Positions 1 through 64,000 of a stretch of 64,000 nt of DNA are shown here, one piece after another (positions within the stretch are counted from its first letter, which is position 1; each line of letters starts with the position of its first letter). The DNA is from Spirochaetota bacterium (GTDB lineage: Bacteria > Spirochaetota > Spirochaetia > Treponematales > UBA12059): contig JADFDI010000003.1 in NCBI GenBank assembly GCA_018262985.1, forward strand, positions 161,577 through 225,576. Direction: 5' to 3'. The translations under genes were made by a program, and so were the position numbers. The notes under the pieces were generated by a model. It searched no databases. It was not told where the DNA came from and saw nothing but the letters and a program-made list of their open reading frames with translations.

Positions 1-1
1 C

Positions 2-634
2 GCGGTCCTGGGGGCGGACGGCGCGCGGGCGGCCATCTCGCGGCTCGATCCGGAGGAAATTTACCGCCGTCTCGACGCCGCGGCGCGCTGGGCGACGGCC
101 CTGCCCTCCGCGACCGAGGCCTACGGAGCGGTCGGATTCTGCTGGGGCGGAGGCATCTCCTTCTCCTGGGCAACGCGGCAGCCTGAGCTCGGGGCGGCGG
201 TCGTCTTCTACGGCACCTCCCCGGCCACGGCGACCCTCGCTTCGGTAAAGGCGCCCGTCCTCGGCCTGTACGGCGGCGCCGACGCCCGCGTCAACGCGAC
301 GATACCGGAAGCGCTGGGCGAGCTCGGTCGCCTGGGCAGGCGCTTCGACGTGGCGATCTACGAAGGCGCCGGGCACGCCTTCCTGAGGCAGCAGGCGGGA
401 CAGGCGGGCGCCAACATGGCCGCGTCCGTCGCCGCGTGGCCGCGCTCGGTCCTGTTCCTCCGCGAACTGCTCGAGCGCCGCGGCAGCCTCGCGCCCGACG
501 CCGGCGCGGCGCTCGCGAGCCTGGGCGCGGCTTCCGAAGAGGATCACTGCCCGCCGGCGGAACCCTTCGTGACGCCCGCGTCAAGGTCCGCGCCCGTGAC
601 GGCCCTGGCAGGAGCAAGCGGCATCCAGCCCTAG
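2..634 (+). CDS. Dienelactone hydrolase family protein (5' truncated by window edge)
   Basis: The open frame runs in from the window edge and ends at TAG 632-634. It is a dienelactone hydrolase-family alpha/beta hydrolase lacking its N-terminus. The nucleophile elbow reads GFCWGGG, with Cys replacing the usual Ser, as in true dienelactone hydrolases. The acid residue lies in GGADARV and the catalytic His in GAGHAFL, so the whole catalytic triad is visible. The family hydrolyses cyclic esters and lactones in the cytoplasm; the substrate here is unknown. After the His there is a low-complexity tail of about 70 residues that goes beyond the usual domain end. It is followed by about 380 bp without a gene, so it is not in an operon with dnaE. 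Confidence 0.85.
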   Translation, partial: AVLGADGARAAISRLDPEEIYRRLDAAARWATALPSATEAYGAVGFCWGGGISFSWATRQPELGAAVVFYGTSPATATLASVKAPVLGLYGGADARVNATIPEALGELGRLGRRFDVAIYEGAGHAFLRQQAGQAGANMAASVAAWPRSVLFLRELLERRGSLAPDAGAALASLGAASEEDHCPPAEPFVTPASRSAPVTALAGASGIQP

Positions 635-648
635 TCCTCCCCCTCACG

Positions 649-972
649 AGGGACAGACCTCGAGCCGAAGGTGGTCGGCGTCGAGCCCTCACGAACCCGG
701 CCCCTACCGCCCGAGCCGCCATCCTGGCCGCCGGAGGCCTGGCGGCGCCGGCGTGGGGACAGACCCCGCCCGGAGGGCGGCGTGCAAGGCCTCGAACCCG
801 GCGGAATGACCGAAGGGACCGGTGGCGCGGGGGGGGGGCGCGTGAAAACGCCCGCCCGAAGCGAAGCGGAGGGTGGGTGTTTTCGCGTGACAGGACCCCC
901 CTAGCCGACCATGATGAAGCCCTCCGCCGCCTTCCGGACCTTGATGTCATTTCCGTCGTGTTCTGTCCCCCT
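649..972. repeat. Non-coding interval with solo GGGACAGACC-type boxes
   Basis: The 635-1016 gap holds no convincing gene. It carries separate copies of a box also found in the arrays near 29.8 and 35.7 kb: GAGGGACAGACCTCG at about 649, GGGGACAGACCCCG at about 757, and its reverse complement TCTGTCCCCC at about 963, just upstream of the dnaE promoter. A G-run lies near 828-838. Function is unknown. Confidence 0.55.
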
Positions 973-978
973 TCTCCG

Positions 979-1007
979 TTGAAGGGAGGGCGCCGGGCGG
1001 GTATACT
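979..1007 (+). promoter_or_regulatory. dnaE promoter, near-leaderless
   Basis: TTGAAG (979-984), a 17-bp spacer, then TATACT (1002-1007). Only 9 nt separate the -10 box from the dnaE ATG and no Shine-Dalgarno sequence is present. The expected transcript start lies 0-3 nt before the start codon. Confidence 0.7.
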
Positions 1008-1016
1008 GACGGCCTC

Positions 1017-4589
<3,573 letters not shown>

Positions 4590-4593
4590 CGGC

Positions 4594-5304
4594 GTGACGA
4601 TGATTAGGCTGCCGGTGAAGGGGGGCGGGTTTTACGACCTGGCTCCGTCGAAGATAATCTGCCTCGGCCTCAACTACCGCTCGCACGTCGAGGAGTCGCC
4701 TGGCATCCTTTCTGACAAGGCCGCGACCGGGGAGCCGCCCGAGCCCATCCTTTTCGCCAAGACCCCGAACGTCCTCGTGGGCGACGGAGAGGCCATCGTG
4801 CTGCCCGCCATCGTCGCGTCCTACGGATTCCCCGCCCCGCGCGTCGACCACGAGGCCGAGCTCGCCGTGGTCGTCGGGAAGCGCATGAAGGACGTGGCGC
4901 CGGAGGACGCGCTTTCGTTCGTACTCGGCTACACCTGCTTCAACGACGTCAGCCAGCGCGACATCCAGAACCTGGACCGCTCCGGCTGGTTCCGGGGGAA
5001 AAGCTTCGACACCTTCGGCCCCGTCGGACCCGTTCTCGTGCCCGCGGCCCTCATCCCCGACCCGCAGGCCCTGCGCGTCAGCTGCCGCGTCAACGGCCGC
5101 GTCGCGCAGGACGGCTTCACCTCCGCGATGATCTTCACGGTGGCCGAGGCGCTCTCGTTCATCTCGCGCAACCTCACCCTCGAGCCCGGCGACCTGGTCG
5201 CCACCGGCACCCCCGCGGGCGTCGGCCCCCTGGTTCCCGGCGACCTGGTGGAGGTGGAAATCTCCGGCATCGGGGTGCTGAGGAATACCGTCAGGGCCGG
5301 ATAA
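4594..5304 (+). CDS. Fumarylacetoacetate hydrolase (FAH) family protein
   Basis: A 236-aa FAH-fold protein. The family includes hydratases, isomerases and decarboxylases of short oxo-acids and acylpyruvate hydrolases. The metal-binding residues are visible in VDHEAELAVVVGK (E-x-E, about residue 88) and FNDVSQRDIQ (Asp). Also present are the family signatures CLGLNYRSHVEE near the N-terminus and GDLVATGTPAGVGPL near the C-terminus. A YcgM/acylpyruvase-like role is possible, but the substrate cannot be read from sequence. Translation can begin at GTG 4594 or ATG 4600; neither has a clear Shine-Dalgarno sequence. The gene lies 4 nt after the dnaE stop, which suggests read-through transcription. 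The region 5305-5727 after it is non-coding and repeat-rich. Confidence 0.9.
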   Translation: MTMIRLPVKGGGFYDLAPSKIICLGLNYRSHVEESPGILSDKAATGEPPEPILFAKTPNVLVGDGEAIVLPAIVASYGFPAPRVDHEAELAVVVGKRMKDVAPEDALSFVLGYTCFNDVSQRDIQNLDRSGWFRGKSFDTFGPVGPVLVPAALIPDPQALRVSCRVNGRVAQDGFTSAMIFTVAEALSFISRNLTLEPGDLVATGTPAGVGPLVPGDLVEVEISGIGVLRNTVRAG

Positions 5305-5420
5305 ACCAAAGGAGCTTGGGAGACCAGGCGCAGCGCCTTGCGGAGCCGCAATCGTGCGGATGTACGCCTCCCCGCGCCGCCCCTCCGACGCCGCCAACCC
5401 CGGAGCCCCTGCCATAGTTC

Positions 5421-5590
5421 CCGCGCGCCCTTACCGAAATGCGGCGTGCTACCGATGCGATGGGGCCACCGAGCTTGCGGCGACCTCCACGAGCGGAAGC
5501 CCGCCTCCCCGCGCGCGCGTGAGGAAATGCGGCGTGGTGTGGATGCGATGCGGTGACCGAGTTTCGTGGTATCCGGCGCCGCGGGTGGCG
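5421..5590. repeat. Diverged pair of ~70-bp repeats (copies A1 and A2)
   Basis: Two related units lie at about 5421-5480 and 5511-5580. Each contains a GCGGCGTG box followed by GATGCGATG and a G-CCACCGAG-like box. They match a tighter pair at 7741-7816 and 7855-7930. Each pair lies next to the same kind of hairpin (5588-5641 and 7933-7987). Neither region encodes a plausible protein. Confidence 0.6.
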
Positions 5591-5641
5591 ACGAAAAACA
5601 TGCCCCCGAGCGTCAGCGACGGGGCATGTTCTTTCGCCGCC
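5588..5641. terminator. Hairpin terminator within repeat module, 3' of clostripain gene
   Basis: Inner stem AACATGCCCC (5597-5606) pairs with GGGGCATGTT (5621-5630). Read on the minus strand it is followed by a T run, so it suits the minus-strand clostripain gene ending at 5728. The outer arms GGCGACGAAAA and TTTCGCCGCC are shared with the hairpin at 7933-7987, whose inner stem has a different sequence. Confidence 0.65.
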
Positions 5642-5727
5642 AGGCCCCGCACCGGACGGTGCGAAGCCTGGCTCCCCGCCGCGCTGCCTATACGACTACA
5701 TTCCGCGGCAGCGCGCGCGGGCAGTCG

Positions 5728-7311
5728 TCAGAAGCCCGCGAAGGTCAGGAACTCGTCCCACTGCGTGTCGACGCAAAGGTCGAGGTAGCTGTAGGTCGTG
5801 GTGTCGGCCATGAGCGTGATCGAGGCGCCGAAGGCCTTGTTGAGCCAGGTGGAGCCCGACCAGTTGTTGCGGATGAGGCTGCCGGTGATCAGGGTCTTCA
5901 CGGCGCTCGCCTTGTCCTTGACCGTCTGCGGGATGGCCGAGCTCGCGATGATGTTGTTCATGTACCACACGATGTCCTTCGTGTAGCCGGAGAACGAGGT
6001 GCTCGGGGCGAGGTTCTTGTAGGTCGAGCCCGCGACTCCCGATGAGATGGCCGCGGACGCGAAATCCCCCAGCGCGATGCCCACGTCGTCGGCGTAGGCC
6101 AGGTTCGCCGTCGAGAAGGTCACGTCCGAGTAGGAAGCGTACCAGGCCTTGTACGTGTCGAACACCGCCTTGGTCGCGGCGTCGCCCGTGACGGTCGGCG
6201 TGGTCGTGAGGGTCGACAGGAAGGCGTAGTTCCAGCCGTCGCCCGGCTCGGTCTGTTCGCTCGCGGCCATGTAGTTGGCGACGTTCCGATACTGGTAGAA
6301 GATTTCCCCGGTGACCATCAGGCAGGCGTCGAAGCCGACGGCCTCGAACTTCTTGCCGAACTTGGCGACGCCGTAGTTCATGATGGTCTTCTGCTCGACC
6401 TCGGACAGGTGGTCTCCGGAATTGGTGTCGTCCCAGCAGACGCCGCGCGCGGCGCGGTCGACGGCCGCGCCGTGGTTCCACCAGACCCACATGTACTTGT
6501 CGGCGGGGAAGTTCGCGGCCGCGTAGTCGATGAAGGCGTTCGCCGTCGTCGTGGTGCCCATGTTCACCTCGCCCACGTCCTTGAGCAGGGTGGCGGCGTT
6601 CTTCTGGATGTAGTAGTAGCCGTGCACGCTCGAGGCGTTGTCCCAGAGCACGACGACGTTGACGTCCGCGGTGGAGCCGACGGCTTTCATCTCGGCGATG
6701 TCCTTGTCGCCGTAGCTCGAAAGGTTGTTGTCCGCGTCGAGGTAGACGAGCACGGTCCAGGCCTTCTTGGGCTGGGGCAGGGTGACGGTACCGCCGCCGC
6801 CGGAGCCGGCCGTCACCGAGATGGAGTAGCCGCGGTTGGTGCCGTAGCGGCCGCCGTAGGAATACGCGCGGACGTAGTAGGTGCCGGACGTGGTCGGGGT
6901 GTAGACGATGCGCGAGCCGTAGTCGCCCGAGGCCTTGTCGTCGTTCGACGCCTTGAGCGTCGAGGTTCCGTAGTAGAGGTAGAGGACGGTGTCCGCGTAA
7001 CCGAACACCCACGACTCGATGGTGTAGGTGGTGCCGGCGGTGGCCGTGAACTTGAGCCAGTCGGTGGCGTCGTCGTAGAAGTTGTGGTCCTGCGCGACCG
7101 CGTTCACCGCGATGGTCTTGGCGTAGGCGGCGGAGTCGTCCTGCTCGTAGGCGTCGGCGCTGGTCATGACGGGGACGCGCTCCGCGTAGTCCCGCGTGAT
7201 CTCGGGCTTGTCGATCGCGTACGCGTTGTCCTCGATCGCGTCGAGCGGGCTCGAGCAGGAGAACGCGAGCGCGAGGAGCGCGAGCGCGACGAAGGGAAGG
7301 GACTTTTTCAT
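5728..7311 (-). CDS. Clostripain-like (C11) cysteine peptidase lipoprotein with PPC domain
   Basis: A 527-aa secreted protein. The start has MKKSLPFVALALLALAFSC, a lipoprotein signal whose lipid Cys is near residue 19. Residues of about 45-155 form a bacterial pre-peptidase (PPC) domain with an early EQDDS and later TSGTYYVRA motif. The rest is a peptidase C11 domain beginning WTVLVYLDADNNLS. The catalytic His is in WVWWNHGAA and the catalytic Cys in GFDACLM. Clostripains cleave after Arg or Lys; the specificity here is not known. It is probably surface- or periplasm-anchored. GGAGG lies 11 nt before the ATG. The gene stands alone and is bracketed by two copies of a repeat-plus-terminator module. 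Confidence 0.9.
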   Translation of the reverse strand: MKKSLPFVALALLALAFSCSSPLDAIEDNAYAIDKPEITRDYAERVPVMTSADAYEQDDSAAYAKTIAVNAVAQDHNFYDDATDWLKFTATAGTTYTIESWVFGYADTVLYLYYGTSTLKASNDDKASGDYGSRIVYTPTTSGTYYVRAYSYGGRYGTNRGYSISVTAGSGGGGTVTLPQPKKAWTVLVYLDADNNLSSYGDKDIAEMKAVGSTADVNVVVLWDNASSVHGYYYIQKNAATLLKDVGEVNMGTTTTANAFIDYAAANFPADKYMWVWWNHGAAVDRAARGVCWDDTNSGDHLSEVEQKTIMNYGVAKFGKKFEAVGFDACLMVTGEIFYQYRNVANYMAASEQTEPGDGWNYAFLSTLTTTPTVTGDAATKAVFDTYKAWYASYSDVTFSTANLAYADDVGIALGDFASAAISSGVAGSTYKNLAPSTSFSGYTKDIVWYMNNIIASSAIPQTVKDKASAVKTLITGSLIRNNWSGSTWLNKAFGASITLMADTTTYSYLDLCVDTQWDEFLTFAGF

Positions 7312-7740
7312 CTGTCGACCTCCGGTACCGTGGACTGGCGCGCGGAGCGTTGCCGCGCGTCGCGGACGGAGGCGGGAAGGGGCTCGCCGCCTCCGTCCGG
7401 GAACCGGGGCATCCGACGGATTTCCCGATCCCGTCGCGATGGTAGGTCTTCAGGGGAGGGTTTTTCGCACAAAAAACGGTTTCGGATGAAAAATTTATCG
7501 ATATCCGATACACATCCGTGTACGAAACAGGCTCTTTCGGCTTCGCTTGCCGTGATTCGACGCCGCATCCGTAGGGCGGATCTTCCGCGCAACCGTACGC
7601 GCTCGCTCGGGGTACTCATCCCGCTGTTTCGTGGAGGCCGGAAATTTCGTCGGACGGGTCGGTTTTGGCCTTTCCGGGAGAAGCACGGCTTCGCCCCGCC
7701 GTCAAGATGCTGTCGAGAGAAACGCGACCTGCCAACGCCC
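7312..7740. other. Intergenic region upstream of clostripain gene
   Basis: No gene seen. It contains an A+T-rich patch (about 7460-7530) with short inverted repeats, including ACAcatccgTGT and TCGATATCCGATA-like sequence. This patch is unusual for the window and is the likely promoter/operator zone of the minus-strand clostripain gene. Confidence 0.4.
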
Positions 7741-7930
7741 GCCGCGCCCCTTTCGGAGAAGCGGCGTACAGACGATGCGATGCGGCCACCGAACCGCGTG
7801 GCCCGCGGCGCCGCGGTGCTGGCCCCACCACAAGCGCCAGAAAGCGCCCGCCCCGCCGCGCCCCCTACGGAGAAGCGGCGTGCAGACGATGCGATGCGGC
7901 CACCGAACCGCGTGGCCCGCGGCGCCGCGG
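7741..7930. repeat. Two near-identical 76-bp repeats (copies B1 and B2)
   Basis: Units at 7741-7816 and 7855-7930 differ at only about three positions. Both run from GCCGCGCCCC through GCGGCGT, GACGATGCGATGCGGCCACC and end in GGCGCCGCGG. The second unit abuts the hairpin at 7933-7987. Diverged relatives are at 5421-5590. Non-coding; function unknown. Confidence 0.75.
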
Positions 7931-7932
7931 GT

Positions 7933-7987
7933 GGCGGCGAAAAAATGGCCCTCAAGCGCAAGCGCGAGGGTCTTTTCTTTCGCCGCC
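7933..7987. terminator. Hairpin terminator within repeat module, 3' of HAD gene
   Basis: Outer arms GGCGGCGAAA (7933-7942) and TTTCGCCGCC (7978-7987) enclose an inner stem CCCTC/GAGGG (7949-7953, 7966-7970). Poly-A and poly-T tracts flank the inner stem, so it could terminate in either direction. It lies just downstream of the minus-strand HAD gene. Confidence 0.6.
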
Positions 7988-8043
7988 AGGCCCCGCCCGG
8001 GAAGGTCCCGATGACGCCCTTCGCCGCGCTTTCCTGAAGGCCG

Positions 8044-8733
8044 CTACTTCGCGAGTATCGCGTCTGCGAGCGCGGCGTACGAGCGCGCGCAAATGTCCGC
8101 GCCGTGCGCGCCGCGCGCTCCCGAGGGCGCTATCAGCGCGGTCTTCATGCCGGCGGCCTTCGCGCCCGCCACGTCGTAGCGGATGGAGTTGCCGACGTAG
8201 AGCATGCGGCCGGGCTCGACGCCGAGGCGCCTCGCGAGCAGCTCGAAGGGTTCGCGCGCCGGTTTGAGGAAGCCGGTCTCCTCGCTGGTGCAGGCGGTCT
8301 CGAAGTAGCGGTCCACGCCGAGTTCGGCGAGCTTGTCGCCGACGGGCAGGTCGGAAAGCGCGCCGAGCCTGTACCCGGCGGCCTTGAGCCGTCCGAGGGC
8401 CGCGGCGACTCCCGGGAAAGTCGGGAGCCCCTTGAAGGCGCGGTAGACGGTGCCGTACATGCGCGACTCGACGACGCGGGCGGCTTTCGCCTCGTTCCAG
8501 CGGAGCCTGCGGGCGACCAGGGCGGCCTGGAAGCGGTGGAATTCCTCGATCGAGCCTGGCGGTTCGGCGCGGTATTCGCGCGTTTCCTGCAGCTCGCGGA
8601 GCTCGTGCCTCACGGAGCGGAAGGTCGCCAGCAGGCGGAGCTTGGCGACGGCGAAGGGCGCGAGGCGCCAGAAAAGCACGCGGTCCGAGTAGAGGGTACC
8701 GTCGATGTCGAATCCGATGGCGTCGATGTCCAC
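8044..8733 (-). CDS. HAD-superfamily hydrolase
   Basis: A 229-aa haloacid dehalogenase-type phosphatase. Motif I is GFDIDGTLYSD at residues 7-17, motif II is ALSDLPVGDK, and the motif IV region is YVGNSIRYDVAGAKAAG with the following Gly/Ala-rich helix. The helical cap lies between motifs I and II. The family dephosphorylates small metabolites; the substrate is not identifiable. The start is GTG at 8733. A promoter (TGGACA, 18 bp, TATAAA) ends only 5 nt before it, with no Shine-Dalgarno sequence, so the mRNA is predicted to be leaderless with a GTG start. The gene is monocistronic and its 3' end meets a repeated terminator module. Confidence 0.88.
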   Translation of the reverse strand: MDIDAIGFDIDGTLYSDRVLFWRLAPFAVAKLRLLATFRSVRHELRELQETREYRAEPPGSIEEFHRFQAALVARRLRWNEAKAARVVESRMYGTVYRAFKGLPTFPGVAAALGRLKAAGYRLGALSDLPVGDKLAELGVDRYFETACTSEETGFLKPAREPFELLARRLGVEPGRMLYVGNSIRYDVAGAKAAGMKTALIAPSGARGAHGADICARSYAALADAILAK

Positions 8734-8738
8734 GCGCG

Positions 8739-8768
8739 TTTATACCCCGTCGCGCCGGGCGCTGTCCA
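8739..8768 (-). promoter_or_regulatory. Promoter of HAD gene, leaderless GTG start
   Basis: On the minus strand TGGACA (8768-8763), an 18-bp spacer, then TATAAA (8744-8739). Five nt later comes GTG 8733. Confidence 0.65.
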
Positions 8769-8797
8769 TCCGCCCGCGGAGGGGCGGGATGAGAGGC

Positions 8798-8960
8798 GGT
8801 CAGTCCCATGAGTCGGTCACCCATGGGACTGACCTCGCATTCGCTTTCGTTTCTTCGAAACGGTCGCGAATGCCGGATCAAGGAAGCCGTCCGAACAAGT
8901 CCTCCGGACTTTTCGGACGGCTTCTGATTCCCGGGAGGGAAGGTCCTCCTTCTCTCCCGG
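8798..8960. repeat. Four consecutive strong stem-loops
   Basis: IR1: GGTCAGTCCCATG (8798-8810) with CATGGGACTGACC (8822-8834). IR2: GCATTCGC (8837-8844) with GCGAATGC (8866-8873), enclosing CGTTTC/GAAACG. IR3: GAAGCCGTCCGAA (8883-8895) with TTCGGACGGCTTC (8912-8924), enclosing AAGTCC/GGACTT. IR4: CCGGGAG (8931-8937) with CTCCCGG (8954-8960), enclosing GAAGG/CCTTC. All lie between the HAD promoter and the 3' end of the hydrogenase operon. IR1 resembles the GGGACAGACC family with one base changed. They could form the 3' UTR or terminator array of the hydrogenase mRNA. Confidence 0.75.
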
Positions 8961-8980
8961 ACGCTTACCCCCGCCCCCGG

Positions 8981-10750
8981 TTAACGCACTTCCTTCCGCT
9001 TGTACTCGGTGTGCAGGAGCTCGTGGCTCAGGTGGCCGAGGGGCTCGCCGAGGAAGTCCTTGTAGAGCGCCGCGACCGCGGGGTTCTCGTGCGACTTTCG
9101 GAAATGGAGCTTGCGGTCCTCATGGTAGATGGCCTCGGCGCGCGCGAGCCGCTTGTCCCAGTCGGGCAGGACCGGCTGTCCGCCGCCGCCGACGCAACCG
9201 CCGGGACAGGTCATGATCTCGACGAAGGTGTAGGGGCTCGTCCCGGCCGCGATGCCGTCGAGCACGGCGCGAGCGTTTTTCAGGGTGTGCGCGACGCCGA
9301 CGGTCAGCTCCTTGCCGGCCAGCGCGAGCGTGGCGCTTTTGAGGCCCTGGAAGCCGCGCACGGCCTTGAGCTCGATGCCCGGCAGGGCCTCGCCCGTGAC
9401 GAGCTCGTAGGCGGTGCGGACCGCCGCCTCCATGACGCCCCCCGTCGCGGCGAAGATGGTCGCGGCCCCGGTCGAGGCGCCGAGCGGGTCGTCGAAGGAC
9501 TCCTCGGGCAAGCGCGCGAAGTCGAGGCCGACGCGGCGTATCATGCGCGCGAGCTCGCGGGTGCTCAGGGCGTAGTCGACGTCCTGGAAGGGTTCCGCCG
9601 CGCGGCCCTTGCCCTTCCACCAAAGCCAGGCGTCGCGCATTTCGGGGCGCTTGGCCTCGGCCTTCTTCGCGGTGCAGGGCATGATCGACACGACGACGAG
9701 CTTCTCGGGGTCGATGCCTTCCTTCTCCGCCCACCAGGACTTGGCGACGGCCCCGAACATCTGCTGGGGGCTCTTGCAGCTCGAGACGTGGGGCAGCAGC
9801 TCCGGGTAGAAGGTCTCGACGAAGCTGATCCAGCCGGGCGAGCAGGAGGTGAGCATGGGGAGCTTGCCCTTCGCCTTTCCCGCGATCCGCGCCAACAGCT
9901 CGTTGCCTTCCTCCATGATGGTCAGGTCCGCGGCGAACTGGGTGTCGAAGACGCGGGCGAAGCCGAGGCGCCGGAGCGCGGCCGCCATCCTGCCGGTGAC
10001 GAGGGCGCCCGGATCCATGCCGAGCGCCTCGCCGAGGCTGGCCCGGATGGCGGGCGCGGTCTCGACGATGACGACCTTGTCCGGGTCGCGGAGCAGGGCG
10101 AGCACCTCGTCCGTCTCGTCGCGCTCGGTCAGGGCGCCGGTGGGGCAGACCACGGTGCACTGCCCGCAGGACACGCAGACGGAGTCCGCGAGGCTCCGGT
10201 CGCCGAAGGTCGCCACGCGGCTGCCGAGGCCTCGGCCGGCGTAATCGATGGCGGAGACGCCCTGCACCTCGCTGCAGACCTCGACGCAGCGGCCGCAGAG
10301 GATGCACTTGTCGTTGTCGCGGACTATGGCCGCCGAGATGGCGTCGAGTTTCCTCGGCGCGCGGACGGGCGGGTAGGCCCGCTTGCGCACGCCCACCTGC
10401 TCGGCGACCTGATTGAGCTCGCAGCTGCCCAGCCGGAGGCAGGACAGGCAATCCTCGGGGTGGCTCGCGAGCAGGAGCTCGACGACGGTGCGGCGCGACT
10501 CGAGGACGCGCGCCGACGCCGTCGTCACTTTCATGCCCTCGCGGGCCTGCTGCGCGCAGGAGCGCACGAGGCCGCGCGCGCCCTCCACCTCGACGACGCA
10601 GATGCCGCACGAGGCGTTCGAGCAGACCTCGCTCAGGTGGCAGAGGGTGGGGACCTTCACGCCGGAGGCGGCGCAGGCTTCGAGTATCGTGGAGCCGGGA
10701 CTGACGGCGACGGGCCGGCCGTCCACGGACAGGGTGATGGTGTCGCTCAT
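8981..10750 (-). CDS. hydA: [FeFe]-hydrogenase catalytic subunit, NAD(P)-linked multimeric type
   Basis: A 589-aa hydrogenase with the full M3-type domain order. A [2Fe-2S] ferredoxin domain (Cys in PTLCHLSEVCSNASCGIC, about residues 37-51, and RSC about 64) is followed by a His-Cys3 [4Fe-4S] site (HPEDCLSCLRLGSCELN, about 97-113). Two [4Fe-4S] clusters (CILCGRCVEVC and CVSCGQCTVVCPTG) precede the H-cluster domain. H-cluster motifs are TSCSPGW (L1), MPCTAKKAE (L2) and EIMTCPGGCVGGGGQP (L3), then the small-subunit-like tail ending LLHTEYKRKEVR. It produces or consumes H2 in the cytoplasm, exchanging electrons with the NuoE/NuoF-like partners upstream. AAGGAGA lies just before its ATG. L1 carries Ser in place of the second Cys of TSCCPxW. 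To my memory this variant is common in trimeric enzymes. Confidence 0.96.
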   Translation of the reverse strand: MSDTITLSVDGRPVAVSPGSTILEACAASGVKVPTLCHLSEVCSNASCGICVVEVEGARGLVRSCAQQAREGMKVTTASARVLESRRTVVELLLASHPEDCLSCLRLGSCELNQVAEQVGVRKRAYPPVRAPRKLDAISAAIVRDNDKCILCGRCVEVCSEVQGVSAIDYAGRGLGSRVATFGDRSLADSVCVSCGQCTVVCPTGALTERDETDEVLALLRDPDKVVIVETAPAIRASLGEALGMDPGALVTGRMAAALRRLGFARVFDTQFAADLTIMEEGNELLARIAGKAKGKLPMLTSCSPGWISFVETFYPELLPHVSSCKSPQQMFGAVAKSWWAEKEGIDPEKLVVVSIMPCTAKKAEAKRPEMRDAWLWWKGKGRAAEPFQDVDYALSTRELARMIRRVGLDFARLPEESFDDPLGASTGAATIFAATGGVMEAAVRTAYELVTGEALPGIELKAVRGFQGLKSATLALAGKELTVGVAHTLKNARAVLDGIAAGTSPYTFVEIMTCPGGCVGGGGQPVLPDWDKRLARAEAIYHEDRKLHFRKSHENPAVAALYKDFLGEPLGHLSHELLHTEYKRKEVR

Positions 10751-10759
10751 GGTGTCTCC

Positions 10760-13908
<3,149 letters not shown>

Positions 13909-13912
<4 letters not shown>

Positions 13913-14484
13913 CGCCTGGCTCCTTCCACGCTCGGCGCGGCCTCGCCCTCGTAGCGGCGGCGCGGCACGTGCGCGGCTTTCTTCGCGCCGCGCTTCTTCG
14001 CGCCGGAGAGCACGGCGACGAGCCGGCCCGGCGTCATGCGCGAGTAGATCTCGTCGTCGATCATGACGACGGGAGCGAGCGCGCACTGCCCGAAGCAGGC
14101 CACGGTGCGGATGGTGTACTCGCGGTCGGCCGTGGTGAAGGCGCCTTCGGAGTTGGGGTCGTAGCCCTCGCAGCCGAGCAGGGAGGCCGCGTCCTTGAGC
14201 AGGCCCAGGGAGCCGCGGGTATGGCAGGCGGTGCCGCGGCAGACCGTGATGGTGCGCCGGCCCTGGGGTTGCAGGTTGAAGAAGCCGTAGAAGGTGGCCA
14301 CCGACCAGACCTGCGAGGGGGGGACCGCGAGCGCCGCCGCGGCTCGCTTGAGGTTCTCCTCGGAGAGGTAGCGGGCAGGATCGGAGTCCTGGATTTCCTC
14401 GAGAAGGCCGAGCAGGGCGCCCGGCTTGCCGCGCAGGCGTTCCGCTGCGGCCTCGACGTCGAAGACCGATGCGCGTGAGTCCAT
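13909..14484 (-). CDS. hydC: NuoE-like [2Fe-2S] subunit of the hydrogenase
   Basis: A 191-aa thioredoxin-like [2Fe-2S] protein of the NuoE/HndA/HydC family and the first gene of the hydrogenase operon. Cluster ligands are visible in CRGTACHTRG and VACFGQCALAPV, preceded by the family motif SQVWSVATFYGFFNLQP. It passes electrons between NADH/FMN in the NuoF subunit and the catalytic subunit. The ATG at 14484 has GGGGAG about 6-11 nt upstream and fits the family N-terminus. An in-frame ATG at 14538 is possible but lies in unconserved sequence. Its stop overlaps the next start in ATGA. Upstream are a candidate promoter and a 22-bp A+T-rich palindrome. Confidence 0.93.
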
Positions 14485-14593
14485 GGAAAGCTCCCCGGCG
14501 GGCGGGAGAGTGGCCTCTCGGGGCCGTTGCGGTGCCATGGTGCCGAACCGTTGCGCGATCGAGAAGCAGGCCTGGGCGCGCCCGCCGTGAGGC

Positions 14594-14622
14594 AGTGTAG
14601 ATTCCCTTCGGTCAAAAAACAA
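14594..14622 (-). promoter_or_regulatory. Candidate promoter of the hydrogenase operon
   Basis: On the minus strand TTGTTT (14622-14617), a 17-bp spacer, then TACACT (14599-14594). The predicted leader is about 100 nt before the ATG at 14484. Confidence 0.45.
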
Positions 14623-14630
14623 GCAAAAAA

Positions 14631-14652
14631 TATAGATACAATATAGTCTATA
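14631..14652. promoter_or_regulatory. Palindromic operator candidate between divergent genes
   Basis: TATAGA (14631-14636) and TCTATA (14647-14652) form a perfect 6-bp inverted repeat with a 10-bp centre. It lies in the only strongly A+T-rich patch of the area. It sits just upstream of the hydrogenase promoter and close to the divergent adenylyltransferase promoter, so a repressor could act on both. Confidence 0.45.
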
Positions 14653-14674
14653 GCCCGAAACGTCCATGACGCGC

Positions 14675-14703
14675 TTGCGTCCGGGTCGAACTGGCCGTAC
14701 AGT
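14675..14703 (+). promoter_or_regulatory. Promoter of adenylyltransferase-like gene
   Basis: TTGCGT (14675-14680), a 17-bp spacer, TACAGT (14698-14703). A purine-rich Shine-Dalgarno stretch (about 14709-14721) precedes GTG 14729, which favours that start over the ATG at 14666 lying upstream of the promoter. Confidence 0.55.
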
Positions 14704-14728
14704 GGGGAAAGGAAGGGGAGGGCCGCGC

Positions 14729-15652
14729 GTGCAGCCAAACGAGGAGCGGGAACTCGCGGCGGCGGCCGCCGCGAAGGTCCGTCGCAAGGTCGAGACGGTT
14801 TTCAGCAAGCTCGACGCCTATGCCTGGCTCTCGGATCGCGAGCGGGCCGAGTTCCGGCATTACCGCGAGGTGTTCCTCGAGGCCGTCTCCGGCATCGAGA
14901 AGCGCGGCCGCGACGGGGAGCTCAGGCTTCCGAGGAAGGGGAAGTTCCCCGACTGCCTGCCCGAGGGGCCGGTCCGGCTCGGGCTCTACATCGGCTCCTT
15001 CGACCCGTTCCAGATGACCCACATCGCCGCGGCGCTCAGGCTGCTCGCCTATCCCGGCACGGGCATTTCGCAGGTGCTCGTCGTCCCCGAAGGCGCGCGG
15101 AACCCGCTCAAGCCGAACCGTTCCGAGTACCGCTACCGCTTCGACATCATGGCCAAGCAGCTCCGGGGCGTCTTCGAACCCTTCGTCTGCCCGGCCGACC
15201 TTGGCGAGGATGTCGACACCATCGGCATCGGGCGCCGCCTGATCGCGGCGCTGGCCGGGCGGAGCCTCGAGCTGGACCACGTCGTCGGGGCGGACGTGCT
15301 GCCCTTCGTCGCCCACCTCTTGCCCGACGACCTGGCCTGGTGGAACGCCGAGGCCGCCGCGCATTCGGTGGACTTCTCCTACCGGGTCCGGGCCATCGCG
15401 CGGATCGGCGCGCCGGATCCGACGCCGTTCATCCAGTCGATCCGGGAGCGCGGCATCGCCGTCGACTACGACCCGCGGCTGATCGGCCTCCCTTCGAGCA
15501 CGGACTTCCGGCAGGAGGGCGCCTTCACCATCGTCTTCCCGACCGCGGCGGTCATCAAGCACCTCGAGGTGATCTTCCGCTACTCCCTCGACAAGCCCTG
15601 GCTCGGCGGCAGGCGCCGCCGTCCCGCGGCCGAGGAATTCCGCGACGTGTGA
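14729..15652 (+). CDS. Nicotinate/nicotinamide-nucleotide adenylyltransferase-like protein
   Basis: A cytidylyltransferase-fold protein of 307 aa from the preferred GTG start. The nucleotide-binding motif is GLYIGSFDPFQMTH (about residue 80-95) and the second signature is GLPSSTDFRQ near the C-terminus, equivalent to the ISSTxxR motif of NadD/NMNAT enzymes. The family transfers AMP to NMN or NaMN in NAD synthesis. The helical N-terminal extension of about 80 residues and the overall length exceed those of a standard NadD. It is therefore probably a paralogue or an extended form; activity is inferred only. A TTGCGT/TACAGT promoter and a GGAAGGGGAGG Shine-Dalgarno sequence support GTG 14729. 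An upstream in-frame ATG at 14666 would place the promoter inside the coding region. It is divergent from the hydrogenase operon and followed by adk. Confidence 0.8.
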   Translation: MQPNEERELAAAAAAKVRRKVETVFSKLDAYAWLSDRERAEFRHYREVFLEAVSGIEKRGRDGELRLPRKGKFPDCLPEGPVRLGLYIGSFDPFQMTHIAAALRLLAYPGTGISQVLVVPEGARNPLKPNRSEYRYRFDIMAKQLRGVFEPFVCPADLGEDVDTIGIGRRLIAALAGRSLELDHVVGADVLPFVAHLLPDDLAWWNAEAAAHSVDFSYRVRAIARIGAPDPTPFIQSIRERGIAVDYDPRLIGLPSSTDFRQEGAFTIVFPTAAVIKHLEVIFRYSLDKPWLGGRRRRPAAEEFRDV

Positions 15653-15726
15653 GGGCGGGGAGGCGGCCCGGTCCGCGGTTCCGCCGAATTCCATCGCCGC
15701 GCGCCCTCCCGACGCGGCGCGGGGCT

Positions 15727-15755
15727 TTGCGCCGGGGCTCAGGCTCGGGTAAGCT
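15727..15755 (+). promoter_or_regulatory. adk promoter
   Basis: TTGCGC (15727-15732), a 17-bp spacer, TAAGCT (15750-15755). It is followed by AGGGGGAAGG as Shine-Dalgarno sequence before ATG 15775. The same TTGCGC -35 box precedes the HerA-like gene. Confidence 0.55.
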
Positions 15756-15774
15756 CCGCTTCAGGGGGAAGGCG

Positions 15775-16407
15775 ATGAAGCTCATTTTCCTGGGACCGCC
15801 CGGAGCGGGCAAGGGTACCGTCTCCGTAAAGGCCGCGCTCACGTTCGGCGTGCCGCACATCTCGACCGGCGACATCTTCCGCGACGCGATCCGCCACGGC
15901 ACCGAGCTCGGACACGCGGTCAAGGACCTGATCGACGCGGGTCAGCTCGTCCCCGACGACCTGACCGTCGACCTCGTGCGCGAACGCCTCGACGAACCCG
16001 ACGCCGCCCGCGGCTGGATGCTCGACGGCTTCCCCCGGACCATACCCCAGGCCGAGGCCCTCGACGCCTTCCGGCCCGAGGACCGCGTCATCGACTTCGC
16101 CATCGACGACGCTATCGTCATAGCGCGGCTCTCCGGCCGCCGGGTCTGTCCCCGTTGCGGCGCCTCCTTCAACGTGGTTTCCATGCCGCCGAAGGAGGAG
16201 GGCCGCTGCGACGCCTGCGGCGGCAAGCTCGAGACCCGCGTCGACGACCGCGAGGACTCGGTGCGCAGCCGCATCGAGGTCTACCGCGAGCGCACGGCGC
16301 CCCTCATCGGCTACTACGAACGCAAGGGCACCTTGGTGAGGGTCGACGCCGACCGTCCGGCCCCGCTCGTGCTGGCGGACGTGCTCGCGCTGGCCGGCAG
16401 CCTCTAG
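15775..16407 (+). CDS. adk: Adenylate kinase with zinc-binding LID
   Basis: Adenylate kinase, 210 aa, catalysing ATP + AMP = 2 ADP. The P-loop is GPPGAGKGT at residues 7-15. STGDIFR (AMP site), the DGFPRT motif and the LID follow. The LID carries four cysteines (CPRCG and CDACGG, about residues 124-150), the structural zinc type found in Gram-positive bacteria and several other phyla. Length matches the long-LID class. The P-loop 7 residues after ATG 15775 fixes the start, which has a good Shine-Dalgarno sequence. It is monocistronic by spacing, with its own promoter. It is preceded by the NMN adenylyltransferase-like gene and followed after about 130 bp by the alpha-2-macroglobulin gene. Confidence 0.98.
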   Translation: MKLIFLGPPGAGKGTVSVKAALTFGVPHISTGDIFRDAIRHGTELGHAVKDLIDAGQLVPDDLTVDLVRERLDEPDAARGWMLDGFPRTIPQAEALDAFRPEDRVIDFAIDDAIVIARLSGRRVCPRCGASFNVVSMPPKEEGRCDACGGKLETRVDDREDSVRSRIEVYRERTAPLIGYYERKGTLVRVDADRPAPLVLADVLALAGSL

Positions 16408-16536
16408 CCTTTCCGTTTTTCCCGATCCGCGCCTCCCGTCCCCGCGGGAGGCGCGCTATCATGGAGGAGTCCGCGCGCCTCCGGACCCAGGCCGAGCGCG
16501 CCGCCGTCCTCCATCATGTCGAAAAGGAGACAACCC

Positions 16537-19500
16537 ATGTCCCGCAACCCCGCACCGAAAAACCGTGGCCTAGCGATCCTGTCGCTCTGCGCGGCAGGCC
16601 TTCTCTCCGCGTCGCTCGCCTCCTGCGGGAGCCCGGAAATCGACGGCGCGGCCGCCCCCGACGCCCGGGTGGTGAGCGCGCACACCGAAGGCCTCGTCGC
16701 CGTCGACGCGCGCGTGCGGGTGGTGCTGGCCTCCGACGCGCCGGGCGCGGCGCCGGGCGTGGCGGTCGAGGGCGCCTTCGCCTTCGACCCGCCCATCGCG
16801 GGACGGGCCGTCTGGGAGGACTCCCGGACCATCGCGTTCACGCCCGAGCGGAAGCTCGACTCGGGCGCGGCCTGGAAGGGCCGCTTCGATCCCGCCGCCG
16901 CGGGCCTCGAAGGCGCGGCTTTCGGCTTCTCCTTCCGCACCGCCCCCGCCTCGGTCTCCGTCGAGCTCGAGCCCCCGCGGGCGGCGGTCTCGGGCGGCCT
17001 CGAGCTGGCGGGACGGGTCTCCGCCAACGTCGCGCCCGACGCGGCCGAGTTCGAGCGGCTCCTCTCGCTGAGGGGCGCGGGCGACGCCGTCATCGAATGG
17101 GGCGAGGTCGAGGGCGGTTCGCGCTCCTTCGTGATAACCGGGATCGAGGCGCGCGAGGCCGCGTCGGATATCCGGGTGGCCTGGGACGGCCGGAGCCTCG
17201 GCGCGCGCGACCGCGGCGAGACCCGCGTCCGCCTGCCGGCCGCCGGCGAATTCGCCATGACCGGCTCGCGCTTCGCCCTCGAGCCGGACCGCCGCCTCGA
17301 GCTCGCCTTCTCGAAACCGCTCGATCCGTCCCAGGACCTCCGCGGCCTCGTGGTGCCGACCGGCTTCGCGCCGGGCTCGGGCCCCGCTCCCTCCGACCTG
17401 CGCTTCGAGCGCGAGGGCGGGCTGCTCAAGGTGTACGCGTCGCTCTCGTGGCCCGAGGGCGCGTCCGTGCGCGTCGAGCCCGGGCTCCGCTCGGCGGACG
17501 GCGACGTCATCGCCGTGCCGGTCCAAGCGGCGGTGAGCGCGCCCTGGGACAAGCCCGAGGTCCGCTTCGCGGGCTCCGGCGTCATCATCCCCTCGGCGGG
17601 CGGCACCGTGCTTCCCCTCGAGACCAGGAACGTCTCCGGCCTCATAGTCGAGGCCTTCCGCGTCTACGACGACAACATGATCCAGTTCCTCCAGGTGAAC
17701 GACCTCTCGGGCGGCCGCGAGCTCCGCCGCGTCGGCGAGAGCGTCTGGAGCGCCCGCGTCGAGCTCGACTGGAACGAGGGCATGAAGAACCGCTGGGTGG
17801 CCCGGGGCCTCGACCTGGCGGCCCTCGGCGCCCGCTTCGGCAAGGGCATGTACCAGATCCGGGTGAGCTTCCGGAAGGACCAGAGCCGCTACGTCTGCGC
17901 GATCGACCACGACTTCTCGAAGCTGCCCTGGCCGGACGACCGCATCCCAGAACTCGACGGCGACGGCGATTCCTCGTTCTGGGACTGGGCCGAGCAATGG
18001 GCGGGCGGAGGCGATCCGTACCGCTACCGCACCGATCCCTGCCACCCCGCCTACTACGTCCGGGTCTACGACCACGACATCACGGTCCGCCGCAACATGC
18101 TGATGTCCGACCTGGCCCTGGTCATGCGGCGCGAGGCCGACGATTCGTGGCGCGCCGCGGCGACCAACCTCGCGAGCGCGGCGCCGGTCGCGGGCGCCGA
18201 GGTGGTGCTGTGGTCCTACGCGCAGCGCGAGCTCGCGCGCGCGAAGACCGACGCGAAGGGCTTCGCCCGGCTCGCGCCGCCCGAGGGCTCGAAGCCGGCC
18301 TTCGCCGAGCTCCGCTCCGGCGGCATGTCGACCTGGATGAAGGTCGACTCGGGCGCCGCCCTCTCCACGAGCCATTTCGACTCCGGCGGCGAGAAGGCCG
18401 CCTCGGGCGTCAAGGGCTACATCTACGGCGAGCGCGGCGTCTGGCGCCCCGGCGACGCGATGCACCTCGTCTTCATTCTCCACGACCCGCTCAAGGTCCT
18501 GCCCGCGGGCCACCCGGTGTCCTTCGACCTGGTCTCGCCGACCGGCGCCGTGGTGCGCTCCGAGGTCCTCAGGAGCCCGGTGGACGGGTTCTGGCGCGTC
18601 GACGCCTCGACCGCGCCGGACGCGCAGACGGGCGACTGGCGCGCCACCTTCACGGCGGGCGGCCGCTCCTGGACCAAGGTGCTCAAGGTCGAGGCCGTCA
18701 TGCCGAACCGCCTCAAGGCCACGCTCGACACGGGCGGGGCCGCGGCCCTCTCGCCCGCGGTGAGCGAGCTCGGCGTCTCCTCGGCCTGGCTGCACGGCGC
18801 CCCGGCCGACGGCCTCCTCGCCGACGTGTCGGTGGCCTTCGCCCCGCAGCCGACCGTCTTCACGAGCTACTCGGGCTACGTCTTCGACGACCCGACCCGG
18901 CGCGTGTCCGCGTCCGACCCGCGGAAGATCTGGGAAGGCAGGCTCGACGCCGAGGGCGAGGCGCGCTTCCGCGCCGACCTTTCCCCCGAGGGCGTCGCCC
19001 CGGGCCGCCTCCGGGCTTCCTTCCTGACCCGAGTCTTCGAGCCCTCCGGCGTGTACTCGTCCGAGTCGTTCTCGATCGACTACGACCCCTACGAACGCTA
19101 CGTCGGCCTCAAGCTGCCGAAGGGCGACGCGGCCCGCGGCATGTTGCTGACCGACGTCGACCACGTGGCCGAGATAGTCCTCGTGGACGCCGCGGGCAAG
19201 CCGGTTCCCAAGGCGACGGTGGAGGTCTCGCTCCACGAGATCCGCTGGCGCTGGTGGTGGGAGAAGGGCGAGGAGAGCCTCGCGGAGTACGCCCGCGATT
19301 CCTCGACGCGAAGGCTCCTGTCCGGCACCGTGGACATCGCGGACGGCAAGGGCCGCTGGACCTTCCGGCTCAAGTATCCCGAATGGGGACGCTACCTCGT
19401 GCGCGTCGAGGACCGCTCCGGCGGCCACTCGACCGGCCAGGTGGTCTACATCGACTGGCCCGGCTGGGCCGGGCGCGCCCGCGACGAGGCCGGCGGCTCC

Positions 19501-22161
19501 GCCGAGATGCTCGTGCTGGCCACCGACAAGGCCTCGTACAAGGTGGGCGAGGAAGTCTCGGTCACCTTCCCGTCGAACGCCAAGGGCCGGGCCCTGGTCG
19601 CGGTCGAGAAGTCCGGCCGCGTGCTCCGCGAGGAGTGGCTAGCGGGCGGGGCCGAGACGACCCGCTTCCGCTTCAAGCTCGAGGGCGGCATGGCGCCGAA
19701 CGTCTACGTGCACGTGATGTTCATCCAGGAGTACGGCCAGACGGCCAACTCGCTGCCCATCAGGCTCTACGGCATCGTGCCCGTCATGGTGGAGGATCCG
19801 GCGACGGTGCTCGAGCCCGTGGTGCAGGCGCCCGAGAAGCTCAGGCCCAACGAGAAGAGCTCGTTCACCGTCAAGGAAGCCTCGGGCAAGGCCATGACCT
19901 ATACGGTGGCCGTGGTGGACGAGGGCCTGCTCGGCCTGACCCGCTACCGCACCGCCGACCCGCGCCTCGAGTTCTACCGGAAGGAAGCATCGCTGCTTTC
20001 CACCTTCGACATGTACCGCTTCGTGGCCGGCGCCTATCCCGGCAAGCTCGAGACCCTGCTGGCCATCGGCGGCGGCGACGGCTTCGACGGGAAGGAAGGG
20101 CGCAAGCCCGAGCGCTTCCCGGCCGTGGTCCGCTACTACGGTCCCTTCAGGCTCGCCGCGGGCGCGAGCGCCGCGCACGAGCTCGAGCTCGGTTCCTACA
20201 TCGGCGCCGTCCGCTACATGGTGACGGCCGGCACCCCTTCGGGCGCCTACGGCGCGGCCGAGCGGACGGCCACCGTCTCCAGCGAGCTCATGGTCTTCGG
20301 CACGGCGCCGCGCTTCCTCTCGGTCAACGAGACCGCGAAGTTGCCGGCCACGCTGTTCGCCGGCGCGGGCCGCGCCATGCGGGTGACCGTCCGGGCGCGG
20401 GCCGAGGGCGCGGTGGCCATCGACGGTCCTTCGACCGTCACCGTGGACGCGCCGCGCGACGGCGAGTACTCGGCCGCCTTCGCCGTCAAGACCGGCGGCT
20501 CGGTCGGTTCGGGCCGGATCGTGCTGACGGCCGAGGGCGGCGGTTTCCGCTCGGAGCACGTCATCGAGCTGCCGGTGCGCTCGGCCTCGACCACCGTCGC
20601 CGTCGACAGCTCCTTCAAGCTGGACGGGGGGACGACCAGGTCCGAGAAGCTGGACTTCCCCGGCGTGCCCGGTTCCAATTCGCTCACGGTCGAACTGTCG
20701 CGCGCCAGGCCCGTGGACCTCACGGGCAGGCTCGCCTTCCTGGTCGGCTACCCGCACGGCTGCGCGGAGCAGACCACCTCCAAGGCCTTCCCCCAGGTTT
20801 TCCTGCCCGAGGCCGTCGAGATGGACGCCGAGCGCCTGGTCCAGGTCCGCGAGAACGTCGCGGCCGCCATCGAGAAGCTGAAAGGTTTCCAGACTCCGCG
20901 CGGCGGTTTCTCCTTCTGGCCCGGCGAGGGGGTCGAGCACGACTGGCTCTCGAGCTACGTCGGCCACTTCCTCGTGTCCGCGCGGCGCGCGGGCTGGAGC
21001 GTGCCCGCCGACATGGAAACGCGGCTCCTCGAATACTTGGCCCGCGACGCCGCTCTCTGGAATTCCGGCGACCCGGCCTCCGCGCTCGTGCAGGCCTACC
21101 GACTCTACGTGCTGGCGCTCGCGGGCAAGCCCGACCTCGCCTCCATGAACCGCCTGCGGGAGGGCAGGGAACTGCCGACGCAGGCCGCCTGGCGCCTCGC
21201 CGCGGCCTGGGCCCTGGCCGGCCGCAAGGACGCGGCCGCTTCCATGACCCGCGGCCTGATGGCCTCGCGAACCGACCTGGAGGGGGGCGGCTCCTGGGGC
21301 TCTGCGTTCCGCGACGACGCCCTCATCCTCGACGCGCTCAACGCCCTCGGCGACTCGGCGCGCGGAAAGCCGCTCTTCGAATCCATGGCCGACCGCATGG
21401 CCTCCGACGGCTGGCTCTCCACCCAGGAGACCGCCTTCGCCCTCGTGGCCGTGCTGCCCTGGATCAAGGAAGCCGCCGAGGGCGGAAGTTCCCGGGTGCG
21501 CGTATCGTTCGCGGGGGGCGCGGAGAGCACCGTCGTTCTCGAAAAGGGCGTGCGGCAGCTGAGCGTCCCGGTATCCGCCGCCACGGGCGGCGCGCTCAGG
21601 GTGGTGAACGAAGGAAAGGGCGCCGTCTGGGTGCGCGCCGTCGCGCGCGGCGAGCCCGAGCCCGGCAAGGAGGGCGCCGTCTCCAACGGGCTCTCGCTCG
21701 AGGTCGCGTGGCGCGACGCCTCCGGCGCGCGCATCGAACCTGAATCGCTCCGGCTCGGCGACGACGCGACCATCACGGCGCGCGTGGGCAACCTGACCTT
21801 CAAGGCCCTGTCCGACATCGCCCTGACGCTCCGCATTCCCGCGGGCTTCGAGATCGTCAACGAGCGGCTCGCGGACTCCGCCTCGTCGCCCAAGGCGGCC
21901 TATCGCTACCAGGACATCCGCGACGATCGCTCGATGTGGTACTTCGACCTGAAGCGGGGCGAGTCGCGGACCTTCGAGCTGCGCGTCACGCGGGCCTACG
22001 ACGGCACGTTCGCCATGCCCGCGACGACGGCAGAGCTCATGTACGACGGCAGCATCAACGCGGTGGCGCCGGGCGGCGTCGTCGGCCCCGTGACGGGGAG
22101 CCGCGCGGCCCCGGCCTCCACGGGGCCGGTAAAGCCGGCCTCCAGCCGCCCGACGCCCTAG
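16537..22161 (+). CDS. Bacterial alpha-2-macroglobulin family lipoprotein
   Basis: A very large (1874 aa) periplasmic protease-trap protein. The N-terminus is a lipoprotein signal (GLLSASLASC, lipid Cys at residue 30). Macroglobulin (MG) domains and the family motif KGYIYGERGVWRPGD follow (about residue 627). The thioester site GYPHGCAEQTT has its Cys near residue 1409, and an alpha-helical thioester domain and C-terminal MG domains complete it. The CxEQ motif identifies the thioester-bearing type that covalently traps proteases. AAGGAGA lies 6 nt before ATG 16537, which is preferred over ATG 16516. Its stop overlaps the GTG of pbpC by one base. This is the conserved A2M-PbpC pair thought to repair and protect a breached envelope. 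Confidence 0.95.
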   Translation: MSRNPAPKNRGLAILSLCAAGLLSASLASCGSPEIDGAAAPDARVVSAHTEGLVAVDARVRVVLASDAPGAAPGVAVEGAFAFDPPIAGRAVWEDSRTIAFTPERKLDSGAAWKGRFDPAAAGLEGAAFGFSFRTAPASVSVELEPPRAAVSGGLELAGRVSANVAPDAAEFERLLSLRGAGDAVIEWGEVEGGSRSFVITGIEAREAASDIRVAWDGRSLGARDRGETRVRLPAAGEFAMTGSRFALEPDRRLELAFSKPLDPSQDLRGLVVPTGFAPGSGPAPSDLRFEREGGLLKVYASLSWPEGASVRVEPGLRSADGDVIAVPVQAAVSAPWDKPEVRFAGSGVIIPSAGGTVLPLETRNVSGLIVEAFRVYDDNMIQFLQVNDLSGGRELRRVGESVWSARVELDWNEGMKNRWVARGLDLAALGARFGKGMYQIRVSFRKDQSRYVCAIDHDFSKLPWPDDRIPELDGDGDSSFWDWAEQWAGGGDPYRYRTDPCHPAYYVRVYDHDITVRRNMLMSDLALVMRREADDSWRAAATNLASAAPVAGAEVVLWSYAQRELARAKTDAKGFARLAPPEGSKPAFAELRSGGMSTWMKVDSGAALSTSHFDSGGEKAASGVKGYIYGERGVWRPGDAMHLVFILHDPLKVLPAGHPVSFDLVSPTGAVVRSEVLRSPVDGFWRVDASTAPDAQTGDWRATFTAGGRSWTKVLKVEAVMPNRLKATLDTGGAAALSPAVSELGVSSAWLHGAPADGLLADVSVAFAPQPTVFTSYSGYVFDDPTRRVSASDPRKIWEGRLDAEGEARFRADLSPEGVAPGRLRASFLTRVFEPSGVYSSESFSIDYDPYERYVGLKLPKGDAARGMLLTDVDHVAEIVLVDAAGKPVPKATVEVSLHEIRWRWWWEKGEESLAEYARDSSTRRLLSGTVDIADGKGRWTFRLKYPEWGRYLVRVEDRSGGHSTGQVVYIDWPGWAGRARDEAGGSAEMLVLATDKASYKVGEEVSVTFPSNAKGRALVAVEKSGRVLREEWLAGGAETTRFRFKLEGGMAPNVYVHVMFIQEYGQTANSLPIRLYGIVPVMVEDPATVLEPVVQAPEKLRPNEKSSFTVKEASGKAMTYTVAVVDEGLLGLTRYRTADPRLEFYRKEASLLSTFDMYRFVAGAYPGKLETLLAIGGGDGFDGKEGRKPERFPAVVRYYGPFRLAAGASAAHELELGSYIGAVRYMVTAGTPSGAYGAAERTATVSSELMVFGTAPRFLSVNETAKLPATLFAGAGRAMRVTVRARAEGAVAIDGPSTVTVDAPRDGEYSAAFAVKTGGSVGSGRIVLTAEGGGFRSEHVIELPVRSASTTVAVDSSFKLDGGTTRSEKLDFPGVPGSNSLTVELSRARPVDLTGRLAFLVGYPHGCAEQTTSKAFPQVFLPEAVEMDAERLVQVRENVAAAIEKLKGFQTPRGGFSFWPGEGVEHDWLSSYVGHFLVSARRAGWSVPADMETRLLEYLARDAALWNSGDPASALVQAYRLYVLALAGKPDLASMNRLREGRELPTQAAWRLAAAWALAGRKDAAASMTRGLMASRTDLEGGGSWGSAFRDDALILDALNALGDSARGKPLFESMADRMASDGWLSTQETAFALVAVLPWIKEAAEGGSSRVRVSFAGGAESTVVLEKGVRQLSVPVSAATGGALRVVNEGKGAVWVRAVARGEPEPGKEGAVSNGLSLEVAWRDASGARIEPESLRLGDDATITARVGNLTFKALSDIALTLRIPAGFEIVNERLADSASSPKAAYRYQDIRDDRSMWYFDLKRGESRTFELRVTRAYDGTFAMPATTAELMYDGSINAVAPGGVVGPVTGSRAAPASTGPVKPASSRPTP

Positions 22162-24659
22162 TGGGCGAGGCGGCGAAACGGGACGGCCGCCGCGGGAGGG
22201 ACGGCGGTCGTCCGGCGCTCACGGCGCTCGCGTCGGCGCGGATCGCCCTCGCGGGCGGAGCGTCGCGCGCGCGCGCCCTGGCCGGCGGCGCCGCGCGCCG
22301 CGCCGCCGCCTTCCTCACCGACGCGCGGAGGGCGCCGCCCGTCCTCGGCGCCCTGCTCTTCGCGGCGGCCTTCCTGGCGCTTCCGGTCGTCCGCTTCGAG
22401 AGCGCGTGGTCGACCGAGCTGCGCGCGGCGCCTTCGGCCGACGGGGCGCCGGGCGAGCTGCTCGGCGCCTCGACGGCCAGCGACGGCCAGTGGCGCTTTC
22501 CGCCCTCGGAATCGGTGTCCGCGCGTTTCGCCCTCGCGGCCGAGGCCTGGGAGGATCGCCGCTTCCGCGCGCACGCGGGCTTCGATCCGCGGGCCGTACT
22601 CCGCGCCTTCCGCGACAACGCGCGCGCGGGCGAGGTGCGATCCGGCGGTTCCACGCTCTCCATGCAGGTGGTCCGCCTGGCCCGCGCGGCCGCGCGCCCG
22701 GATGATCCGCCCGCGCGCAGCCTGGCCACCAAGCTCGTCGAACTGGTCCTCTCGGTCCGCCTCGAACTCGTCCGTTCGAAGGACGAGGTGCTCGCGCTCT
22801 GGGCCGCGCACGCGCCTTTCGGCGGCAACGTGGTTGGCCTCGAGGCGGCCAGCTTCCGCTGGTTCGGCCGCCCGCCCGGCGAGCTGACCTGGGCGGAGGC
22901 CGCGACCCTGGCCGTGCTGCCGAACGAGCCGGGCCTCGTCCACCCCGCCGGCGACCGCGAGCGCCTCGCCGCCAAGCGCGACCGCCTGCTCGAGACGCTG
23001 GCCGCGCGCGGCGCCCTCGCTCCGGAAGCGTTGCCCTTCTCGCGGGGGGAGCCCTTGCCCACGGAACCCGAAAGCCTGCCGGCCCTGGCGCCCTGGCTGC
23101 TCGCGGCGGCGTCCGCCTCGGGCGCGGCCGAACAGGAAACCACCCTCGACGCGTCGCTGCAGCGCCGACTCCTCGAGCTCGCGCGGCGCTACGCCGCGCA
23201 ATCCCGCCACGCGGACAACTACGCGCTCGTCGTGGCGCGGGTGGACGACGGTGCGGTGCTGGCCTGGGTCGGCAACGCCCCCGCCCCCGCGGTCGAGGCC
23301 TTCACCGGGCAGGTCGACTGCGCCTCCGCCCCCCGCAGCTCGGGATCCATCCTCAAACCCTTCCTCTACGCCGCCATGCTCGACTCGGGCGAGCTGGCGC
23401 CGCAGGCCCTCGTGCCGGACATCCCGACGCGCGTCGGCTCGTTCAGCCCGGAGAACTACGACAAACGCTTCGAAGGCGCGGTGGCCGCGGACGAGGCGCT
23501 CGCCCGCTCGCTCAACGTGCCCTTCGTCCGGCTCCTGCGCTCCTACGGCGTGGACCGCTTCCATGCCCTGCTCCGAGGCCTGGGCTTCGGGCGGCTCTTC
23601 CGCAAGGCGGAGGACTACGGCCTTTCCCTGGTCATAGGCGGCGCCGAGGTGACCCTGGCCGAGGCGGCGGGCGCCTTCGCGGACCTGGCCCGCGCGGCCA
23701 AGGGCGGACCCGCCACCGTCCTCGGCGTCTCGTGGCGCCCGCGGTCCGAGACGGCCGCGTCCGCCGCGCCGCGCTACCCCTTTTCCGCCGGCGCCGCCGC
23801 CCTGACCCTGCGCGCCCTCGCGGACGCCGAGCGCCCGAGCGAGGAGATCGGTTGGCGCGGCTTCGCGAGCGCACGGCGCATCGCCTGGAAGACCGGCACC
23901 AGCCAGGGCTGGCGCGACGGCTGGGCCGTCGGCACCGACGGCGACCACGTCGTGGCGGTCTGGGCGGGCATCGCCACGGGGGAAGGGCGCGCGGGGCTCA
24001 CGGGAGGGCTCGCCGCCGCGCCGCTCATGTTCGAGGCCTTCGGCCTCCTGCCGCGCGGCTCGGGCTTCGAACCCGGCCCCGACGCGTTCAGGCCCGTCGA
24101 AGTCTGCGCCGACTCCGGCTTCTACGCGGGCCCCGACTGCCCCTCCGTCAGGACGGTGCAAGTTCCCGTTGACGCGCCCCAGGCGGACGCCTGTCCCTTT
24201 TGCCGCCTCGTGCACCTGAGCCTCGACGGACTCCACCGCGCGTCGGCCGACTGCGTCAGCGAAGCCGAGCTCAGGACCGAGAAGCGCTTCGTGCTCCCGG
24301 CCGGCATGGAGTGGTGGTATCGCCGTTCGAGGCTCGACTACCGCCCCTTGCCGCCCTGGTTGCCGGGCTGCGGCTCGGAGGACGACTCGCCGCTCGCCAT
24401 CGTGGTGCCGGACGGCGGCTCGGCGCTCATCGTGCCGGTCGAGCTCGACGGCTCTCCGGGCATGGCGGTCTTCTCCGCGGTCCACCGCGACCCCGACGCC
24501 CGCCTCTTCTGGCACCTCGACGGCGACTACCTCGGCGAGACCCGCGGCGAGCACCGCATCGACGCGCGTCCGGCCCCCGGCCTCCGCGTGCTCGCGGTGG
24601 TCGACGAGGAAGGGCGGCGGGCGGAGCTGCGCTTCACCGTGCTCGACGCCGGGGACTGA
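22161..24659 (+). CDS. pbpC: Penicillin-binding protein 1C
   Basis: Bifunctional peptidoglycan synthase of 832 aa. A single N-terminal membrane segment (about residues 55-75) precedes a GT51 glycosyltransferase domain (EDRRFRAHAGFDPRAVLRAF, then GGSTLSMQ). The transpeptidase domain has SILKPF (about 396, catalytic Ser), ARSLNVPF (SxN) and WKTGTSQGWRDGW (KTG, about 576). A C-terminal BiPBP-C domain follows, as in PBP1c proteins. The start is GTG 22161, sharing one base with the A2M stop, so translation is coupled. The coupling supports a joint role in envelope repair. Confidence 0.95.
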   Translation: MGEAAKRDGRRGRDGGRPALTALASARIALAGGASRARALAGGAARRAAAFLTDARRAPPVLGALLFAAAFLALPVVRFESAWSTELRAAPSADGAPGELLGASTASDGQWRFPPSESVSARFALAAEAWEDRRFRAHAGFDPRAVLRAFRDNARAGEVRSGGSTLSMQVVRLARAAARPDDPPARSLATKLVELVLSVRLELVRSKDEVLALWAAHAPFGGNVVGLEAASFRWFGRPPGELTWAEAATLAVLPNEPGLVHPAGDRERLAAKRDRLLETLAARGALAPEALPFSRGEPLPTEPESLPALAPWLLAAASASGAAEQETTLDASLQRRLLELARRYAAQSRHADNYALVVARVDDGAVLAWVGNAPAPAVEAFTGQVDCASAPRSSGSILKPFLYAAMLDSGELAPQALVPDIPTRVGSFSPENYDKRFEGAVAADEALARSLNVPFVRLLRSYGVDRFHALLRGLGFGRLFRKAEDYGLSLVIGGAEVTLAEAAGAFADLARAAKGGPATVLGVSWRPRSETAASAAPRYPFSAGAAALTLRALADAERPSEEIGWRGFASARRIAWKTGTSQGWRDGWAVGTDGDHVVAVWAGIATGEGRAGLTGGLAAAPLMFEAFGLLPRGSGFEPGPDAFRPVEVCADSGFYAGPDCPSVRTVQVPVDAPQADACPFCRLVHLSLDGLHRASADCVSEAELRTEKRFVLPAGMEWWYRRSRLDYRPLPPWLPGCGSEDDSPLAIVVPDGGSALIVPVELDGSPGMAVFSAVHRDPDARLFWHLDGDYLGETRGEHRIDARPAPGLRVLAVVDEEGRRAELRFTVLDAGD

Positions 24660-24674
24660 GGCGGACGGGCGGTT

Positions 24675-26669
24675 TCAGGCGGCGGGCAGTTCGACGCGGA
24701 AGACGGTGCGGCCCGGCCGGGACTCGCAGCCTATCGCGCCCCCGAGCGAATCGACGATGCGCCGGGCGATGTCTAGGCCGAGTCCCGAGCCTTCGCCCGG
24801 CGGCTTGGTCGTGAAGAAGGGCTCGAAGATCCGCTCCATCGCGCCTTCCGGGATGCCCGGCCCCGAATCGGCGATTTCCACGATCACCCGGTCCCCGCTC
24901 CGCCGCGCGCCGACCTCGAGCGAGCCCTTGCCTTCCATCGCCTGTACCGCGTTGACGACGAGGTTGGTCCAGACCTGGACCAGCTGGTCGGGCACCGCTC
25001 GGACGTGGCAGAGTTCGCCGTAGCTCCGCGTCACCTCGATGCCGGGCTTCGAGGGACCGACGTAGAGGGTGAGCGCCATCTCGAGCTCGGCGCTGACCTC
25101 GATCACCGTCGCCTCGCGCGAGCGTTCGGCCCGCGCGTAGGTCCTGAGCGCGCCGACCACCGCCCCCGCCCGTTCGGCCGCCTGGCGGATGACGCGGGCC
25201 GACGAGACCAGGCTGGAGAGGCGTTGCGCCTCGCCGACCAGGGCCGCGGCCTCCGGACGCTTGAGAAGCGCCGAAAAGCGCCCGCGCTCTTCCAGGAGGT
25301 CCATGTCCGCGAGGTCGTCCGCGATGGAGCGCGCGTCGGCCACGCCCGCGCCTTCGAGCTCGCGCGCGGCCTCGAGGCGCTCCTGGCGCGGAGCACCCTT
25401 GCCTTCGCCCTCCGCCGAGTCGGCCTTCTCGAAGGCGCGTTCGAGCAGGACGTCGAAGAGGGCCCGGCTCTCCGGACCGAGCGCGGCGTAGGCCTTGAGC
25501 GCGGGGGAGATGTCCCTTCCCGCGACGCCGAGTATGTTGCCGGACGCGGACACGATGGCGCCGAGCGGCGAGTTGACCTGGTGCCCGATGCCCGCGGCCA
25601 CCTGGCCGAGCGCCGCGAGCTTCTCCTGGAGCACCAGCCGCTCCTGCGCGTCGCCGAGCTCCCTCACCACGGTCTCGAGCGAGACGTTGGCGTCCTGGAG
25701 CGCCCGGTTGACGCTCTGGTTCCGGGCGAGCGTCCTCAGCAGGACCACGGACCAGGCCAGGCTGCCCGCGACTATGATGAAGGCCAGCTGGAGCCAGCGG
25801 TTGCGGAAGTCCGCGATGAAGCCGTAGGCCTCGCCCTCGGGCACGGTGACCATGATGGTCCAGAACGAGTCGACGAGCGGCACCGCCTGGTAGCGCGCCA
25901 CCTTCCGGACCGGGGGGCCCACCGTCTCCCCGATCGCGGAGTACAGGTACTCTCCGTCGCCCGAGCCACCGCCGGCCATGACCTCGGCGAGGGCCAGCAT
26001 GGTCGGCGAATCCGCGCTGGTCTCGCGGACGTTCCTGCCCGCGTGCCCCGGGACCGGGCAGTAGAGCTCGGTGCCGTCGGAGTCGAAGAGGACGGCGTAG
26101 CCGGTTTCGCCGACGCGGATCCGGGAGACGTAGCGGCTCGAGATCTCCTCGAAGGGCACGAGTATGGCCAGGCCGCCCGCGAAATCGTCGCCGCGCCGCA
26201 CCGGCACGACGAGCGAGACGGCCGGGTAGCCCTGGACCGCCATGAAGACGCGGCTCAAGGTCGGCTCGCGGGCGGCCAGGAAGCGGGCGTTGTGCTCCTG
26301 CTTCGAAATGTCGCGGCCGCGCACGGAATCGTCGGGCCAGGACCACGCGATGGTCCCGTCCGGGGCTATCCGGGTCACGGCGCGGACGTTTCCGCGTTGC
26401 TCCTCGTGGAAAGCCCGGAGCGTCGCTTCGCCGTTCGCGTCCATGTCGCGGATTTCCGGCAGGGCCGCGAGGAAGTGGAGCGTGCGGTAGTAGTAGTCGA
26501 AGTACTCGTCGATGCCGTTGGCGGCCTGTTCGGCCAGCACGCGGGCCTGGAAGCGGAGGCGGGCGATGCCCTCGTCGCGCGTAACGCCGTACGCGTCGAA
26601 CATGAGCCACGCGGCCAGCATGAGCACGACCGCGAAAACCGCCAGCGCCGTCCAGATCGTCTTGCGCAT
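24675..26669 (-). CDS. Membrane sensor histidine kinase with Cache-type periplasmic domain
   Basis: A 664-aa orphan histidine kinase. A transmembrane helix (about residues 3-23), a large double-Cache-like sensor region (about 25-275, with motifs such as VGETGYAVLFDSDG) and a second transmembrane helix (about 283-303) precede a coiled coil. The phospho-acceptor is His near residue 363 in GIGHQVNSPLGA. A long helical insert follows, then HATPase motifs NLVVNAVQAM, DSGPGIP and FFTTKPPGEGSGLGL. It autophosphorylates in response to an unknown extracellular ligand. No response regulator gene is adjacent. The start chosen is ATG 26669, directly before the first membrane helix. It is last in a minus-strand run with a lipoprotein and a membrane protein. 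Confidence 0.9.
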   Translation of the reverse strand: MRKTIWTALAVFAVVLMLAAWLMFDAYGVTRDEGIARLRFQARVLAEQAANGIDEYFDYYYRTLHFLAALPEIRDMDANGEATLRAFHEEQRGNVRAVTRIAPDGTIAWSWPDDSVRGRDISKQEHNARFLAAREPTLSRVFMAVQGYPAVSLVVPVRRGDDFAGGLAILVPFEEISSRYVSRIRVGETGYAVLFDSDGTELYCPVPGHAGRNVRETSADSPTMLALAEVMAGGGSGDGEYLYSAIGETVGPPVRKVARYQAVPLVDSFWTIMVTVPEGEAYGFIADFRNRWLQLAFIIVAGSLAWSVVLLRTLARNQSVNRALQDANVSLETVVRELGDAQERLVLQEKLAALGQVAAGIGHQVNSPLGAIVSASGNILGVAGRDISPALKAYAALGPESRALFDVLLERAFEKADSAEGEGKGAPRQERLEAARELEGAGVADARSIADDLADMDLLEERGRFSALLKRPEAAALVGEAQRLSSLVSSARVIRQAAERAGAVVGALRTYARAERSREATVIEVSAELEMALTLYVGPSKPGIEVTRSYGELCHVRAVPDQLVQVWTNLVVNAVQAMEGKGSLEVGARRSGDRVIVEIADSGPGIPEGAMERIFEPFFTTKPPGEGSGLGLDIARRIVDSLGGAIGCESRPGRTVFRVELPAA

Positions 26670-26747
26670 CGCCCGCGTATCCTCCGCGCCAACTCTAGCC
26701 GATAGCCGGGGGCGGCGCAACGGCGGCGGGGCGGCGGCGGGCGGGCC

Positions 26748-27707
26748 TCAGTCGTTCCTCCCGGCCCCCGCGCGGACGGTCGCCGCGAGCCGAGCGAGCG
26801 CGTCGCGCCAGGCCGCGTCGTCGACGGACGGCAGCCGGACGCGGACGAGGGCGCCGTCCCTGGACCAGACCGCGCCGGCGAGCAGGGCGTCGCCCGAACC
26901 CGGGTCGAAGAGCGCGCGGACGGCGCCGTAGAGCGCGAGACGCGCCACGCTCTCGTACACGCGCGCGCTCCGCTCGTCCGTGAATACGAAGGCGGCGCGG
27001 GTTTCGCGCGAACCGGCGCCGTCGACGTACCACGCCGCCGCGAGCGTGAAGCGGGCGGACGCGGCCCCGTCCTCGTCGCCGGCCAGTCCGGACAGGACCG
27101 CGTAGGCGTCCGGGACGACGACGAGGAGGTCTCCGCCCGACAGGTCGGACGCTGCGTCGGGCAAGGGGGAGGGGACGGGTTCGAGGAGGCGCGGAGTCAT
27201 CAGGGCGAGCGGGCGGTTCGAGGCCAGGGCGAGTCGCGAGTCGGCGAAGGCCACGCGCAACGCGCCCCCGGTTTCCCTCCAGCCCTCGCCCTCCCGCTTC
27301 CAGCCCGGGTCCGCGGCCAGGAGCGCGTCGGCCCTGCCTGCCGGGAAGCTCCCGTACGCGGCTGCCTCGAAGCGCCCGTCCTCGCCGGCGCCGAGCGCCA
27401 GGCGATCGACGCGATCCGCGGCCATGATGGCGAAATCGCGTCGGCCGGCCTCGGCGAAGGACTCCGCCAAGGCCAGGGTCTCCGCGCGCGACGAGCTCAG
27501 GTAGAACCGCAGATCGGGCGCGAGGAAGCCCAAGGGGTCGACGCCGTCGACGTAGCGGAGGCGCGGCGCGCAACCCGGCAGGACCAGCGCCAGAACCGAC
27601 AGAACCAGGATCGGGGCCGAGGCGGCGCGTCCGGTCAGGATCCCCCCGGACGGCGCTGCCCGCCGCGCCCGGTCGAGCGCCTCGTCCCTCGTCCTCCGCT
27701 CACCCAT
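26748..27707 (-). CDS. Hypothetical lipoprotein
   Basis: A 319-aa protein not assigned to a family. A charged N-terminus is followed by the hydrophobic stretch APILVLSVLALVLPGC, a lipobox with lipid Cys near residue 46. The mature part is Ala/Leu-rich with alternating strands and helices, no obvious catalytic motif and only the lipobox Cys. GGAGGC is 9 nt upstream of ATG 27707. It lies between a membrane protein gene and the sensor kinase gene on the same strand. A link to the kinase, for example as an accessory sensor, is possible but unsupported. Confidence 0.7.
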   Translation of the reverse strand: MGERRTRDEALDRARRAAPSGGILTGRAASAPILVLSVLALVLPGCAPRLRYVDGVDPLGFLAPDLRFYLSSSRAETLALAESFAEAGRRDFAIMAADRVDRLALGAGEDGRFEAAAYGSFPAGRADALLAADPGWKREGEGWRETGGALRVAFADSRLALASNRPLALMTPRLLEPVPSPLPDAASDLSGGDLLVVVPDAYAVLSGLAGDEDGAASARFTLAAAWYVDGAGSRETRAAFVFTDERSARVYESVARLALYGAVRALFDPGSGDALLAGAVWSRDGALVRVRLPSVDDAAWRDALARLAATVRAGAGRND

Positions 27708-27761
27708 GCGCGAGTGCCTCCATGCGGATGGAAGATAGCACGGAAGCGGCGGCCGCTCCCC

Positions 27762-28442
27762 CTACTTCCGCGCGCCGAGCTCGCCCGTCATGGTCCCGAG
27801 GAAGGCGAGGACCGACGCCTCGGCGAAGACGACGAGAGCGGCGAAGGCCGGCAAGGGCAATGTGGTATCGATTCGGCCCGCGACGACGCCGCAGACGGCG
27901 CCGAGGGCCAGGAACAGGGCCAGCGCGCCGAGCCTGCCGCCGATCTTGATGCCCGGGGCGAAGAGGCCCGAGAGGCCGAGCAGGATCATGAGCCCCGAGC
28001 CGGCCAGGAAGGTCCAGGCCGTCCCGTCCCCGAAGAGCCGCGCCAGCCAGGACGGGCCCCCGTCCTCCGGCGCCTCCCCGGAGCCGGCCTCTGCCTCGCC
28101 CTTCGCGGCGGGTTTCGCGGCGGCCGGCTTCGGCGCCGCGGGCTTGGCCGCGGCCGGCGCGCCCAGGCTCCCGCTCGATCCGCCGGCTCCCGCGGCCGCG
28201 GCGAAGTCCTCGAGCAGCGCGTCGAAGCTCTCGCGGAGCAAGGGTTCCTTGAGCTTGGCGCGGTCGATCGCCGCGAGCTCGCCCACGAGCCGCGCGCGCC
28301 GCCCGAGCCCGAGCTCGCGGAGGGTCGGTCCGAGCAGGGCCGGCGCCGCGAGGACGAGGCCCGCGACTCCCATCGCCATGATGAGGTTCCTGCGCGACTT
28401 GAAGGCGAAGAGGGCGAGCAGCCGCGCGATCAACGAGCCCAT
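27762..28442 (-). CDS. Hypothetical membrane protein with Ala/Pro/Lys-rich linker
   Basis: A 226-aa protein with a first membrane helix at about residues 20-40 and a cytoplasmic or periplasmic helical segment (about 45-88). An AAAKPAAPKPAAAKP low-complexity linker (about 98-120) precedes three further membrane helices (about 142-160, 166-183, 190-215). No family was recognised. The linker suggests two membrane modules separated by a flexible tether. It is the first gene of a minus-strand run. A TTGACG about 50 nt upstream may be part of its promoter. Confidence 0.7.
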   Translation of the reverse strand: MGSLIARLLALFAFKSRRNLIMAMGVAGLVLAAPALLGPTLRELGLGRRARLVGELAAIDRAKLKEPLLRESFDALLEDFAAAAGAGGSSGSLGAPAAAKPAAPKPAAAKPAAKGEAEAGSGEAPEDGGPSWLARLFGDGTAWTFLAGSGLMILLGLSGLFAPGIKIGGRLGALALFLALGAVCGVVAGRIDTTLPLPAFAALVVFAEASVLAFLGTMTGELGARK

Positions 28443-28573
28443 GTGAACCTCCCCGTGGCGACCCCGAGCCGGATCCGCCTTCCATCGTCGGCCCCGGTCA
28501 TCCGCGCGTCAAGCGTCTCCGGAAAAACGCGGGAGGCGCGACGCCGGCCGGCGCGACGGGAACCGGACCCTGC

Positions 28574-29539
28574 CTACAGGTCCGCGCACAGCTTCCGGGC
28601 GAGCGCGCGATGTTCCTCGGCCGCCTCGTAGAAACGCGCCAGGTCGCTCCGCGCGAAGCGCCCGTCCGCGCGCACCTCGCGCAGGGCCTCGCCGCCCCCG
28701 AGGCGGCGCCCCGCCTCCGCCTTGAGCCAGAGCAGCTTGTCGTAGCCGCGGAAAGGCTCGTCCATGGCGGTCTCGTCGATCAGCCCCGCGGCCTCGAGCC
28801 GCGCGCGGGCGTCGAAGGGCTCGAGGTCGAACTCGATGGTCCAGTCGGCTCGCCGCTCGCCCTTGCCGCCCGGGCTCCGGAACACGCGTTCGATCCGTTC
28901 GAGCAGGAAGTCCTCGTCGTCGAACGGGCGCTTCATCGAGACGCAAAAATAGCGGTAGAGCTTCTTCGCGGCCTCCGTCCAGCGCGCGGCGTTGTCGATG
29001 GCGGAGCGCTCGGGCAGGAGCCGCCCGTCGCGCCAGAAGCCGCCCGGGTCGTCCGGCCTGGTCAGCGCCTGCAAGTGGCCGGCGGCCGGCAACCGCGAGT
29101 CCGGGTCGAGAGCGTTGAACGGCTCGTTCCGCGCCGTGAAGTTCTGATGCGCCCAGGTGTCGGCGAAGGCGTGCGCCGCGATTCCGACGCGGCAGGGGTC
29201 GCCGGTTTTCATCGCCGCGACCATCAGCTCCTTCGCCCGTTCGCCGTTGGGCGTCACCGCCCAGGGGTTCCGCTCCCCGTCGCGACGGAGGGCGGCCGCC
29301 GCGTCCGCGTCGCCCGGCACGAAGTGGAAAGGCAGGTAGACCTCGTCCCGGGTGCGCTCGTCCCAGAACACGTAGTTCTGCGTGGCCGGGCAGTCGTACG
29401 AGCGACCGTCCTCGAGCACCCGGTAGGGATGGATGGCGCGGTCGACCCACGCGCTCGCCCAGGCGATCAGGTCCGCGTCGGGCCTGCCGGCGGCCTCGGC
29501 GAGGGCGCGCACGGCGTAATAATGGAAATCGACGTTCAT
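28574..29539 (-). CDS. DUF6765-type protein, zinc phospholipase C-like fold
   Basis: A 321-aa protein that opens MNVDFHYYAVRALAEAAG, the signature of DUF6765 proteins, and carries GIAAHAFADTWAHQNF (about 126-141). The clustered His and Asp residues resemble the metal site of zinc-dependent phospholipase C/S1-P1-like folds. No signal peptide is seen, so it is probably cytoplasmic. The biochemical role is unknown. The ATG at 29539 is set by the conserved N-terminus. A CATACT -10 box ends 9 nt before it with no Shine-Dalgarno sequence, another near-leaderless start. It is divergent from the composite repeat element at 29618-30020. Confidence 0.8.
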   Translation of the reverse strand: MNVDFHYYAVRALAEAAGRPDADLIAWASAWVDRAIHPYRVLEDGRSYDCPATQNYVFWDERTRDEVYLPFHFVPGDADAAAALRRDGERNPWAVTPNGERAKELMVAAMKTGDPCRVGIAAHAFADTWAHQNFTARNEPFNALDPDSRLPAAGHLQALTRPDDPGGFWRDGRLLPERSAIDNAARWTEAAKKLYRYFCVSMKRPFDDEDFLLERIERVFRSPGGKGERRADWTIEFDLEPFDARARLEAAGLIDETAMDEPFRGYDKLLWLKAEAGRRLGGGEALREVRADGRFARSDLARFYEAAEEHRALARKLCADL

Positions 29540-29548
29540 GGTGGGGCC

Positions 29549-29577
29549 AGTATGTGCCCTGTCGGCGTTTCCCGCCA
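29549..29577 (-). promoter_or_regulatory. Near-leaderless promoter of DUF6765 gene
   Basis: On the minus strand TGGCGG (29577-29572), a 17-bp spacer, then CATACT (29554-29549). The ATG follows 9 nt later. Confidence 0.5.
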
Positions 29578-29617
29578 GCCGACTTTCCGCGCGGAAGCGG
29601 CTTCCATCCCGATTTCC

Positions 29618-30020
29618 CGGGGCGCCTCGCGGCCGCCGGAGGGCGGCCGCGACCGGGCTCTCCGCTCCAACGCGCGCGCGCGTTTCCGCTTCGATCCCTG
29701 GCGCGATTCCGGGAGGGGCGGCGCTCCGCCCCTCCGCTCCGGCGCGGTTGGGTCCCGATGGGGACAGACCCCGGAGCCGCCTCGATGGGGACAGACCCCG
29801 CGGCCGCCTCGATGGGGACAGACCCCGCGGCCGCCTCGATGGGGACAGACCCCGCGGCCGCCTCGAGGGGACAGACCCCGCGGCCGCCTCGATGGGGACA
29901 GACCCCGCGGCCGCCTCGAAGGGACAGACCCCGCGGCCGCCTCGAAGGGACAGACCCCGCGGCCGCCTTGAGGGGGACAGACCCCGGGGCCGCCTCGATG
30001 GGGACAGACCCCGCGGCCCC
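29618..30020. repeat. Composite repeat element with 10-unit tandem array (copy 1)
   Basis: A leader module (29618-29740) with GCCGGAGGGCG, TCTCCGCTCCAA and TCCCTGGCGCGA boxes is followed by ten tandem units of 25-27 bp. Each unit is GGGGACAGACCCCGCGGCCG plus CCTCGAT or a shorter joint. The same leader boxes and the same CTGTCCCC core recur at 35433-35820 with a different unit length. No protein is encoded. It precedes the carboxymuconolactone decarboxylase-like gene. Confidence 0.85.
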
Positions 30021-30093
30021 CGCGGTTCGGGATTTTGCGGCTTGCGCGCGGCGCCGCGCTCCGCGAGCCTTGCTGCAGGAAGAGGAGGTACGC

Positions 30094-30402
30094 ATGGATA
30101 CGAGGACCGGCAACCGCGAGTACTTCAAGCGCGGGCATCCCGAGGCCTGGGCCGCCTACGAAGCCTTCGGCAAGGCGCTTCACGAGGCGGGGCCGCTTTC
30201 GCCCCGCGACTGCGCCCTGGTCAAGGTCGCGGTCGCCGCGGCCTCCCAGTACGACTACGCGCTCCGCTCGCACATCGAACGCGCGGTCGAGGCCGGCTGC
30301 ACCCGGGCGGAACTCGAGCACGCCGTCATGCTCGTGGCCACCACCGCGGGCTTTCCCCGCATGATGGCCGCCCTCATGATACTTCGCGACGAGCTGCCCT
30401 GA
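30094..30402 (+). CDS. Carboxymuconolactone decarboxylase/AhpD-like protein
   Basis: A 102-aa all-helical protein of the CMD family, with SPRDCALVKVAVAAASQ, then SHIERAVEAGCTRAELEH and VATTAGFPRMMAA. The AhpD-type catalytic CxxC upstream of the conserved His is absent; the stretch is YDYALRSHI. It is therefore unlikely to be a disulfide reductase and may be a CMD-fold protein of other function. GAGGAGGT precedes ATG 30094 by about 4 nt. It lies just downstream of the tandem array element and before a HAD phosphatase with its own promoter. Confidence 0.85.
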   Translation: MDTRTGNREYFKRGHPEAWAAYEAFGKALHEAGPLSPRDCALVKVAVAAASQYDYALRSHIERAVEAGCTRAELEHAVMLVATTAGFPRMMAALMILRDELP

Positions 30403-30457
30403 GCCGGGGTCCCGCCCTGCCCGCGGGGCCCCGGACGGCATCAGCGCGCGGGGGCGC

Positions 30458-30487
30458 TTCCCGCGCGGCGCCCCCGGCCGCTATAGT
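30458..30487 (+). promoter_or_regulatory. Leaderless promoter of Cof-type HAD gene
   Basis: TATAGT (30482-30487) ends exactly 6 nt before ATG 30494, separated by CGGCGC. The same 6 nt lie between -10 and ATG at 55647. The -35 box is weak (TTCCCG, 30458-30463). Confidence 0.55.
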
Positions 30488-30493
30488 CGGCGC

Positions 30494-31357
30494 ATGAGCG
30501 AAACCTCAAGCCTCGTCGACGCGGCCGCGCGCGCGCGCGATTTCCGCGTCCTCGCCCTCGACCTGGACGGCACCGTCGTCACGGGCGACTACCGCCTCTC
30601 CGATCGCGTCGTCCGCGCGGTCGCGCGCTTCCGCGAGGGCGGACGGCTCCTCTTCGTGGCGTCCGGGCGCGCGCGGATCTCCTCCTTTCCCTGGGTCGCC
30701 CGCTTGGGCGGCGCGGACGGGCTCTCCGCCTTCAACGGGGCGGCGGTCTGGGACGGCCCGGCCGCCCGGGACCCGGAAGGCGTGCCTTTTTTCAGGGTCG
30801 GCCTTTCCGAGTGCGTCGCGCGCGAGCTCCTGGCGCACGCCCGGCGCTCCGGACTCGACTTCCACGTTTGGTCCGGCGAGAAGTGGTACTACGAGGCGCG
30901 AACGCCCGGCGTCGACTTCTACGAGGCGCGTTCGGGCCTCCCCGGCGCCGTCGTCGATTTCGACGCCGTGGACGAGCTCCGCTGGTCCAAGCTCATGTTC
31001 GTCGCCCCCGAGGCGCGGCTCGCGGCGTTCGCCCCCCGCCTCCGCGAGGCCCTGGGCGAAAAGGCCCTCGTCGTCTCGACGGGAGTCTCGATGCTCGAGG
31101 TGGTGCCGCCCGGCGTCTCGAAGGCGGCGGCCCTCGGCGCCTGGCTTTCGCGCCGCGGCCTTTCGCGCGCGGAGGTCCTCGCCTTCGGCGACGCGGAGAA
31201 CGACCTCGACATGCTCCTCGCGGCGGGCGTCGGCGTCGCCATGGCCGACGGTCCGGAGACCGTTCGCGCCGCGGTCGGCAGGGTCTGTCCCCCCGTCGGG
31301 GACGACGGCGTCGCGCTCTGGCTCGAGGAATGGCTCGACGCGCGGGGCGGGGCATGA
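30494..31357 (+). CDS. Cof-type HAD-IIB phosphatase
   Basis: A 287-aa HAD hydrolase of the Cof/IIB class. Motif I is LALDLDGTVVTGDYRLS (about residues 18-34), motif II is FVASGRAR, and motif III/IV is GVSKAAALGAWL followed by AFGDAENDLDMLLAAGVGVAM. A C2-type cap lies between. Members dephosphorylate sugar phosphates, FMN or PLP; the substrate here is not known. The start is ATG 30494 from the leaderless promoter. Its last codon and stop overlap the ATG of the following VOC-family gene (ATGA), so the two are co-translated. Confidence 0.9.
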   Translation: MSETSSLVDAAARARDFRVLALDLDGTVVTGDYRLSDRVVRAVARFREGGRLLFVASGRARISSFPWVARLGGADGLSAFNGAAVWDGPAARDPEGVPFFRVGLSECVARELLAHARRSGLDFHVWSGEKWYYEARTPGVDFYEARSGLPGAVVDFDAVDELRWSKLMFVAPEARLAAFAPRLREALGEKALVVSTGVSMLEVVPPGVSKAAALGAWLSRRGLSRAEVLAFGDAENDLDMLLAAGVGVAMADGPETVRAAVGRVCPPVGDDGVALWLEEWLDARGGA

Positions 31358-31734
31358 ACGTCGAGCACGTCGCGCTCTGGGTCCGCGACCTCGACGCCAT
31401 GGCCGAGTTCTACGCGTCCTGGTTCGGAGGGAGCGCCGGGCCCGAGTACCGCAACGCCGCGAGCGGCTTTTCCTCGCGCTTCGTCTCCTTCGCGTCCGGA
31501 TCGCGCCTCGAGCTGATGCGCCGGGCGGACCGGCTGGCCCCCGACCCCGAAGGCCGCGCGGGCTGGGCCCATCTGTGCTTTTCGGCGGGAGGCCGCGGGC
31601 GAGTCGACGAGCTGGCGGCGGATTTCCGCTCTGCGGGCGTGACGGTGGCCGACGGACCGCGGCTGACCGGCGACGGCTACTACGAGCTCGTCGTGCTCGA
31701 TCCCGAGGGCAACCGCGTCGAGCTCACGGCCTGA
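31354..31734 (+). CDS. VOC/glyoxalase-family protein
   Basis: A 126-aa vicinal-oxygen-chelate protein. It begins MNVEHVALWVRDLDAMAEFY, has the central WAHLCFSAGG strand and ends DGYYELVVLDPEGNRVEL. The metal-ligand positions (His in the first strand, His in WAHLCF, Glu in YYELVVLDPEGN and the final VEL) resemble glyoxalase I. A lyase or dioxygenase function is therefore possible but unspecified. It overlaps the HAD gene by 4 nt. A GTCACG-AGCTTCCGGG repeat starts 4 nt after its stop. Confidence 0.88.
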   Translation: MNVEHVALWVRDLDAMAEFYASWFGGSAGPEYRNAASGFSSRFVSFASGSRLELMRRADRLAPDPEGRAGWAHLCFSAGGRGRVDELAADFRSAGVTVADGPRLTGDGYYELVVLDPEGNRVELTA

Positions 31735-31737
31735 GCG

Positions 31738-31788
31738 GCGTCACGTAGCTTCCGGGAAGCCCCCGGGCGGCGTCACGAAGCTTCCGGG
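31738..31788. repeat. Two copies of the GTCACGAAGCTTCCGG repeat
   Basis: GCGTCACGTAGCTTCCGGG and GCGTCACGAAGCTTCCGGG lie in the same orientation directly after the VOC gene stop. Further copies are at 46483-46539 (three), 47963-48068 (two) and 57111-57130 (one). Confidence 0.8.
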
Positions 31789-31824
31789 CAGACGCGGCCC
31801 AGGACGCGGAACTACGCCCTTGTC

Positions 31825-31879
31825 GCGCGCTCCTTCAGGGCCGGGCCGCGCGCTCCTTCAGGGCCGGGCCGCGCGCTCC
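31825..31879. repeat. 23-bp tandem duplication at the GDPD gene 3' end
   Basis: Two full copies and one partial copy of GCGCGCTCCTTCAGGGCC plus GGGCC. The middle copy holds the gene's stop codon, and the distal copy would repeat the C-terminal residues after the stop. This points to a recent slippage event. Confidence 0.75.
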
Positions 31880-32982
31880 GCTTCCAGTTCCGCGTACACC
31901 TTCTCGAGCAGGTCCGGCCGGTCGGTGATGATGCCGTCCACCCCGAGAGCGACGAGCTCCCGCATGGTCGCCTCGTCGTTGACCGTCCAGTAGTGCACCG
32001 CGACCCCGTGGCGCCGCGCGTCCTCGACGATGCGCCGGTCGACGAGGCGCGTGTACCACTCGTCGCGCTCCGGATCGTACCAGGCTAGCTTGTCGCGGAT
32101 GAAGGCCGGCAGCTTCTCGACCAGGGCGCGCTGCTTCGGCTTGATGCGATCCTCGACGGGCAAGAGCAGGGCCGAGTAGCCGGGCTTGAGGAAGAAGTCG
32201 AGCCCGAGCGCGGAGAGCACCGAGAAGACGAGCACGTCGTCGGAGGCCGCCGCCGTCGCGATGCCTCCGCCCGAGGCCTCGCGGAGCAGGGCGGTGGCGG
32301 CATCCTCGAAGCTGGCCACCACGACGCGGTCGCGCATGCCCGCCGCGTCGACGGCGCGCGCGAGGGCTTCCGCGGCCGCCCGCGCGTGCCCCTCGCCCGT
32401 CCGCTCGACGGTATCCTTGAGCTCGAGGATGTACGATGCATCCGGATACGCGGCGAAGAGCGCTTCAAGGCGCGCGGGCGCGAGCTCGGCGAGCAGGGCC
32501 GGATGGTCCCGCGCGAGCGCGGCCGAGTCCGCGTAGGGCCGCGAGCCGTCCGGGGCGGTGAAGTTGACGCCGAAGTTGCGCGTCCTGAGCTCCGCGTAGG
32601 CGAGCTCGCGGACGAGGCGGTCCTCGCCGGTGGTGGCCTTGATGGAAAGGTCGTGGTGGCTCACGAGGACGCCGTCCGCGCTGAGCGCCAGGTCGATCTC
32701 GAAGTTGGTCCAGCCGCGCTCGGCCATCATGCGGTACGAGAGGATGGTGTTCTCCGGGTAGAGCCGCTTGGCGCCGCCGTGCGGCACTACGAGGGGAAGC
32801 TCGCCCGTCCCGACGCGGAGGGGGTTCGCTCCCCCCGGTCCCGGCGCGATGGGTATCCGGTCGAGGACGTAGAGGACGAGGGCGAGGATCGCGACGACGG
32901 CGAGCGCGAGGGGAAGCGCGCGGCCGAACCATCCGCGGGCATCGCGCCTTTCCCGCTGTTCCCGCGTGACCCGTTCCACCAT
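31858..32982 (-). CDS. Glycerophosphodiester phosphodiesterase, membrane-anchored
   Basis: A 374-aa GDPD. A basic N-terminus and one membrane helix (about residues 23-43) precede the TIM-barrel catalytic domain. HGGAKRLYPENT, EIDLALSADGVLVSHHDLS and the late motif VHYWTVNDEATMRELVALG, then DGIITDRPD, are all present. The family splits glycerophosphodiesters into an alcohol and glycerol-3-phosphate with Ca2+ or Mg2+. Single-helix anchoring suggests action at the outer face of the inner membrane, on lipid head groups. The 3' end carries the 23-bp tandem duplication. It is monocistronic. Confidence 0.92.
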   Translation of the reverse strand: MVERVTREQRERRDARGWFGRALPLALAVVAILALVLYVLDRIPIAPGPGGANPLRVGTGELPLVVPHGGAKRLYPENTILSYRMMAERGWTNFEIDLALSADGVLVSHHDLSIKATTGEDRLVRELAYAELRTRNFGVNFTAPDGSRPYADSAALARDHPALLAELAPARLEALFAAYPDASYILELKDTVERTGEGHARAAAEALARAVDAAGMRDRVVVASFEDAATALLREASGGGIATAAASDDVLVFSVLSALGLDFFLKPGYSALLLPVEDRIKPKQRALVEKLPAFIRDKLAWYDPERDEWYTRLVDRRIVEDARRHGVAVHYWTVNDEATMRELVALGVDGIITDRPDLLEKVYAELEAERAARP

Positions 32983-33092
32983 GGCGGCCTCCCCGGTCGC
33001 GCTTCGTCATGAAAAGGCGCGGCGCCAGAGGACGATACCCGTCCCCGGGCGCCGCGGTCAACGACCCGCGCGGGATCGCGAGCCGGACATCC

Positions 33093-33374
33093 TCAGGACT
33101 CGATCTTCGCCTTGAGGCGGTCGTACTCGGCTTCGGCGATCTCGCCGCGCGCCAGGCGCTCCTTGAGCAGCGCGAGCGCGGAGGCCGTGCCGTCGGCCGT
33201 GCCTTCGCGGACGGCGCCGGACTTCGCGGCGCGCTGCGCCTTCACCGAGAGGACGATGGCGACGACCAGCCCCGCGACGAAGAGCGCGCCGACGAGCCAG
33301 CCGATCCAATGGAAGCCGAAGAAGGGACCCGCGGCGCTCATGCCGTAGCCGAGACCATACAGGCGGTTGTACAT
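33093..33374 (-). CDS. Small membrane protein with SHOCT domain
   Basis: A 93-aa protein with one or two N-terminal hydrophobic segments (about residues 8-45), a basic linker and a C-terminal SHOCT motif (LALLKERLARGEIAEAEYDR). SHOCT domains are short oligomerisation modules often C-terminal to membrane helices. The function is unknown. It has a reasonable upstream AAGGAGC. Upstream at 33437-33451 there is a GCCAAG-aac-CTTGGC palindrome that might be an operator. Confidence 0.8.
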   Translation of the reverse strand: MYNRLYGLGYGMSAAGPFFGFHWIGWLVGALFVAGLVVAIVLSVKAQRAAKSGAVREGTADGTASALALLKERLARGEIAEAEYDRLKAKIES

Positions 33375-33482
33375 CGAAAAGCTCCTTGGGACGCCGCGTC
33401 GGGCGCGGCCCCCCGCAGTTAATTATGCAGGAAGCGTGCCAAGAACCTTGGCGGTGATGAGCCGCGAGCCTCGGGCAAGCCC

Positions 33483-33522
33483 ACGGCGGGATACGGCGGG
33501 ATATGGCGGGATACGGCGGGAT
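33483..33522. repeat. Four tandem 10-bp repeats
   Basis: Four head-to-tail copies of ACGGCGGGAT (third copy ATGGCGGGAT), spaced at one helical turn. They lie about 180 bp upstream of the MmcQ-like gene in non-coding DNA. Confidence 0.7.
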
Positions 33523-33662
33523 GAAGGCAAGGAAGCGCCGTTCCGGGAGGTGTCGACGGGCGGATGGAGCAGTTCGTCGGGCAAAAGGAGCCGCCCCTAC
33601 GAACGAATCCCGGTCGGGGGATGGGAAAATCCTGCCGCCTCCAGCGCAGTTCCTGCCCGCGC

Positions 33663-33692
33663 TTGCCGCGGCGCCCGGGGGCGGGGCATACT
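33663..33692 (+). promoter_or_regulatory. Near-leaderless promoter of MmcQ/YjbR gene
   Basis: TTGCCG (33663-33668), an 18-bp spacer, CATACT (33687-33692), then 9 nt to ATG 33702 with no Shine-Dalgarno sequence. Confidence 0.6.
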
Positions 33693-33701
33693 GGCCGCTA
33701 C

Positions 33702-34115
33702 ATGACGCGAGACGAGCTTATCGAGTACTGCCGCGCCAAGCCCTACGCCACGGCGGACTTCCCCTTCGACGACGTGACCCTGGTCGTCAGGGTGGGCGGG
33801 AAGATGTTCGCGCTCGTCGGACTCGACGCCGAGCCGCCGTCCGTCAACCTGAAGTGCGATCCCGAGGCCGCGGGCGACCTTCGCGCCACCTATCCGGCAA
33901 TCACCTCCGGCTGGCACATGAACAAGGAGCACTGGAACACGGTGCGCCTCGACGGCTCGCTGCCGGAAGCGCTCGAGCGCGCCCTGGTCGACCGCTCCTA
34001 CGATCTCGTCCTCGACGGCCTCTCCGCCCGCGAGCGCGAGAAGGCCGGCATTCCCCCCAAGGCGCCCGCGCCGCCCCGCCGCCCCGCGCCCGGAACCGGC
34101 CGTGGCCGGACCTAG
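33702..34115 (+). CDS. MmcQ/YjbR family protein
   Basis: A 137-aa protein with the CyaY-like MmcQ/YjbR fold: early ELIEYCRAKPYATADFPF, central FALVGLD and PSVNLKCDPE, then the hallmark GWHMNKEHWNTV and a C-terminal YDLVLDGL. A Pro/Ala-rich tail of about 20 residues ends it. Members are annotated as DNA-binding, but the biochemical function remains unclear. The promoter sits 9 nt before the ATG. The last 14 nt overlap the GTG-initiated MFS gene in another frame, so the pair is translationally linked. Confidence 0.9.
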   Translation: MTRDELIEYCRAKPYATADFPFDDVTLVVRVGGKMFALVGLDAEPPSVNLKCDPEAAGDLRATYPAITSGWHMNKEHWNTVRLDGSLPEALERALVDRSYDLVLDGLSAREREKAGIPPKAPAPPRRPAPGTGRGRT

Positions 34116-35415
34116 CGTCGACCCGGCCCTCGAGGCCGCCGCCGCGACCGCGCCCCCAGCCTCCGCTACCGAGACCCGGCAGGGCCGCGGAAAGCGGCGC
34201 GCAGCCTTCCCGGCCCTGCGCCAGCGCAACTTCCGCCTCTTCTGGACGGGCCAGCTCGTCTCGCTCGCGGGCACCTGGATGCAGCGCCTCGGGCAGTCCT
34301 GGCTCGTCCTCGAGCTGACCGGCTCGCCGCTCGCCCTCGGCACGGTCAGCGCCCTGCAGTTCCTGCCCATGACCTTCCTCTCGCTGCTCGCCGGCCCGCT
34401 TGTGGACCGCTGGCCGAAGCGCCGCATCCTCGTCGTCACGCAGTCGCTCATGGCCCTGCTCGCCCTCGCGCTCGGCGTCCTCGCCGCGACCGGCGCCGCG
34501 CGCTACTGGATGGTGCTGGTCCTGGCCTTCCTGCTCGGCCTCGTCAACACGGTCGACGTGCCCGCGCGGCAGGCCTTCATGTCGGAGATCGCGGGGCGCG
34601 AGGCCCTCGTCAGCGCCATCTCGCTCAACTCCGCCGCGTTCAACGCCGCGCGCATCGTCGGCCCCGCGCTCTCGGGGCTCCTCGTCGCGGCGGTCGGCGT
34701 CGCCCCGAGCTTCCTCCTCAACGCCGCGAGCTACCTGGCCGTCATCGGGGGGCTCCTCGCCATGCGCGAGCTTCCCCGGCCCCGCGCCGACCCGGGTCCC
34801 CGCGGCGCGCGCGGAACGGCGGCCAGCGCCCTCGAGGGCCTCCGCTGGGTGCGCGCGCGGCCCGAGATCGCCCTGCCGCTCCTCCTCCTCGCCGTCCTCT
34901 CGGCGGCGGTCATCAACTACAACGTCGTCGTGCCCATCCTCGCGCGCGACGCGCTCAGGCTCGGCGCCGAAGGCTACGGCTTCCTCATGAGCGCGCTCGG
35001 CGCGGGTTCGCTCGCGGCCGCCGTCCTCATGGCCGCGGGCGGCAAGCGCGAGCCCGCGGACCGGACCCTGCTCGCGGCAGCCGCCGGCATGGGCGCCGCG
35101 TACATCCTCCTCTCGTTCCAACGGAGCTTCGCCGCGTCGGCGGCGCTCCTCGCCCTGCTCGGCTTCTCGACCGTCTCGCTGACCGCCCGCGTCAACGCCG
35201 CCGTCCAGCTCCGCTCCGACGACGCCCACCGCGGACGGGTCATGTCGCTCTACGCCCTGGTCTTCGGCGGCGTCACCCCCGTCGGGGCCCTGTACGCGGG
35301 AGGCCTCATCGACGCCGCGGGAGCGCCCGCCTACCTCCTCGCCTCGGGACTCCTCGCGCTCGCGGCCGTGGGCGGAGCCTTCGCCCTCGGTCTGGGCAGG
35401 AAGCGCCCGGAATAG
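34102..35415 (+). CDS. MFS transporter, EntS/MFS_3-like exporter
   Basis: A 437-aa major facilitator protein with about 10-12 membrane helices, which place it in the inner membrane. It has the MFS_3-type N-terminal motif ALRQRNFRLFWTGQLVSLAGTW spread over the first helix. The loop motif GPLVDRWPKRRILV matches the DRxGRR signature, with DVPARQAFMSEI after it. The half-repeat is seen near LYALVFGGVTPVGAL. Such proteins often export siderophores or drugs; the substrate is unknown. The start GTG 34102 overlaps the MmcQ-like gene by 14 nt. It ends before the second composite repeat. Confidence 0.9.
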   Translation: MAGPSVDPALEAAAATAPPASATETRQGRGKRRAAFPALRQRNFRLFWTGQLVSLAGTWMQRLGQSWLVLELTGSPLALGTVSALQFLPMTFLSLLAGPLVDRWPKRRILVVTQSLMALLALALGVLAATGAARYWMVLVLAFLLGLVNTVDVPARQAFMSEIAGREALVSAISLNSAAFNAARIVGPALSGLLVAAVGVAPSFLLNAASYLAVIGGLLAMRELPRPRADPGPRGARGTAASALEGLRWVRARPEIALPLLLLAVLSAAVINYNVVVPILARDALRLGAEGYGFLMSALGAGSLAAAVLMAAGGKREPADRTLLAAAAGMGAAYILLSFQRSFAASAALLALLGFSTVSLTARVNAAVQLRSDDAHRGRVMSLYALVFGGVTPVGALYAGGLIDAAGAPAYLLASGLLALAAVGGAFALGLGRKRPE

Positions 35416-35432
35416 GAAACGCGCGGGAATCC

Positions 35433-35820
35433 CGGGCGCCCCGGCGTCGCCGGAGGGCGCCGCCGGCCGGGCTTTCCGCTCCAATCGGGCCGCGCCACCC
35501 GCTCCGCCCGCGGGACCGGCCCGAACGGCCCGATTTCCGCTGCAATCCCTGGCGCGACTCCCGGCGTCGCGGCGCCGTCCCCCTCCGACGGCGCGCCCCC
35601 GGGCTCCGTCCCTGCGAGCTCCGTCCCTCCGGGCTCCGTCCCTGCGAGCTCTGTCCCCCGGGCTCTGTCCCTCCGAGCTCTGTCCCTCCGAGCTCTGTCC
35701 CTCCGAGCTCTGTCCCTCCGAGCTCTGTCCCTCCGGGATCCGTCCCCGGGACTTTGTCCCTCCAGGGTCTGTCCCCCGGGGTCTGTCCCCCGGGGTCTGT
35801 CCCCCGGGGTCTGTCCCCGT
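35433..35820. repeat. Composite repeat element with 15-unit tandem array (copy 2)
   Basis: The leader module shares GCCGGAGGGCG, TTTCCGCTCCAA, TTTCCGCTGCAA and TCCCTGGCGCGACTCCCGG with copy 1. From about 35605 to 35820 follow about fifteen units of 14-15 bp of the type GAGCTCTGTCCCTCC, shading into GGGGTCTGTCCCCC at the 3' end. The core is the reverse complement of the copy 1 unit. It lies just upstream of the HerA-like gene promoter. Confidence 0.85.
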
Positions 35821-35822
35821 TG

Positions 35823-35851
35823 TTGCGCCGGGAGCGCGGCTGCGCTAGGCT
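35823..35851 (+). promoter_or_regulatory. Promoter of HerA-like gene
   Basis: TTGCGC (35823-35828), a 17-bp spacer, TAGGCT (35846-35851), immediately after the tandem array. GAGGAGGT serves as Shine-Dalgarno sequence before ATG 35880. Confidence 0.55.
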
Positions 35852-35879
35852 GGACCGTCCCGTACCCGAGGAGGTCACC

Positions 35880-37541
35880 ATGTCCGCGAACATCCGCCTG
35901 TGCCGCATCCCCGACGGGAACCGCGACGTCTTCCTCGACCTTTCCATGGCCGCGCGCCACGGCCTCGTCACCGGGGCGACGGGCACCGGCAAGACCGTGA
36001 CCCTGCAGGCGCTCGCCGAGGGTTTTTCCCGCGCGGGGGTGAGCGTTTTCTGCTGCGACATCAAGGGCGACCTTTCGGGCGTCGCGGCCCAGGGTTCGTC
36101 CGAGGCGAAGATCTCGGGAGCCTTCGGGAAGCTCGGTCTGCCGCGGCCGGAATGGGCCGCCTGCCCGGTCGAATTCTGGGACGTGGCGGGAAAGCTCGGC
36201 CTGCCCCTCCGCGCCACCGTCGCCGACCTGGGGCCCCTCCTGCTTTCGCGCCTCCTCGCGCTCTCGGACGTGCAGGCGGACGTGGTGCGCGTCCTCTTCC
36301 GCGTCGCCGACGAACGGGGCCTCCCCGTCCTCGACCTGAAGGACCTGCGCGCCCTCATCGGCTGGGTCTCCGACCGCGCGGACGAACTCAAGGCGGAGTA
36401 CGGCCTCCTCTCGCCGCAGAGCCTCGCCGCGCTCCAGCGCTCGGTCCTCGTGCTCGAGGACACGGGCGCGGGCGCCTTCTTCGGAGAGCCAGCCCTGTCG
36501 GTGGCCGACCTGCTCCGCGTCGGAACCGACGGCCGGGGGACGGTGCACATGCTCGCGGCCGAGGCGCTGATGAACGAACCCGCCCTCTACGCGGTCGTCA
36601 TGCTGCACCTGCTCGGAGAGCTCTTCGAGGAGCTGCCCGAGGCGGGCGACCTCGACAAGCCGAAGCTGGTCCTCATGATCGACGAGGCGCACCTCCTCTT
36701 CGACGAGGCCCCCAAGGCCCTCGTCGACGCGGTCGAGCGCACCGCCCGCCTCGTGCGCTCCAAGGGCGTCGGGCTCTGGCTCGTCACGCAGAGCCCGCTC
36801 GACGTGCCTGAGTCCGTGCTGGGCCAGCTGGGCAACCGCGTCCACCACGCGCTCCGCGCCTACACGCCGAAAGACCGCGCGGCGGTCGACTCGGTGGCCG
36901 ACAACCTCCGCCCGAACCCGAAGCTCGACCCGAGCTCGGCCATCACCGAGCTCGGCGTCGGCGAGGCCTTGGTCAGCTTCCTCGATTCCGAGGGCCGGCC
37001 CCTTCCGGTCGAGCGAGCCCGCGTGGTGCCGCCCGCCTCGCGCGTGGGGCCGCTCTCGGCGGCGGAACGCGCCCTCGTCGTCGGCGCTTCCGCGCTCGCG
37101 GGAGCCTACGCCCGCGCCGTCGACCGCGAGTCGGCCTACGAGATCCTCAAAGGCCGGGTCGCAGGCGGCGCGGGCGCGGGCTCCGCCGATCCGCGCGCCG
37201 CGGGTACAGCCGCCGGCGCGGGCCATCGGACCGGGCCCGGCGCGGGCGGAACCGCGCAGGAGCCCTCGATCGAAGACATAGAGGCGGAGCTCAGGGGCGA
37301 GGCCCCGCGCGGCTCCGGAGGCGCTTCGGGCGACCCGTATTTCCGCGACGAAGCGGATGCCGTGCCCGAGCCCGAGCGCCGCCCCGCTCCGCGGCCGCGC
37401 GCGGAACCGGCCAGGACGACGCGCCGGGGCTCGGGCGGCTTCGTCGAGGACCTCGCCCGCGCGGCCGTCCAGTCCGCGAGCCGCGAACTCGGCCGCCAGC
37501 TCGTGCGCGGCCTCCTCGGCACGCGGCGAAGGCGGCGCTGA
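35880..37541 (+). CDS. HerA-like ATPase, DUF853/YjgR family
   Basis: A 553-aa P-loop ATPase of the FtsK-HerA class. Walker A is TGATGTGKTVTLQ (about residues 31-43) and Walker B is LVLMIDEAHLLF (about 264). GLWLVTQSPLDVP (sensor) and the arginine-containing HHALRAYTPKDRAAV follow. The C-terminal 130 residues are Gly/Ala/Pro-rich and charged, ending SRELGRQLVRGLLGTRRRRR. HerA relatives pump or remodel DNA. The DUF853 branch has no settled role. Its start has a strong Shine-Dalgarno sequence and a promoter immediately downstream of the 15-unit CTGTCCC array. Confidence 0.9.
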   Translation: MSANIRLCRIPDGNRDVFLDLSMAARHGLVTGATGTGKTVTLQALAEGFSRAGVSVFCCDIKGDLSGVAAQGSSEAKISGAFGKLGLPRPEWAACPVEFWDVAGKLGLPLRATVADLGPLLLSRLLALSDVQADVVRVLFRVADERGLPVLDLKDLRALIGWVSDRADELKAEYGLLSPQSLAALQRSVLVLEDTGAGAFFGEPALSVADLLRVGTDGRGTVHMLAAEALMNEPALYAVVMLHLLGELFEELPEAGDLDKPKLVLMIDEAHLLFDEAPKALVDAVERTARLVRSKGVGLWLVTQSPLDVPESVLGQLGNRVHHALRAYTPKDRAAVDSVADNLRPNPKLDPSSAITELGVGEALVSFLDSEGRPLPVERARVVPPASRVGPLSAAERALVVGASALAGAYARAVDRESAYEILKGRVAGGAGAGSADPRAAGTAAGAGHRTGPGAGGTAQEPSIEDIEAELRGEAPRGSGGASGDPYFRDEADAVPEPERRPAPRPRAEPARTTRRGSGGFVEDLARAAVQSASRELGRQLVRGLLGTRRRRR

Positions 37542-37613
37542 GGCGGCGCGCGCCGCGGGCGGCATCGACGTTCCCGGCCCGCGCCCGAGTCGGCATCGGT
37601 AAAAGGACGCGCC

Positions 37614-39437
37614 ATGAAAGAAACGGAAAAGAAGGCCCCTTCACCCGACGACTTCAGAACACAGGCGCGCTGGCGCGTCGTGCTCCGAGGCGCGGCGACC
37701 ATCTGGCGCGCGGATCCACTGCGCATGTCGCTCGTCCTACTCGTCGCGCTCGCCGACGGCTTCGTGCCGGTGCTCGACCTCCTCCTCATGCGCGCGGTGG
37801 TCGACCTCGTGGTCTCGGGCGACCTCGTGACCGGCGGGCTCTCAGGTACAGGCGGCTTCCGTCTAGGACTGCTGTCCGCGGCCTGGCTCGCGACCATGGT
37901 CGGCCAGTACTCGCTCTCGACCCTCTCGGAATACCTCGCCGAGCGGACCTCGCAGCGCGCCGCCCGGGTACTGTCCGAACGGATCATGGACAAGGGCCTC
38001 TCCTTCGAGGGGCTCGCGCACTTCGAGGACCCGGCCTACCACGACCTGACCGGCTGGGTGAACTATGTCTTCAACCCCGTCAACGCCCTGGTCTACCAGT
38101 CGGCGGACCTAGTCAAGCACGCCTTCCAGTTCGTCTCGGTGGCGGCCGTCTTCGCCGCGCTCGACTGGTGGATCCCGCTCGCCCTGGCGCTCTCCGTGGT
38201 CCCGGGCGCCATCGCCTCGCTCCGCAACGCCGACGCACGGGCCAGGCTCGAGGAGGAGCTGAAAAAACTCGACCGCAGGGTCATGTACCTTCGCGGCCGG
38301 GCCCTGTCGTCGCAGTCCGTCAAGGAGCTCAGGCTTTTCTCCTTCGACCGGCTCTTCCGCCGCAAGGCGTACGAGGCCTTCCGCGAGACGGACGAAAGCA
38401 ACGCCGCGCTCGCCCGTCGGAACCTCGGCCGGCAGCTCGGCGCCACCGCGTTCCGGGTCGCGGCCGCGGGGGGCGTCTTCCTCTACCTGGCGTCCCGCGT
38501 CCGCGCGGGGGCGGTCTCGGCCGGTTCCCTCGCCCTCTTCCTCCAGGCCATCTTCCAGTTCTCGTCGAGCGTCCTCATGATCGTGATGGTCTGGAGCTAC
38601 ACGCGCACCGCGGCGGATTTCTTCTCGCGCTACCTCGCCTACACGGCGCTCGGCGACACCCTCGACCTCTCGCGCTCGACGCGCGTCCTCGAGGGTCCCT
38701 TGCGCGAGCTCCGCTTCGAGGACGTGTCGTTCGCCTACCCCTCGGGCGCGAAGGCGCTCGACGGCGTCTCGTTCACCTTGCGCGAAGGCGACTCGCTCGC
38801 CCTCGTCGGAGAGAACGGCGCGGGCAAGTCCACCATCGTCAAGCTCGTCGCGCGCTTCTACGATCCGGGCTCCGGCCGCGTCCTCGCGAACGGCGTCGAC
38901 CTCCGCGAGCTCGAGCCGCGCGCCTGGCGCGAGCGGCTCTCGGCGGCCTTCCAGGACTTCTGCAAGTTCGAGCTCTCTCTGGCCGAGAACGTCTTCGCCG
39001 ACGGGGCGGGAACGCGCTCGCTCGCCACGGAACGGCTGCCGGACCTGCTCGGCGGCCCGTTCCTGTCCACCTTGCCCGAGGGCGAGAACACGGCGCTCGG
39101 CACCGAGTTCGGCGGCCGCGACCTTTCGGGCGGTCAATGGCAGCGCGTCGCCATCCTCCGCGCCTTCGCCAAGCGCCACGAGCTCCTCATGGTGGACGAG
39201 CCCACGGCCAGCATCGACCCGCTCGAGGAGGCGGCCGTGTTCCGCGCCATACTCGCGCGCGAAAGCCGCATGACCCTGCTCGTCACGCACCGCCTCGGCT
39301 CCATCCGCCAGGCGACGCGCGTCCTCGTGCTCAAGGCGGGCCGCGTCGTCGCGGAAGGCGCCCACGACGAACTCCTCGAAAGCGACGCCTACTACGCCGC
39401 GCTCTGGAACAGCCAGGCGGAGCTTTACCGGGAGTGA
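37614..39437 (+). CDS. ABC exporter, fused permease and ATPase
   Basis: A 607-aa half-transporter. The N-terminal six-helix exporter domain (about residues 25-330) is followed by an ATPase domain with Walker A GENGAGKSTIVK (about 400). The Q-loop is FQDFCKFELSLAEN, the signature LSGGQWQRVAILRAF (about 502), Walker B LLMVDEPTASIDPLEE and the switch His VTHRLGSI. It probably works as a homodimer in the inner membrane exporting a lipid, drug or peptide; the substrate is unknown. It is monocistronic, between the HerA-like gene and a small lipoprotein gene. Confidence 0.93.
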   Translation: MKETEKKAPSPDDFRTQARWRVVLRGAATIWRADPLRMSLVLLVALADGFVPVLDLLLMRAVVDLVVSGDLVTGGLSGTGGFRLGLLSAAWLATMVGQYSLSTLSEYLAERTSQRAARVLSERIMDKGLSFEGLAHFEDPAYHDLTGWVNYVFNPVNALVYQSADLVKHAFQFVSVAAVFAALDWWIPLALALSVVPGAIASLRNADARARLEEELKKLDRRVMYLRGRALSSQSVKELRLFSFDRLFRRKAYEAFRETDESNAALARRNLGRQLGATAFRVAAAGGVFLYLASRVRAGAVSAGSLALFLQAIFQFSSSVLMIVMVWSYTRTAADFFSRYLAYTALGDTLDLSRSTRVLEGPLRELRFEDVSFAYPSGAKALDGVSFTLREGDSLALVGENGAGKSTIVKLVARFYDPGSGRVLANGVDLRELEPRAWRERLSAAFQDFCKFELSLAENVFADGAGTRSLATERLPDLLGGPFLSTLPEGENTALGTEFGGRDLSGGQWQRVAILRAFAKRHELLMVDEPTASIDPLEEAAVFRAILARESRMTLLVTHRLGSIRQATRVLVLKAGRVVAEGAHDELLESDAYYAALWNSQAELYRE

Positions 39438-39451
39438 CGCGTGGCGCGCCC

Positions 39452-39481
39452 TTGCCCGCCGACGCGCTTCCCTGCTAGCAT
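39452..39481 (+). promoter_or_regulatory. Promoter of small lipoprotein gene
   Basis: TTGCCC (39452-39457), an 18-bp spacer, TAGCAT (39476-39481), then GGAGG as Shine-Dalgarno sequence before ATG 39501. Confidence 0.5.
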
Positions 39482-39500
39482 TGCGCCGATCGGAGGCTCC

Positions 39501-40127
39501 ATGCTCGAATCGAGGTCTGTTTTCGGTCGTATCGCCGCCGTGGTGGCCCTTTCCATCGCCGTGTTCTCGGCCAGCTCTTGCGATCCGAACGTTTTCGTCG
39601 AGACGGTCGCGTGGGGGGACGAGGGGGACGGCTTCCTGACCTACCGCACCAACGATCCGGAAGAGCTGGACCGGAGCGCCTGGCGGCTCGATGGCTATGT
39701 CCAGGCCGAGGTCGGCTATACGGTCGAGGCGAAGGTCCGCAAGGTCTCGGGTTCGCCCACTACCGGTTACGGCATCGTCTTCTGCGCCCAGGACGACGAT
39801 AATTTTTACCGCGTCCTCGTCAACGTGAACGGACGCTTCAACGTCTACAAGCGCGTCGCGGGTACCTGGAGCCAAATCTCGGGTTGGGAAGATTCCCCCG
39901 CCTTGAACGAAGGCTACGGCGTCGACAACACGATCAAGGTCGCGCGCGATGGCGATGTGCTCCGCCTGTACTTCAACGGGACGAGCGTGGGTATCTTCAA
40001 CCCCGCGGAGTTCAAGGGCGGGCAGGCCGGTTTCTATGCCGGCATCGGTTCCCGCGACTCGGAGACCTTCCCCCAGATCTTCTCGGAGACCAAATTCACG
40101 CAGACCCTGCCCGTACCAATCCCGTAA
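39501..40127 (+). CDS. Lipoprotein with concanavalin/LamG-like beta-sandwich
   Basis: A 208-aa exported protein. The N-terminus MLESRSVFGRIAAVVALS is followed by FSASSC, a lipobox with lipid Cys near residue 27. The mature part has the strand pattern of a laminin-G/DUF1080-like sandwich: YTVEAKVRKVSG, YGIVFCAQDDDNFYRVLV, NTIKVARDGDVLRLYFNG and GQAGFYAGIG. These domains commonly bind glycans, but no catalytic residues are seen. GGAGG is 7 nt before the ATG. A perfect palindrome at 40271-40288 downstream may end its transcript. Confidence 0.85.
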   Translation: MLESRSVFGRIAAVVALSIAVFSASSCDPNVFVETVAWGDEGDGFLTYRTNDPEELDRSAWRLDGYVQAEVGYTVEAKVRKVSGSPTTGYGIVFCAQDDDNFYRVLVNVNGRFNVYKRVAGTWSQISGWEDSPALNEGYGVDNTIKVARDGDVLRLYFNGTSVGIFNPAEFKGGQAGFYAGIGSRDSETFPQIFSETKFTQTLPVPIP

Positions 40128-40270
40128 GGTTCCGGGCCACGGATCGAGGCAACCTGTCCGTACGCGCTCGTGATGACCTCGTTCTATCCCCCGACGCTTC
40201 ATTGGCGGTACCGGAAGGTCGGCTGGCGGACCCTGTGGTGCATAATGCCGCCGTTTCGATCGGCCTCCCC

Positions 40271-40288
40271 TTCCGGGGCGCCCCGGAA
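40271..40288. terminator. 18-bp GC palindrome, possible terminator
   Basis: TTCCGGGGCGCCCCGGAA is perfectly palindromic. It lies between the lipoprotein gene and the tatA promoter. No T tract follows, so a terminator role is uncertain. Confidence 0.4.
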
Positions 40289-40321
40289 CGCGGGGCCGAT
40301 GCGCGCCCGGGACCGCGGGCG

Positions 40322-40350
40322 TGGCGCGCCGGCGGGAAGGGGCGTATACT
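40322..40350 (+). promoter_or_regulatory. Promoter of the tatA-polyferredoxin operon
   Basis: TGGCGC (40322-40327), a 17-bp spacer, TATACT (40345-40350), then GGAGGGG about 6 nt before GTG 40370. Confidence 0.55.
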
Positions 40351-40369
40351 CCTTCCGGAGGGGAGCGCG

Positions 40370-40561
40370 GTGAACGCAGGATTGCCCGAAGTCGTCGTCA
40401 TCCTGGTCATCGTGCTCGTCCTGTCCGGGGCCAGGCGCCCGCCCGAGCCGGCGCGGAGCATGGGCCGCGCCACGGGCGAGCTCCGCGAGGGTTTCCGCGT
40501 GCGATCCGAGGAGCTCATGGAAGCGGGCAAGGACGATGCCGGGAACCGGAATGGCGGCTGA
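40370..40561 (+). CDS. tatA: TatA/E-type twin-arginine translocase subunit
   Basis: A 63-aa TatA-like protein beginning at GTG 40370 with a strong Shine-Dalgarno sequence. It has the classical layout: a short periplasmic tip, a membrane helix (LPEVVVILVIVLVLSGA), a hinge (GARRPPEPARSMGRATGELR, matching FGxKKLPELARSLGxA) and an amphipathic charged helix. TatA forms the protein-conducting assembly for folded Tat substrates. No tatB or tatC is visible nearby. The two genes downstream carry twin-arginine-type motifs, which suggests a locally provided TatA for those substrates. The next small ORF begins inside its 3' end. Confidence 0.85.
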   Translation: MNAGLPEVVVILVIVLVLSGARRPPEPARSMGRATGELREGFRVRSEELMEAGKDDAGNRNGG

Positions 40562-40808
40562 GGCGCTCCGGGCGCCGGGTCGCTTCGGGAAGCCCGGTGC
40601 CGACCGGCCCTTCCTCGAGCAGCTCGCGGAGTCCGGGCGGCGCGCCCTCGCGACCGCGGCCCGCTTCGTCGCGGACGCCGTGGCGACGCCGCCGGACGCC
40701 TTCTCGCGGGTGCTCGTCGCGGCGCCGCTCTGACTGCTTTTCGGGCTCGCGCTCGCGGCCGGTCGGGCGCTCGCCCCCTCCATACCCGGTCCGGAGGACG
40801 CTCGATGA
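40551..40808 (+). CDS. Small membrane protein ORF interrupted by in-frame TGA
   Basis: From ATG 40551 (or 40536) the frame runs 60 codons to a TGA at 40731-40733. It continues open for 24 more codons to TGA 40806-40808, which overlaps the ATG of the DUF362 gene as a typical coupled ATGA. The residues either side of the internal TGA (VLVAAPL and LLFGLALAAGRAL) make one continuous membrane helix, so both halves appear to belong to one gene. The N-terminal half is a charged amphipathic region. The TGA could be a TGG-to-TGA nonsense change, a sequencing error, read-through or a selenocysteine codon. No family was recognised. Confidence 0.5.
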
Positions 40809-41746
40809 ACCGCAGGGAATTCCTTTCGACGCTCGGAAAAGGCGCGGGCGCCCTCGGCGCGGCCTGGCTCCTCGGCGGCGCGACGAGGATCTTCGCCCAG
40901 GCCGGACCCTCCGCCGCGGCGGCGGGCGCGGCGGGCGCCTACCCCGACTTGGTCGCGGTCAAGGGGGGCGGGGCGGCCGCCCGGCTCGACGCCGCCCTCG
41001 TCGCCTCCGGCGGCATCGGGCGCTTCGTGCGGAAGGGCGCCTTCGTCGTGATCAAGCCGAACATCGGCTGGGACGTCCGGCCCGAGCTCGCGGCGAACAC
41101 CGATCCGGCCCTGGTGAAGCGCCTGGTCGAGCTGTGCCTCGCCGCGGGCGCGCGGCGGGTCGCGGTCTTCGACCACACCTGCGACGCCTGGAGGGCCTGC
41201 TACGCCAACTCCGGCATAGAGGCGGCGGCGAAGGCCGCCGGCGCGGAAGTGGCGCCCGCCCACGCCGAGTCCTACTACCAGGCGGTCGAGGCGCCCGGGG
41301 CGCGGACCATCGGCCGCGCCAAGGTCCACGAGCTCGCGCTGGAAGCCGACTGCCTCGTCAACGTACCGGTGCTGAAGAGCCACGGCGGCGCGGGCATGAC
41401 GGCCGCCATGAAGAACCTCATGGGCATGGTATGGGACCGGGGCGCCTTCCACTCCCGGGGCCTCGACGCCTGCATCGCCGAAGCCGCGCGGCTCAGGCGA
41501 CCCGACCTCAACATCCTCGACGCGGGCAAGGTGATGCTCTCGGGAGGCCCCCGGGGGAACGCCTCGAGCCGCTACTCGGAGCAGCGGCTCCTCGTGCTCT
41601 CCACCGACATCGTGGCCCTCGACGCCGCGGCCGCGAAGACTTTCGGACCCGGTCCCGCCGCCTTCGAGTACATTGGCCTGGCCGCGCGCGCCGGCCTCGG
41701 CCGCGAGGACCTCGAGAACCTCGCGATACGCAGGATCGAGCTGTGA
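40805..41746 (+). CDS. DUF362 protein with twin-arginine signal
   Basis: A 313-aa exported protein. It opens MNRREFLSTLGKGAGALG, a twin-arginine signal with a hydrophobic stretch and AQA cleavage region near residue 33. The DUF362 domain follows: VVIKPNIGWD, the VFDHTCDAWRACYANSG Cys pair and VNVPVLKSHGGAGMTAAMKN. DUF362 proteins are often near or fused to ferredoxins, and their reaction is unknown. The gene is translationally coupled on both sides: ATGA with the TGA-interrupted ORF, and GTGA with the polyferredoxin. This supports a common complex at the outer face of the membrane. Confidence 0.88.
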   Translation: MNRREFLSTLGKGAGALGAAWLLGGATRIFAQAGPSAAAAGAAGAYPDLVAVKGGGAAARLDAALVASGGIGRFVRKGAFVVIKPNIGWDVRPELAANTDPALVKRLVELCLAAGARRVAVFDHTCDAWRACYANSGIEAAAKAAGAEVAPAHAESYYQAVEAPGARTIGRAKVHELALEADCLVNVPVLKSHGGAGMTAAMKNLMGMVWDRGAFHSRGLDACIAEAARLRRPDLNILDAGKVMLSGGPRGNASSRYSEQRLLVLSTDIVALDAAAAKTFGPGPAAFEYIGLAARAGLGREDLENLAIRRIEL

Positions 41747-43338
41747 AAGGACTCCGGACCTTCCGCGCGCTCGCCCGCGCGCGGGGGCTCTTCGCCGGGT
41801 TCTGGCTCGCCGCCTTCTGCCTCGCGCTGGCCCTGCCCGCGAGCGAGGCGCCAGGCCTGGTTCCGCTCGCCGGCTTCCTCGCCGGAACGCAGCCCTTTCA
41901 CGCGCTGGAGCGGGTCCTGCTCGCCGCCGCCCCGCGCGCGGCGGTCCTCGCTTCGGCGCTCGCCGCGCTCGCGGCCCTGGCGGGCGCCTTCGTCCTGGGT
42001 CGCTTCCACTGCTCCCTCCTCTGCCCGCTCGGCACCTGCCAGGACGCCGCGGCGCGGCTCGCCTCGGCCGGCCGCTCGGCCCGGCGCGGCCCCGGCCGGC
42101 GCGAGGGCCGCGCGTTCGGCGTCGCCAGGCCGCTCGCCTTCGCCCTCGTCCTCGGCGGCCTCGCAGAGGGCCTTCCCGCCGCCGCGGCGCTGCTCGAGCC
42201 GTACTCGGTGTTCGCGCGGGGCTTTTCCCGCACCGCGGGCGACCTCGCGGGCCTCGCCCTGAACGGCCTCGAAGCGCTGGGGCTCCGCATTCCCGTCGTC
42301 ACCCTGCGCTGGGAGCCGCTCGCCTTCGCCCTCGCGGCCCTGCCCTTCGCGGCCGTCCTCGCGGCCGGCTCCTTCCGGAGCCGCTGGTTCTGCGGCGAAC
42401 TCTGCCCGGTCGGAGCGGCTCTCGGCGCGATCAACCGCCTCGCCGCGCTCCGGGTCCGTTTCGACCCGGCCGCCTGCGTTTCGTGCGGCGCCTGCGAGAA
42501 GGTCTGCCGCGCGCGCTGCGTCGACGCCTCCGGACTCGACGCGAGCCGCTGCGTGCAGTGCCTCGACTGCCTGGCCGCCTGCCCGACGGGCGCGCTCTCC
42601 TACGGCCCCGCCCCCGCGGAGGGGGCGGGCGCCCCCGACCTCTCGCGGCGGCGCTTCATCGCCGAAGCCGGCGCCGTCGCGGCGGGAGCCGCGCTGGCTC
42701 TCGCCCTACCCGCGGCCGCGAGCGCCTCGGGACTCGCCCTGGTCCGGAAGGCTCCCCGGGGAAGCTCCGGTCGGCTCCTCGCCGCGCCGCCGGGGGCCGG
42801 TTCCGTCGACCGCTACGCGTCCCTCTGCACGGGCTGCGGAACCTGCGTCCGCGCGTGCCCCTCGGGCGTCCTCAGGCACTCGGGCGCGGAATTCGGCCTC
42901 GCGCGACCCATGGTGCCCTACCTCGACTACGGGCGCGCCTTCTGCCAGTACGAGTGCGTCGCCTGCGCCGGGGTCTGTCCCTCGGGCGCCCTGCTCGCCG
43001 TCGCGCCGGAGGCGAAGAAGCGGACCGCCGTCGGCAAGTCGGACCTGGTCCTCGCCGATTGCATCGTGGTGGCGAAGGGCACTCGCTGCGGGGCCTGCGC
43101 CGAGCACTGCCCGAGCGGCGCCGTCCGCATCGAGGCGGTGCCGGGGCGGCCCCTGCCGGTGCCCGTGCTGCACGCTCCGACCTGCGTAGGCTGCGGAGCC
43201 TGCGAGACCGTCTGTCCCGCGACGCCGCGCAAGGCCATGACGGTCGCGGGGCTCGCCGTCCACGAGACCGCCGAGCCGCCCCGCAAGGACGCGCCGGACG
43301 GCGCCGCGGCTCCCCCCGTCGAGGGCTTCGCCTTCTAG
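41743..43338 (+). CDS. NapH-NapG-like membrane polyferredoxin with internal twin-arginine segment
   Basis: A 531-aa iron-sulfur membrane protein starting at GTG 41743. The N-terminal half is NapH/CcoG-like: several membrane helices, CSLLCPLGTCQD and CGELCPVGAA. Two [4Fe-4S] sites follow (CVSCGACEKVC and CVQCLDCLAACPTGAL). Near residue 300 comes SRRRFIAEAG and a hydrophobic Ala/Leu stretch, resembling an internal Tat signal-anchor. After it are about four more clusters (CTGCGTCVRACPSG, CVACAGVCPSG, CGACAEHCPSG, CVGCGACETVCP). This is the order NapH then NapG in one chain, able to carry electrons across the membrane. It closes the tatA operon. The electron donor and acceptor are unknown. Confidence 0.9.
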   Translation: MKGLRTFRALARARGLFAGFWLAAFCLALALPASEAPGLVPLAGFLAGTQPFHALERVLLAAAPRAAVLASALAALAALAGAFVLGRFHCSLLCPLGTCQDAAARLASAGRSARRGPGRREGRAFGVARPLAFALVLGGLAEGLPAAAALLEPYSVFARGFSRTAGDLAGLALNGLEALGLRIPVVTLRWEPLAFALAALPFAAVLAAGSFRSRWFCGELCPVGAALGAINRLAALRVRFDPAACVSCGACEKVCRARCVDASGLDASRCVQCLDCLAACPTGALSYGPAPAEGAGAPDLSRRRFIAEAGAVAAGAALALALPAAASASGLALVRKAPRGSSGRLLAAPPGAGSVDRYASLCTGCGTCVRACPSGVLRHSGAEFGLARPMVPYLDYGRAFCQYECVACAGVCPSGALLAVAPEAKKRTAVGKSDLVLADCIVVAKGTRCGACAEHCPSGAVRIEAVPGRPLPVPVLHAPTCVGCGACETVCPATPRKAMTVAGLAVHETAEPPRKDAPDGAAAPPVEGFAF

Positions 43339-43410
43339 CGGCTGAATGGCGGCGAGGAGCGTGAGGACGCGGTCTGGCGGACGGGCGGGGGCGCTCGCGA
43401 CGTCCCCGCG

Positions 43411-43444
43411 CCGGGCGGCCCCGCCGGGATCCGGGGCCGCCCGG
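43411..43444. terminator. Perfect 12-bp-stem hairpin between convergent genes
   Basis: CCGGGCGGCCCC (43411-43422) pairs perfectly with GGGGCCGCCCGG (43433-43444). It lies between the polyferredoxin gene and the converging small helical gene. No T tract, but the position suits a bidirectional terminator. Confidence 0.5.
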
Positions 43445-43475
43445 ACGGTCCGCGCCGCCCCCGGAGCCGGGTCCC

Positions 43476-43940
43476 CTACAGGGCGATGCCGGAGAGGTCG
43501 GATTCGAGGACTTTCCGGCTCTCCGCGTCGGTGACGCGAGCGGCGTCCTCGCGGGCCTCCTCGAGGAAGGACGCCGCCTCGGCGCGACGGCCGAGCAGGG
43601 CGGCCGCGCGCGCCAGGGCCTCGCGGGCGTAGGCCGAGTAGAAGGGCTCGAGGGCGCCGCGCCGGGCGGCTTCCAGCGACAGGAGCCCGTAGCGCAGGGC
43701 CTCCTCGCCGCGCCGCGCCTCCGAGTACACGCGCGAGAGCTGCCAGTAGCCCACGGACAGCTGCAGGTCCGTGACGTCGGCGCGCGCGCGCCAGTGGTGC
43801 AGCGACGCGTGGCTCGCGTGGATCATGGCCTCGGTCTCGTCCTCGCTCCTGTCGGCCTTGTCGATGAAGGTCCAGGTGGCGTTGAAGCAGGCGGCGGAAA
43901 AGTGCCTGTGGCCGGCGGCCTCGTCGAATTTCTCGCTCAT
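43476..43940 (-). CDS. Hypothetical helical (TPR-like) protein
   Basis: A 154-aa protein with no signal peptide or membrane segment. The sequence is helix-rich with repeat-like spacing (HRHFSAACFNATW, SVGYWQLSRVYSEARRGEEAL, AREALARAAALLGRRAEA), resembling two or three degenerate tetratricopeptide repeats. It probably mediates protein contacts. GGAGGAGA precedes ATG 43940. It is convergent with the polyferredoxin operon and divergent from the M23 peptidase gene, with about 96 bp between start codons. Confidence 0.75.
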   Translation of the reverse strand: MSEKFDEAAGHRHFSAACFNATWTFIDKADRSEDETEAMIHASHASLHHWRARADVTDLQLSVGYWQLSRVYSEARRGEEALRYGLLSLEAARRGALEPFYSAYAREALARAAALLGRRAEAASFLEEAREDAARVTDAESRKVLESDLSGIAL

Positions 43941-44024
43941 CTCGGTCTCCTCCCCGGCGCCCGGGATCTGGTTCGGCGCGGCGATCGGGGAAGGGCCATC
44001 GTAGCCCGGATCGGAGCCTTGTGG

Positions 44025-44030
44025 TAGAGT
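44025..44030 (+). promoter_or_regulatory. -10 box of M23 gene, leaderless
   Basis: TAGAGT (44025-44030) ends 6 nt before ATG 44037 and no Shine-Dalgarno sequence is present. The -35 box is unclear (GTAGCC 18 bp upstream, as also seen before the kinase gene at 61223). Confidence 0.45.
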
Positions 44031-44036
44031 GCGCTC

Positions 44037-44651
44037 ATGCCGAAGGGCGATCCGAACCGCGAGCTCCTGGCCTCCATCAAGGCGGCGACGGCGGACGCGC
44101 GCGCCCTCGCGGACGGCAAGGCGCCGAAGCTGGCGCGGCTCCGGGCGAAGGGCGCCCGGAAGGTCCTCCGCGTCGCCCTGCTGGCGACCGGGACCCTGCT
44201 CGCCCTCTCGGTGCTCCTGCCCCCCTTCGCGTATCCCGTGCGCGGCGTCGCCAGCTCCGGCTTCTTCTTCCGCCGCGCGCCCGACGCGCTTTCGCCCTTC
44301 TCGGTGGAATTCCACCCCGCGCTCGACCTCGCCGTGCCTTCGGGCACGACGGTGCGCCCGGCGACCTGGGGCGTGGTGGCGGAGACCGGCCGCGACGAGG
44401 CCTACGGCAACTGGGTCCGCGTGCGGCACCCCTTCGGCTTCGAAAGCTTCTACGCCCACCTCGACTCGGTCTCGACGCATTCGGGCGCGCCCGTCCTGGT
44501 GCGCGGCTTGGCCTCGCTCGGGCGCTCGGGCTCCACCGGGCGCTCGACGGGTCCCCATCTGCACTTCGAGCTCCGCTTCCGGGGCCGGCCCCTGCCGCCG
44601 GGTTTCCTCCTCCTCGGTCACCGGATCCGGCTCGCGCTCCTCGGCTTCTGA
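44037..44651 (+). CDS. M23 family metallopeptidase
   Basis: A 204-aa LytM-type protein. A charged N-terminal stretch is followed by one membrane helix (about residues 42-62) and the peptidase domain. Zinc-ligand motifs are EFHPALDLAVPSGT (HxxxD) and GPHLHFELR (HxH), with FESFYAHLD between. It should cleave peptide cross-links in peptidoglycan, or act as an activator. The single N-terminal anchor places it in the periplasm. No LysM or coiled-coil region is seen. Its predicted transcript is leaderless. It is convergent with the P5C dehydrogenase gene, with a 6-bp gap. Confidence 0.9.
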   Translation: MPKGDPNRELLASIKAATADARALADGKAPKLARLRAKGARKVLRVALLATGTLLALSVLLPPFAYPVRGVASSGFFFRRAPDALSPFSVEFHPALDLAVPSGTTVRPATWGVVAETGRDEAYGNWVRVRHPFGFESFYAHLDSVSTHSGAPVLVRGLASLGRSGSTGRSTGPHLHFELRFRGRPLPPGFLLLGHRIRLALLGF

Positions 44652-44657
44652 TCGCGC

Positions 44658-46298
<1,641 letters not shown>

Positions 46299-46482
46299 GT
46301 CCGGGCTCCTCTCCGATCGGGGTGAAGTAGATTACTCTTCCAATCAAGATAAGGAGGCGAGCGCCTTCGAGGAAAGTCACCGGGGAAGCGCCGCGCGGGC
46401 GCGAAGGGCGCCGCCCCGCGTGGCGCGCGGGCCCGCCGGGCGGGTAGGGCGGGCTGGAGACGAAGCCCGTTCGCCTTCGTCC

Positions 46483-46539
46483 CCGGAAGCTTCGTGACAC
46501 CCAGAAGCTTCGTGACACCCGGAAGCTTCGTGACACCCG
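46483..46539. repeat. Three tandem copies of the AAGCTTCGTGACAC repeat
   Basis: CCGGAAGCTTCGTGACACC, CAGAAGCTTCGTGACACC and CGGAAGCTTCGTGACACC lie head to tail at 18-bp spacing, between the FMN-binding gene terminator and the upstream region of pruA. Confidence 0.85.
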
Positions 46540-46549
46540 TTAGGGCATG

Positions 46550-46577
46550 AAAAAGCCCCGCCCGAGGGGGCGGGGCT
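46550..46577 (-). terminator. Rho-independent terminator of the FMN-binding protein gene
   Basis: AGCCCCGCCC (46554-46563) pairs with GGGCGGGGCT (46568-46577). On the minus strand the stem is followed by TTTTT. It lies about 20 bp after the stop at 46599. Confidence 0.85.
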
Positions 46578-46598
46578 CGGGATTCCGGGGGAGGACGC

Positions 46599-47411
46599 TT
46601 ACTTCGCGGCCTTGAGGGCCTGGGCGCAGAGGTCGAGGAAGCCCTTCACGGTGATCGAGGCGCCGGAGACGGCGTCGGTCTTGCCGTCGGCCTTGACCGC
46701 GATCTTGGACGGGTCCTGGGCGGCGAGCAGGGCGGCTTCCATGGCGGCGGTCTGGACGTTCCACTCGCCCTTCTTGGCGACCTTGGCCATGCCGTAGCGG
46801 CCGGCGGCGGCCTCGACGAGCTTGGACTTCTTGGTGGCGTCCTTGTAGGTGCCGTTCCAGAGGACGTCGACGATGCGGCCGTTCACCACGGTGAGCAGCA
46901 CGTTGTCCTTCCAGCCGGAGGTCTCGAAGGCGGCGGCCTCGGCGAAGTACCAGCCGTCCTTCTTGTAGCCGCCCTTCTCGACGGGCTTCGAGGCCAGGGC
47001 GACCTTGGCCAGCTCGATGAATTCCTTGACGGTGATGGAGGCGCCGGCGATGGCGTCGGTCTTGCCGTCGGCCTTGACCGCGATCTTGTCGGGCGAACCG
47101 GCGGCCACGAGGGCGGCCTCGACCTTGGCGGCCTGCACGTCCCACTCGCCGTTCTTGGCGATCTTGGCCATGCCGTACTTGCCGGCGGCGGCGTAGGCCT
47201 TCTTGTCGACCACGCCGAGGTTGGAGACGGCGTTCCACTCGGCCTTGACGATCTTGCCGCCCTTGACCGTGATCACGGCCTGGTAGCGCCAGCCGGAGCT
47301 GGAGTAGGCGGACTGCTGGGCGAAATAGACGCCGTCCTTGTAGCTCTGGGCGACGGCGACGCCGGCCAGGACCATGGAAAGGAGCGTCGCGAGGGCGATC
47401 ATGCGCTTCAT
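46599..47411 (-). CDS. Exported protein with two FMN-binding domains
   Basis: A 270-aa periplasmic or surface redox protein. Signal peptide MKRMIALATLLSMVLAG ends near AVAQ (about residue 22). Two homologous FMN-binding domains follow, about residues 23-140 and 148-270. Each has an ITVKGGKIVKAEWN-like or LTVVNGRIVDVLWN-like strand pair, a GKYGMAK/GRYGMAK motif and a late flavinylation-like site, DAIAGASITVKEF or DAVSGASITVKGF. ApbE-type enzymes attach FMN at DxxSGATxT. Here the acceptor position is Ser (GAS), so attachment by Ser or non-covalent binding is possible. It has a strong consensus promoter, a good Shine-Dalgarno sequence and its own terminator, all indicating high expression. No apbE gene is in the window. 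Confidence 0.9.
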   Translation of the reverse strand: MKRMIALATLLSMVLAGVAVAQSYKDGVYFAQQSAYSSSGWRYQAVITVKGGKIVKAEWNAVSNLGVVDKKAYAAAGKYGMAKIAKNGEWDVQAAKVEAALVAAGSPDKIAVKADGKTDAIAGASITVKEFIELAKVALASKPVEKGGYKKDGWYFAEAAAFETSGWKDNVLLTVVNGRIVDVLWNGTYKDATKKSKLVEAAAGRYGMAKVAKKGEWNVQTAAMEAALLAAQDPSKIAVKADGKTDAVSGASITVKGFLDLCAQALKAAK

Positions 47412-47435
47412 GGAGTTCCTCCTGCGGATTCCATT

Positions 47436-47447
47436 CGTATCGATACG
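47436..47447. promoter_or_regulatory. 12-bp palindrome in the FMN gene leader
   Basis: CGTATCGATACG is a perfect palindrome. It lies between the -10 box and the start codon, where a repressor could block transcription. Confidence 0.4.
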
Positions 47448-47453
47448 GATAGA

Positions 47454-47483
47454 GTGATACCGCTGAATAAACAACTCTGTCAA
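47454..47483 (-). promoter_or_regulatory. Promoter of FMN-binding protein gene
   Basis: On the minus strand TTGACA (47483-47478), an 18-bp spacer and TATCAC (47459-47454). It lies in an A+T-rich stretch rare for this window. It is the best consensus -35 box seen here, with the one before the decarboxylase gene. Confidence 0.65.
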
Positions 47484-47571
47484 TATAAACGTAACGATAT
47501 AGGTCAACGAGCGGCTTCCGCATGACGCGGACGCGGACGCGGGCGCCGGACGCCGGGGTCGCGTCCCGGAC

Positions 47572-47877
47572 CTAGACGATGACGACGGAGTTGTCGGCGG
47601 TCGCGTAGGGGTTGAGGTCGTAGCGGTCCGCGTTCCAGTCGTTCTCCCAGCGCCCGCCGTCCAGGAGGTAGCGGAAGGCGTACTCGCGGCCGGTGGCCAG
47701 GGGTACCGCGGCCTCGAAGCCGCCGTCGGCCCGCCGCTTCATGGGCAGCGCTTCCGGATCCCAGCCGTTCCAGTCGCCGAGCACGGCGGCCCGGGCGGCC
47801 CCGCCCGCCTCCTCGGCGCTGATCGAGAAGGTGACCTTGCAGGTCGCCCCGTTCTTCGCGTAGGCCTTTTTGAGCAT
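47572..47877 (-). CDS. CBM48/AMPK-type glycogen-binding domain protein
   Basis: A 101-aa protein consisting almost only of an isoamylase N-terminal/CBM48 domain. It includes AAVLGDWNGWDPEALPM, the charged middle DGGFEAAVPLATGREYAFRY and LLDGGRWENDWNADRYDLN. The Trp residues in GDWNGW and DGGRWENDW are the usual glucan-contact positions. It has no catalytic domain or signal peptide, so it is a cytoplasmic glucan-binding or regulatory protein. GAGGAGAGGGG precedes ATG 47877. Two copies of a 57-bp repeat lie upstream. Confidence 0.88.
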   Translation of the reverse strand: MLKKAYAKNGATCKVTFSISAEEAGGAARAAVLGDWNGWDPEALPMKRRADGGFEAAVPLATGREYAFRYLLDGGRWENDWNADRYDLNPYATADNSVVIV

Positions 47878-47962
47878 CGCCCCTCTCCTCGCGGTAGTGC
47901 GGAAGGCCCGCGATCCGGGCCTTCCCCGAACATTGTCGCGCTTCGCGCCGCCCGGCGCAAAT

Positions 47963-48068
47963 CCGCCCGCTCCCGGACCGCCCGGAAGCTTCGTGACACT
48001 ACGGGCCAGGCGCCGGATGCCGCCCGCGCCCGGGCCGCCCGGAAGCTTCGTGACACTACGGGCCAGGC
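47963..48068. repeat. 57-bp tandem repeat carrying AAGCTTCGTGACAC boxes
   Basis: Units 47963-48019 and 48020-48068 (truncated) match except at a few positions. Each runs CCGCCCGC-CCCGG-CCGCC, then CGGAAGCTTCGTGACAC, then TACGGGCCAGGC. Here the short repeat is embedded in a larger duplicated unit. Confidence 0.85.
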
Positions 48069-48078
48069 ACCCTCGCGC

Positions 48079-48107
48079 TTGACCGGACCGGGGAACGGGT
48101 CCAGACT
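48079..48107 (+). promoter_or_regulatory. Possible promoter of aminotransferase gene
   Basis: TTGACC (48079-48084), a 17-bp spacer and a poor -10 box CAGACT (48102-48107). GGAGGA serves as Shine-Dalgarno sequence before ATG 48194. Confidence 0.35.
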
Positions 48108-48193
48108 GGGCTGGCCGGAAGCGCGCCGCCGTCCCGATCCCGGTCGACGGCCGAAGCGCGCGGACGCAGCATGAATCCCGGAGGACAGCATCC

Positions 48194-49504
48194 ATGAACC
48201 CCCTCGCCGAAGACCTGAACCGAGCCTTGGCCGGCACCTGCGCCGACCGCCTGCTTTCCGCCTCGGGCAAGCGCATGTACTTTCCCAAGGGCATACTCGC
48301 CCAGAGCGCCGAGGCCACGGAAAAGGCCACGCGCTTCAACGCCACCATCGGCATGGCCTTCTCGGGCGGCAAGCCCATGGTCCTCGACGCGATCCGCTCC
48401 CAGCTGCCGGGCCTTTCGGAGCGCGAGGCCGTCGCCTACGCGCCCACCGCGGGAGTCCCCGCCCTGCGCGCGCGCTGGAAGGAGGAGCTCGTCCGCAAGA
48501 ACCCCTCGCTCGCGCTCAAGCGCTTCAGCCTGCCGGTGGTGGTGCCGGGCCTGACCGCCGGCGTCTCCTTCCTCGCGGACCTCTTCATCGAGCCGGGCGA
48601 CGCCGTGGTGGTGCCCGACCTCTTCTGGCCGAACTACCGCCTCATCCTCGAGGAGCGCAAGGGCGCGCGCCTCGCCACCTACCCGATGTTCGCGCCCGAC
48701 GGCCGCTTCAACGTCGCGGGCTTCGAGGCAACCCTGGCCGCCGAGGGCCGCGCGCGCGGCCGGGCGCTCACCATCCTCAACTTCCCGAACAACCCCACCG
48801 GCTACTCGCCCTCGAAGGCCGAGGCCGCCGGCATCGTCGCCGCCCTCGAGCGCGTCGCGGCGAGCGGCGTGGACCTCCTCGTGGTGGCGGACGACGCCTA
48901 CTTCGGCCTCCAGTACGAGGCGGAGTCCCTCGGCGAGTCGGTATTCGCCCTGCTCGCCGACCGGAACGAGCGCATCCTCGCGGCCAAGGTCGACGGGCCG
49001 ACCAAGGAGGACTACGTCTGGGGCTTCCGCGCGGGCTTCCTCAGCTTCGCCTGCCGCGGCTTCGAGGAGGCGCACTACGAGGCCCTGGTCAAGAAGCTCA
49101 TGGGCGTGGTGCGCTCGGCCGTCTCGAATTCGACCGCGCCGACCCAGTACATCCTGCTCAAGGCCCTCGAGACTCCGGGCGTCGAGGCGCAGAAACTGGC
49201 CTTCAAGGGCATCCTCGAGACGCGATACCGCGCCGTGCGCTCGTACCTGGCCGCGAATCCACCGCCCGAGTGCCTCCGCGTCCTCCCCTTCAACTCAGGC
49301 TACTTCATGTCCTACCGCTGCGAGGGCATCGACGCCGAGGAGCTCCGGAAGAAGCTGCTGGACGAGCAAGGCATCGGCACCATCTCGATGCAGGGCGGCT
49401 TCCTCCGCGTGGCCTTCTCGAGCGTCGAGGCGGGCGACGTAGGCGAGCTCTACGGGGCCATCCACGAGGCCGCCGCGGCCCTGGCGCGAAGGCTCGAGGT
49501 GTGA
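48194..49504 (+). CDS. Class I/II PLP-dependent aminotransferase
   Basis: A 436-aa fold-type I aminotransferase. It has NATIGMAFSGGKPM near residue 50, the substrate/PLP motif TILNFPNNPTGYSPSK and VVADDAYFGLQYEAE (Asp binding the PLP ring). The region AAKVDGPTKEDYVWGFRAGF holds the candidate PLP lysine, and the C-terminal arginine region is GGFLRVAFSS. In place of the usual S-x-x-K, the lysine lies in a GPTKED context, as in a small group of uncharacterised aminotransferases. The amino donor and acceptor are unknown. GGAGGA is 8 nt before the ATG. It is monocistronic. Confidence 0.9.
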   Translation: MNPLAEDLNRALAGTCADRLLSASGKRMYFPKGILAQSAEATEKATRFNATIGMAFSGGKPMVLDAIRSQLPGLSEREAVAYAPTAGVPALRARWKEELVRKNPSLALKRFSLPVVVPGLTAGVSFLADLFIEPGDAVVVPDLFWPNYRLILEERKGARLATYPMFAPDGRFNVAGFEATLAAEGRARGRALTILNFPNNPTGYSPSKAEAAGIVAALERVAASGVDLLVVADDAYFGLQYEAESLGESVFALLADRNERILAAKVDGPTKEDYVWGFRAGFLSFACRGFEEAHYEALVKKLMGVVRSAVSNSTAPTQYILLKALETPGVEAQKLAFKGILETRYRAVRSYLAANPPPECLRVLPFNSGYFMSYRCEGIDAEELRKKLLDEQGIGTISMQGGFLRVAFSSVEAGDVGELYGAIHEAAAALARRLEV

Positions 49505-49520
49505 TCGGGTATCGCCGAGA

Positions 49521-49560
49521 ATCTAACCACAGAGGCACGGAGACACAGAGGGAAGAGGGA
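49521..49560. repeat. AACCACAGAGGCACGGAG-type dispersed element
   Basis: AACCACAGAGGCACGGAG followed by ACACAGAGGGAAGAGGGA. From memory, closely similar sequence is scattered in many unrelated bacterial genomes and is often mistranslated as an NHRGTETQR-type N-terminus. It lies just 5' of the rlpA gene and is then followed by purine-rich repeats. Confidence 0.6.
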
Positions 49561-49575
49561 GAAGAGGGAAGAGGG

Positions 49576-50361
49576 ATGAAGAGAGGGAATCGGGGAGGGG
49601 GGAAAGGGGGCGTTGCGTTTCGGCGTGGGCGTGCGCCGTCGCTCCCCTGCACGCTCTTGCTCGCGTTGACCCTCCTGCCTTCCGTCGCGGCGGCCCAGGG
49701 CGCCTCCGGTTCGGGCGCGCCTCGGGCGGCGCCCGGCGCGGCGGTCGTGGGGCTGCCGCCGACCATGGTGGCGTCGTGGTACGGCGAGCCCTTCCACGGG
49801 CGCGTCGCGGCCTCCGGCCTCGTGTTCGACAAGAACGCCTTCACCGCGGCCCACAAGACCCTGCCCTTCGGCACCGTGCTCCGCCTCACGAACCCCGCCA
49901 ACGGCTGCTCGGTCCTGGTGACGGTCACCGACCGCGGGCCCTTCGTGCTCGGCCGCGACCTGGACGTATCGGAGGCGGCCGCGCGCGCTCTCGGCATGAT
50001 CGCCGCGGGCACCGCGACGCTCCGCTCGGAGCTGGCGCCCCCGGGCGCGGTCCCGCCCGGCCCCGCGCCGAAGGCCGCCCCGGCGTCCGCCGCGCCCGCG
50101 CCCGCCTCCGGCGCTCCGGCGACGCCCGGGACGCGCTGGCGCATCCAGGTGGCCAGCTTTTCCGACGCGGCCAACGCCGCCCGCCTCCGCGACGAGCTCG
50201 CCGTCTCGGGCCTCGTCGCCGCGCTCGAGAAGGCCCCGGATTCGCCCTACACGCGCGTGGTGCTCGACGGACTCGACGAGGCCGCGTACCGCGCCGCCAT
50301 GGCCAGGCTCGACGCCCTCGGCTACCGCGGCGTCCTCGTCACCAAGACCTCCCCCAAATAA
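49576..50361 (+). CDS. rlpA: RlpA-like lytic transglycosylase with SPOR domain
   Basis: A 261-aa septal-ring protein. A basic N-terminus and hydrophobic signal (TLLLALTLLPSVAAA) precede the double-psi beta-barrel domain: VASWYGEPFHGRVAASG, KTLPFGTVLRLTN and VTDRGPFVLGRDLDVS. The catalytic-type Asp in TDRGPF and the D-x-S motif are present. After a Pro/Ala linker comes a SPOR domain (RWRIQVASFSDAANA through GVLVTK) that targets denuded septal glycan. RlpA cleaves naked glycan strands at division sites. ATG 49576 was chosen because the upstream in-frame residues come from the dispersed element. The purine-rich leader may act as Shine-Dalgarno sequence. Confidence 0.9.
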   Translation: MKRGNRGGGKGGVAFRRGRAPSLPCTLLLALTLLPSVAAAQGASGSGAPRAAPGAAVVGLPPTMVASWYGEPFHGRVAASGLVFDKNAFTAAHKTLPFGTVLRLTNPANGCSVLVTVTDRGPFVLGRDLDVSEAAARALGMIAAGTATLRSELAPPGAVPPGPAPKAAPASAAPAPASGAPATPGTRWRIQVASFSDAANAARLRDELAVSGLVAALEKAPDSPYTRVVLDGLDEAAYRAAMARLDALGYRGVLVTKTSPK

Positions 50362-50363
50362 GA

Positions 50364-50397
50364 CGCGGACGAGGCCGATCGCCCGACCTCGTCCGCG
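50364..50397. terminator. Hairpin between convergent rlpA and decarboxylase genes
   Basis: CGCGGACGAGG (50364-50374) pairs with CCTCGTCCGCG (50387-50397). It lies 2 bp after the rlpA stop and 18 bp from the decarboxylase stop, in the position of a shared terminator, although without a T tract. Confidence 0.55.
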
Positions 50398-50415
50398 CCC
50401 GGCTATCCGCGGGAC

Positions 50416-51591
50416 CTATTCGAGGATGTACGCGTCGAGCGGCGGGAAGCCGTTGAAGTAGATCGAGCTGTAGCTCTGCGTGTAGGCGCCCGTCGTGAAG
50501 ATGTAGGCGCGGTCGCCGATCTTCGCGCTCGAGGGCATCATGTAGGTGGTCTTCTCGTAGAGGATGTCCATCGAGTCGCAGGTGGGGCCGGCGATGATGA
50601 CGTCCTCCTGGGGACCGGAGCCCTCGAAGTAGATGGGGTACTTGATGGCCTCGTCGAGGGTCTCGATCAGGCCGCCGAACTTGCCGATGTCGACGAAGAG
50701 CCAGCGGTAGAGGTCGTGGGTGCTCTTGCGCGCGAGGTTCACGATCTCGGTGACGATGACGCCCGAGTCGCCGGCCATGGAGCGGCCCGGCTCGATGACG
50801 ATCTCCGGCCACTCGCCGTCGAAGTTGTTCTCGATGTAGCCCTTGATCTCCTCGGCGTACACCGAGATCTCGTGGGTGGGCTCGAGGTAGCTGGCGGGAA
50901 AGCCGCCGCCCATGTTGACCATCTTGAGCTGGACGCCGAGCTCGTCCTTCGCGTAGCGGAAGATCTGGCCGACCTCGGTCAGGGCGGTGGACCACTGGCC
51001 GATGTCGCGCTGCTGGCTGCCGACGTGGAACGAGACGCCGTAGGGTTCGAGGCCGAGCTCCACCGCGCGCTCGATGAGCTTCCGCGCGAAGTCGGGGTGG
51101 CAGCCGAACTTGCGCGAGAGGGGCCAGTCCGCGCCGAGGCCCTCGGTAAGGATGCGCACGAAGACCCGCGCGCGCGGCGCGGCGCGCGCGATCTTCTCGA
51201 GGTCCTCGAAGCTGTCGGTGGCGAAGAGGCGGACCCCCGCGTCGAAGAAGTACGCGATGTCCTTTTCCTTCTTGATGGTGTTGCCGAAGCTCATGCGCTC
51301 GGGACCGACGCCGAGGCGGAGCAGCTGGTCGAGCTCGAAGCGGGTGGCCACGTCGAAGCTGGAGCCGAGGTCGCGGAGCGTGGAGACGACGGCGTCGTTC
51401 GGGTTGGCCTTGACGGCGTAGTAGACCTGAGCGAAAGGCAGGTGCTTGCGGAGGACCGCGTAGTTCGACCTGATGACGTCGAGGTCGAGGACGAGGCAGG
51501 GAGTCTGCTTTCCCGCGGCGAAGGCTTTGATGCGCTCGAACTTCTCGCGCGGCATGTAGCGCTCGACGGGGAACTCGTATTGGTCCTGCAT
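50416..51591 (-). CDS. Fold-type III PLP decarboxylase (ornithine/lysine decarboxylase type)
   Basis: A 391-aa alanine-racemase-fold decarboxylase. The PLP lysine is in VYYAVKANPN (about residue 60). HVGSQQRDIGQW, VNMGGGFPASYLEPTHE and EPGRSMAGDSG follow. The active-site Cys motif is AGPTCDSMDILYE near the C-terminus. These features match eukaryote-like ornithine and bacterial lysine/ornithine decarboxylases, which make putrescine or cadaverine, rather than LysA. Substrate preference cannot be resolved by eye. A near-consensus promoter with a leader of about 68 nt precedes it. That leader contains a GGCCCGGCC-caa-GGCCGGACC hairpin that could be regulatory. Confidence 0.92.
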   Translation of the reverse strand: MQDQYEFPVERYMPREKFERIKAFAAGKQTPCLVLDLDVIRSNYAVLRKHLPFAQVYYAVKANPNDAVVSTLRDLGSSFDVATRFELDQLLRLGVGPERMSFGNTIKKEKDIAYFFDAGVRLFATDSFEDLEKIARAAPRARVFVRILTEGLGADWPLSRKFGCHPDFARKLIERAVELGLEPYGVSFHVGSQQRDIGQWSTALTEVGQIFRYAKDELGVQLKMVNMGGGFPASYLEPTHEISVYAEEIKGYIENNFDGEWPEIVIEPGRSMAGDSGVIVTEIVNLARKSTHDLYRWLFVDIGKFGGLIETLDEAIKYPIYFEGSGPQEDVIIAGPTCDSMDILYEKTTYMMPSSAKIGDRAYIFTTGAYTQSYSSIYFNGFPPLDAYILE

Positions 51592-51665
51592 TGGGGGGTA
51601 CCTCTGTGAAGAGGGATGTGGCCCGGCCCAAGGCCGGACCTGGTGGCGTCGCCGCTCCGGAGCCG

Positions 51666-51694
51666 ACTATGGTAATCGCTTGCCTCTTTGTCAA
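51666..51694 (-). promoter_or_regulatory. Promoter of decarboxylase gene
   Basis: On the minus strand TTGACA (51694-51689), a 17-bp spacer, CATAGT (51671-51666). Its -35 box overlaps the AATAAT -10 candidate (51693-51698) of the divergent membrane-protein gene, so the two promoters may exclude each other. Confidence 0.65.
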
Positions 51695-51703
51695 TAATGC
51701 GCT

Positions 51704-52492
51704 ATGCCGCATGGCATGATCGGCTTCACCGTCAAGAAATCCCTGTTCGACGCCTGGGACTCCTTCATGGGTCTCGCCCTCGTCAACCTGTCCTTCGTGG
51801 TCGCGGCGGCCGCCGCGATAGGGCTCGCCGCGGCGCTCGGCCCCGGCCTCGCGGGCAACCTGCTGCTGGCCGCGGGCTTCCTCGCCTTCGAGGCCTGCCG
51901 CGTCGTCGCCGCCCTCGCGCTCGAGCCGCTCGCGGAGGGCGGCTCGCTCTCGTTCCGCGCCTGGTTCGCGGCCTGGCCCGCCGCCCTGCCGACCGCGCTC
52001 GTCCTCGGCGGAGCGGAGCTGGCGCTCTTCCTGGCCCTCCGCGCCGCTTTCCCCTTCTACCTCGGCATGGGCGGCCTCGTCGGTTCCTTCGCGCTCGGGG
52101 TGGTGCTCTGGAGCTCGGCCCTGGTCCTGCTCGCCCTCCAGTGGTTGCCCGCCGCCGCCGCCCGCATGCCCGGAAGGACGCTCGGAGCCCGGCTCAAGGC
52201 CTCGTTCGCCATGCTCCTGGACAATTTGGGCTTCACCCTCTTCGTCACCGTCTGGGAGCTCCTGGCCCTGGCCCTGTCGTTCTTCACGGCCTTCCTGGTT
52301 CCCGGCTTCGGCGGCGCCGCCCTGGCCCGCGTCGAGGCGTTCCGCCTGCGCATGCGCAAGTACGAATGGCTCGAGTCCCTGCCCGCGGTCGCCGCCCGGA
52401 GCCCCGTGCCCTGGAAGGAGCTCCTTGCCGACGACGAGGAGCGCCTCGGCAAGCGCACCCTCCGCAGCCTGATCTTCCCCTGGAAAGACTAA
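51704..52492 (+). CDS. Hypothetical polytopic membrane protein, YesL/DUF624-like
   Basis: A 262-aa protein with about five or six membrane helices (residues of roughly 22-45, 50-68, 88-112, 118-142, 170-205). It begins MPHGMIGFTVKKSLFDAWDS, with an amphipathic N-terminus typical of YesL-like proteins, and ends with a charged cytoplasmic tail. No catalytic residues are evident; the family call is tentative. AATAAT lies 5 nt before ATG 51704, another candidate leaderless start; ATG 51716 is an alternative. It is divergent from the decarboxylase gene with overlapping promoters. Confidence 0.75.
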   Translation: MPHGMIGFTVKKSLFDAWDSFMGLALVNLSFVVAAAAAIGLAAALGPGLAGNLLLAAGFLAFEACRVVAALALEPLAEGGSLSFRAWFAAWPAALPTALVLGGAELALFLALRAAFPFYLGMGGLVGSFALGVVLWSSALVLLALQWLPAAAARMPGRTLGARLKASFAMLLDNLGFTLFVTVWELLALALSFFTAFLVPGFGGAALARVEAFRLRMRKYEWLESLPAVAARSPVPWKELLADDEERLGKRTLRSLIFPWKD

Positions 52493-52568
52493 GCGCGAGC
52501 GCGCTTCGTCGATCCCCTGTGGAGCGCCCGGCCTGCGCGCGATCGCGGCGGCGTATCATCCCGGAACG

Positions 52569-53564
52569 CTAATCGAGGGCGGCGAGGCAGGAGGCGCGGT
52601 CGAGGTGGTCGTAGCGGCAGCCTTCGGCGGCGACGATGCGGCTCGCGACGCGGTTCGCGAGCCTTCCGCAGGCGGCCAGGTCCGCGCCCGCGAGCAGGCC
52701 GTAGAGGAAGCCCGCGGCGAAGGAGTCTCCGGCGCCGGTCGTGTCGACGGGCACGACGAGCTCGCCGGGCGCGTGCACGAGGCGCTCGCGCGAGCGCACG
52801 AGGCAGCCGCCCTTGCCGATCTTCATGGCGACGACGGACGTGTAGCGCGAGGCGAGGCGCACGATCTCCGGATCGGGGCCCTCGCAGTCGCAGAGCCGCG
52901 AAAGCTCGGCGCGGTTGCCGAACAGCACCTCGACGCGCCCGGGCAGCCATTCGCGGAGCTCCGCGTAGTAGCGGTCCACCACGAAAGGATCCGCCAGGTC
53001 GAAGCAGACGGGCACGCCCTTCGAGCGCGCGGCGTCCACCGCGGCCAGCAGCGCTTCCTTCTGCGGCGGCGTGTCCCACATGTAGCCCGTGGAATAGAAG
53101 TAGCGGCAACTGTCGAGGGGCGAAAGGTCGAGGTCGGCGGGGCCGTAGCCCTGGCAGGCGCCGAGGTTGGTGAACATGGTGCGTTCGTGGTCGGGCGTTA
53201 CCACGATGGCCGACGAGCCGGTCGCCTCGTCCTTCAGCGCGAGGAAGGCGTCGACGCCCGCCTCCGCGAGCCCGGCGGCGAAAGCCTCGCCGGCCTTGTC
53301 GCGGCCGATGGCGCCGGAGTAGGCGGGCTTGCCGAAGGCTCCGCCGCCCGGACCCTGCAGCATGGCCAGGGCCCGGGCCGTGTTGGCGCCCGAGCCGCCG
53401 GGTACCAGCGAGACCGAGCGGGCCGCGGCGACGACGGCCTCGAAGGTTTCGCGGCTCACCAATTGCATGGTGCCCGGCCTCGAACCGAAGCGCTCCACGA
53501 AGCCGTAGCTCTCGTGGGCGATGTGGTCGACCAGCGGGTTCTCGATGATGTAGACCGATCGCAT
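52569..53564 (-). CDS. PfkB-family carbohydrate/nucleoside kinase
   Basis: A 331-aa ribokinase-family enzyme. The N-terminal substrate motif is VPGGSGANTARALAML (about residues 53-68) and the C-terminal catalytic signature is VDTTGAGDSFAAGFLYGLL, with Asp in GAGD as the base. VVAMKIGKGG and LFGNRAELSRL are also present. The layout resembles adenosine kinase-like or sugar kinases. The exact substrate is unknown. ATG 53564 was selected from the family N-terminus (RSVYIIENPLVDHIA) and has AAGGAAG upstream. It is divergent from the PilZ gene. Confidence 0.9.
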   Translation of the reverse strand: MRSVYIIENPLVDHIAHESYGFVERFGSRPGTMQLVSRETFEAVVAAARSVSLVPGGSGANTARALAMLQGPGGGAFGKPAYSGAIGRDKAGEAFAAGLAEAGVDAFLALKDEATGSSAIVVTPDHERTMFTNLGACQGYGPADLDLSPLDSCRYFYSTGYMWDTPPQKEALLAAVDAARSKGVPVCFDLADPFVVDRYYAELREWLPGRVEVLFGNRAELSRLCDCEGPDPEIVRLASRYTSVVAMKIGKGGCLVRSRERLVHAPGELVVPVDTTGAGDSFAAGFLYGLLAGADLAACGRLANRVASRIVAAEGCRYDHLDRASCLAALD

Positions 53565-53593
53565 CGCCTTCGCGCTTCCTTGCCGCCGTTCGA

Positions 53594-53623
53594 TTGACCA
53601 AGGGGGCGTCTCCATCCTAGTAT
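53594..53623 (+). promoter_or_regulatory. Promoter of PilZ gene
   Basis: TTGACC (53594-53599), an 18-bp spacer, TAGTAT (53618-53623), then 12 nt to ATG 53636. Confidence 0.6.
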
Positions 53624-53635
53624 CGAAGGCAAGCC

Positions 53636-54505
53636 ATGTCCATCACGACCAGCCAGCAAATCGCCAGGTACTACGAGACCTACAAGGCCATCGACGTAAC
53701 CTTCACCAAGGAAGTCATCAAAGCCACGGGCCTCCAGACCCCGGGCGTCTTCCTGAAGTGCGTGGGGGAGCAGTGGCCGTGCGTCATCTACTCCACGAGC
53801 TTTTCCGGCGCCAAGATCCTGGCGAGCGCGCGGGGGAACCTGGCCGAGCGCATCCGCAAGGCCAACAACTCGGTGAGCCTCCGCTTCAGCTTCAAATTCG
53901 CGGACAAGGCCGATCCGGTCAGCTTCTTCGTCTCCGCCAAGGCCACCGGCTTCGCTCCCTACGTCCAATCCGCGGGCGACCTCCAGTTCATCATGCTGGA
54001 ATACACCCAGCGGCCGCCGGACGACCTCCTCGAGACCCTCGGGCGCCTGCTCGAGGCCAACGTCAACTCGGCCCGCCGCCGCGACGAGCGCATCCTGGTC
54101 ACGCCCGACAACGCTTCCAAGCTCCAGTTGGTCTCCAAGGAGACGGTGGTGCTCGTGCAGGGCGTGCCGCGCAAGTGCATCGTGCGCGACCTCTCGTTCT
54201 CGGGCTCGAAGCTGATCCTCGTGGGGCTGGCGAAATTCCTGGTGGGCAAGGACTGCCTGCTCCGGCTCGAATTCCACGAGCCGCGCGAAACCATCGACAT
54301 CGCGGGCAAGTTCGTCCGCCACGAGGACGTCGAGGGCCGCAAGGACCTCGCCGCGGTCGGCGTCGTCTTCGACGCGGCCGCCGTCCCCATGTCCTACAAG
54401 CTGCACGTCAACGAGTGCCTCTCCCAGCAGCGCAAGAAGGAGCCCGGCGAGACCGGCCCCGGCGCCGGGGGATCCGGAGCCGCCAATGCACGACGAAACC
54501 GCTGA
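53636..54505 (+). CDS. PilZ domain c-di-GMP receptor with N-terminal extension
   Basis: A 289-aa protein. Residues 1-125 form an N-terminal domain (ITTSQQIARYYETYKAIDVT, KCVGEQWPCVIYSTSFSGAK). It is followed by a helical linker with ARRRDER and a PilZ domain. The c-di-GMP motif is RKCIVRDLSFSGSK, combining the RxxxR and DxSxxG elements, and the barrel continues to about residue 265. The same architecture is typical of spirochaete PilZ proteins, which control motility and second-messenger responses. It is cytoplasmic. The 3' end overlaps the TPR gene by 20 nt. Confidence 0.9.
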   Translation: MSITTSQQIARYYETYKAIDVTFTKEVIKATGLQTPGVFLKCVGEQWPCVIYSTSFSGAKILASARGNLAERIRKANNSVSLRFSFKFADKADPVSFFVSAKATGFAPYVQSAGDLQFIMLEYTQRPPDDLLETLGRLLEANVNSARRRDERILVTPDNASKLQLVSKETVVLVQGVPRKCIVRDLSFSGSKLILVGLAKFLVGKDCLLRLEFHEPRETIDIAGKFVRHEDVEGRKDLAAVGVVFDAAAVPMSYKLHVNECLSQQRKKEPGETGPGAGGSGAANARRNR

Positions 54506-55601
54506 CGAGTCCCGCCTCCGGGGCATCGCCTTCATCCAGCTCCCCGCCGCCCTGGCCGGGGAGCTTTCAGCCCTCGGCCTCGACCCGGCCGCGCCCATTC
54601 CCGTCGAAACCGGCGGCGACCCGTCGCGCTTCCGCCCGGAGGAGCTGACCCGAGAGGCTGTCGTGGCGGGCATGCTCCGCGTGCTGGCCTGGCGGCCGGA
54701 CGATCCGAACGCTCCCGGTTGGCGCCGCTTCGTGCTGGCCGTAAGGCCGGAGATACTGGGCGAACTTTCCGAGGCCGGCGTGGCCAAGGCGCGGAACGGC
54801 GACTTCGAGGTGGCGGAGGAGGTCTTCCTCGCGCTCGCGGGCCTTTTCCCGGAGCGCGCCGAGCCCCTGTCCAACCTGGCCGTCGTCCTCGAGGACCGCT
54901 CCGAAGCCTACGAGAAGCTCGGCAACGAGGCGCTGGCGGAGGAATTCCGCGAGCGGGCCCACGAGGTCTACCGGCGCCTCCTCGCCTTCGAGCCGCCCTA
55001 CGCGGAGGCCTTCTTCAACGCGGGCTACTTCCACCTCCGCCTGCGCTCCTACGAGCGCGCCCGCGAGCACTTCGAGACCTACCTCAAGCTCGGCTCCGAC
55101 GAGACGCGCCTCGCGCGCGCCCGGGAGATAGCGGGGCGCCTCGAGCGGCAGGGCTTCCTCGACACCTTGTTCAAGGAAGCCTACGACTTCATCTCGATGG
55201 GCCGCGAGGAAGAGGGCATCGCCAAGGCGCGCGAGTTCCTCGAGTCCTACCCGCGGGTCTGGAACGGCTGGTTCCTGGTGGGCTGGGGGAATCGCCGCCT
55301 CGGCCGCTGGACCGAGGGCCGCGACGCCTTCCTCAAGGCGCTCGAGCTCGGCGCCGACGACGCGGACACCCTCAACGAGCTCGCCATCTGCCTCATGGAG
55401 TCCGGCGACCACCCAGGCGCGCGGAAGCGCCTCGAGGAAGCCCTCCGGCGCGAGCCCGAGAACGTCAAGATCATCGCCAACCTGGGCGGGCTCTCCATCC
55501 GGCAGGGACGCAAGGAGGACGCCAAGGGCTACTTCCGCGTCGCCCTCGAGCTCGACCCCTCCGACGAGATCAGCCGCCGCGCCCTCGAATCCCTCGAGTA
55601 G
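54486..55601 (+). CDS. TPR-repeat protein
   Basis: A 371-aa tetratricopeptide-repeat protein without signal peptide. The first 95 residues are a non-repeat region (FIQLPAALAGELSALGLD, EILGELSEAGVAKARNG). Repeats follow from about 98 to 371, with typical phrases such as EPPYAEAFFNAGYFHLRLRS, GRWTEGRDAFLKALELGADD, NELAICLMESGDHPGARKRL and NLGGLSIRQGRKEDAKGYFR. TPRs scaffold protein complexes. The start lies inside the PilZ gene, so co-translation and a shared role in c-di-GMP signalling are likely. Confidence 0.88.
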   Translation: MHDETADESRLRGIAFIQLPAALAGELSALGLDPAAPIPVETGGDPSRFRPEELTREAVVAGMLRVLAWRPDDPNAPGWRRFVLAVRPEILGELSEAGVAKARNGDFEVAEEVFLALAGLFPERAEPLSNLAVVLEDRSEAYEKLGNEALAEEFRERAHEVYRRLLAFEPPYAEAFFNAGYFHLRLRSYERAREHFETYLKLGSDETRLARAREIAGRLERQGFLDTLFKEAYDFISMGREEEGIAKAREFLESYPRVWNGWFLVGWGNRRLGRWTEGRDAFLKALELGADDADTLNELAICLMESGDHPGARKRLEEALRREPENVKIIANLGGLSIRQGRKEDAKGYFRVALELDPSDEISRRALESLE

Positions 55602-55611
55602 CCGGCGTCGC

Positions 55612-55640
55612 TTGACGGGGGGGCGGCGCGTCCCTATCAT
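55612..55640 (+). promoter_or_regulatory. Leaderless promoter of GerMN gene
   Basis: TTGACG (55612-55617), a 17-bp spacer, TATCAT (55635-55640), then exactly CGGCGC before ATG 55647. This is the clearest example of the leaderless pattern in this window. Confidence 0.7.
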
Positions 55641-55646
55641 CGGCGC

Positions 55647-56504
55647 ATGGCCACCCGGCGTACTTCCCGCTCCACCCGTTCCTCGAACAAGCCCGGCCTC
55701 GGCTGCCTGCTCTGGCTCGCGGCCTTCACCGTCGTTTTCGTCATCTTCTTCCTCAACCTGCCCGCCATACGGGAAACCCTCGACCGCACGGGCTTCAGCG
55801 AGCTCGTGAAGGGCCGCGGCTCCGAGGCCGCGCCGCCTTCGTCGCCGGTCGGCACCGAGCCGTCGGAGCGCGGGGACGAACCGGGCTCGACGCCGCCCGC
55901 GGCAACGCCCGGCGGAGTCGTGGTGGTCGCTCCCGAAGCCGGTCCCGCGACCGACCCCAAGCCCTCGACGGAATCCGGAACGCCCGCGGCGCCCGCGCCG
56001 ACCCCCGACCCGAGCTCCGGAGCCGCCGCGCCTTCGGGCGACGGGGCGTCCAAACCCGCCTCCGCGACCCCCGCCCCCAAGACCCGCGTGGCCAGCCTCT
56101 GGTTCGTCCGGATCGACGACGACGGCGTCATCGTCCGCGTCGAGTCGCGCCGCGCGGTGCCCGACACGGGTTCGCCGCTCACCGACGCCCTCAACGCCCT
56201 GCTCGAGGGACCGAGCGCCGGCGAGCTGGACAAGGATCTGATCAGCGCCATCCCCGCGGGCACCCGGCTCCTCTCGCCGGTGCGCATCTCGGGCAGCACG
56301 GCCACGCTCAATTTCAACGAAGCCTTCCAGTTCAACCACATGGGCCTCGAAGGCTACGCCGCCCAGGTCAAGCAGATCGTCTGGACGGCCACCGCCTTTC
56401 CCACGGTCACGGACGTCCAGTTCCTCATCGAGGGCGAGCGCCGCGACTACCTCGGCGCCGAGGGCTTCTACATCGGCAAGCCGCTCTCGCGCAACTCGTT
56501 CTGA
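55647..56504 (+). CDS. GerMN domain membrane protein
   Basis: A 285-aa protein with a basic N-terminus and one membrane helix (LGCLLWLAAFTVVFVIFFLN, about residues 16-35). A long Pro/Ser/Thr/Ala linker (about 60-145) precedes a GerMN domain (about 147-275). The domain contains LTDALNALLEGPSAGELDK, SAIPAGTRLLSPVRISG and NFNEAFQFN. GerMN domains were named from spore germination GerM, but they also occur in non-sporulating bacteria including spirochaetes, where they are probably peptidoglycan-associated. It is anchored in the inner membrane with the domain outside. It is followed by a co-directional gene with a 15-bp gap. Confidence 0.9.
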   Translation: MATRRTSRSTRSSNKPGLGCLLWLAAFTVVFVIFFLNLPAIRETLDRTGFSELVKGRGSEAAPPSSPVGTEPSERGDEPGSTPPAATPGGVVVVAPEAGPATDPKPSTESGTPAAPAPTPDPSSGAAAPSGDGASKPASATPAPKTRVASLWFVRIDDDGVIVRVESRRAVPDTGSPLTDALNALLEGPSAGELDKDLISAIPAGTRLLSPVRISGSTATLNFNEAFQFNHMGLEGYAAQVKQIVWTATAFPTVTDVQFLIEGERRDYLGAEGFYIGKPLSRNSF

Positions 56505-56519
56505 GCTCCGGGAGGAGTC

Positions 56520-57107
56520 ATGGCCAAGGCCGCGGATCCCGAGTCGGACAAGGGAAAGGGCAAGGGCAAGGGCAAGCCGCCGGCGGGGAAGGGCGACTCG
56601 GGCGCCTCCGCGCGCGCGGCAAGTCCGGCCCGGAAGGACGCCGCCCTCGAGCGGCTCAGGGCCGAGCTCGCGGGGCTCGCCTCGGAGCTGGACGGCGAGG
56701 GCCTCGAATTCCTGATCGAGCAGGCCCGCGTCCTCCGCTACAACATGGAAGTCGAGACCCTCGAGCGCCTCGGCGACGAGCTCGAAGCCTCGCGCGGGCG
56801 CGCGGGCGCGAGGGGCGCTCCCGCGAAGGGCGGCGCCGCGAAGGCCGCCGCGGCGCCTCGCTTCGTCGCGGGCGGGGACGGCAAGACCTTCCACCTGGTC
56901 TGGAAGGGCGAGTACAAGCTCTTCGGCGCCGACGAGGTGGCGGCCATGCTCAAGGCCGCCCGGGGCGGCCCGGCGCGGCTCTGGGCCTGGCTCGAGAAGG
57001 AGCGCGCCGACGCCATCGGCGACCTCGCGCTTTCCGGTTCCTCCGATCCCGACCTGGCCCGCCTCGTCTCGACGCTCGAATCCACCTTCGTCATCCGCGA
57101 GCCCTGA
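56520..57107 (+). CDS. Hypothetical protein with Lys/Gly-rich N-terminus
   Basis: A 195-aa protein of unknown function. The first 45 residues are low-complexity (KGKGKGKGKPP and similar). A predicted helical region (about 45-95, ALERLRAELAGLASELDG), a second Ala/Gly linker and a compact C-terminal domain (about 117-195, KTFHLVWKGEYKLFGADEVAAM) follow. No membrane helix or signal peptide. GGGAGGAG precedes ATG 56520. It is probably co-transcribed with the GerMN gene. One copy of the GTGTCACGAAGCTTCCGGG repeat starts 3 nt after its stop. Confidence 0.75.
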   Translation: MAKAADPESDKGKGKGKGKPPAGKGDSGASARAASPARKDAALERLRAELAGLASELDGEGLEFLIEQARVLRYNMEVETLERLGDELEASRGRAGARGAPAKGGAAKAAAAPRFVAGGDGKTFHLVWKGEYKLFGADEVAAMLKAARGGPARLWAWLEKERADAIGDLALSGSSDPDLARLVSTLESTFVIREP

Positions 57108-57110
57108 ACG

Positions 57111-57130
57111 GTGTCACGAAGCTTCCGGGC
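57111..57130. repeat. Solo copy of the GTGTCACGAAGCTTCCGG repeat
   Basis: GTGTCACGAAGCTTCCGGGC lies in the 32-bp gap between two convergent genes. Confidence 0.8.
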
Positions 57131-57139
57131 GGCCCCTGG

Positions 57140-58129
57140 TCAGCGGGCGCGCGAGGCCGGATGCGGCGGCGCGCGATATCCCGCGTCGAGGGCCGCCCGG
57201 GCGGCCGCCTCGTAGTCGGCGAAGCCCTTCGCCCGCGCCACGGCTTCGAGGGCGCGCTCCGGGCAGGCGAGCGAGCGGCCGAAGTAGGTCCAGGCTTCCT
57301 TCATTTTCGAGAGGACGTGGCCGGGACCCGACAGCGCCGCGCGATAGCGCGCGTACAGGTCGTCGTGGAAGGCGCGGAGCGTCGCGGAAGGATCGGGATC
57401 CGGCTGGAGGCCTTTGAGCCGCGCGGGCAGGAAGGGGTCGTAGAGGGCCCAGCGCCCGACCATCCACTCGCGCACGGCGGGAAAGCGGGCGCGAAGGCGC
57501 GCGAGCGTTCCCTCGTCGCGCAAGTCCCCGTTGTAGGCCACCGGATGGGGACAGAGCGCCGCCGCGCGCGCGAAGCCTTCGAGGTCGACTTCCCCCCGGT
57601 ACATCTGGATGCCGAGCCGCGCGTGGATGGTCACCCTGGAAAGCGGGAAGCGCGCGAGGGCGGGCATCAGCGCGACGAGCTCGTCGGGATTCTCGCGGCC
57701 GAGGCGGACCTTCACCGAGAGGGCGGGGCCGAGCCGGGGCACGACCCGCTCGAGGAAGCGCTCCACCCGGTCCGGATGCGGCAGCAGTCCCGAGCCGCGG
57801 CCTTTTTTCGCCACCATGGGGTAGGGGCAGCCGAGGTTCCAGTCGAGCTCGCGGTAGCCGTAGCCTTCGAGGACGGCCGCCGTGGCGAGGAAGGCCTCCG
57901 CGTCGTCGGCGAGGAGCTGCGGCGCCAGGGGAATCTCCGCCTGCCCTTCCGGCTCGAGCTCGCGGAAGTGCGTCGGCCTCGGGCCCTTCACGCCGGCGGC
58001 CAGGATGAAGGGCGCCACGCAGGAATCGAAGCCGCGGAAGCGCGCGAAGTACGCCGCGCGGAACGCCTTTCCCGTCACGCCGTGCAGCGGCGCCAGGACC
58101 AGGCGGAACCCTTCGCTCGATGCTTCCAT
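57140..58129 (-). CDS. tRNA-dihydrouridine synthase family protein
   Basis: A 329-aa FMN-dependent TIM barrel of the Dus family, which reduces uridine in tRNA with NADPH. Visible are LVLAPLHGVTGKAFRAAY at the start, VAPQLL-like PLAPQLLADDAE, LDWNLGCPYPMVAKKGRGSGLL with the catalytic Cys, SVKVRLGRENPDE, VTIHARLGIQMYRG and PVAYNGDLRDE (FMN phosphate). AGGAGG lies 8 nt before ATG 58129, which is chosen over a longer frame. tRNA position specificity is not assignable. It is monocistronic and convergent with the hypothetical gene. Confidence 0.92.
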   Translation of the reverse strand: MEASSEGFRLVLAPLHGVTGKAFRAAYFARFRGFDSCVAPFILAAGVKGPRPTHFRELEPEGQAEIPLAPQLLADDAEAFLATAAVLEGYGYRELDWNLGCPYPMVAKKGRGSGLLPHPDRVERFLERVVPRLGPALSVKVRLGRENPDELVALMPALARFPLSRVTIHARLGIQMYRGEVDLEGFARAAALCPHPVAYNGDLRDEGTLARLRARFPAVREWMVGRWALYDPFLPARLKGLQPDPDPSATLRAFHDDLYARYRAALSGPGHVLSKMKEAWTYFGRSLACPERALEAVARAKGFADYEAAARAALDAGYRAPPHPASRAR

Positions 58130-58208
58130 GCGCGGCCTCCTCCGTCCCTCATTTTTTCCCCTTGCTCCATCGGCTTCCGGAACATACCATGTCCGCGAGG
58201 GGGAAAGC

Positions 58209-58829
58209 ATGCCCTACCGTGGACGCATCGGCCTTTCGGCCTCCGAGGAGCGGCTCGAACGGCTCATCGAGGAACGCATGGCGCCCGGCGCCGACCGCGC
58301 CAAGATCGACCAGCGCATCTGGGACCTCTTCGGCGAGGACTGGGCGGTCATGTTCACCGACCTCTCGGGCTTCTCGCGCAACGTCGCGGAGTTCGGCATC
58401 ATCCACTTCCTCCAGACCATCTTCGAGGCCGAGCGCATCCTGGTGCCCGTCCTCGAGGGGAACGACGGCATCCTCCTCAAGACCGAGGGCGACAGCATGC
58501 TCGTCATCTTCCGCAAGCCCGCCAAGGCCCTGCAGGCGGCGGTCGGCATGCAGGACGCCTGCGCCGCCTACAACCGCGGCCGGCCGGACGAGGAGAAGGT
58601 GCTGCTCTGCGTCGGGCTCGGCTACGGGACCATGCTGCGCATCGGCGACTCGGACGTTTTCGGGCGCGAGGTGAACGCGGCCTCCAAGCTCGGCGAGGAC
58701 ACGGCCAAGGCCGGCGAGATCCTCGTGACCGACGCGTTCCGCCTGGCGGTCGGCGACGAAGGGCACGCCTTCTCCGCGCACGCGGAGAGCTCGCCCGTCA
58801 TCGGCCCGGCCTGGCGCTACCACCCTTGA
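58209..58829 (+). CDS. Class III adenylate/guanylate cyclase
   Basis: A 206-aa stand-alone cyclase domain. Metal-binding Asp residues are in VMFTDLSGFSRN (about residue 53) and KTEGDSMLVIF (about 98). The Lys before EGD and the Asp in DSDVFGREVN fit adenine selection, suggesting cAMP rather than cGMP. The transition-state position of the VNxAxR motif is Lys (VNAASKLGE), a variant I recall in a widespread bacterial subfamily. No sensory or membrane domain is fused, so it is probably cytoplasmic. GAGGGGG precedes ATG 58209. Its stop overlaps the -35 box of the next tiny ORF. Confidence 0.88.
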   Translation: MPYRGRIGLSASEERLERLIEERMAPGADRAKIDQRIWDLFGEDWAVMFTDLSGFSRNVAEFGIIHFLQTIFEAERILVPVLEGNDGILLKTEGDSMLVIFRKPAKALQAAVGMQDACAAYNRGRPDEEKVLLCVGLGYGTMLRIGDSDVFGREVNAASKLGEDTAKAGEILVTDAFRLAVGDEGHAFSAHAESSPVIGPAWRYHP

Positions 58830-58854
58830 CGGCGCGCGCCCGGGCGTGCATCAT
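58826..58854 (+). promoter_or_regulatory. Promoter of tiny aromatic-rich ORF
   Basis: TTGACG (58826-58831), a 17-bp spacer, CATCAT (58849-58854), then 7 nt to ATG 58862. It matches the leaderless arrangement at 55612-55647. Confidence 0.55.
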
Positions 58855-58861
58855 CGTACCT

Positions 58862-58930
58862 ATGGAACGGAACGTCCACGTCGGGGCCTACTTTTATTAT
58901 CCCATCCTCGGAGCCGAAGGTCGGGCGTAG
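58862..58930 (+). CDS. 22-codon ORF, possible leader peptide
   Basis: ATG 58862 to TAG 58930 encodes 22 residues with a run of aromatic codons in its middle (GAYFYYPILG). A promoter of the leaderless type ends 7 nt before it. About 25 nt after its stop is a strong Rho-independent terminator (58954-58983), followed by a second hairpin. This is the layout of a transcription-attenuation leader peptide responding to Tyr/Phe supply. A free-standing small protein or a short regulatory RNA of about 125 nt would fit as well. Conservation is unknown. Confidence 0.45.
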   Translation: MERNVHVGAYFYYPILGAEGRA

Positions 58931-58953
58931 GCGCGCGCGGAGATTCCGTCGTG

Positions 58954-58983
58954 AAGCCCCCGGCCGGGGGCTTTTCCTTTTTT
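58954..58983 (+). terminator. Strong Rho-independent terminator
   Basis: AAGCCCCC and GGGGGCTT flank GGCC (58954-58973), followed by TTTTCCTTTTTT. A second stem, CCGGCCGGG with CCCGGTCGG (58991-58999 and 59003-59011), lies just downstream. The GC arms of the two could pair with each other, allowing alternative structures. Confidence 0.8.
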
Positions 58984-59037
58984 AAAGACCCCGGCCGGGA
59001 AGCCCGGTCGGAGCGCGTTTCCTGGAAGGAGGCTCGA

Positions 59038-59283
59038 ATTGGGGTACACGGACTGAACGGAAGCGCGGCGCTGGCCGCGCCCGAGCGCGCGGGCTCGCCT
59101 GGCGGAACCGCTGCGTCCGTCGCCTTCGGAGGAACGGGAGCGGCGTCGGCCAGCGGTGGACGCGCCGTTGACGCGCCGCGGGCGGGAGGCGCCCGGGCAG
59201 CCACCGCGAACCCGGCGCGGACTTTCGCGCCGCTCCCGTTCGAGGCGGCGGAACCCTGCGGTCCCTGCGGCTGGGGGTGTTGA
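59038..59283 (+). CDS. Possible Gly/Ala-rich peptide with Cys-tipped C-terminus
   Basis: An open frame after GGAAGGAGG (about 59024-59032) ends at TGA 59281-59283. The peptide is about 80 residues, Gly/Ala-rich, and finishes EAAEPCGPCGWGC. All four Cys are in the last nine residues, reminiscent of modified-peptide (RiPP) precursors or metal-binding tails. Weak points: no ATG or GTG lies at the right spacing (ATT 59038 would be the start), G+C at third positions is lower than in neighbours, and no maturation enzyme is nearby. The frame is also open further upstream through the terminator. Treat it as speculative. Confidence 0.25.
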   Translation: MGVHGLNGSAALAAPERAGSPGGTAASVAFGGTGAASASGGRAVDAPRAGGARAATANPARTFAPLPFEAAEPCGPCGWGC

Positions 59284-59339
59284 ACTGACGCGCGGGCGGG
59301 AGGCCGGAAGCGGGGCCGAGGGTGCCGATCGGCTTCCCG

Positions 59340-61223
59340 CTACTCGGTTCCGGGCGTGAAGGAGAGCGAAACCCGCGCTCCCGGGGCCGGCCCGACGGCC
59401 AGCTCGGCGCGGAGCTGCGCCGCCAGGGCGCGCAGCAGGGTGAAGCCCATGTTCCCGTCCCGCTTCGGATCGAAGCCCGCCGGCAGGCCGGGCCCTGAGT
59501 CCGCGACGGCGAGCTCGAAGCGCCCGTCCGCCTTCCGGAGCGAAACCTCGACGGACAGGGCGCCGGAATCCGGCGCGCGGCCGTACTTGACGGCGTTGGT
59601 CACGAGCTCGTTGGCGGCGAGCCCCAAGGGCACCGCGTCGTCGAGCTTGATGGGGAAGGGGCCGCCTTCCCGGACGACCTCGATCTTCGCGCCGGCGGCC
59701 TCGGCCAGGTCCTCCGCTATCGAGGCAACGTAATCGCCCGCGTCGAGCGAGGCGAAATTGCCGCTCCGGTAGAGTATCTCGTGAATCCGGGCCATGGCCT
59801 TGATGCGGTTCTCGGTCTCGCCCATCAGCTCGAGGTCGCGCGGATCGCGTATCGAGTCGCGCTGAAGCGCGACGAGGCTGGATACCACCTGCAGGTTGTT
59901 CTTGACGCGGTGGTGGATCTCCCTGAGCAGCACCTCCTTCTCGGCGAGCGATTCGCGGAGCCGCTCGTCCTGGCGAGCGCGCGCGGTGATGTCGCGCGCG
60001 ACGAACAGGACGCGGTCCGCCCCGACGGGCACGAGGCGGCCCTCGAAGCGGCGGAGCCCGGTGAGCACCGCGAGCTCGTACTCGATGGCCACGAGCTTCC
60101 GCGTCTCGAGCGTCCTGGCTATGGCCTCGAGGTAGAGCGAGGCGATGCCGGGCGGGAAGGGCATTTCCGAGATCAAGCGACCGATCATGGCATCGGGCGG
60201 CAGGGCGAGCAGCTCGGGCGACGAGGTGCGGTAATCGAGGTAACGTCCCTCGCGGTCGAAGGTGAAGAATAGGTCGGGCAGGGCCTCGATGAAGGCGCGA
60301 TTGCGCGCCTCGCTGGACTCGAGCTCCGCGACCTTGCGCCTGAGCTCGGCGGTCGCGCGGGCCACCCGGCGGCGCAGCATGGCCGCGACGGCGCCGAGCA
60401 GCAGGGCCAGCGCTAGCAGCGCGGCGGCCGCGACGCCCAGGACGCGCATGCGGTACTCCTGCTCGCCGTCGGGCAAGGTCTCCCCGAGCCAGGTCCGGTC
60501 GATGGCGGCGAGGGTATCGCGCGGGATCGCCTCGAACCCGGCTTCCACGAGAGCCAGAAGCTCCCGGTCGCCCTTCCGGACGGCGCGGTGGAAGCTGCCG
60601 CCTTCGAGCCGGAACGCGATGCGCCATTCCCGGTGGACCCCCTGCTTGAAGAGGAAGTGGATGGCCGGCGGGAAGTCGGCGCAGAACGCGAGCACGTCGC
60701 GGCGCGCCGCCGCGGCGACGACGGATTCGTAGCTCGGGAATTCGGCAAGCTCGACGACGCCGAGCGCGCGGAGCTGGCCGATGGAGGCGTCGCCGGCCTT
60801 GACGGCGACCCGGAAGCCGCGCAGGTCCGAGGGCTTCGCGATGCCCCCGACCTCGCGGTGCACGAACACGGGCACCTCGATATCGGCGTACGGTCGGGTG
60901 AAGTCCCAGAGCGCTTCGCGTTCAGGGGTTCGGAACACCGTGTCGATGACGTCGGCGCGGCCGAGCCTCATCTCCGCCAGCGCCTCGAACCAGTCCATGG
61001 CCCTGAAGTCGACCCGGACCCCCGTCGCCTCCTCCCAGGCGCGCCATTGATCCACCAGGATGCCCTGGACCTCGCCGTTCCCGTCGCGGAAGACGTAGGG
61101 GGGGTAGTTGTCGTCGCAGACGACGATGACGGACTCCCTCGCCTCGGCCGCGAGCGGCAAGGGCGGGAGGACGAGCAGGAGCGCGAGGGCGAGCCGAGGG
61201 ACGGTCTTGGAGGAGGGACGCAT
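59340..61223 (-). CDS. Sensor histidine kinase with SBP_bac_3 periplasmic domain, PAS and HisKA_2
   Basis: A 627-aa hybrid sensor. A signal peptide (about residues 1-27) is followed by a solute-binding protein family 3 domain (about 30-250: VVCDDNYPPYVFRDGNGEVQ, MDWFEALAEMRLGRADVID). A membrane helix (about 263-287), a PAS domain (about 310-425) and a HisKA_2 dimerisation box (VLLREIHHRVKNNLQVVSS, His near 438) come next. The HATPase motifs are NELVTNAVKYGR and VADSGPGLP. Such kinases bind a small ligand, for example an amino acid, directly in the periplasm. No response regulator is adjacent. A TATACT box ends 7 nt before ATG 61223, another leaderless candidate. Confidence 0.92.
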   Translation of the reverse strand: MRPSSKTVPRLALALLLVLPPLPLAAEARESVIVVCDDNYPPYVFRDGNGEVQGILVDQWRAWEEATGVRVDFRAMDWFEALAEMRLGRADVIDTVFRTPEREALWDFTRPYADIEVPVFVHREVGGIAKPSDLRGFRVAVKAGDASIGQLRALGVVELAEFPSYESVVAAAARRDVLAFCADFPPAIHFLFKQGVHREWRIAFRLEGGSFHRAVRKGDRELLALVEAGFEAIPRDTLAAIDRTWLGETLPDGEQEYRMRVLGVAAAALLALALLLGAVAAMLRRRVARATAELRRKVAELESSEARNRAFIEALPDLFFTFDREGRYLDYRTSSPELLALPPDAMIGRLISEMPFPPGIASLYLEAIARTLETRKLVAIEYELAVLTGLRRFEGRLVPVGADRVLFVARDITARARQDERLRESLAEKEVLLREIHHRVKNNLQVVSSLVALQRDSIRDPRDLELMGETENRIKAMARIHEILYRSGNFASLDAGDYVASIAEDLAEAAGAKIEVVREGGPFPIKLDDAVPLGLAANELVTNAVKYGRAPDSGALSVEVSLRKADGRFELAVADSGPGLPAGFDPKRDGNMGFTLLRALAAQLRAELAVGPAPGARVSLSFTPGTE

Positions 61224-61230
61224 CGGGAGA

Positions 61231-61260
61231 AGTATAGGCCGGAAAAAGGCCGTCGGCTAC
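61231..61260 (-). promoter_or_regulatory. Leaderless promoter of sensor kinase gene
   Basis: On the minus strand TATACT (61236-61231) lies 7 nt before ATG 61223. An 18-bp spacer separates it from GTAGCC (61260-61255), the same weak -35 as upstream of 44037. Confidence 0.5.
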
Positions 61261-61282
61261 GCTCGCGCAGCTCGGAAAGTCC

Positions 61283-62350
61283 TCAGGGAGGGCCGAGGAC
61301 GTCGAAGGCGATCGCCTCGCCGTCGAAGGAGGCGAGGCGCCAGACGCCGGGTTCCATTTCGTGGTCGTAGGCCAGGTAGCGGAAGACCGCGCCGTCGGCG
61401 GAGGGACCGAGCGGGGCGTAGACGCCGCGCGAAGCGCGGACGAGCGCCTCGAGCTCCAGCGCGTCGCCTTCGAGCCTGAACCCGGCCAGCGCCGTGTCGC
61501 CGTCGGACATGGCCAGGGGCAGCCAGAAGCGCCCTTCGAAGGAGAAACCCGATCCGTACCAGCACAGGGCGCCTTCGGGCAGGCCGCGGAGTTCGAGCCG
61601 GGCTTCCGCCGGATCGGGAACGGAAGCGCCGTTCGCTTCCACGAGGTAGGCGGCGAGTTCGCGTTCCCCGCGGGTCCGCGCGCTCGCGAATACAACGAAG
61701 CGCCCGCCGTCGTCCACGAAGCGCGCGAAGTCGTCGCGCTTGGGGAAATCGAACAAGAGGCGCGCGGTCCCGTCGGGCCGGAGTTCGCGGAGGACGTGCG
61801 CGCGGTCCGCGAGGTCGGCGCCGGCCAGCAGGACGCCGTCGCCGGAGAAGGCGAGCTCCGAGGGAAAGCAGTCCAGCTTCCACGAAGCGAGCTTCCGGGG
61901 GCCGCCACCGAGCTCGAGCTCGTGGAGCGCGAAGTCGAAGCCGCCGTCCTCGGCGTAGAGCTCGCCGCGGGTCAGGGCGAGCGTGGGCGAAACCCAGGCG
62001 GCCGCGGCTTCGAGGGGCCACGAGGCCGCGACCCCGCCGTCCGTCCGGTAGAGCCTGAGCGTATCGTCCCCGTGGCTCCAGGCCAGGATGCCGCCACCGG
62101 TCGCGGCGACGGCGCGGAGCCGCGCGTCCGAGACGAGCGGGAAGGGCTCGAAGGATGCGTCGGCGGCGCGCAGGCGGCGCGAGAGGGGGAAGACCGCGCC
62201 GGCCGGGACGGCGGTCGCGGCGCGCCGCTCGGGAGCGGGGACGCCCGCCCCGCAGGTCATGGCGAGCGACGCCGCGGCCAGGGCGGCCGCGGCGGACGGA
62301 AGGGCGGAGGCCCGCCTGGCGGTGCGCGACCGCCCTCCCGCGTTCGTCAA
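61283..62350 (-). CDS. Hypothetical exported protein, beta-propeller-like
   Basis: A 355-aa protein that appears to start at TTG 62350, whose TTGA overlaps the TGA stop of the gene before it. The N-terminus has a hydrophobic Ala-rich segment ending SLAMTCGAG, a possible but non-standard lipobox. The remainder is made of repeating short strands such as GGGILAWSHGDDTLRLYR, ELAFSGDGVLLAGADL and DDGGRFVVFASARTRG, suggesting a WD40/YVTN-like beta-propeller. No catalytic motif was recognised. Translational coupling to the upstream lipoprotein hints at a functional pair. Confidence 0.7.
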   Translation of the reverse strand: MTNAGGRSRTARRASALPSAAAALAAASLAMTCGAGVPAPERRAATAVPAGAVFPLSRRLRAADASFEPFPLVSDARLRAVAATGGGILAWSHGDDTLRLYRTDGGVAASWPLEAAAAWVSPTLALTRGELYAEDGGFDFALHELELGGGPRKLASWKLDCFPSELAFSGDGVLLAGADLADRAHVLRELRPDGTARLLFDFPKRDDFARFVDDGGRFVVFASARTRGERELAAYLVEANGASVPDPAEARLELRGLPEGALCWYGSGFSFEGRFWLPLAMSDGDTALAGFRLEGDALELEALVRASRGVYAPLGPSADGAVFRYLAYDHEMEPGVWRLASFDGEAIAFDVLGPP

Positions 62351-63177
62351 TTGCGGATGACCTCGAAGACCTTGGTCAGCCAGGGCGAAAGCATGATCTC
62401 CTCGGCGAGGACGATCTTCTGCCGGGTGTCGGCCATGTAGGCCGCGATGGCGGCCTCGGCCCGCGTCTTCGACCAGAAGTAGATGGTGTAGTAATAATCG
62501 TGGACCATGTCGTAGAGCCCCGAAGAGGTCCAGTCGATGGCGGTGGAGTTGGAGTCGATGTCGACGCCGTAGGTCTTCCACATCTCCCAGGCCACCTTGG
62601 TGCAATACCAGTAGTACCGGTCTTCCTTGGTGACCACGTTGAAGATGTTCACGTAGTTCTTGAAGAAGCCGTATTCCTGCTGGTCTTCGGGCAAGTTGCA
62701 GTAGTAGTCGACCGCGGACTGAGCGGCGTCGAGCCGCGCCTGGTCCACGGCGAAGTTGGGATTGCGGACCTGGACGTTGACCTTGCCCAGGATCCAGTCG
62801 TTGGCGCTCTCGAAGCCGGCGCCCTTGGTGATCGCCGTCTGCATGCAGGGCGCGTCGAGGTTGTTCGGGTCGAACTTGTCCAGGTCGAGCGCGCCGCCGT
62901 GGTAGTAGTCGCCGGGCAGGCTCTTCGGGGCGGCCCAGCCTATCACCGAACCGATCAGGTCCTCTCCGCCGCCGGAAAGGTAGACGGCGCCGTCGCGGTT
63001 GAAGGGCAGTCCGACGATGGCCGGGTATCCGGAGTCGCCCGAGAGGCGGGGCGGAGCCATCAGGTCGGGCGAGGACCGGACGGCTTCGACGTTCTCGACG
63101 GGAGCCAGGGGGCTCGAGCACGCGGCGATGGCCGCGGCCATCGCGAGGAGGGCAAGGATCCGCGCGAATTTCTTCAT
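62347..63177 (-). CDS. YiiX-like permuted NlpC/P60 cysteine hydrolase lipoprotein
   Basis: A 276-aa lipoprotein. MKKFARILALLAMAAAIAAC is a clear lipoprotein signal with lipid Cys at residue 20. The domain resembles the YiiX/permuted-papain family: an early His in PGDYYHGGALDLDKF and a late Cys in YYWYCTKVAWEMWKTYG, with a long Tyr-rich helical insert between them. Members hydrolyse amide or ester bonds in cell wall or lipid substrates. The assignment rests on motif order and is tentative. GGAGG lies 11 nt before ATG 63177. The stop overlaps the TTG start of the next gene. Confidence 0.75.
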   Translation of the reverse strand: MKKFARILALLAMAAAIAACSSPLAPVENVEAVRSSPDLMAPPRLSGDSGYPAIVGLPFNRDGAVYLSGGGEDLIGSVIGWAAPKSLPGDYYHGGALDLDKFDPNNLDAPCMQTAITKGAGFESANDWILGKVNVQVRNPNFAVDQARLDAAQSAVDYYCNLPEDQQEYGFFKNYVNIFNVVTKEDRYYWYCTKVAWEMWKTYGVDIDSNSTAIDWTSSGLYDMVHDYYYTIYFWSKTRAEAAIAAYMADTRQKIVLAEEIMLSPWLTKVFEVIRN

Positions 63178-63237
63178 CGACGGCTTCCTCCGTTCGACAT
63201 TCGATAATCCGTCCGGCCAGGCTCGGGCGGTCGACCC

Positions 63238-63266
63238 ATGCTTGACCGAATCGACGGAAATGTCAA
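63238..63266 (-). promoter_or_regulatory. Promoter of YiiX-like lipoprotein gene
   Basis: On the minus strand TTGACA (63266-63261), a 17-bp spacer, AAGCAT (63243-63238). The leader is about 55 nt. Confidence 0.45.
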
Positions 63267-63302
63267 AAGAAAGTCGAGCTTTTTGGCCCGGATCGAAAGA
63301 CG

Positions 63303-63331
63303 AAAAGCGCCCCGGCCGTACGCCGGGGCGC
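63303..63331 (-). terminator. Terminator of the beta-barrel protein gene
   Basis: GCGCCCCGGC (63307-63316) pairs with GCCGGGGCGC (63322-63331). On the minus strand it is followed by TTTTCG. It lies about 20 bp after the stop at 63350. Confidence 0.7.
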
Positions 63332-63349
63332 GGGAGGACGGAAGCGGGA

Positions 63350-64000
63350 TCAGAACCCCAGGCGCGCTCCCGCCGAGAGGCCGTTCGAGAAGAAGCCGCC
63401 CCTGATTTCGCAGTCGTACCGGAGGGAGACCGAGAAGCCGGCGCCGGTCTTGATCAGCAATCCGGCGCCCGCCAGGAAGCCGTCGGCCGCCAGGTCGGGC
63501 GACCGCGTCAGGAAGGGCTCGTCGGGCGCGTCGACGAAGGAGGCTTCGATCGGGGCCGAGCCGGACAGGAAATCGTGGCGCCAGCGCGCGGATAGGTCGG
63601 CTGATAGCCCCCGCGGACCCGAACCGAGCTCGAGGGCCAGCGAGAGGCCGAGATCGGAGCAGAGCGAATGGTCGGACCTGCCGGCCACCGCAAGCGAGAC
63701 CGAATCGGCGCCGGTTTCGGCGAACGACTCCTCGGCGACGAAAACGTAGCGGGCATGGAGGCTCGGCGAGAGCGTGAAGGGTCCGGCGCCGAGCGCGAGG
63801 CCCGCGCCGAAGGCGGCGTTGACCGCGTCGCCCGAATGTTCGCTCGAGGCGAGGCGCTCGATGGATCCGAGCTCGATCGCCCGCGACAGCGAGTGGACCT
63901 GTCGGCTCCAGGCCAGTACGCCGTCGAGCCGGAAGGCACCCGGAACCCAGGCGCCGTAGGCGGACCCCGTCATGGCGGCGGTCCGGGCCGTGCCCGAGTC
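63350..64000 (-). CDS. Outer-membrane beta-barrel/autotransporter-like protein (5' truncated by window edge)
   Basis: The last 217 residues of a gene that continues past the window. The frame is open to 64000, so an internal ATG at 63973 is not taken as the start. The sequence alternates short amphipathic strands with Gly/Ala turns (GAFRLDGVLAWSRQ, AFGAGLALGAGPFTLSP, GAGLLIKTGAGFSVSLRYD). It ends in SNGLSAGARLGF, with the terminal Phe that the BAM machinery recognises. It most resembles an autotransporter translocator barrel. Passenger content cannot be judged. A terminator follows. Confidence 0.8.
   Translation of the reverse strand, partial: DSGTARTAAMTGSAYGAWVPGAFRLDGVLAWSRQVHSLSRAIELGSIERLASSEHSGDAVNAAFGAGLALGAGPFTLSPSLHARYVFVAEESFAETGADSVSLAVAGRSDHSLCSDLGLSLALELGSGPRGLSADLSARWRHDFLSGSAPIEASFVDAPDEPFLTRSPDLAADGFLAGAGLLIKTGAGFSVSLRYDCEIRGGFFSNGLSAGARLGF

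Follow-up and report, generated by a model that had tools for sequence, protein, structure and literature searches.

Among the closest described systems is a polyferredoxin of the delta proteobacterium MLMS-1 (Q1NSB0), for which, together with its homologues, a dual Sec/Tat dependence is experimentally supported (Tooke et al. 2017; PMC5449189); the main text of that study mentions neither DUF362 nor spirochaetes. DUF362 proteins share Pfam clan CL0471 with LarA (PMC11770544), and approximately 15% of genomes carry larB, larC and larE without larA (PMC11796402). In Bacilli, genes of the Tat translocase are found linked with those of particular substrates, tatCd with phoD and tatCy with efeB/ywbN (PMC3827258).

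The present study concerns a locus in a window of 64,000 nucleotides from a Spirochaetota bacterium (GCA_018262985.1). The window forms part of contig C16; the genome measures 3.44 Mb and is 99.8% complete. A first-pass annotation of this window had described a compact operon in which tatA, a small membrane ORF, a DUF362 protein and a 531-aa polyferredoxin, coupled by overlaps behind one promoter, might form a dedicated export and redox system. Our analysis indicates that the locus is made up of a wrecked two-gene Tat exporter followed by an intact pair of genes, one encoding a predicted exported redox protein and the other a membrane iron–sulfur wire.

Results

A decayed tatA–tatC pair precedes two intact genes

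The locus comprises the following features.

40370..40561, + strand: tatA remnant of 63 aa with a GTG start (Pfam TatA_B_E, 31.7 bits; alignment with the intact TatA of the sister species G001, 53.4 bits; dN/dS)
40536..40808, + strand: tatC pseudogene (DNA alignment with G001; Pfam and NCBIfam TatC matches; dN/dS)
40805..41746, + strand: DUF362 protein of 313 aa, predicted to be Tat-exported (Pfam, AlphaFold model, structure matches to LarA, dN/dS, conservation)
41743..43338, + strand: NapH–NapG fusion polyferredoxin of 531 aa (NCBIfam matches of the two halves, cysteine and helix layout, dN/dS)

The tatA-like ORF that had been read from the sequence is indeed present and still recognisable, yet it evolves without constraint: in comparison with G001, a sister species in the same genus, it shows no sign of purifying selection (dN/dS 1.40, 63 codons). 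Its LFG has become LSG, removing the Phe of the FG motif, and its RLPEL has become RPPEP, while the TatA of G001 retains the usual residues. What had been read as a small membrane ORF at 40536-40733 proves to be a broken tatC instead of an intact gene, and a full-length TatC is absent from this locus. Alignment of the window with G001 at the DNA level reveals a single in-frame deletion of 513 bp after position 40663, which fuses the two ends of the gene and leaves only the first ~43 and the last ~47 codons, and a TGA at 40731-40733 in place of the TGG of G001. When this TGA is read through, the frame continues as LLFGLALAAGRALAPSIPGPEDAR, which corresponds to the TatC C-terminus (Pfam E 0.008; NCBIfam TatC-Arch E 9e-6), and runs to the ancestral tatC stop at 40806-40808, which overlaps the ATG of the DUF362 gene. 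The remnant ORF now terminates 71 bp upstream of that ATG. Of the two overlaps that had been taken as translational coupling, the GTGA at 41743-41746 between the DUF362 and polyferredoxin genes stands, and the ATGA at 40805-40808 is this ancestral stop. The supposed single promoter found no support, a scan of 40000-43700, in itself weak evidence, having returned no sigma-70-type site.

Pairwise comparison with G001 separates the two halves of the locus. The two ends of tatC give dN/dS values of 0.96 and 1.0; those of the DUF362 and polyferredoxin genes are 0.075 and 0.24, respectively, and a neighbouring gene for an ABC transporter gives 0.245. Few codons underlie the figures for tatA and tatC, but the contrast with the other genes is large. 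These data bear on an alternative in which the operon of the window is a still-working dedicated Tat system, its shortened TatC-like membrane protein having taken on a new job. Although the tatA still scores as TatA and the remnant ORF retains its position and overlaps, the TatC lacks 171 core codons and its final hydrophobic stretch is cut short by a nonsense codon, both tat genes have values near or above 1 next to tightly constrained genes, and the TatA has lost its motif Phe. We regard this alternative as highly improbable and largely refuted. Recoding of the TGA at 40731-40733 as selenocysteine or Trp was considered and rejected, because G001 has TGG, because the 171 codons are missing in addition, and because TGA serves as the stop codon of neighbouring genes. 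The lesions are unlikely to stem from sequencing error, since several of them are independent and since both tat remnants have dN/dS values near 1.

Sister species depend on different Tat systems

In G001 the operon is whole, with intact tatA, tatC (264 codons, 157 bits), DUF362 and polyferredoxin genes in that order, and its tatC is the only copy detected in that genome. The decay of tatC explains why tatA in the window stands without tatB or tatC. A search for tatC elsewhere in the window genome, as the first-pass annotation had proposed, located one intact TatC, paired with the one strong TatA, at C9:9472-10366; the tatA of the locus is one of two copies rather than one of many scattered paralogues. 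Because the intact TatC of the window genome is at C9 and G001 has no second TatC, the two sister species depend on different Tat systems.

The C9 tatAC pair sits in a segment of ~3.8 kb together with genes for ArsR, ResB and a CcsA-type protein, flanked by an arsenite-type transporter gene, as read from the sequence, and an ArsP_1 permease gene. The segment is absent from both G001 and the congener G002, where the flanks are contiguous, which favours insertion of the segment in the window lineage over its loss in the others. In a tree, the C9 TatC nests among the canonical TatCs of the family, and the TatC of the G001 operon forms a separate long branch. Collectively, we consider it probable that the module's own tatA–tatC was lost in the window and replaced by a canonical TatAC encoded elsewhere, and that the core of the module is the exported DUF362 protein with its polyferredoxin.

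The DUF362–polyferredoxin pair is conserved across many bacterial phyla

A scan with the DUF362 alignment returned at least 582 relatives, of which the best 80 were retained for counts of loci. Among these 80 are members of Spirochaetota, Bacteroidota (including Balneolales and Ignavibacteria), Synergistaceae, Competibacteraceae and other Gammaproteobacteria, Opitutales, Akkermansia, Desulfobacteraceae, Riflebacteria, Goldbacteria, Coatesbacteria and Phycisphaerales. A polyferredoxin gene directly follows the DUF362 gene in 67 of the best 80 loci and lies within 5 kb in 2 more; it is missing in the other 11, among which 9 have enough downstream sequence and 2 are too short to tell. The pair is therefore conserved across many bacterial phyla, and the gene order, which had been named as a point to check, is conserved in relatives.

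Linkage to tat genes recurs as well. Of the best 80 loci, 15 have a tatC close to the pair, nearly always accompanied by tatA; these 15 belong to Spirochaetota, Synergistaceae, Bacteroidales, Riflebacteria and Goldbacteria. In a survey of 393 spirochaete genomes, 26 carry the DUF362 protein above 320 bits, and TatC is present in 23 of these 26 as against 102 of the 367 others (Fisher p 8e-10, in a test that ignores shared ancestry); two of the three DUF362-bearing genomes lacking a TatC match are incomplete. The tatAC genes lie at most 7 kb from the DUF362 gene in 10 of the 26 genomes, where ~0.1 would be expected on a rough estimate from genome lengths. They come first in G001, G359, G155 and G063 and last in G369, G140, G145, G120, G048, G039 and Synergistaceae, and the linked TatCs are spread over no fewer than three distinct positions of the TatC tree. 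Thus, the proposal that Tat, DUF362 and iron–sulfur wire belong together was right for the lineage, given the intact operon of G001 and the tatAC genes adjoining the pair in many genomes of several phyla, but it does not hold for the present genome, where tatC is destroyed, tatA is unconstrained and a canonical tatAC is encoded elsewhere.

The polyferredoxin has the layout of a dual Sec/Tat protein

The 531-aa polyferredoxin had been correctly recognised: its best NCBIfam matches are NapH and NapG, one for each half, at 58 bits and so below the NapG/NapH cut-offs of 213 and 269. The sequence SRRRF occupies residues 301-305, just ahead of TM5 (helix ~302-326), and this internal motif, with that at the start of the DUF362 protein, accounts for the two twin-arginine proteins described earlier. 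RR or KR precedes TM5 in 61 of 62 polyferredoxins; one alignment places a single arginine there in L063, L068 and L071. The hydrophobic helices carry the Cys pairs 90/94 and 217/221, and two 4Cys motifs lie before TM5, on the predicted cytoplasmic side, with four after it, on the predicted outside. The 62 proteins share 27 of the 28 cluster-type cysteines without exception, and 61 of them also have Cys at the remaining position. The structure model is of moderate quality (pLDDT 66). The layout of motifs supports membership in the dual Sec/Tat NapH–NapG fusion family, and approximately seven [4Fe-4S] sites are predicted, three inner and four outer. A UbiA-family search, aimed at a possible dependence on quinone, gave a single match for the window genome and no match for G048.

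The DUF362 protein has a predicted LarA-like fold

The DUF362 protein with the twin-arginine start MNRREFLSTLGK is likewise present as had been proposed, and matches Pfam DUF362 (PF04015) with 173.3 bits against a gathering cut-off of 24. Of 81 proteins compared, 79 have RR at the twin-arginine position and 2 have RK. Eight residues are invariant across the 81 proteins: Cys126, His175, Lys191, His193, Lys203, Asn204, Arg212 and His216. This pattern resembles an active or cofactor site and argues against an alternative in which the pair is a NapGH-like quinol dehydrogenase and DUF362 a structural or assembly partner rather than an enzyme. That alternative draws on the NapH and NapG matches of the polyferredoxin. 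A further point against it is that the ORFs read in the surroundings of the locus included no nap-type terminal reductase, and we judge it quite unlikely.

The DUF362 sequence has no match in the PDB. In structure comparison, its AlphaFold (AF2) model (pLDDT 86) scores Z 17-19 against LarA and malate racemase across ~207 residues, whereas unrelated folds give Z < 6. The match spans DUF362 residues 53-283 and LarA residues ~33-270 of ~420, at 12-14% identity, and a profile–profile comparison with LarA (hhalign) is weak (E 0.17). His193 and Lys203 have the same spacing as LarA His174 and Lys184, the second catalytic His and the Lys that tethers the nickel-pincer cofactor (NPN), a likeness of spacing as opposed to a residue-level superposition. 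His216 may stand in for the LarA nickel ligand, although at +13 from the Lys it is three residues closer than the +16 of LarA. Neither the Asp that binds ribose in LarA nor the first catalytic His of LarA (residue roles per PMC12611868) has an evident equivalent in DUF362, and the C-terminal domain of LarA is absent from the 313-aa protein. Because of these differences, the model makes DUF362 LarA-like in predicted fold, which falls short of establishing a LarA-type enzyme.

Genomic context adds a second line of evidence. LarC lies within 5 kb of the pair in 15 of the best 80 loci, with LarB in 13 of those 15 and a LarE-like PP-loop gene in 5. These loci belong to Competibacteraceae, Balneolales and other Bacteroidetes, differ in arrangement, and include none of the tat-linked loci; representative LarC and LarB proteins from them exceed the NCBIfam equivalog cut-offs. 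A LarA match is absent from 5 of the 15 genomes (four Competibacteraceae and one Balneolales). It is possible, though on balance doubtful, that some or all of the exported DUF362 proteins are NPN enzymes that cross the membrane with their cofactor already bound, and that the polyferredoxin feeds or drains them. The fold similarity, the spacing of His193 and Lys203, the recurrent lar linkage in varied arrangements, the linked genomes without LarA and the approximately 15% of genomes with larBCE and no larA (PMC11796402) point in this direction. The weak profile match and the two LarA residues without counterpart point the other way, as does LarC occurring in only 14 of the 26 spirochaete genomes bearing this DUF362. 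Moreover, searches of the window genome and of its close relatives returned no LarC, and for LarB nothing beyond PurE-level matches. Use of NPN by the DUF362 protein of the window itself is accordingly unsupported, with neither LarC nor a LarB above cut-off in its genome, and this distribution is why NPN is offered for the family only.

Discussion

The best reading of the window locus is a predicted Tat-exported redox protein of LarA fold that is served by a transmembrane iron–sulfur wire. The parts of the locus and their order are established or strongly supported by the comparisons above, and from them we infer how the system may operate. The NapH-like half of the wire would be inserted by SecYEG; Tat would then recognise R302-R303 of the polyferredoxin and translocate the folded four-cluster domain, with TM5 as its anchor, and would also export DUF362 in the folded state. 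Approximately seven [4Fe-4S] clusters, three on the inner and four on the outer side, would conduct electrons between DUF362 and either the quinone pool or a carrier in the cytoplasm, in one direction or the other, and DUF362 would carry out a periplasmic redox reaction; the path and direction, like the putative cofactor and substrate, are part of this model. A more specific proposal for the family is that the Tat-exported DUF362 proteins are among the missing non-LarA clients of NPN: organonickel redox enzymes that would receive their cofactor in the cytoplasm, leave it in folded form through Tat and be connected across the membrane by a seven-cluster polyferredoxin, with members lacking larB and larC, such as that of the window, relying on a different or scavenged cofactor. 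We advance it tentatively and think it rather unlikely.

The DUF362–polyferredoxin module is conserved and broadly distributed, and as a pair it is undescribed in the literature searched, in which few subscription journals were covered and no publication on an exported DUF362 protein with a polyferredoxin was found. Its recognition gives an orphan class of membrane iron–sulfur wires a usual partner and provides DUF362, a domain without assigned function, with a genomic context. In addition, the recurrent link to larB and larC supplies a testable candidate for the users of NPN in cofactor-making genomes that have no LarA, and the window offers an example of a cargo-linked Tat exporter decaying where the genome holds a second one.

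The module resembles several known systems in part. Like the Q1NSB0 family, the polyferredoxin is a NapH–NapG fusion predicted to have approximately three cytoplasmic and four outer [4Fe-4S] clusters and a twin arginine directly before TMD5; in the present loci, however, its usual partner is a predicted Tat-exported DUF362 protein, a domain that goes unmentioned in the main text of the Q1NSB0 study. Its halves match the models of the NapG/NapH (MauM/MauN) quinol dehydrogenases, but the window encodes one fused polypeptide that scores far under the curated cut-offs, and no nitrate reductase was seen nearby. With the LarA superfamily the DUF362 protein shares a predicted N-terminal fold and a His and a Lys at matching spacing, whereas the protein of the window is predicted to be exported, has no C-terminal domain and is encoded in a genome without LarB and LarC. 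Finally, as in the cargo-linked tatAC genes of Bacilli, translocase genes stand next to a substrate gene, yet the substrates and phyla are different; for the module, linkage to one cargo pair is seen repeatedly in different phyla, and in the window it has broken down.

Polyferredoxin variants and the canonical tatAC segment

In a 12-sequence alignment of the polyferredoxins (NapH–NapG fusions), the second arginine before TM5 is apparently substituted in the family members at loci L063, L068, and L071, whose pre-TM5 motifs read SRAEF, TRSDF, and TRAEF, respectively. Elsewhere in the window genome, canonical tatAC is accompanied by ArsR, ResB, and CcsA (G000:C9; L058 1850-5648), and this segment, which is flanked by arsenic-type transporter genes, is absent in its entirety from the corresponding site of two congeners.

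Lar genes in a surveyed spirochaete

In profile searches of G359, a spirochaete genome that is 98% complete, LarC had no match and the sole LarB match was at PurE level, while several Lar_N proteins scored >150 bits. By these matches, G359 has members of the LarA family but lacks the pathway known to make their cofactor.

Repeats and an FMN_bind protein in the window

The repeat scan and Pfam gave:
35596-35817, tandem array, 15-bp unit, ~15 copies (repeat scan)
46482-46539, tandem repeat, 18-bp unit, 3.2 copies, 95% match (repeat scan)
46599-47507, minus strand, FMN_bind-domain protein (Pfam)

The 15-bp array lies immediately upstream of an ATPase-like ORF or at its beginning. The FMN_bind protein gene, ~3 kb from the polyferredoxin gene, is conserved as DNA in the sister genome, and its product, judging by sequence, may contain a second FMN_bind copy. 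This protein could be a further extracytoplasmic redox partner.
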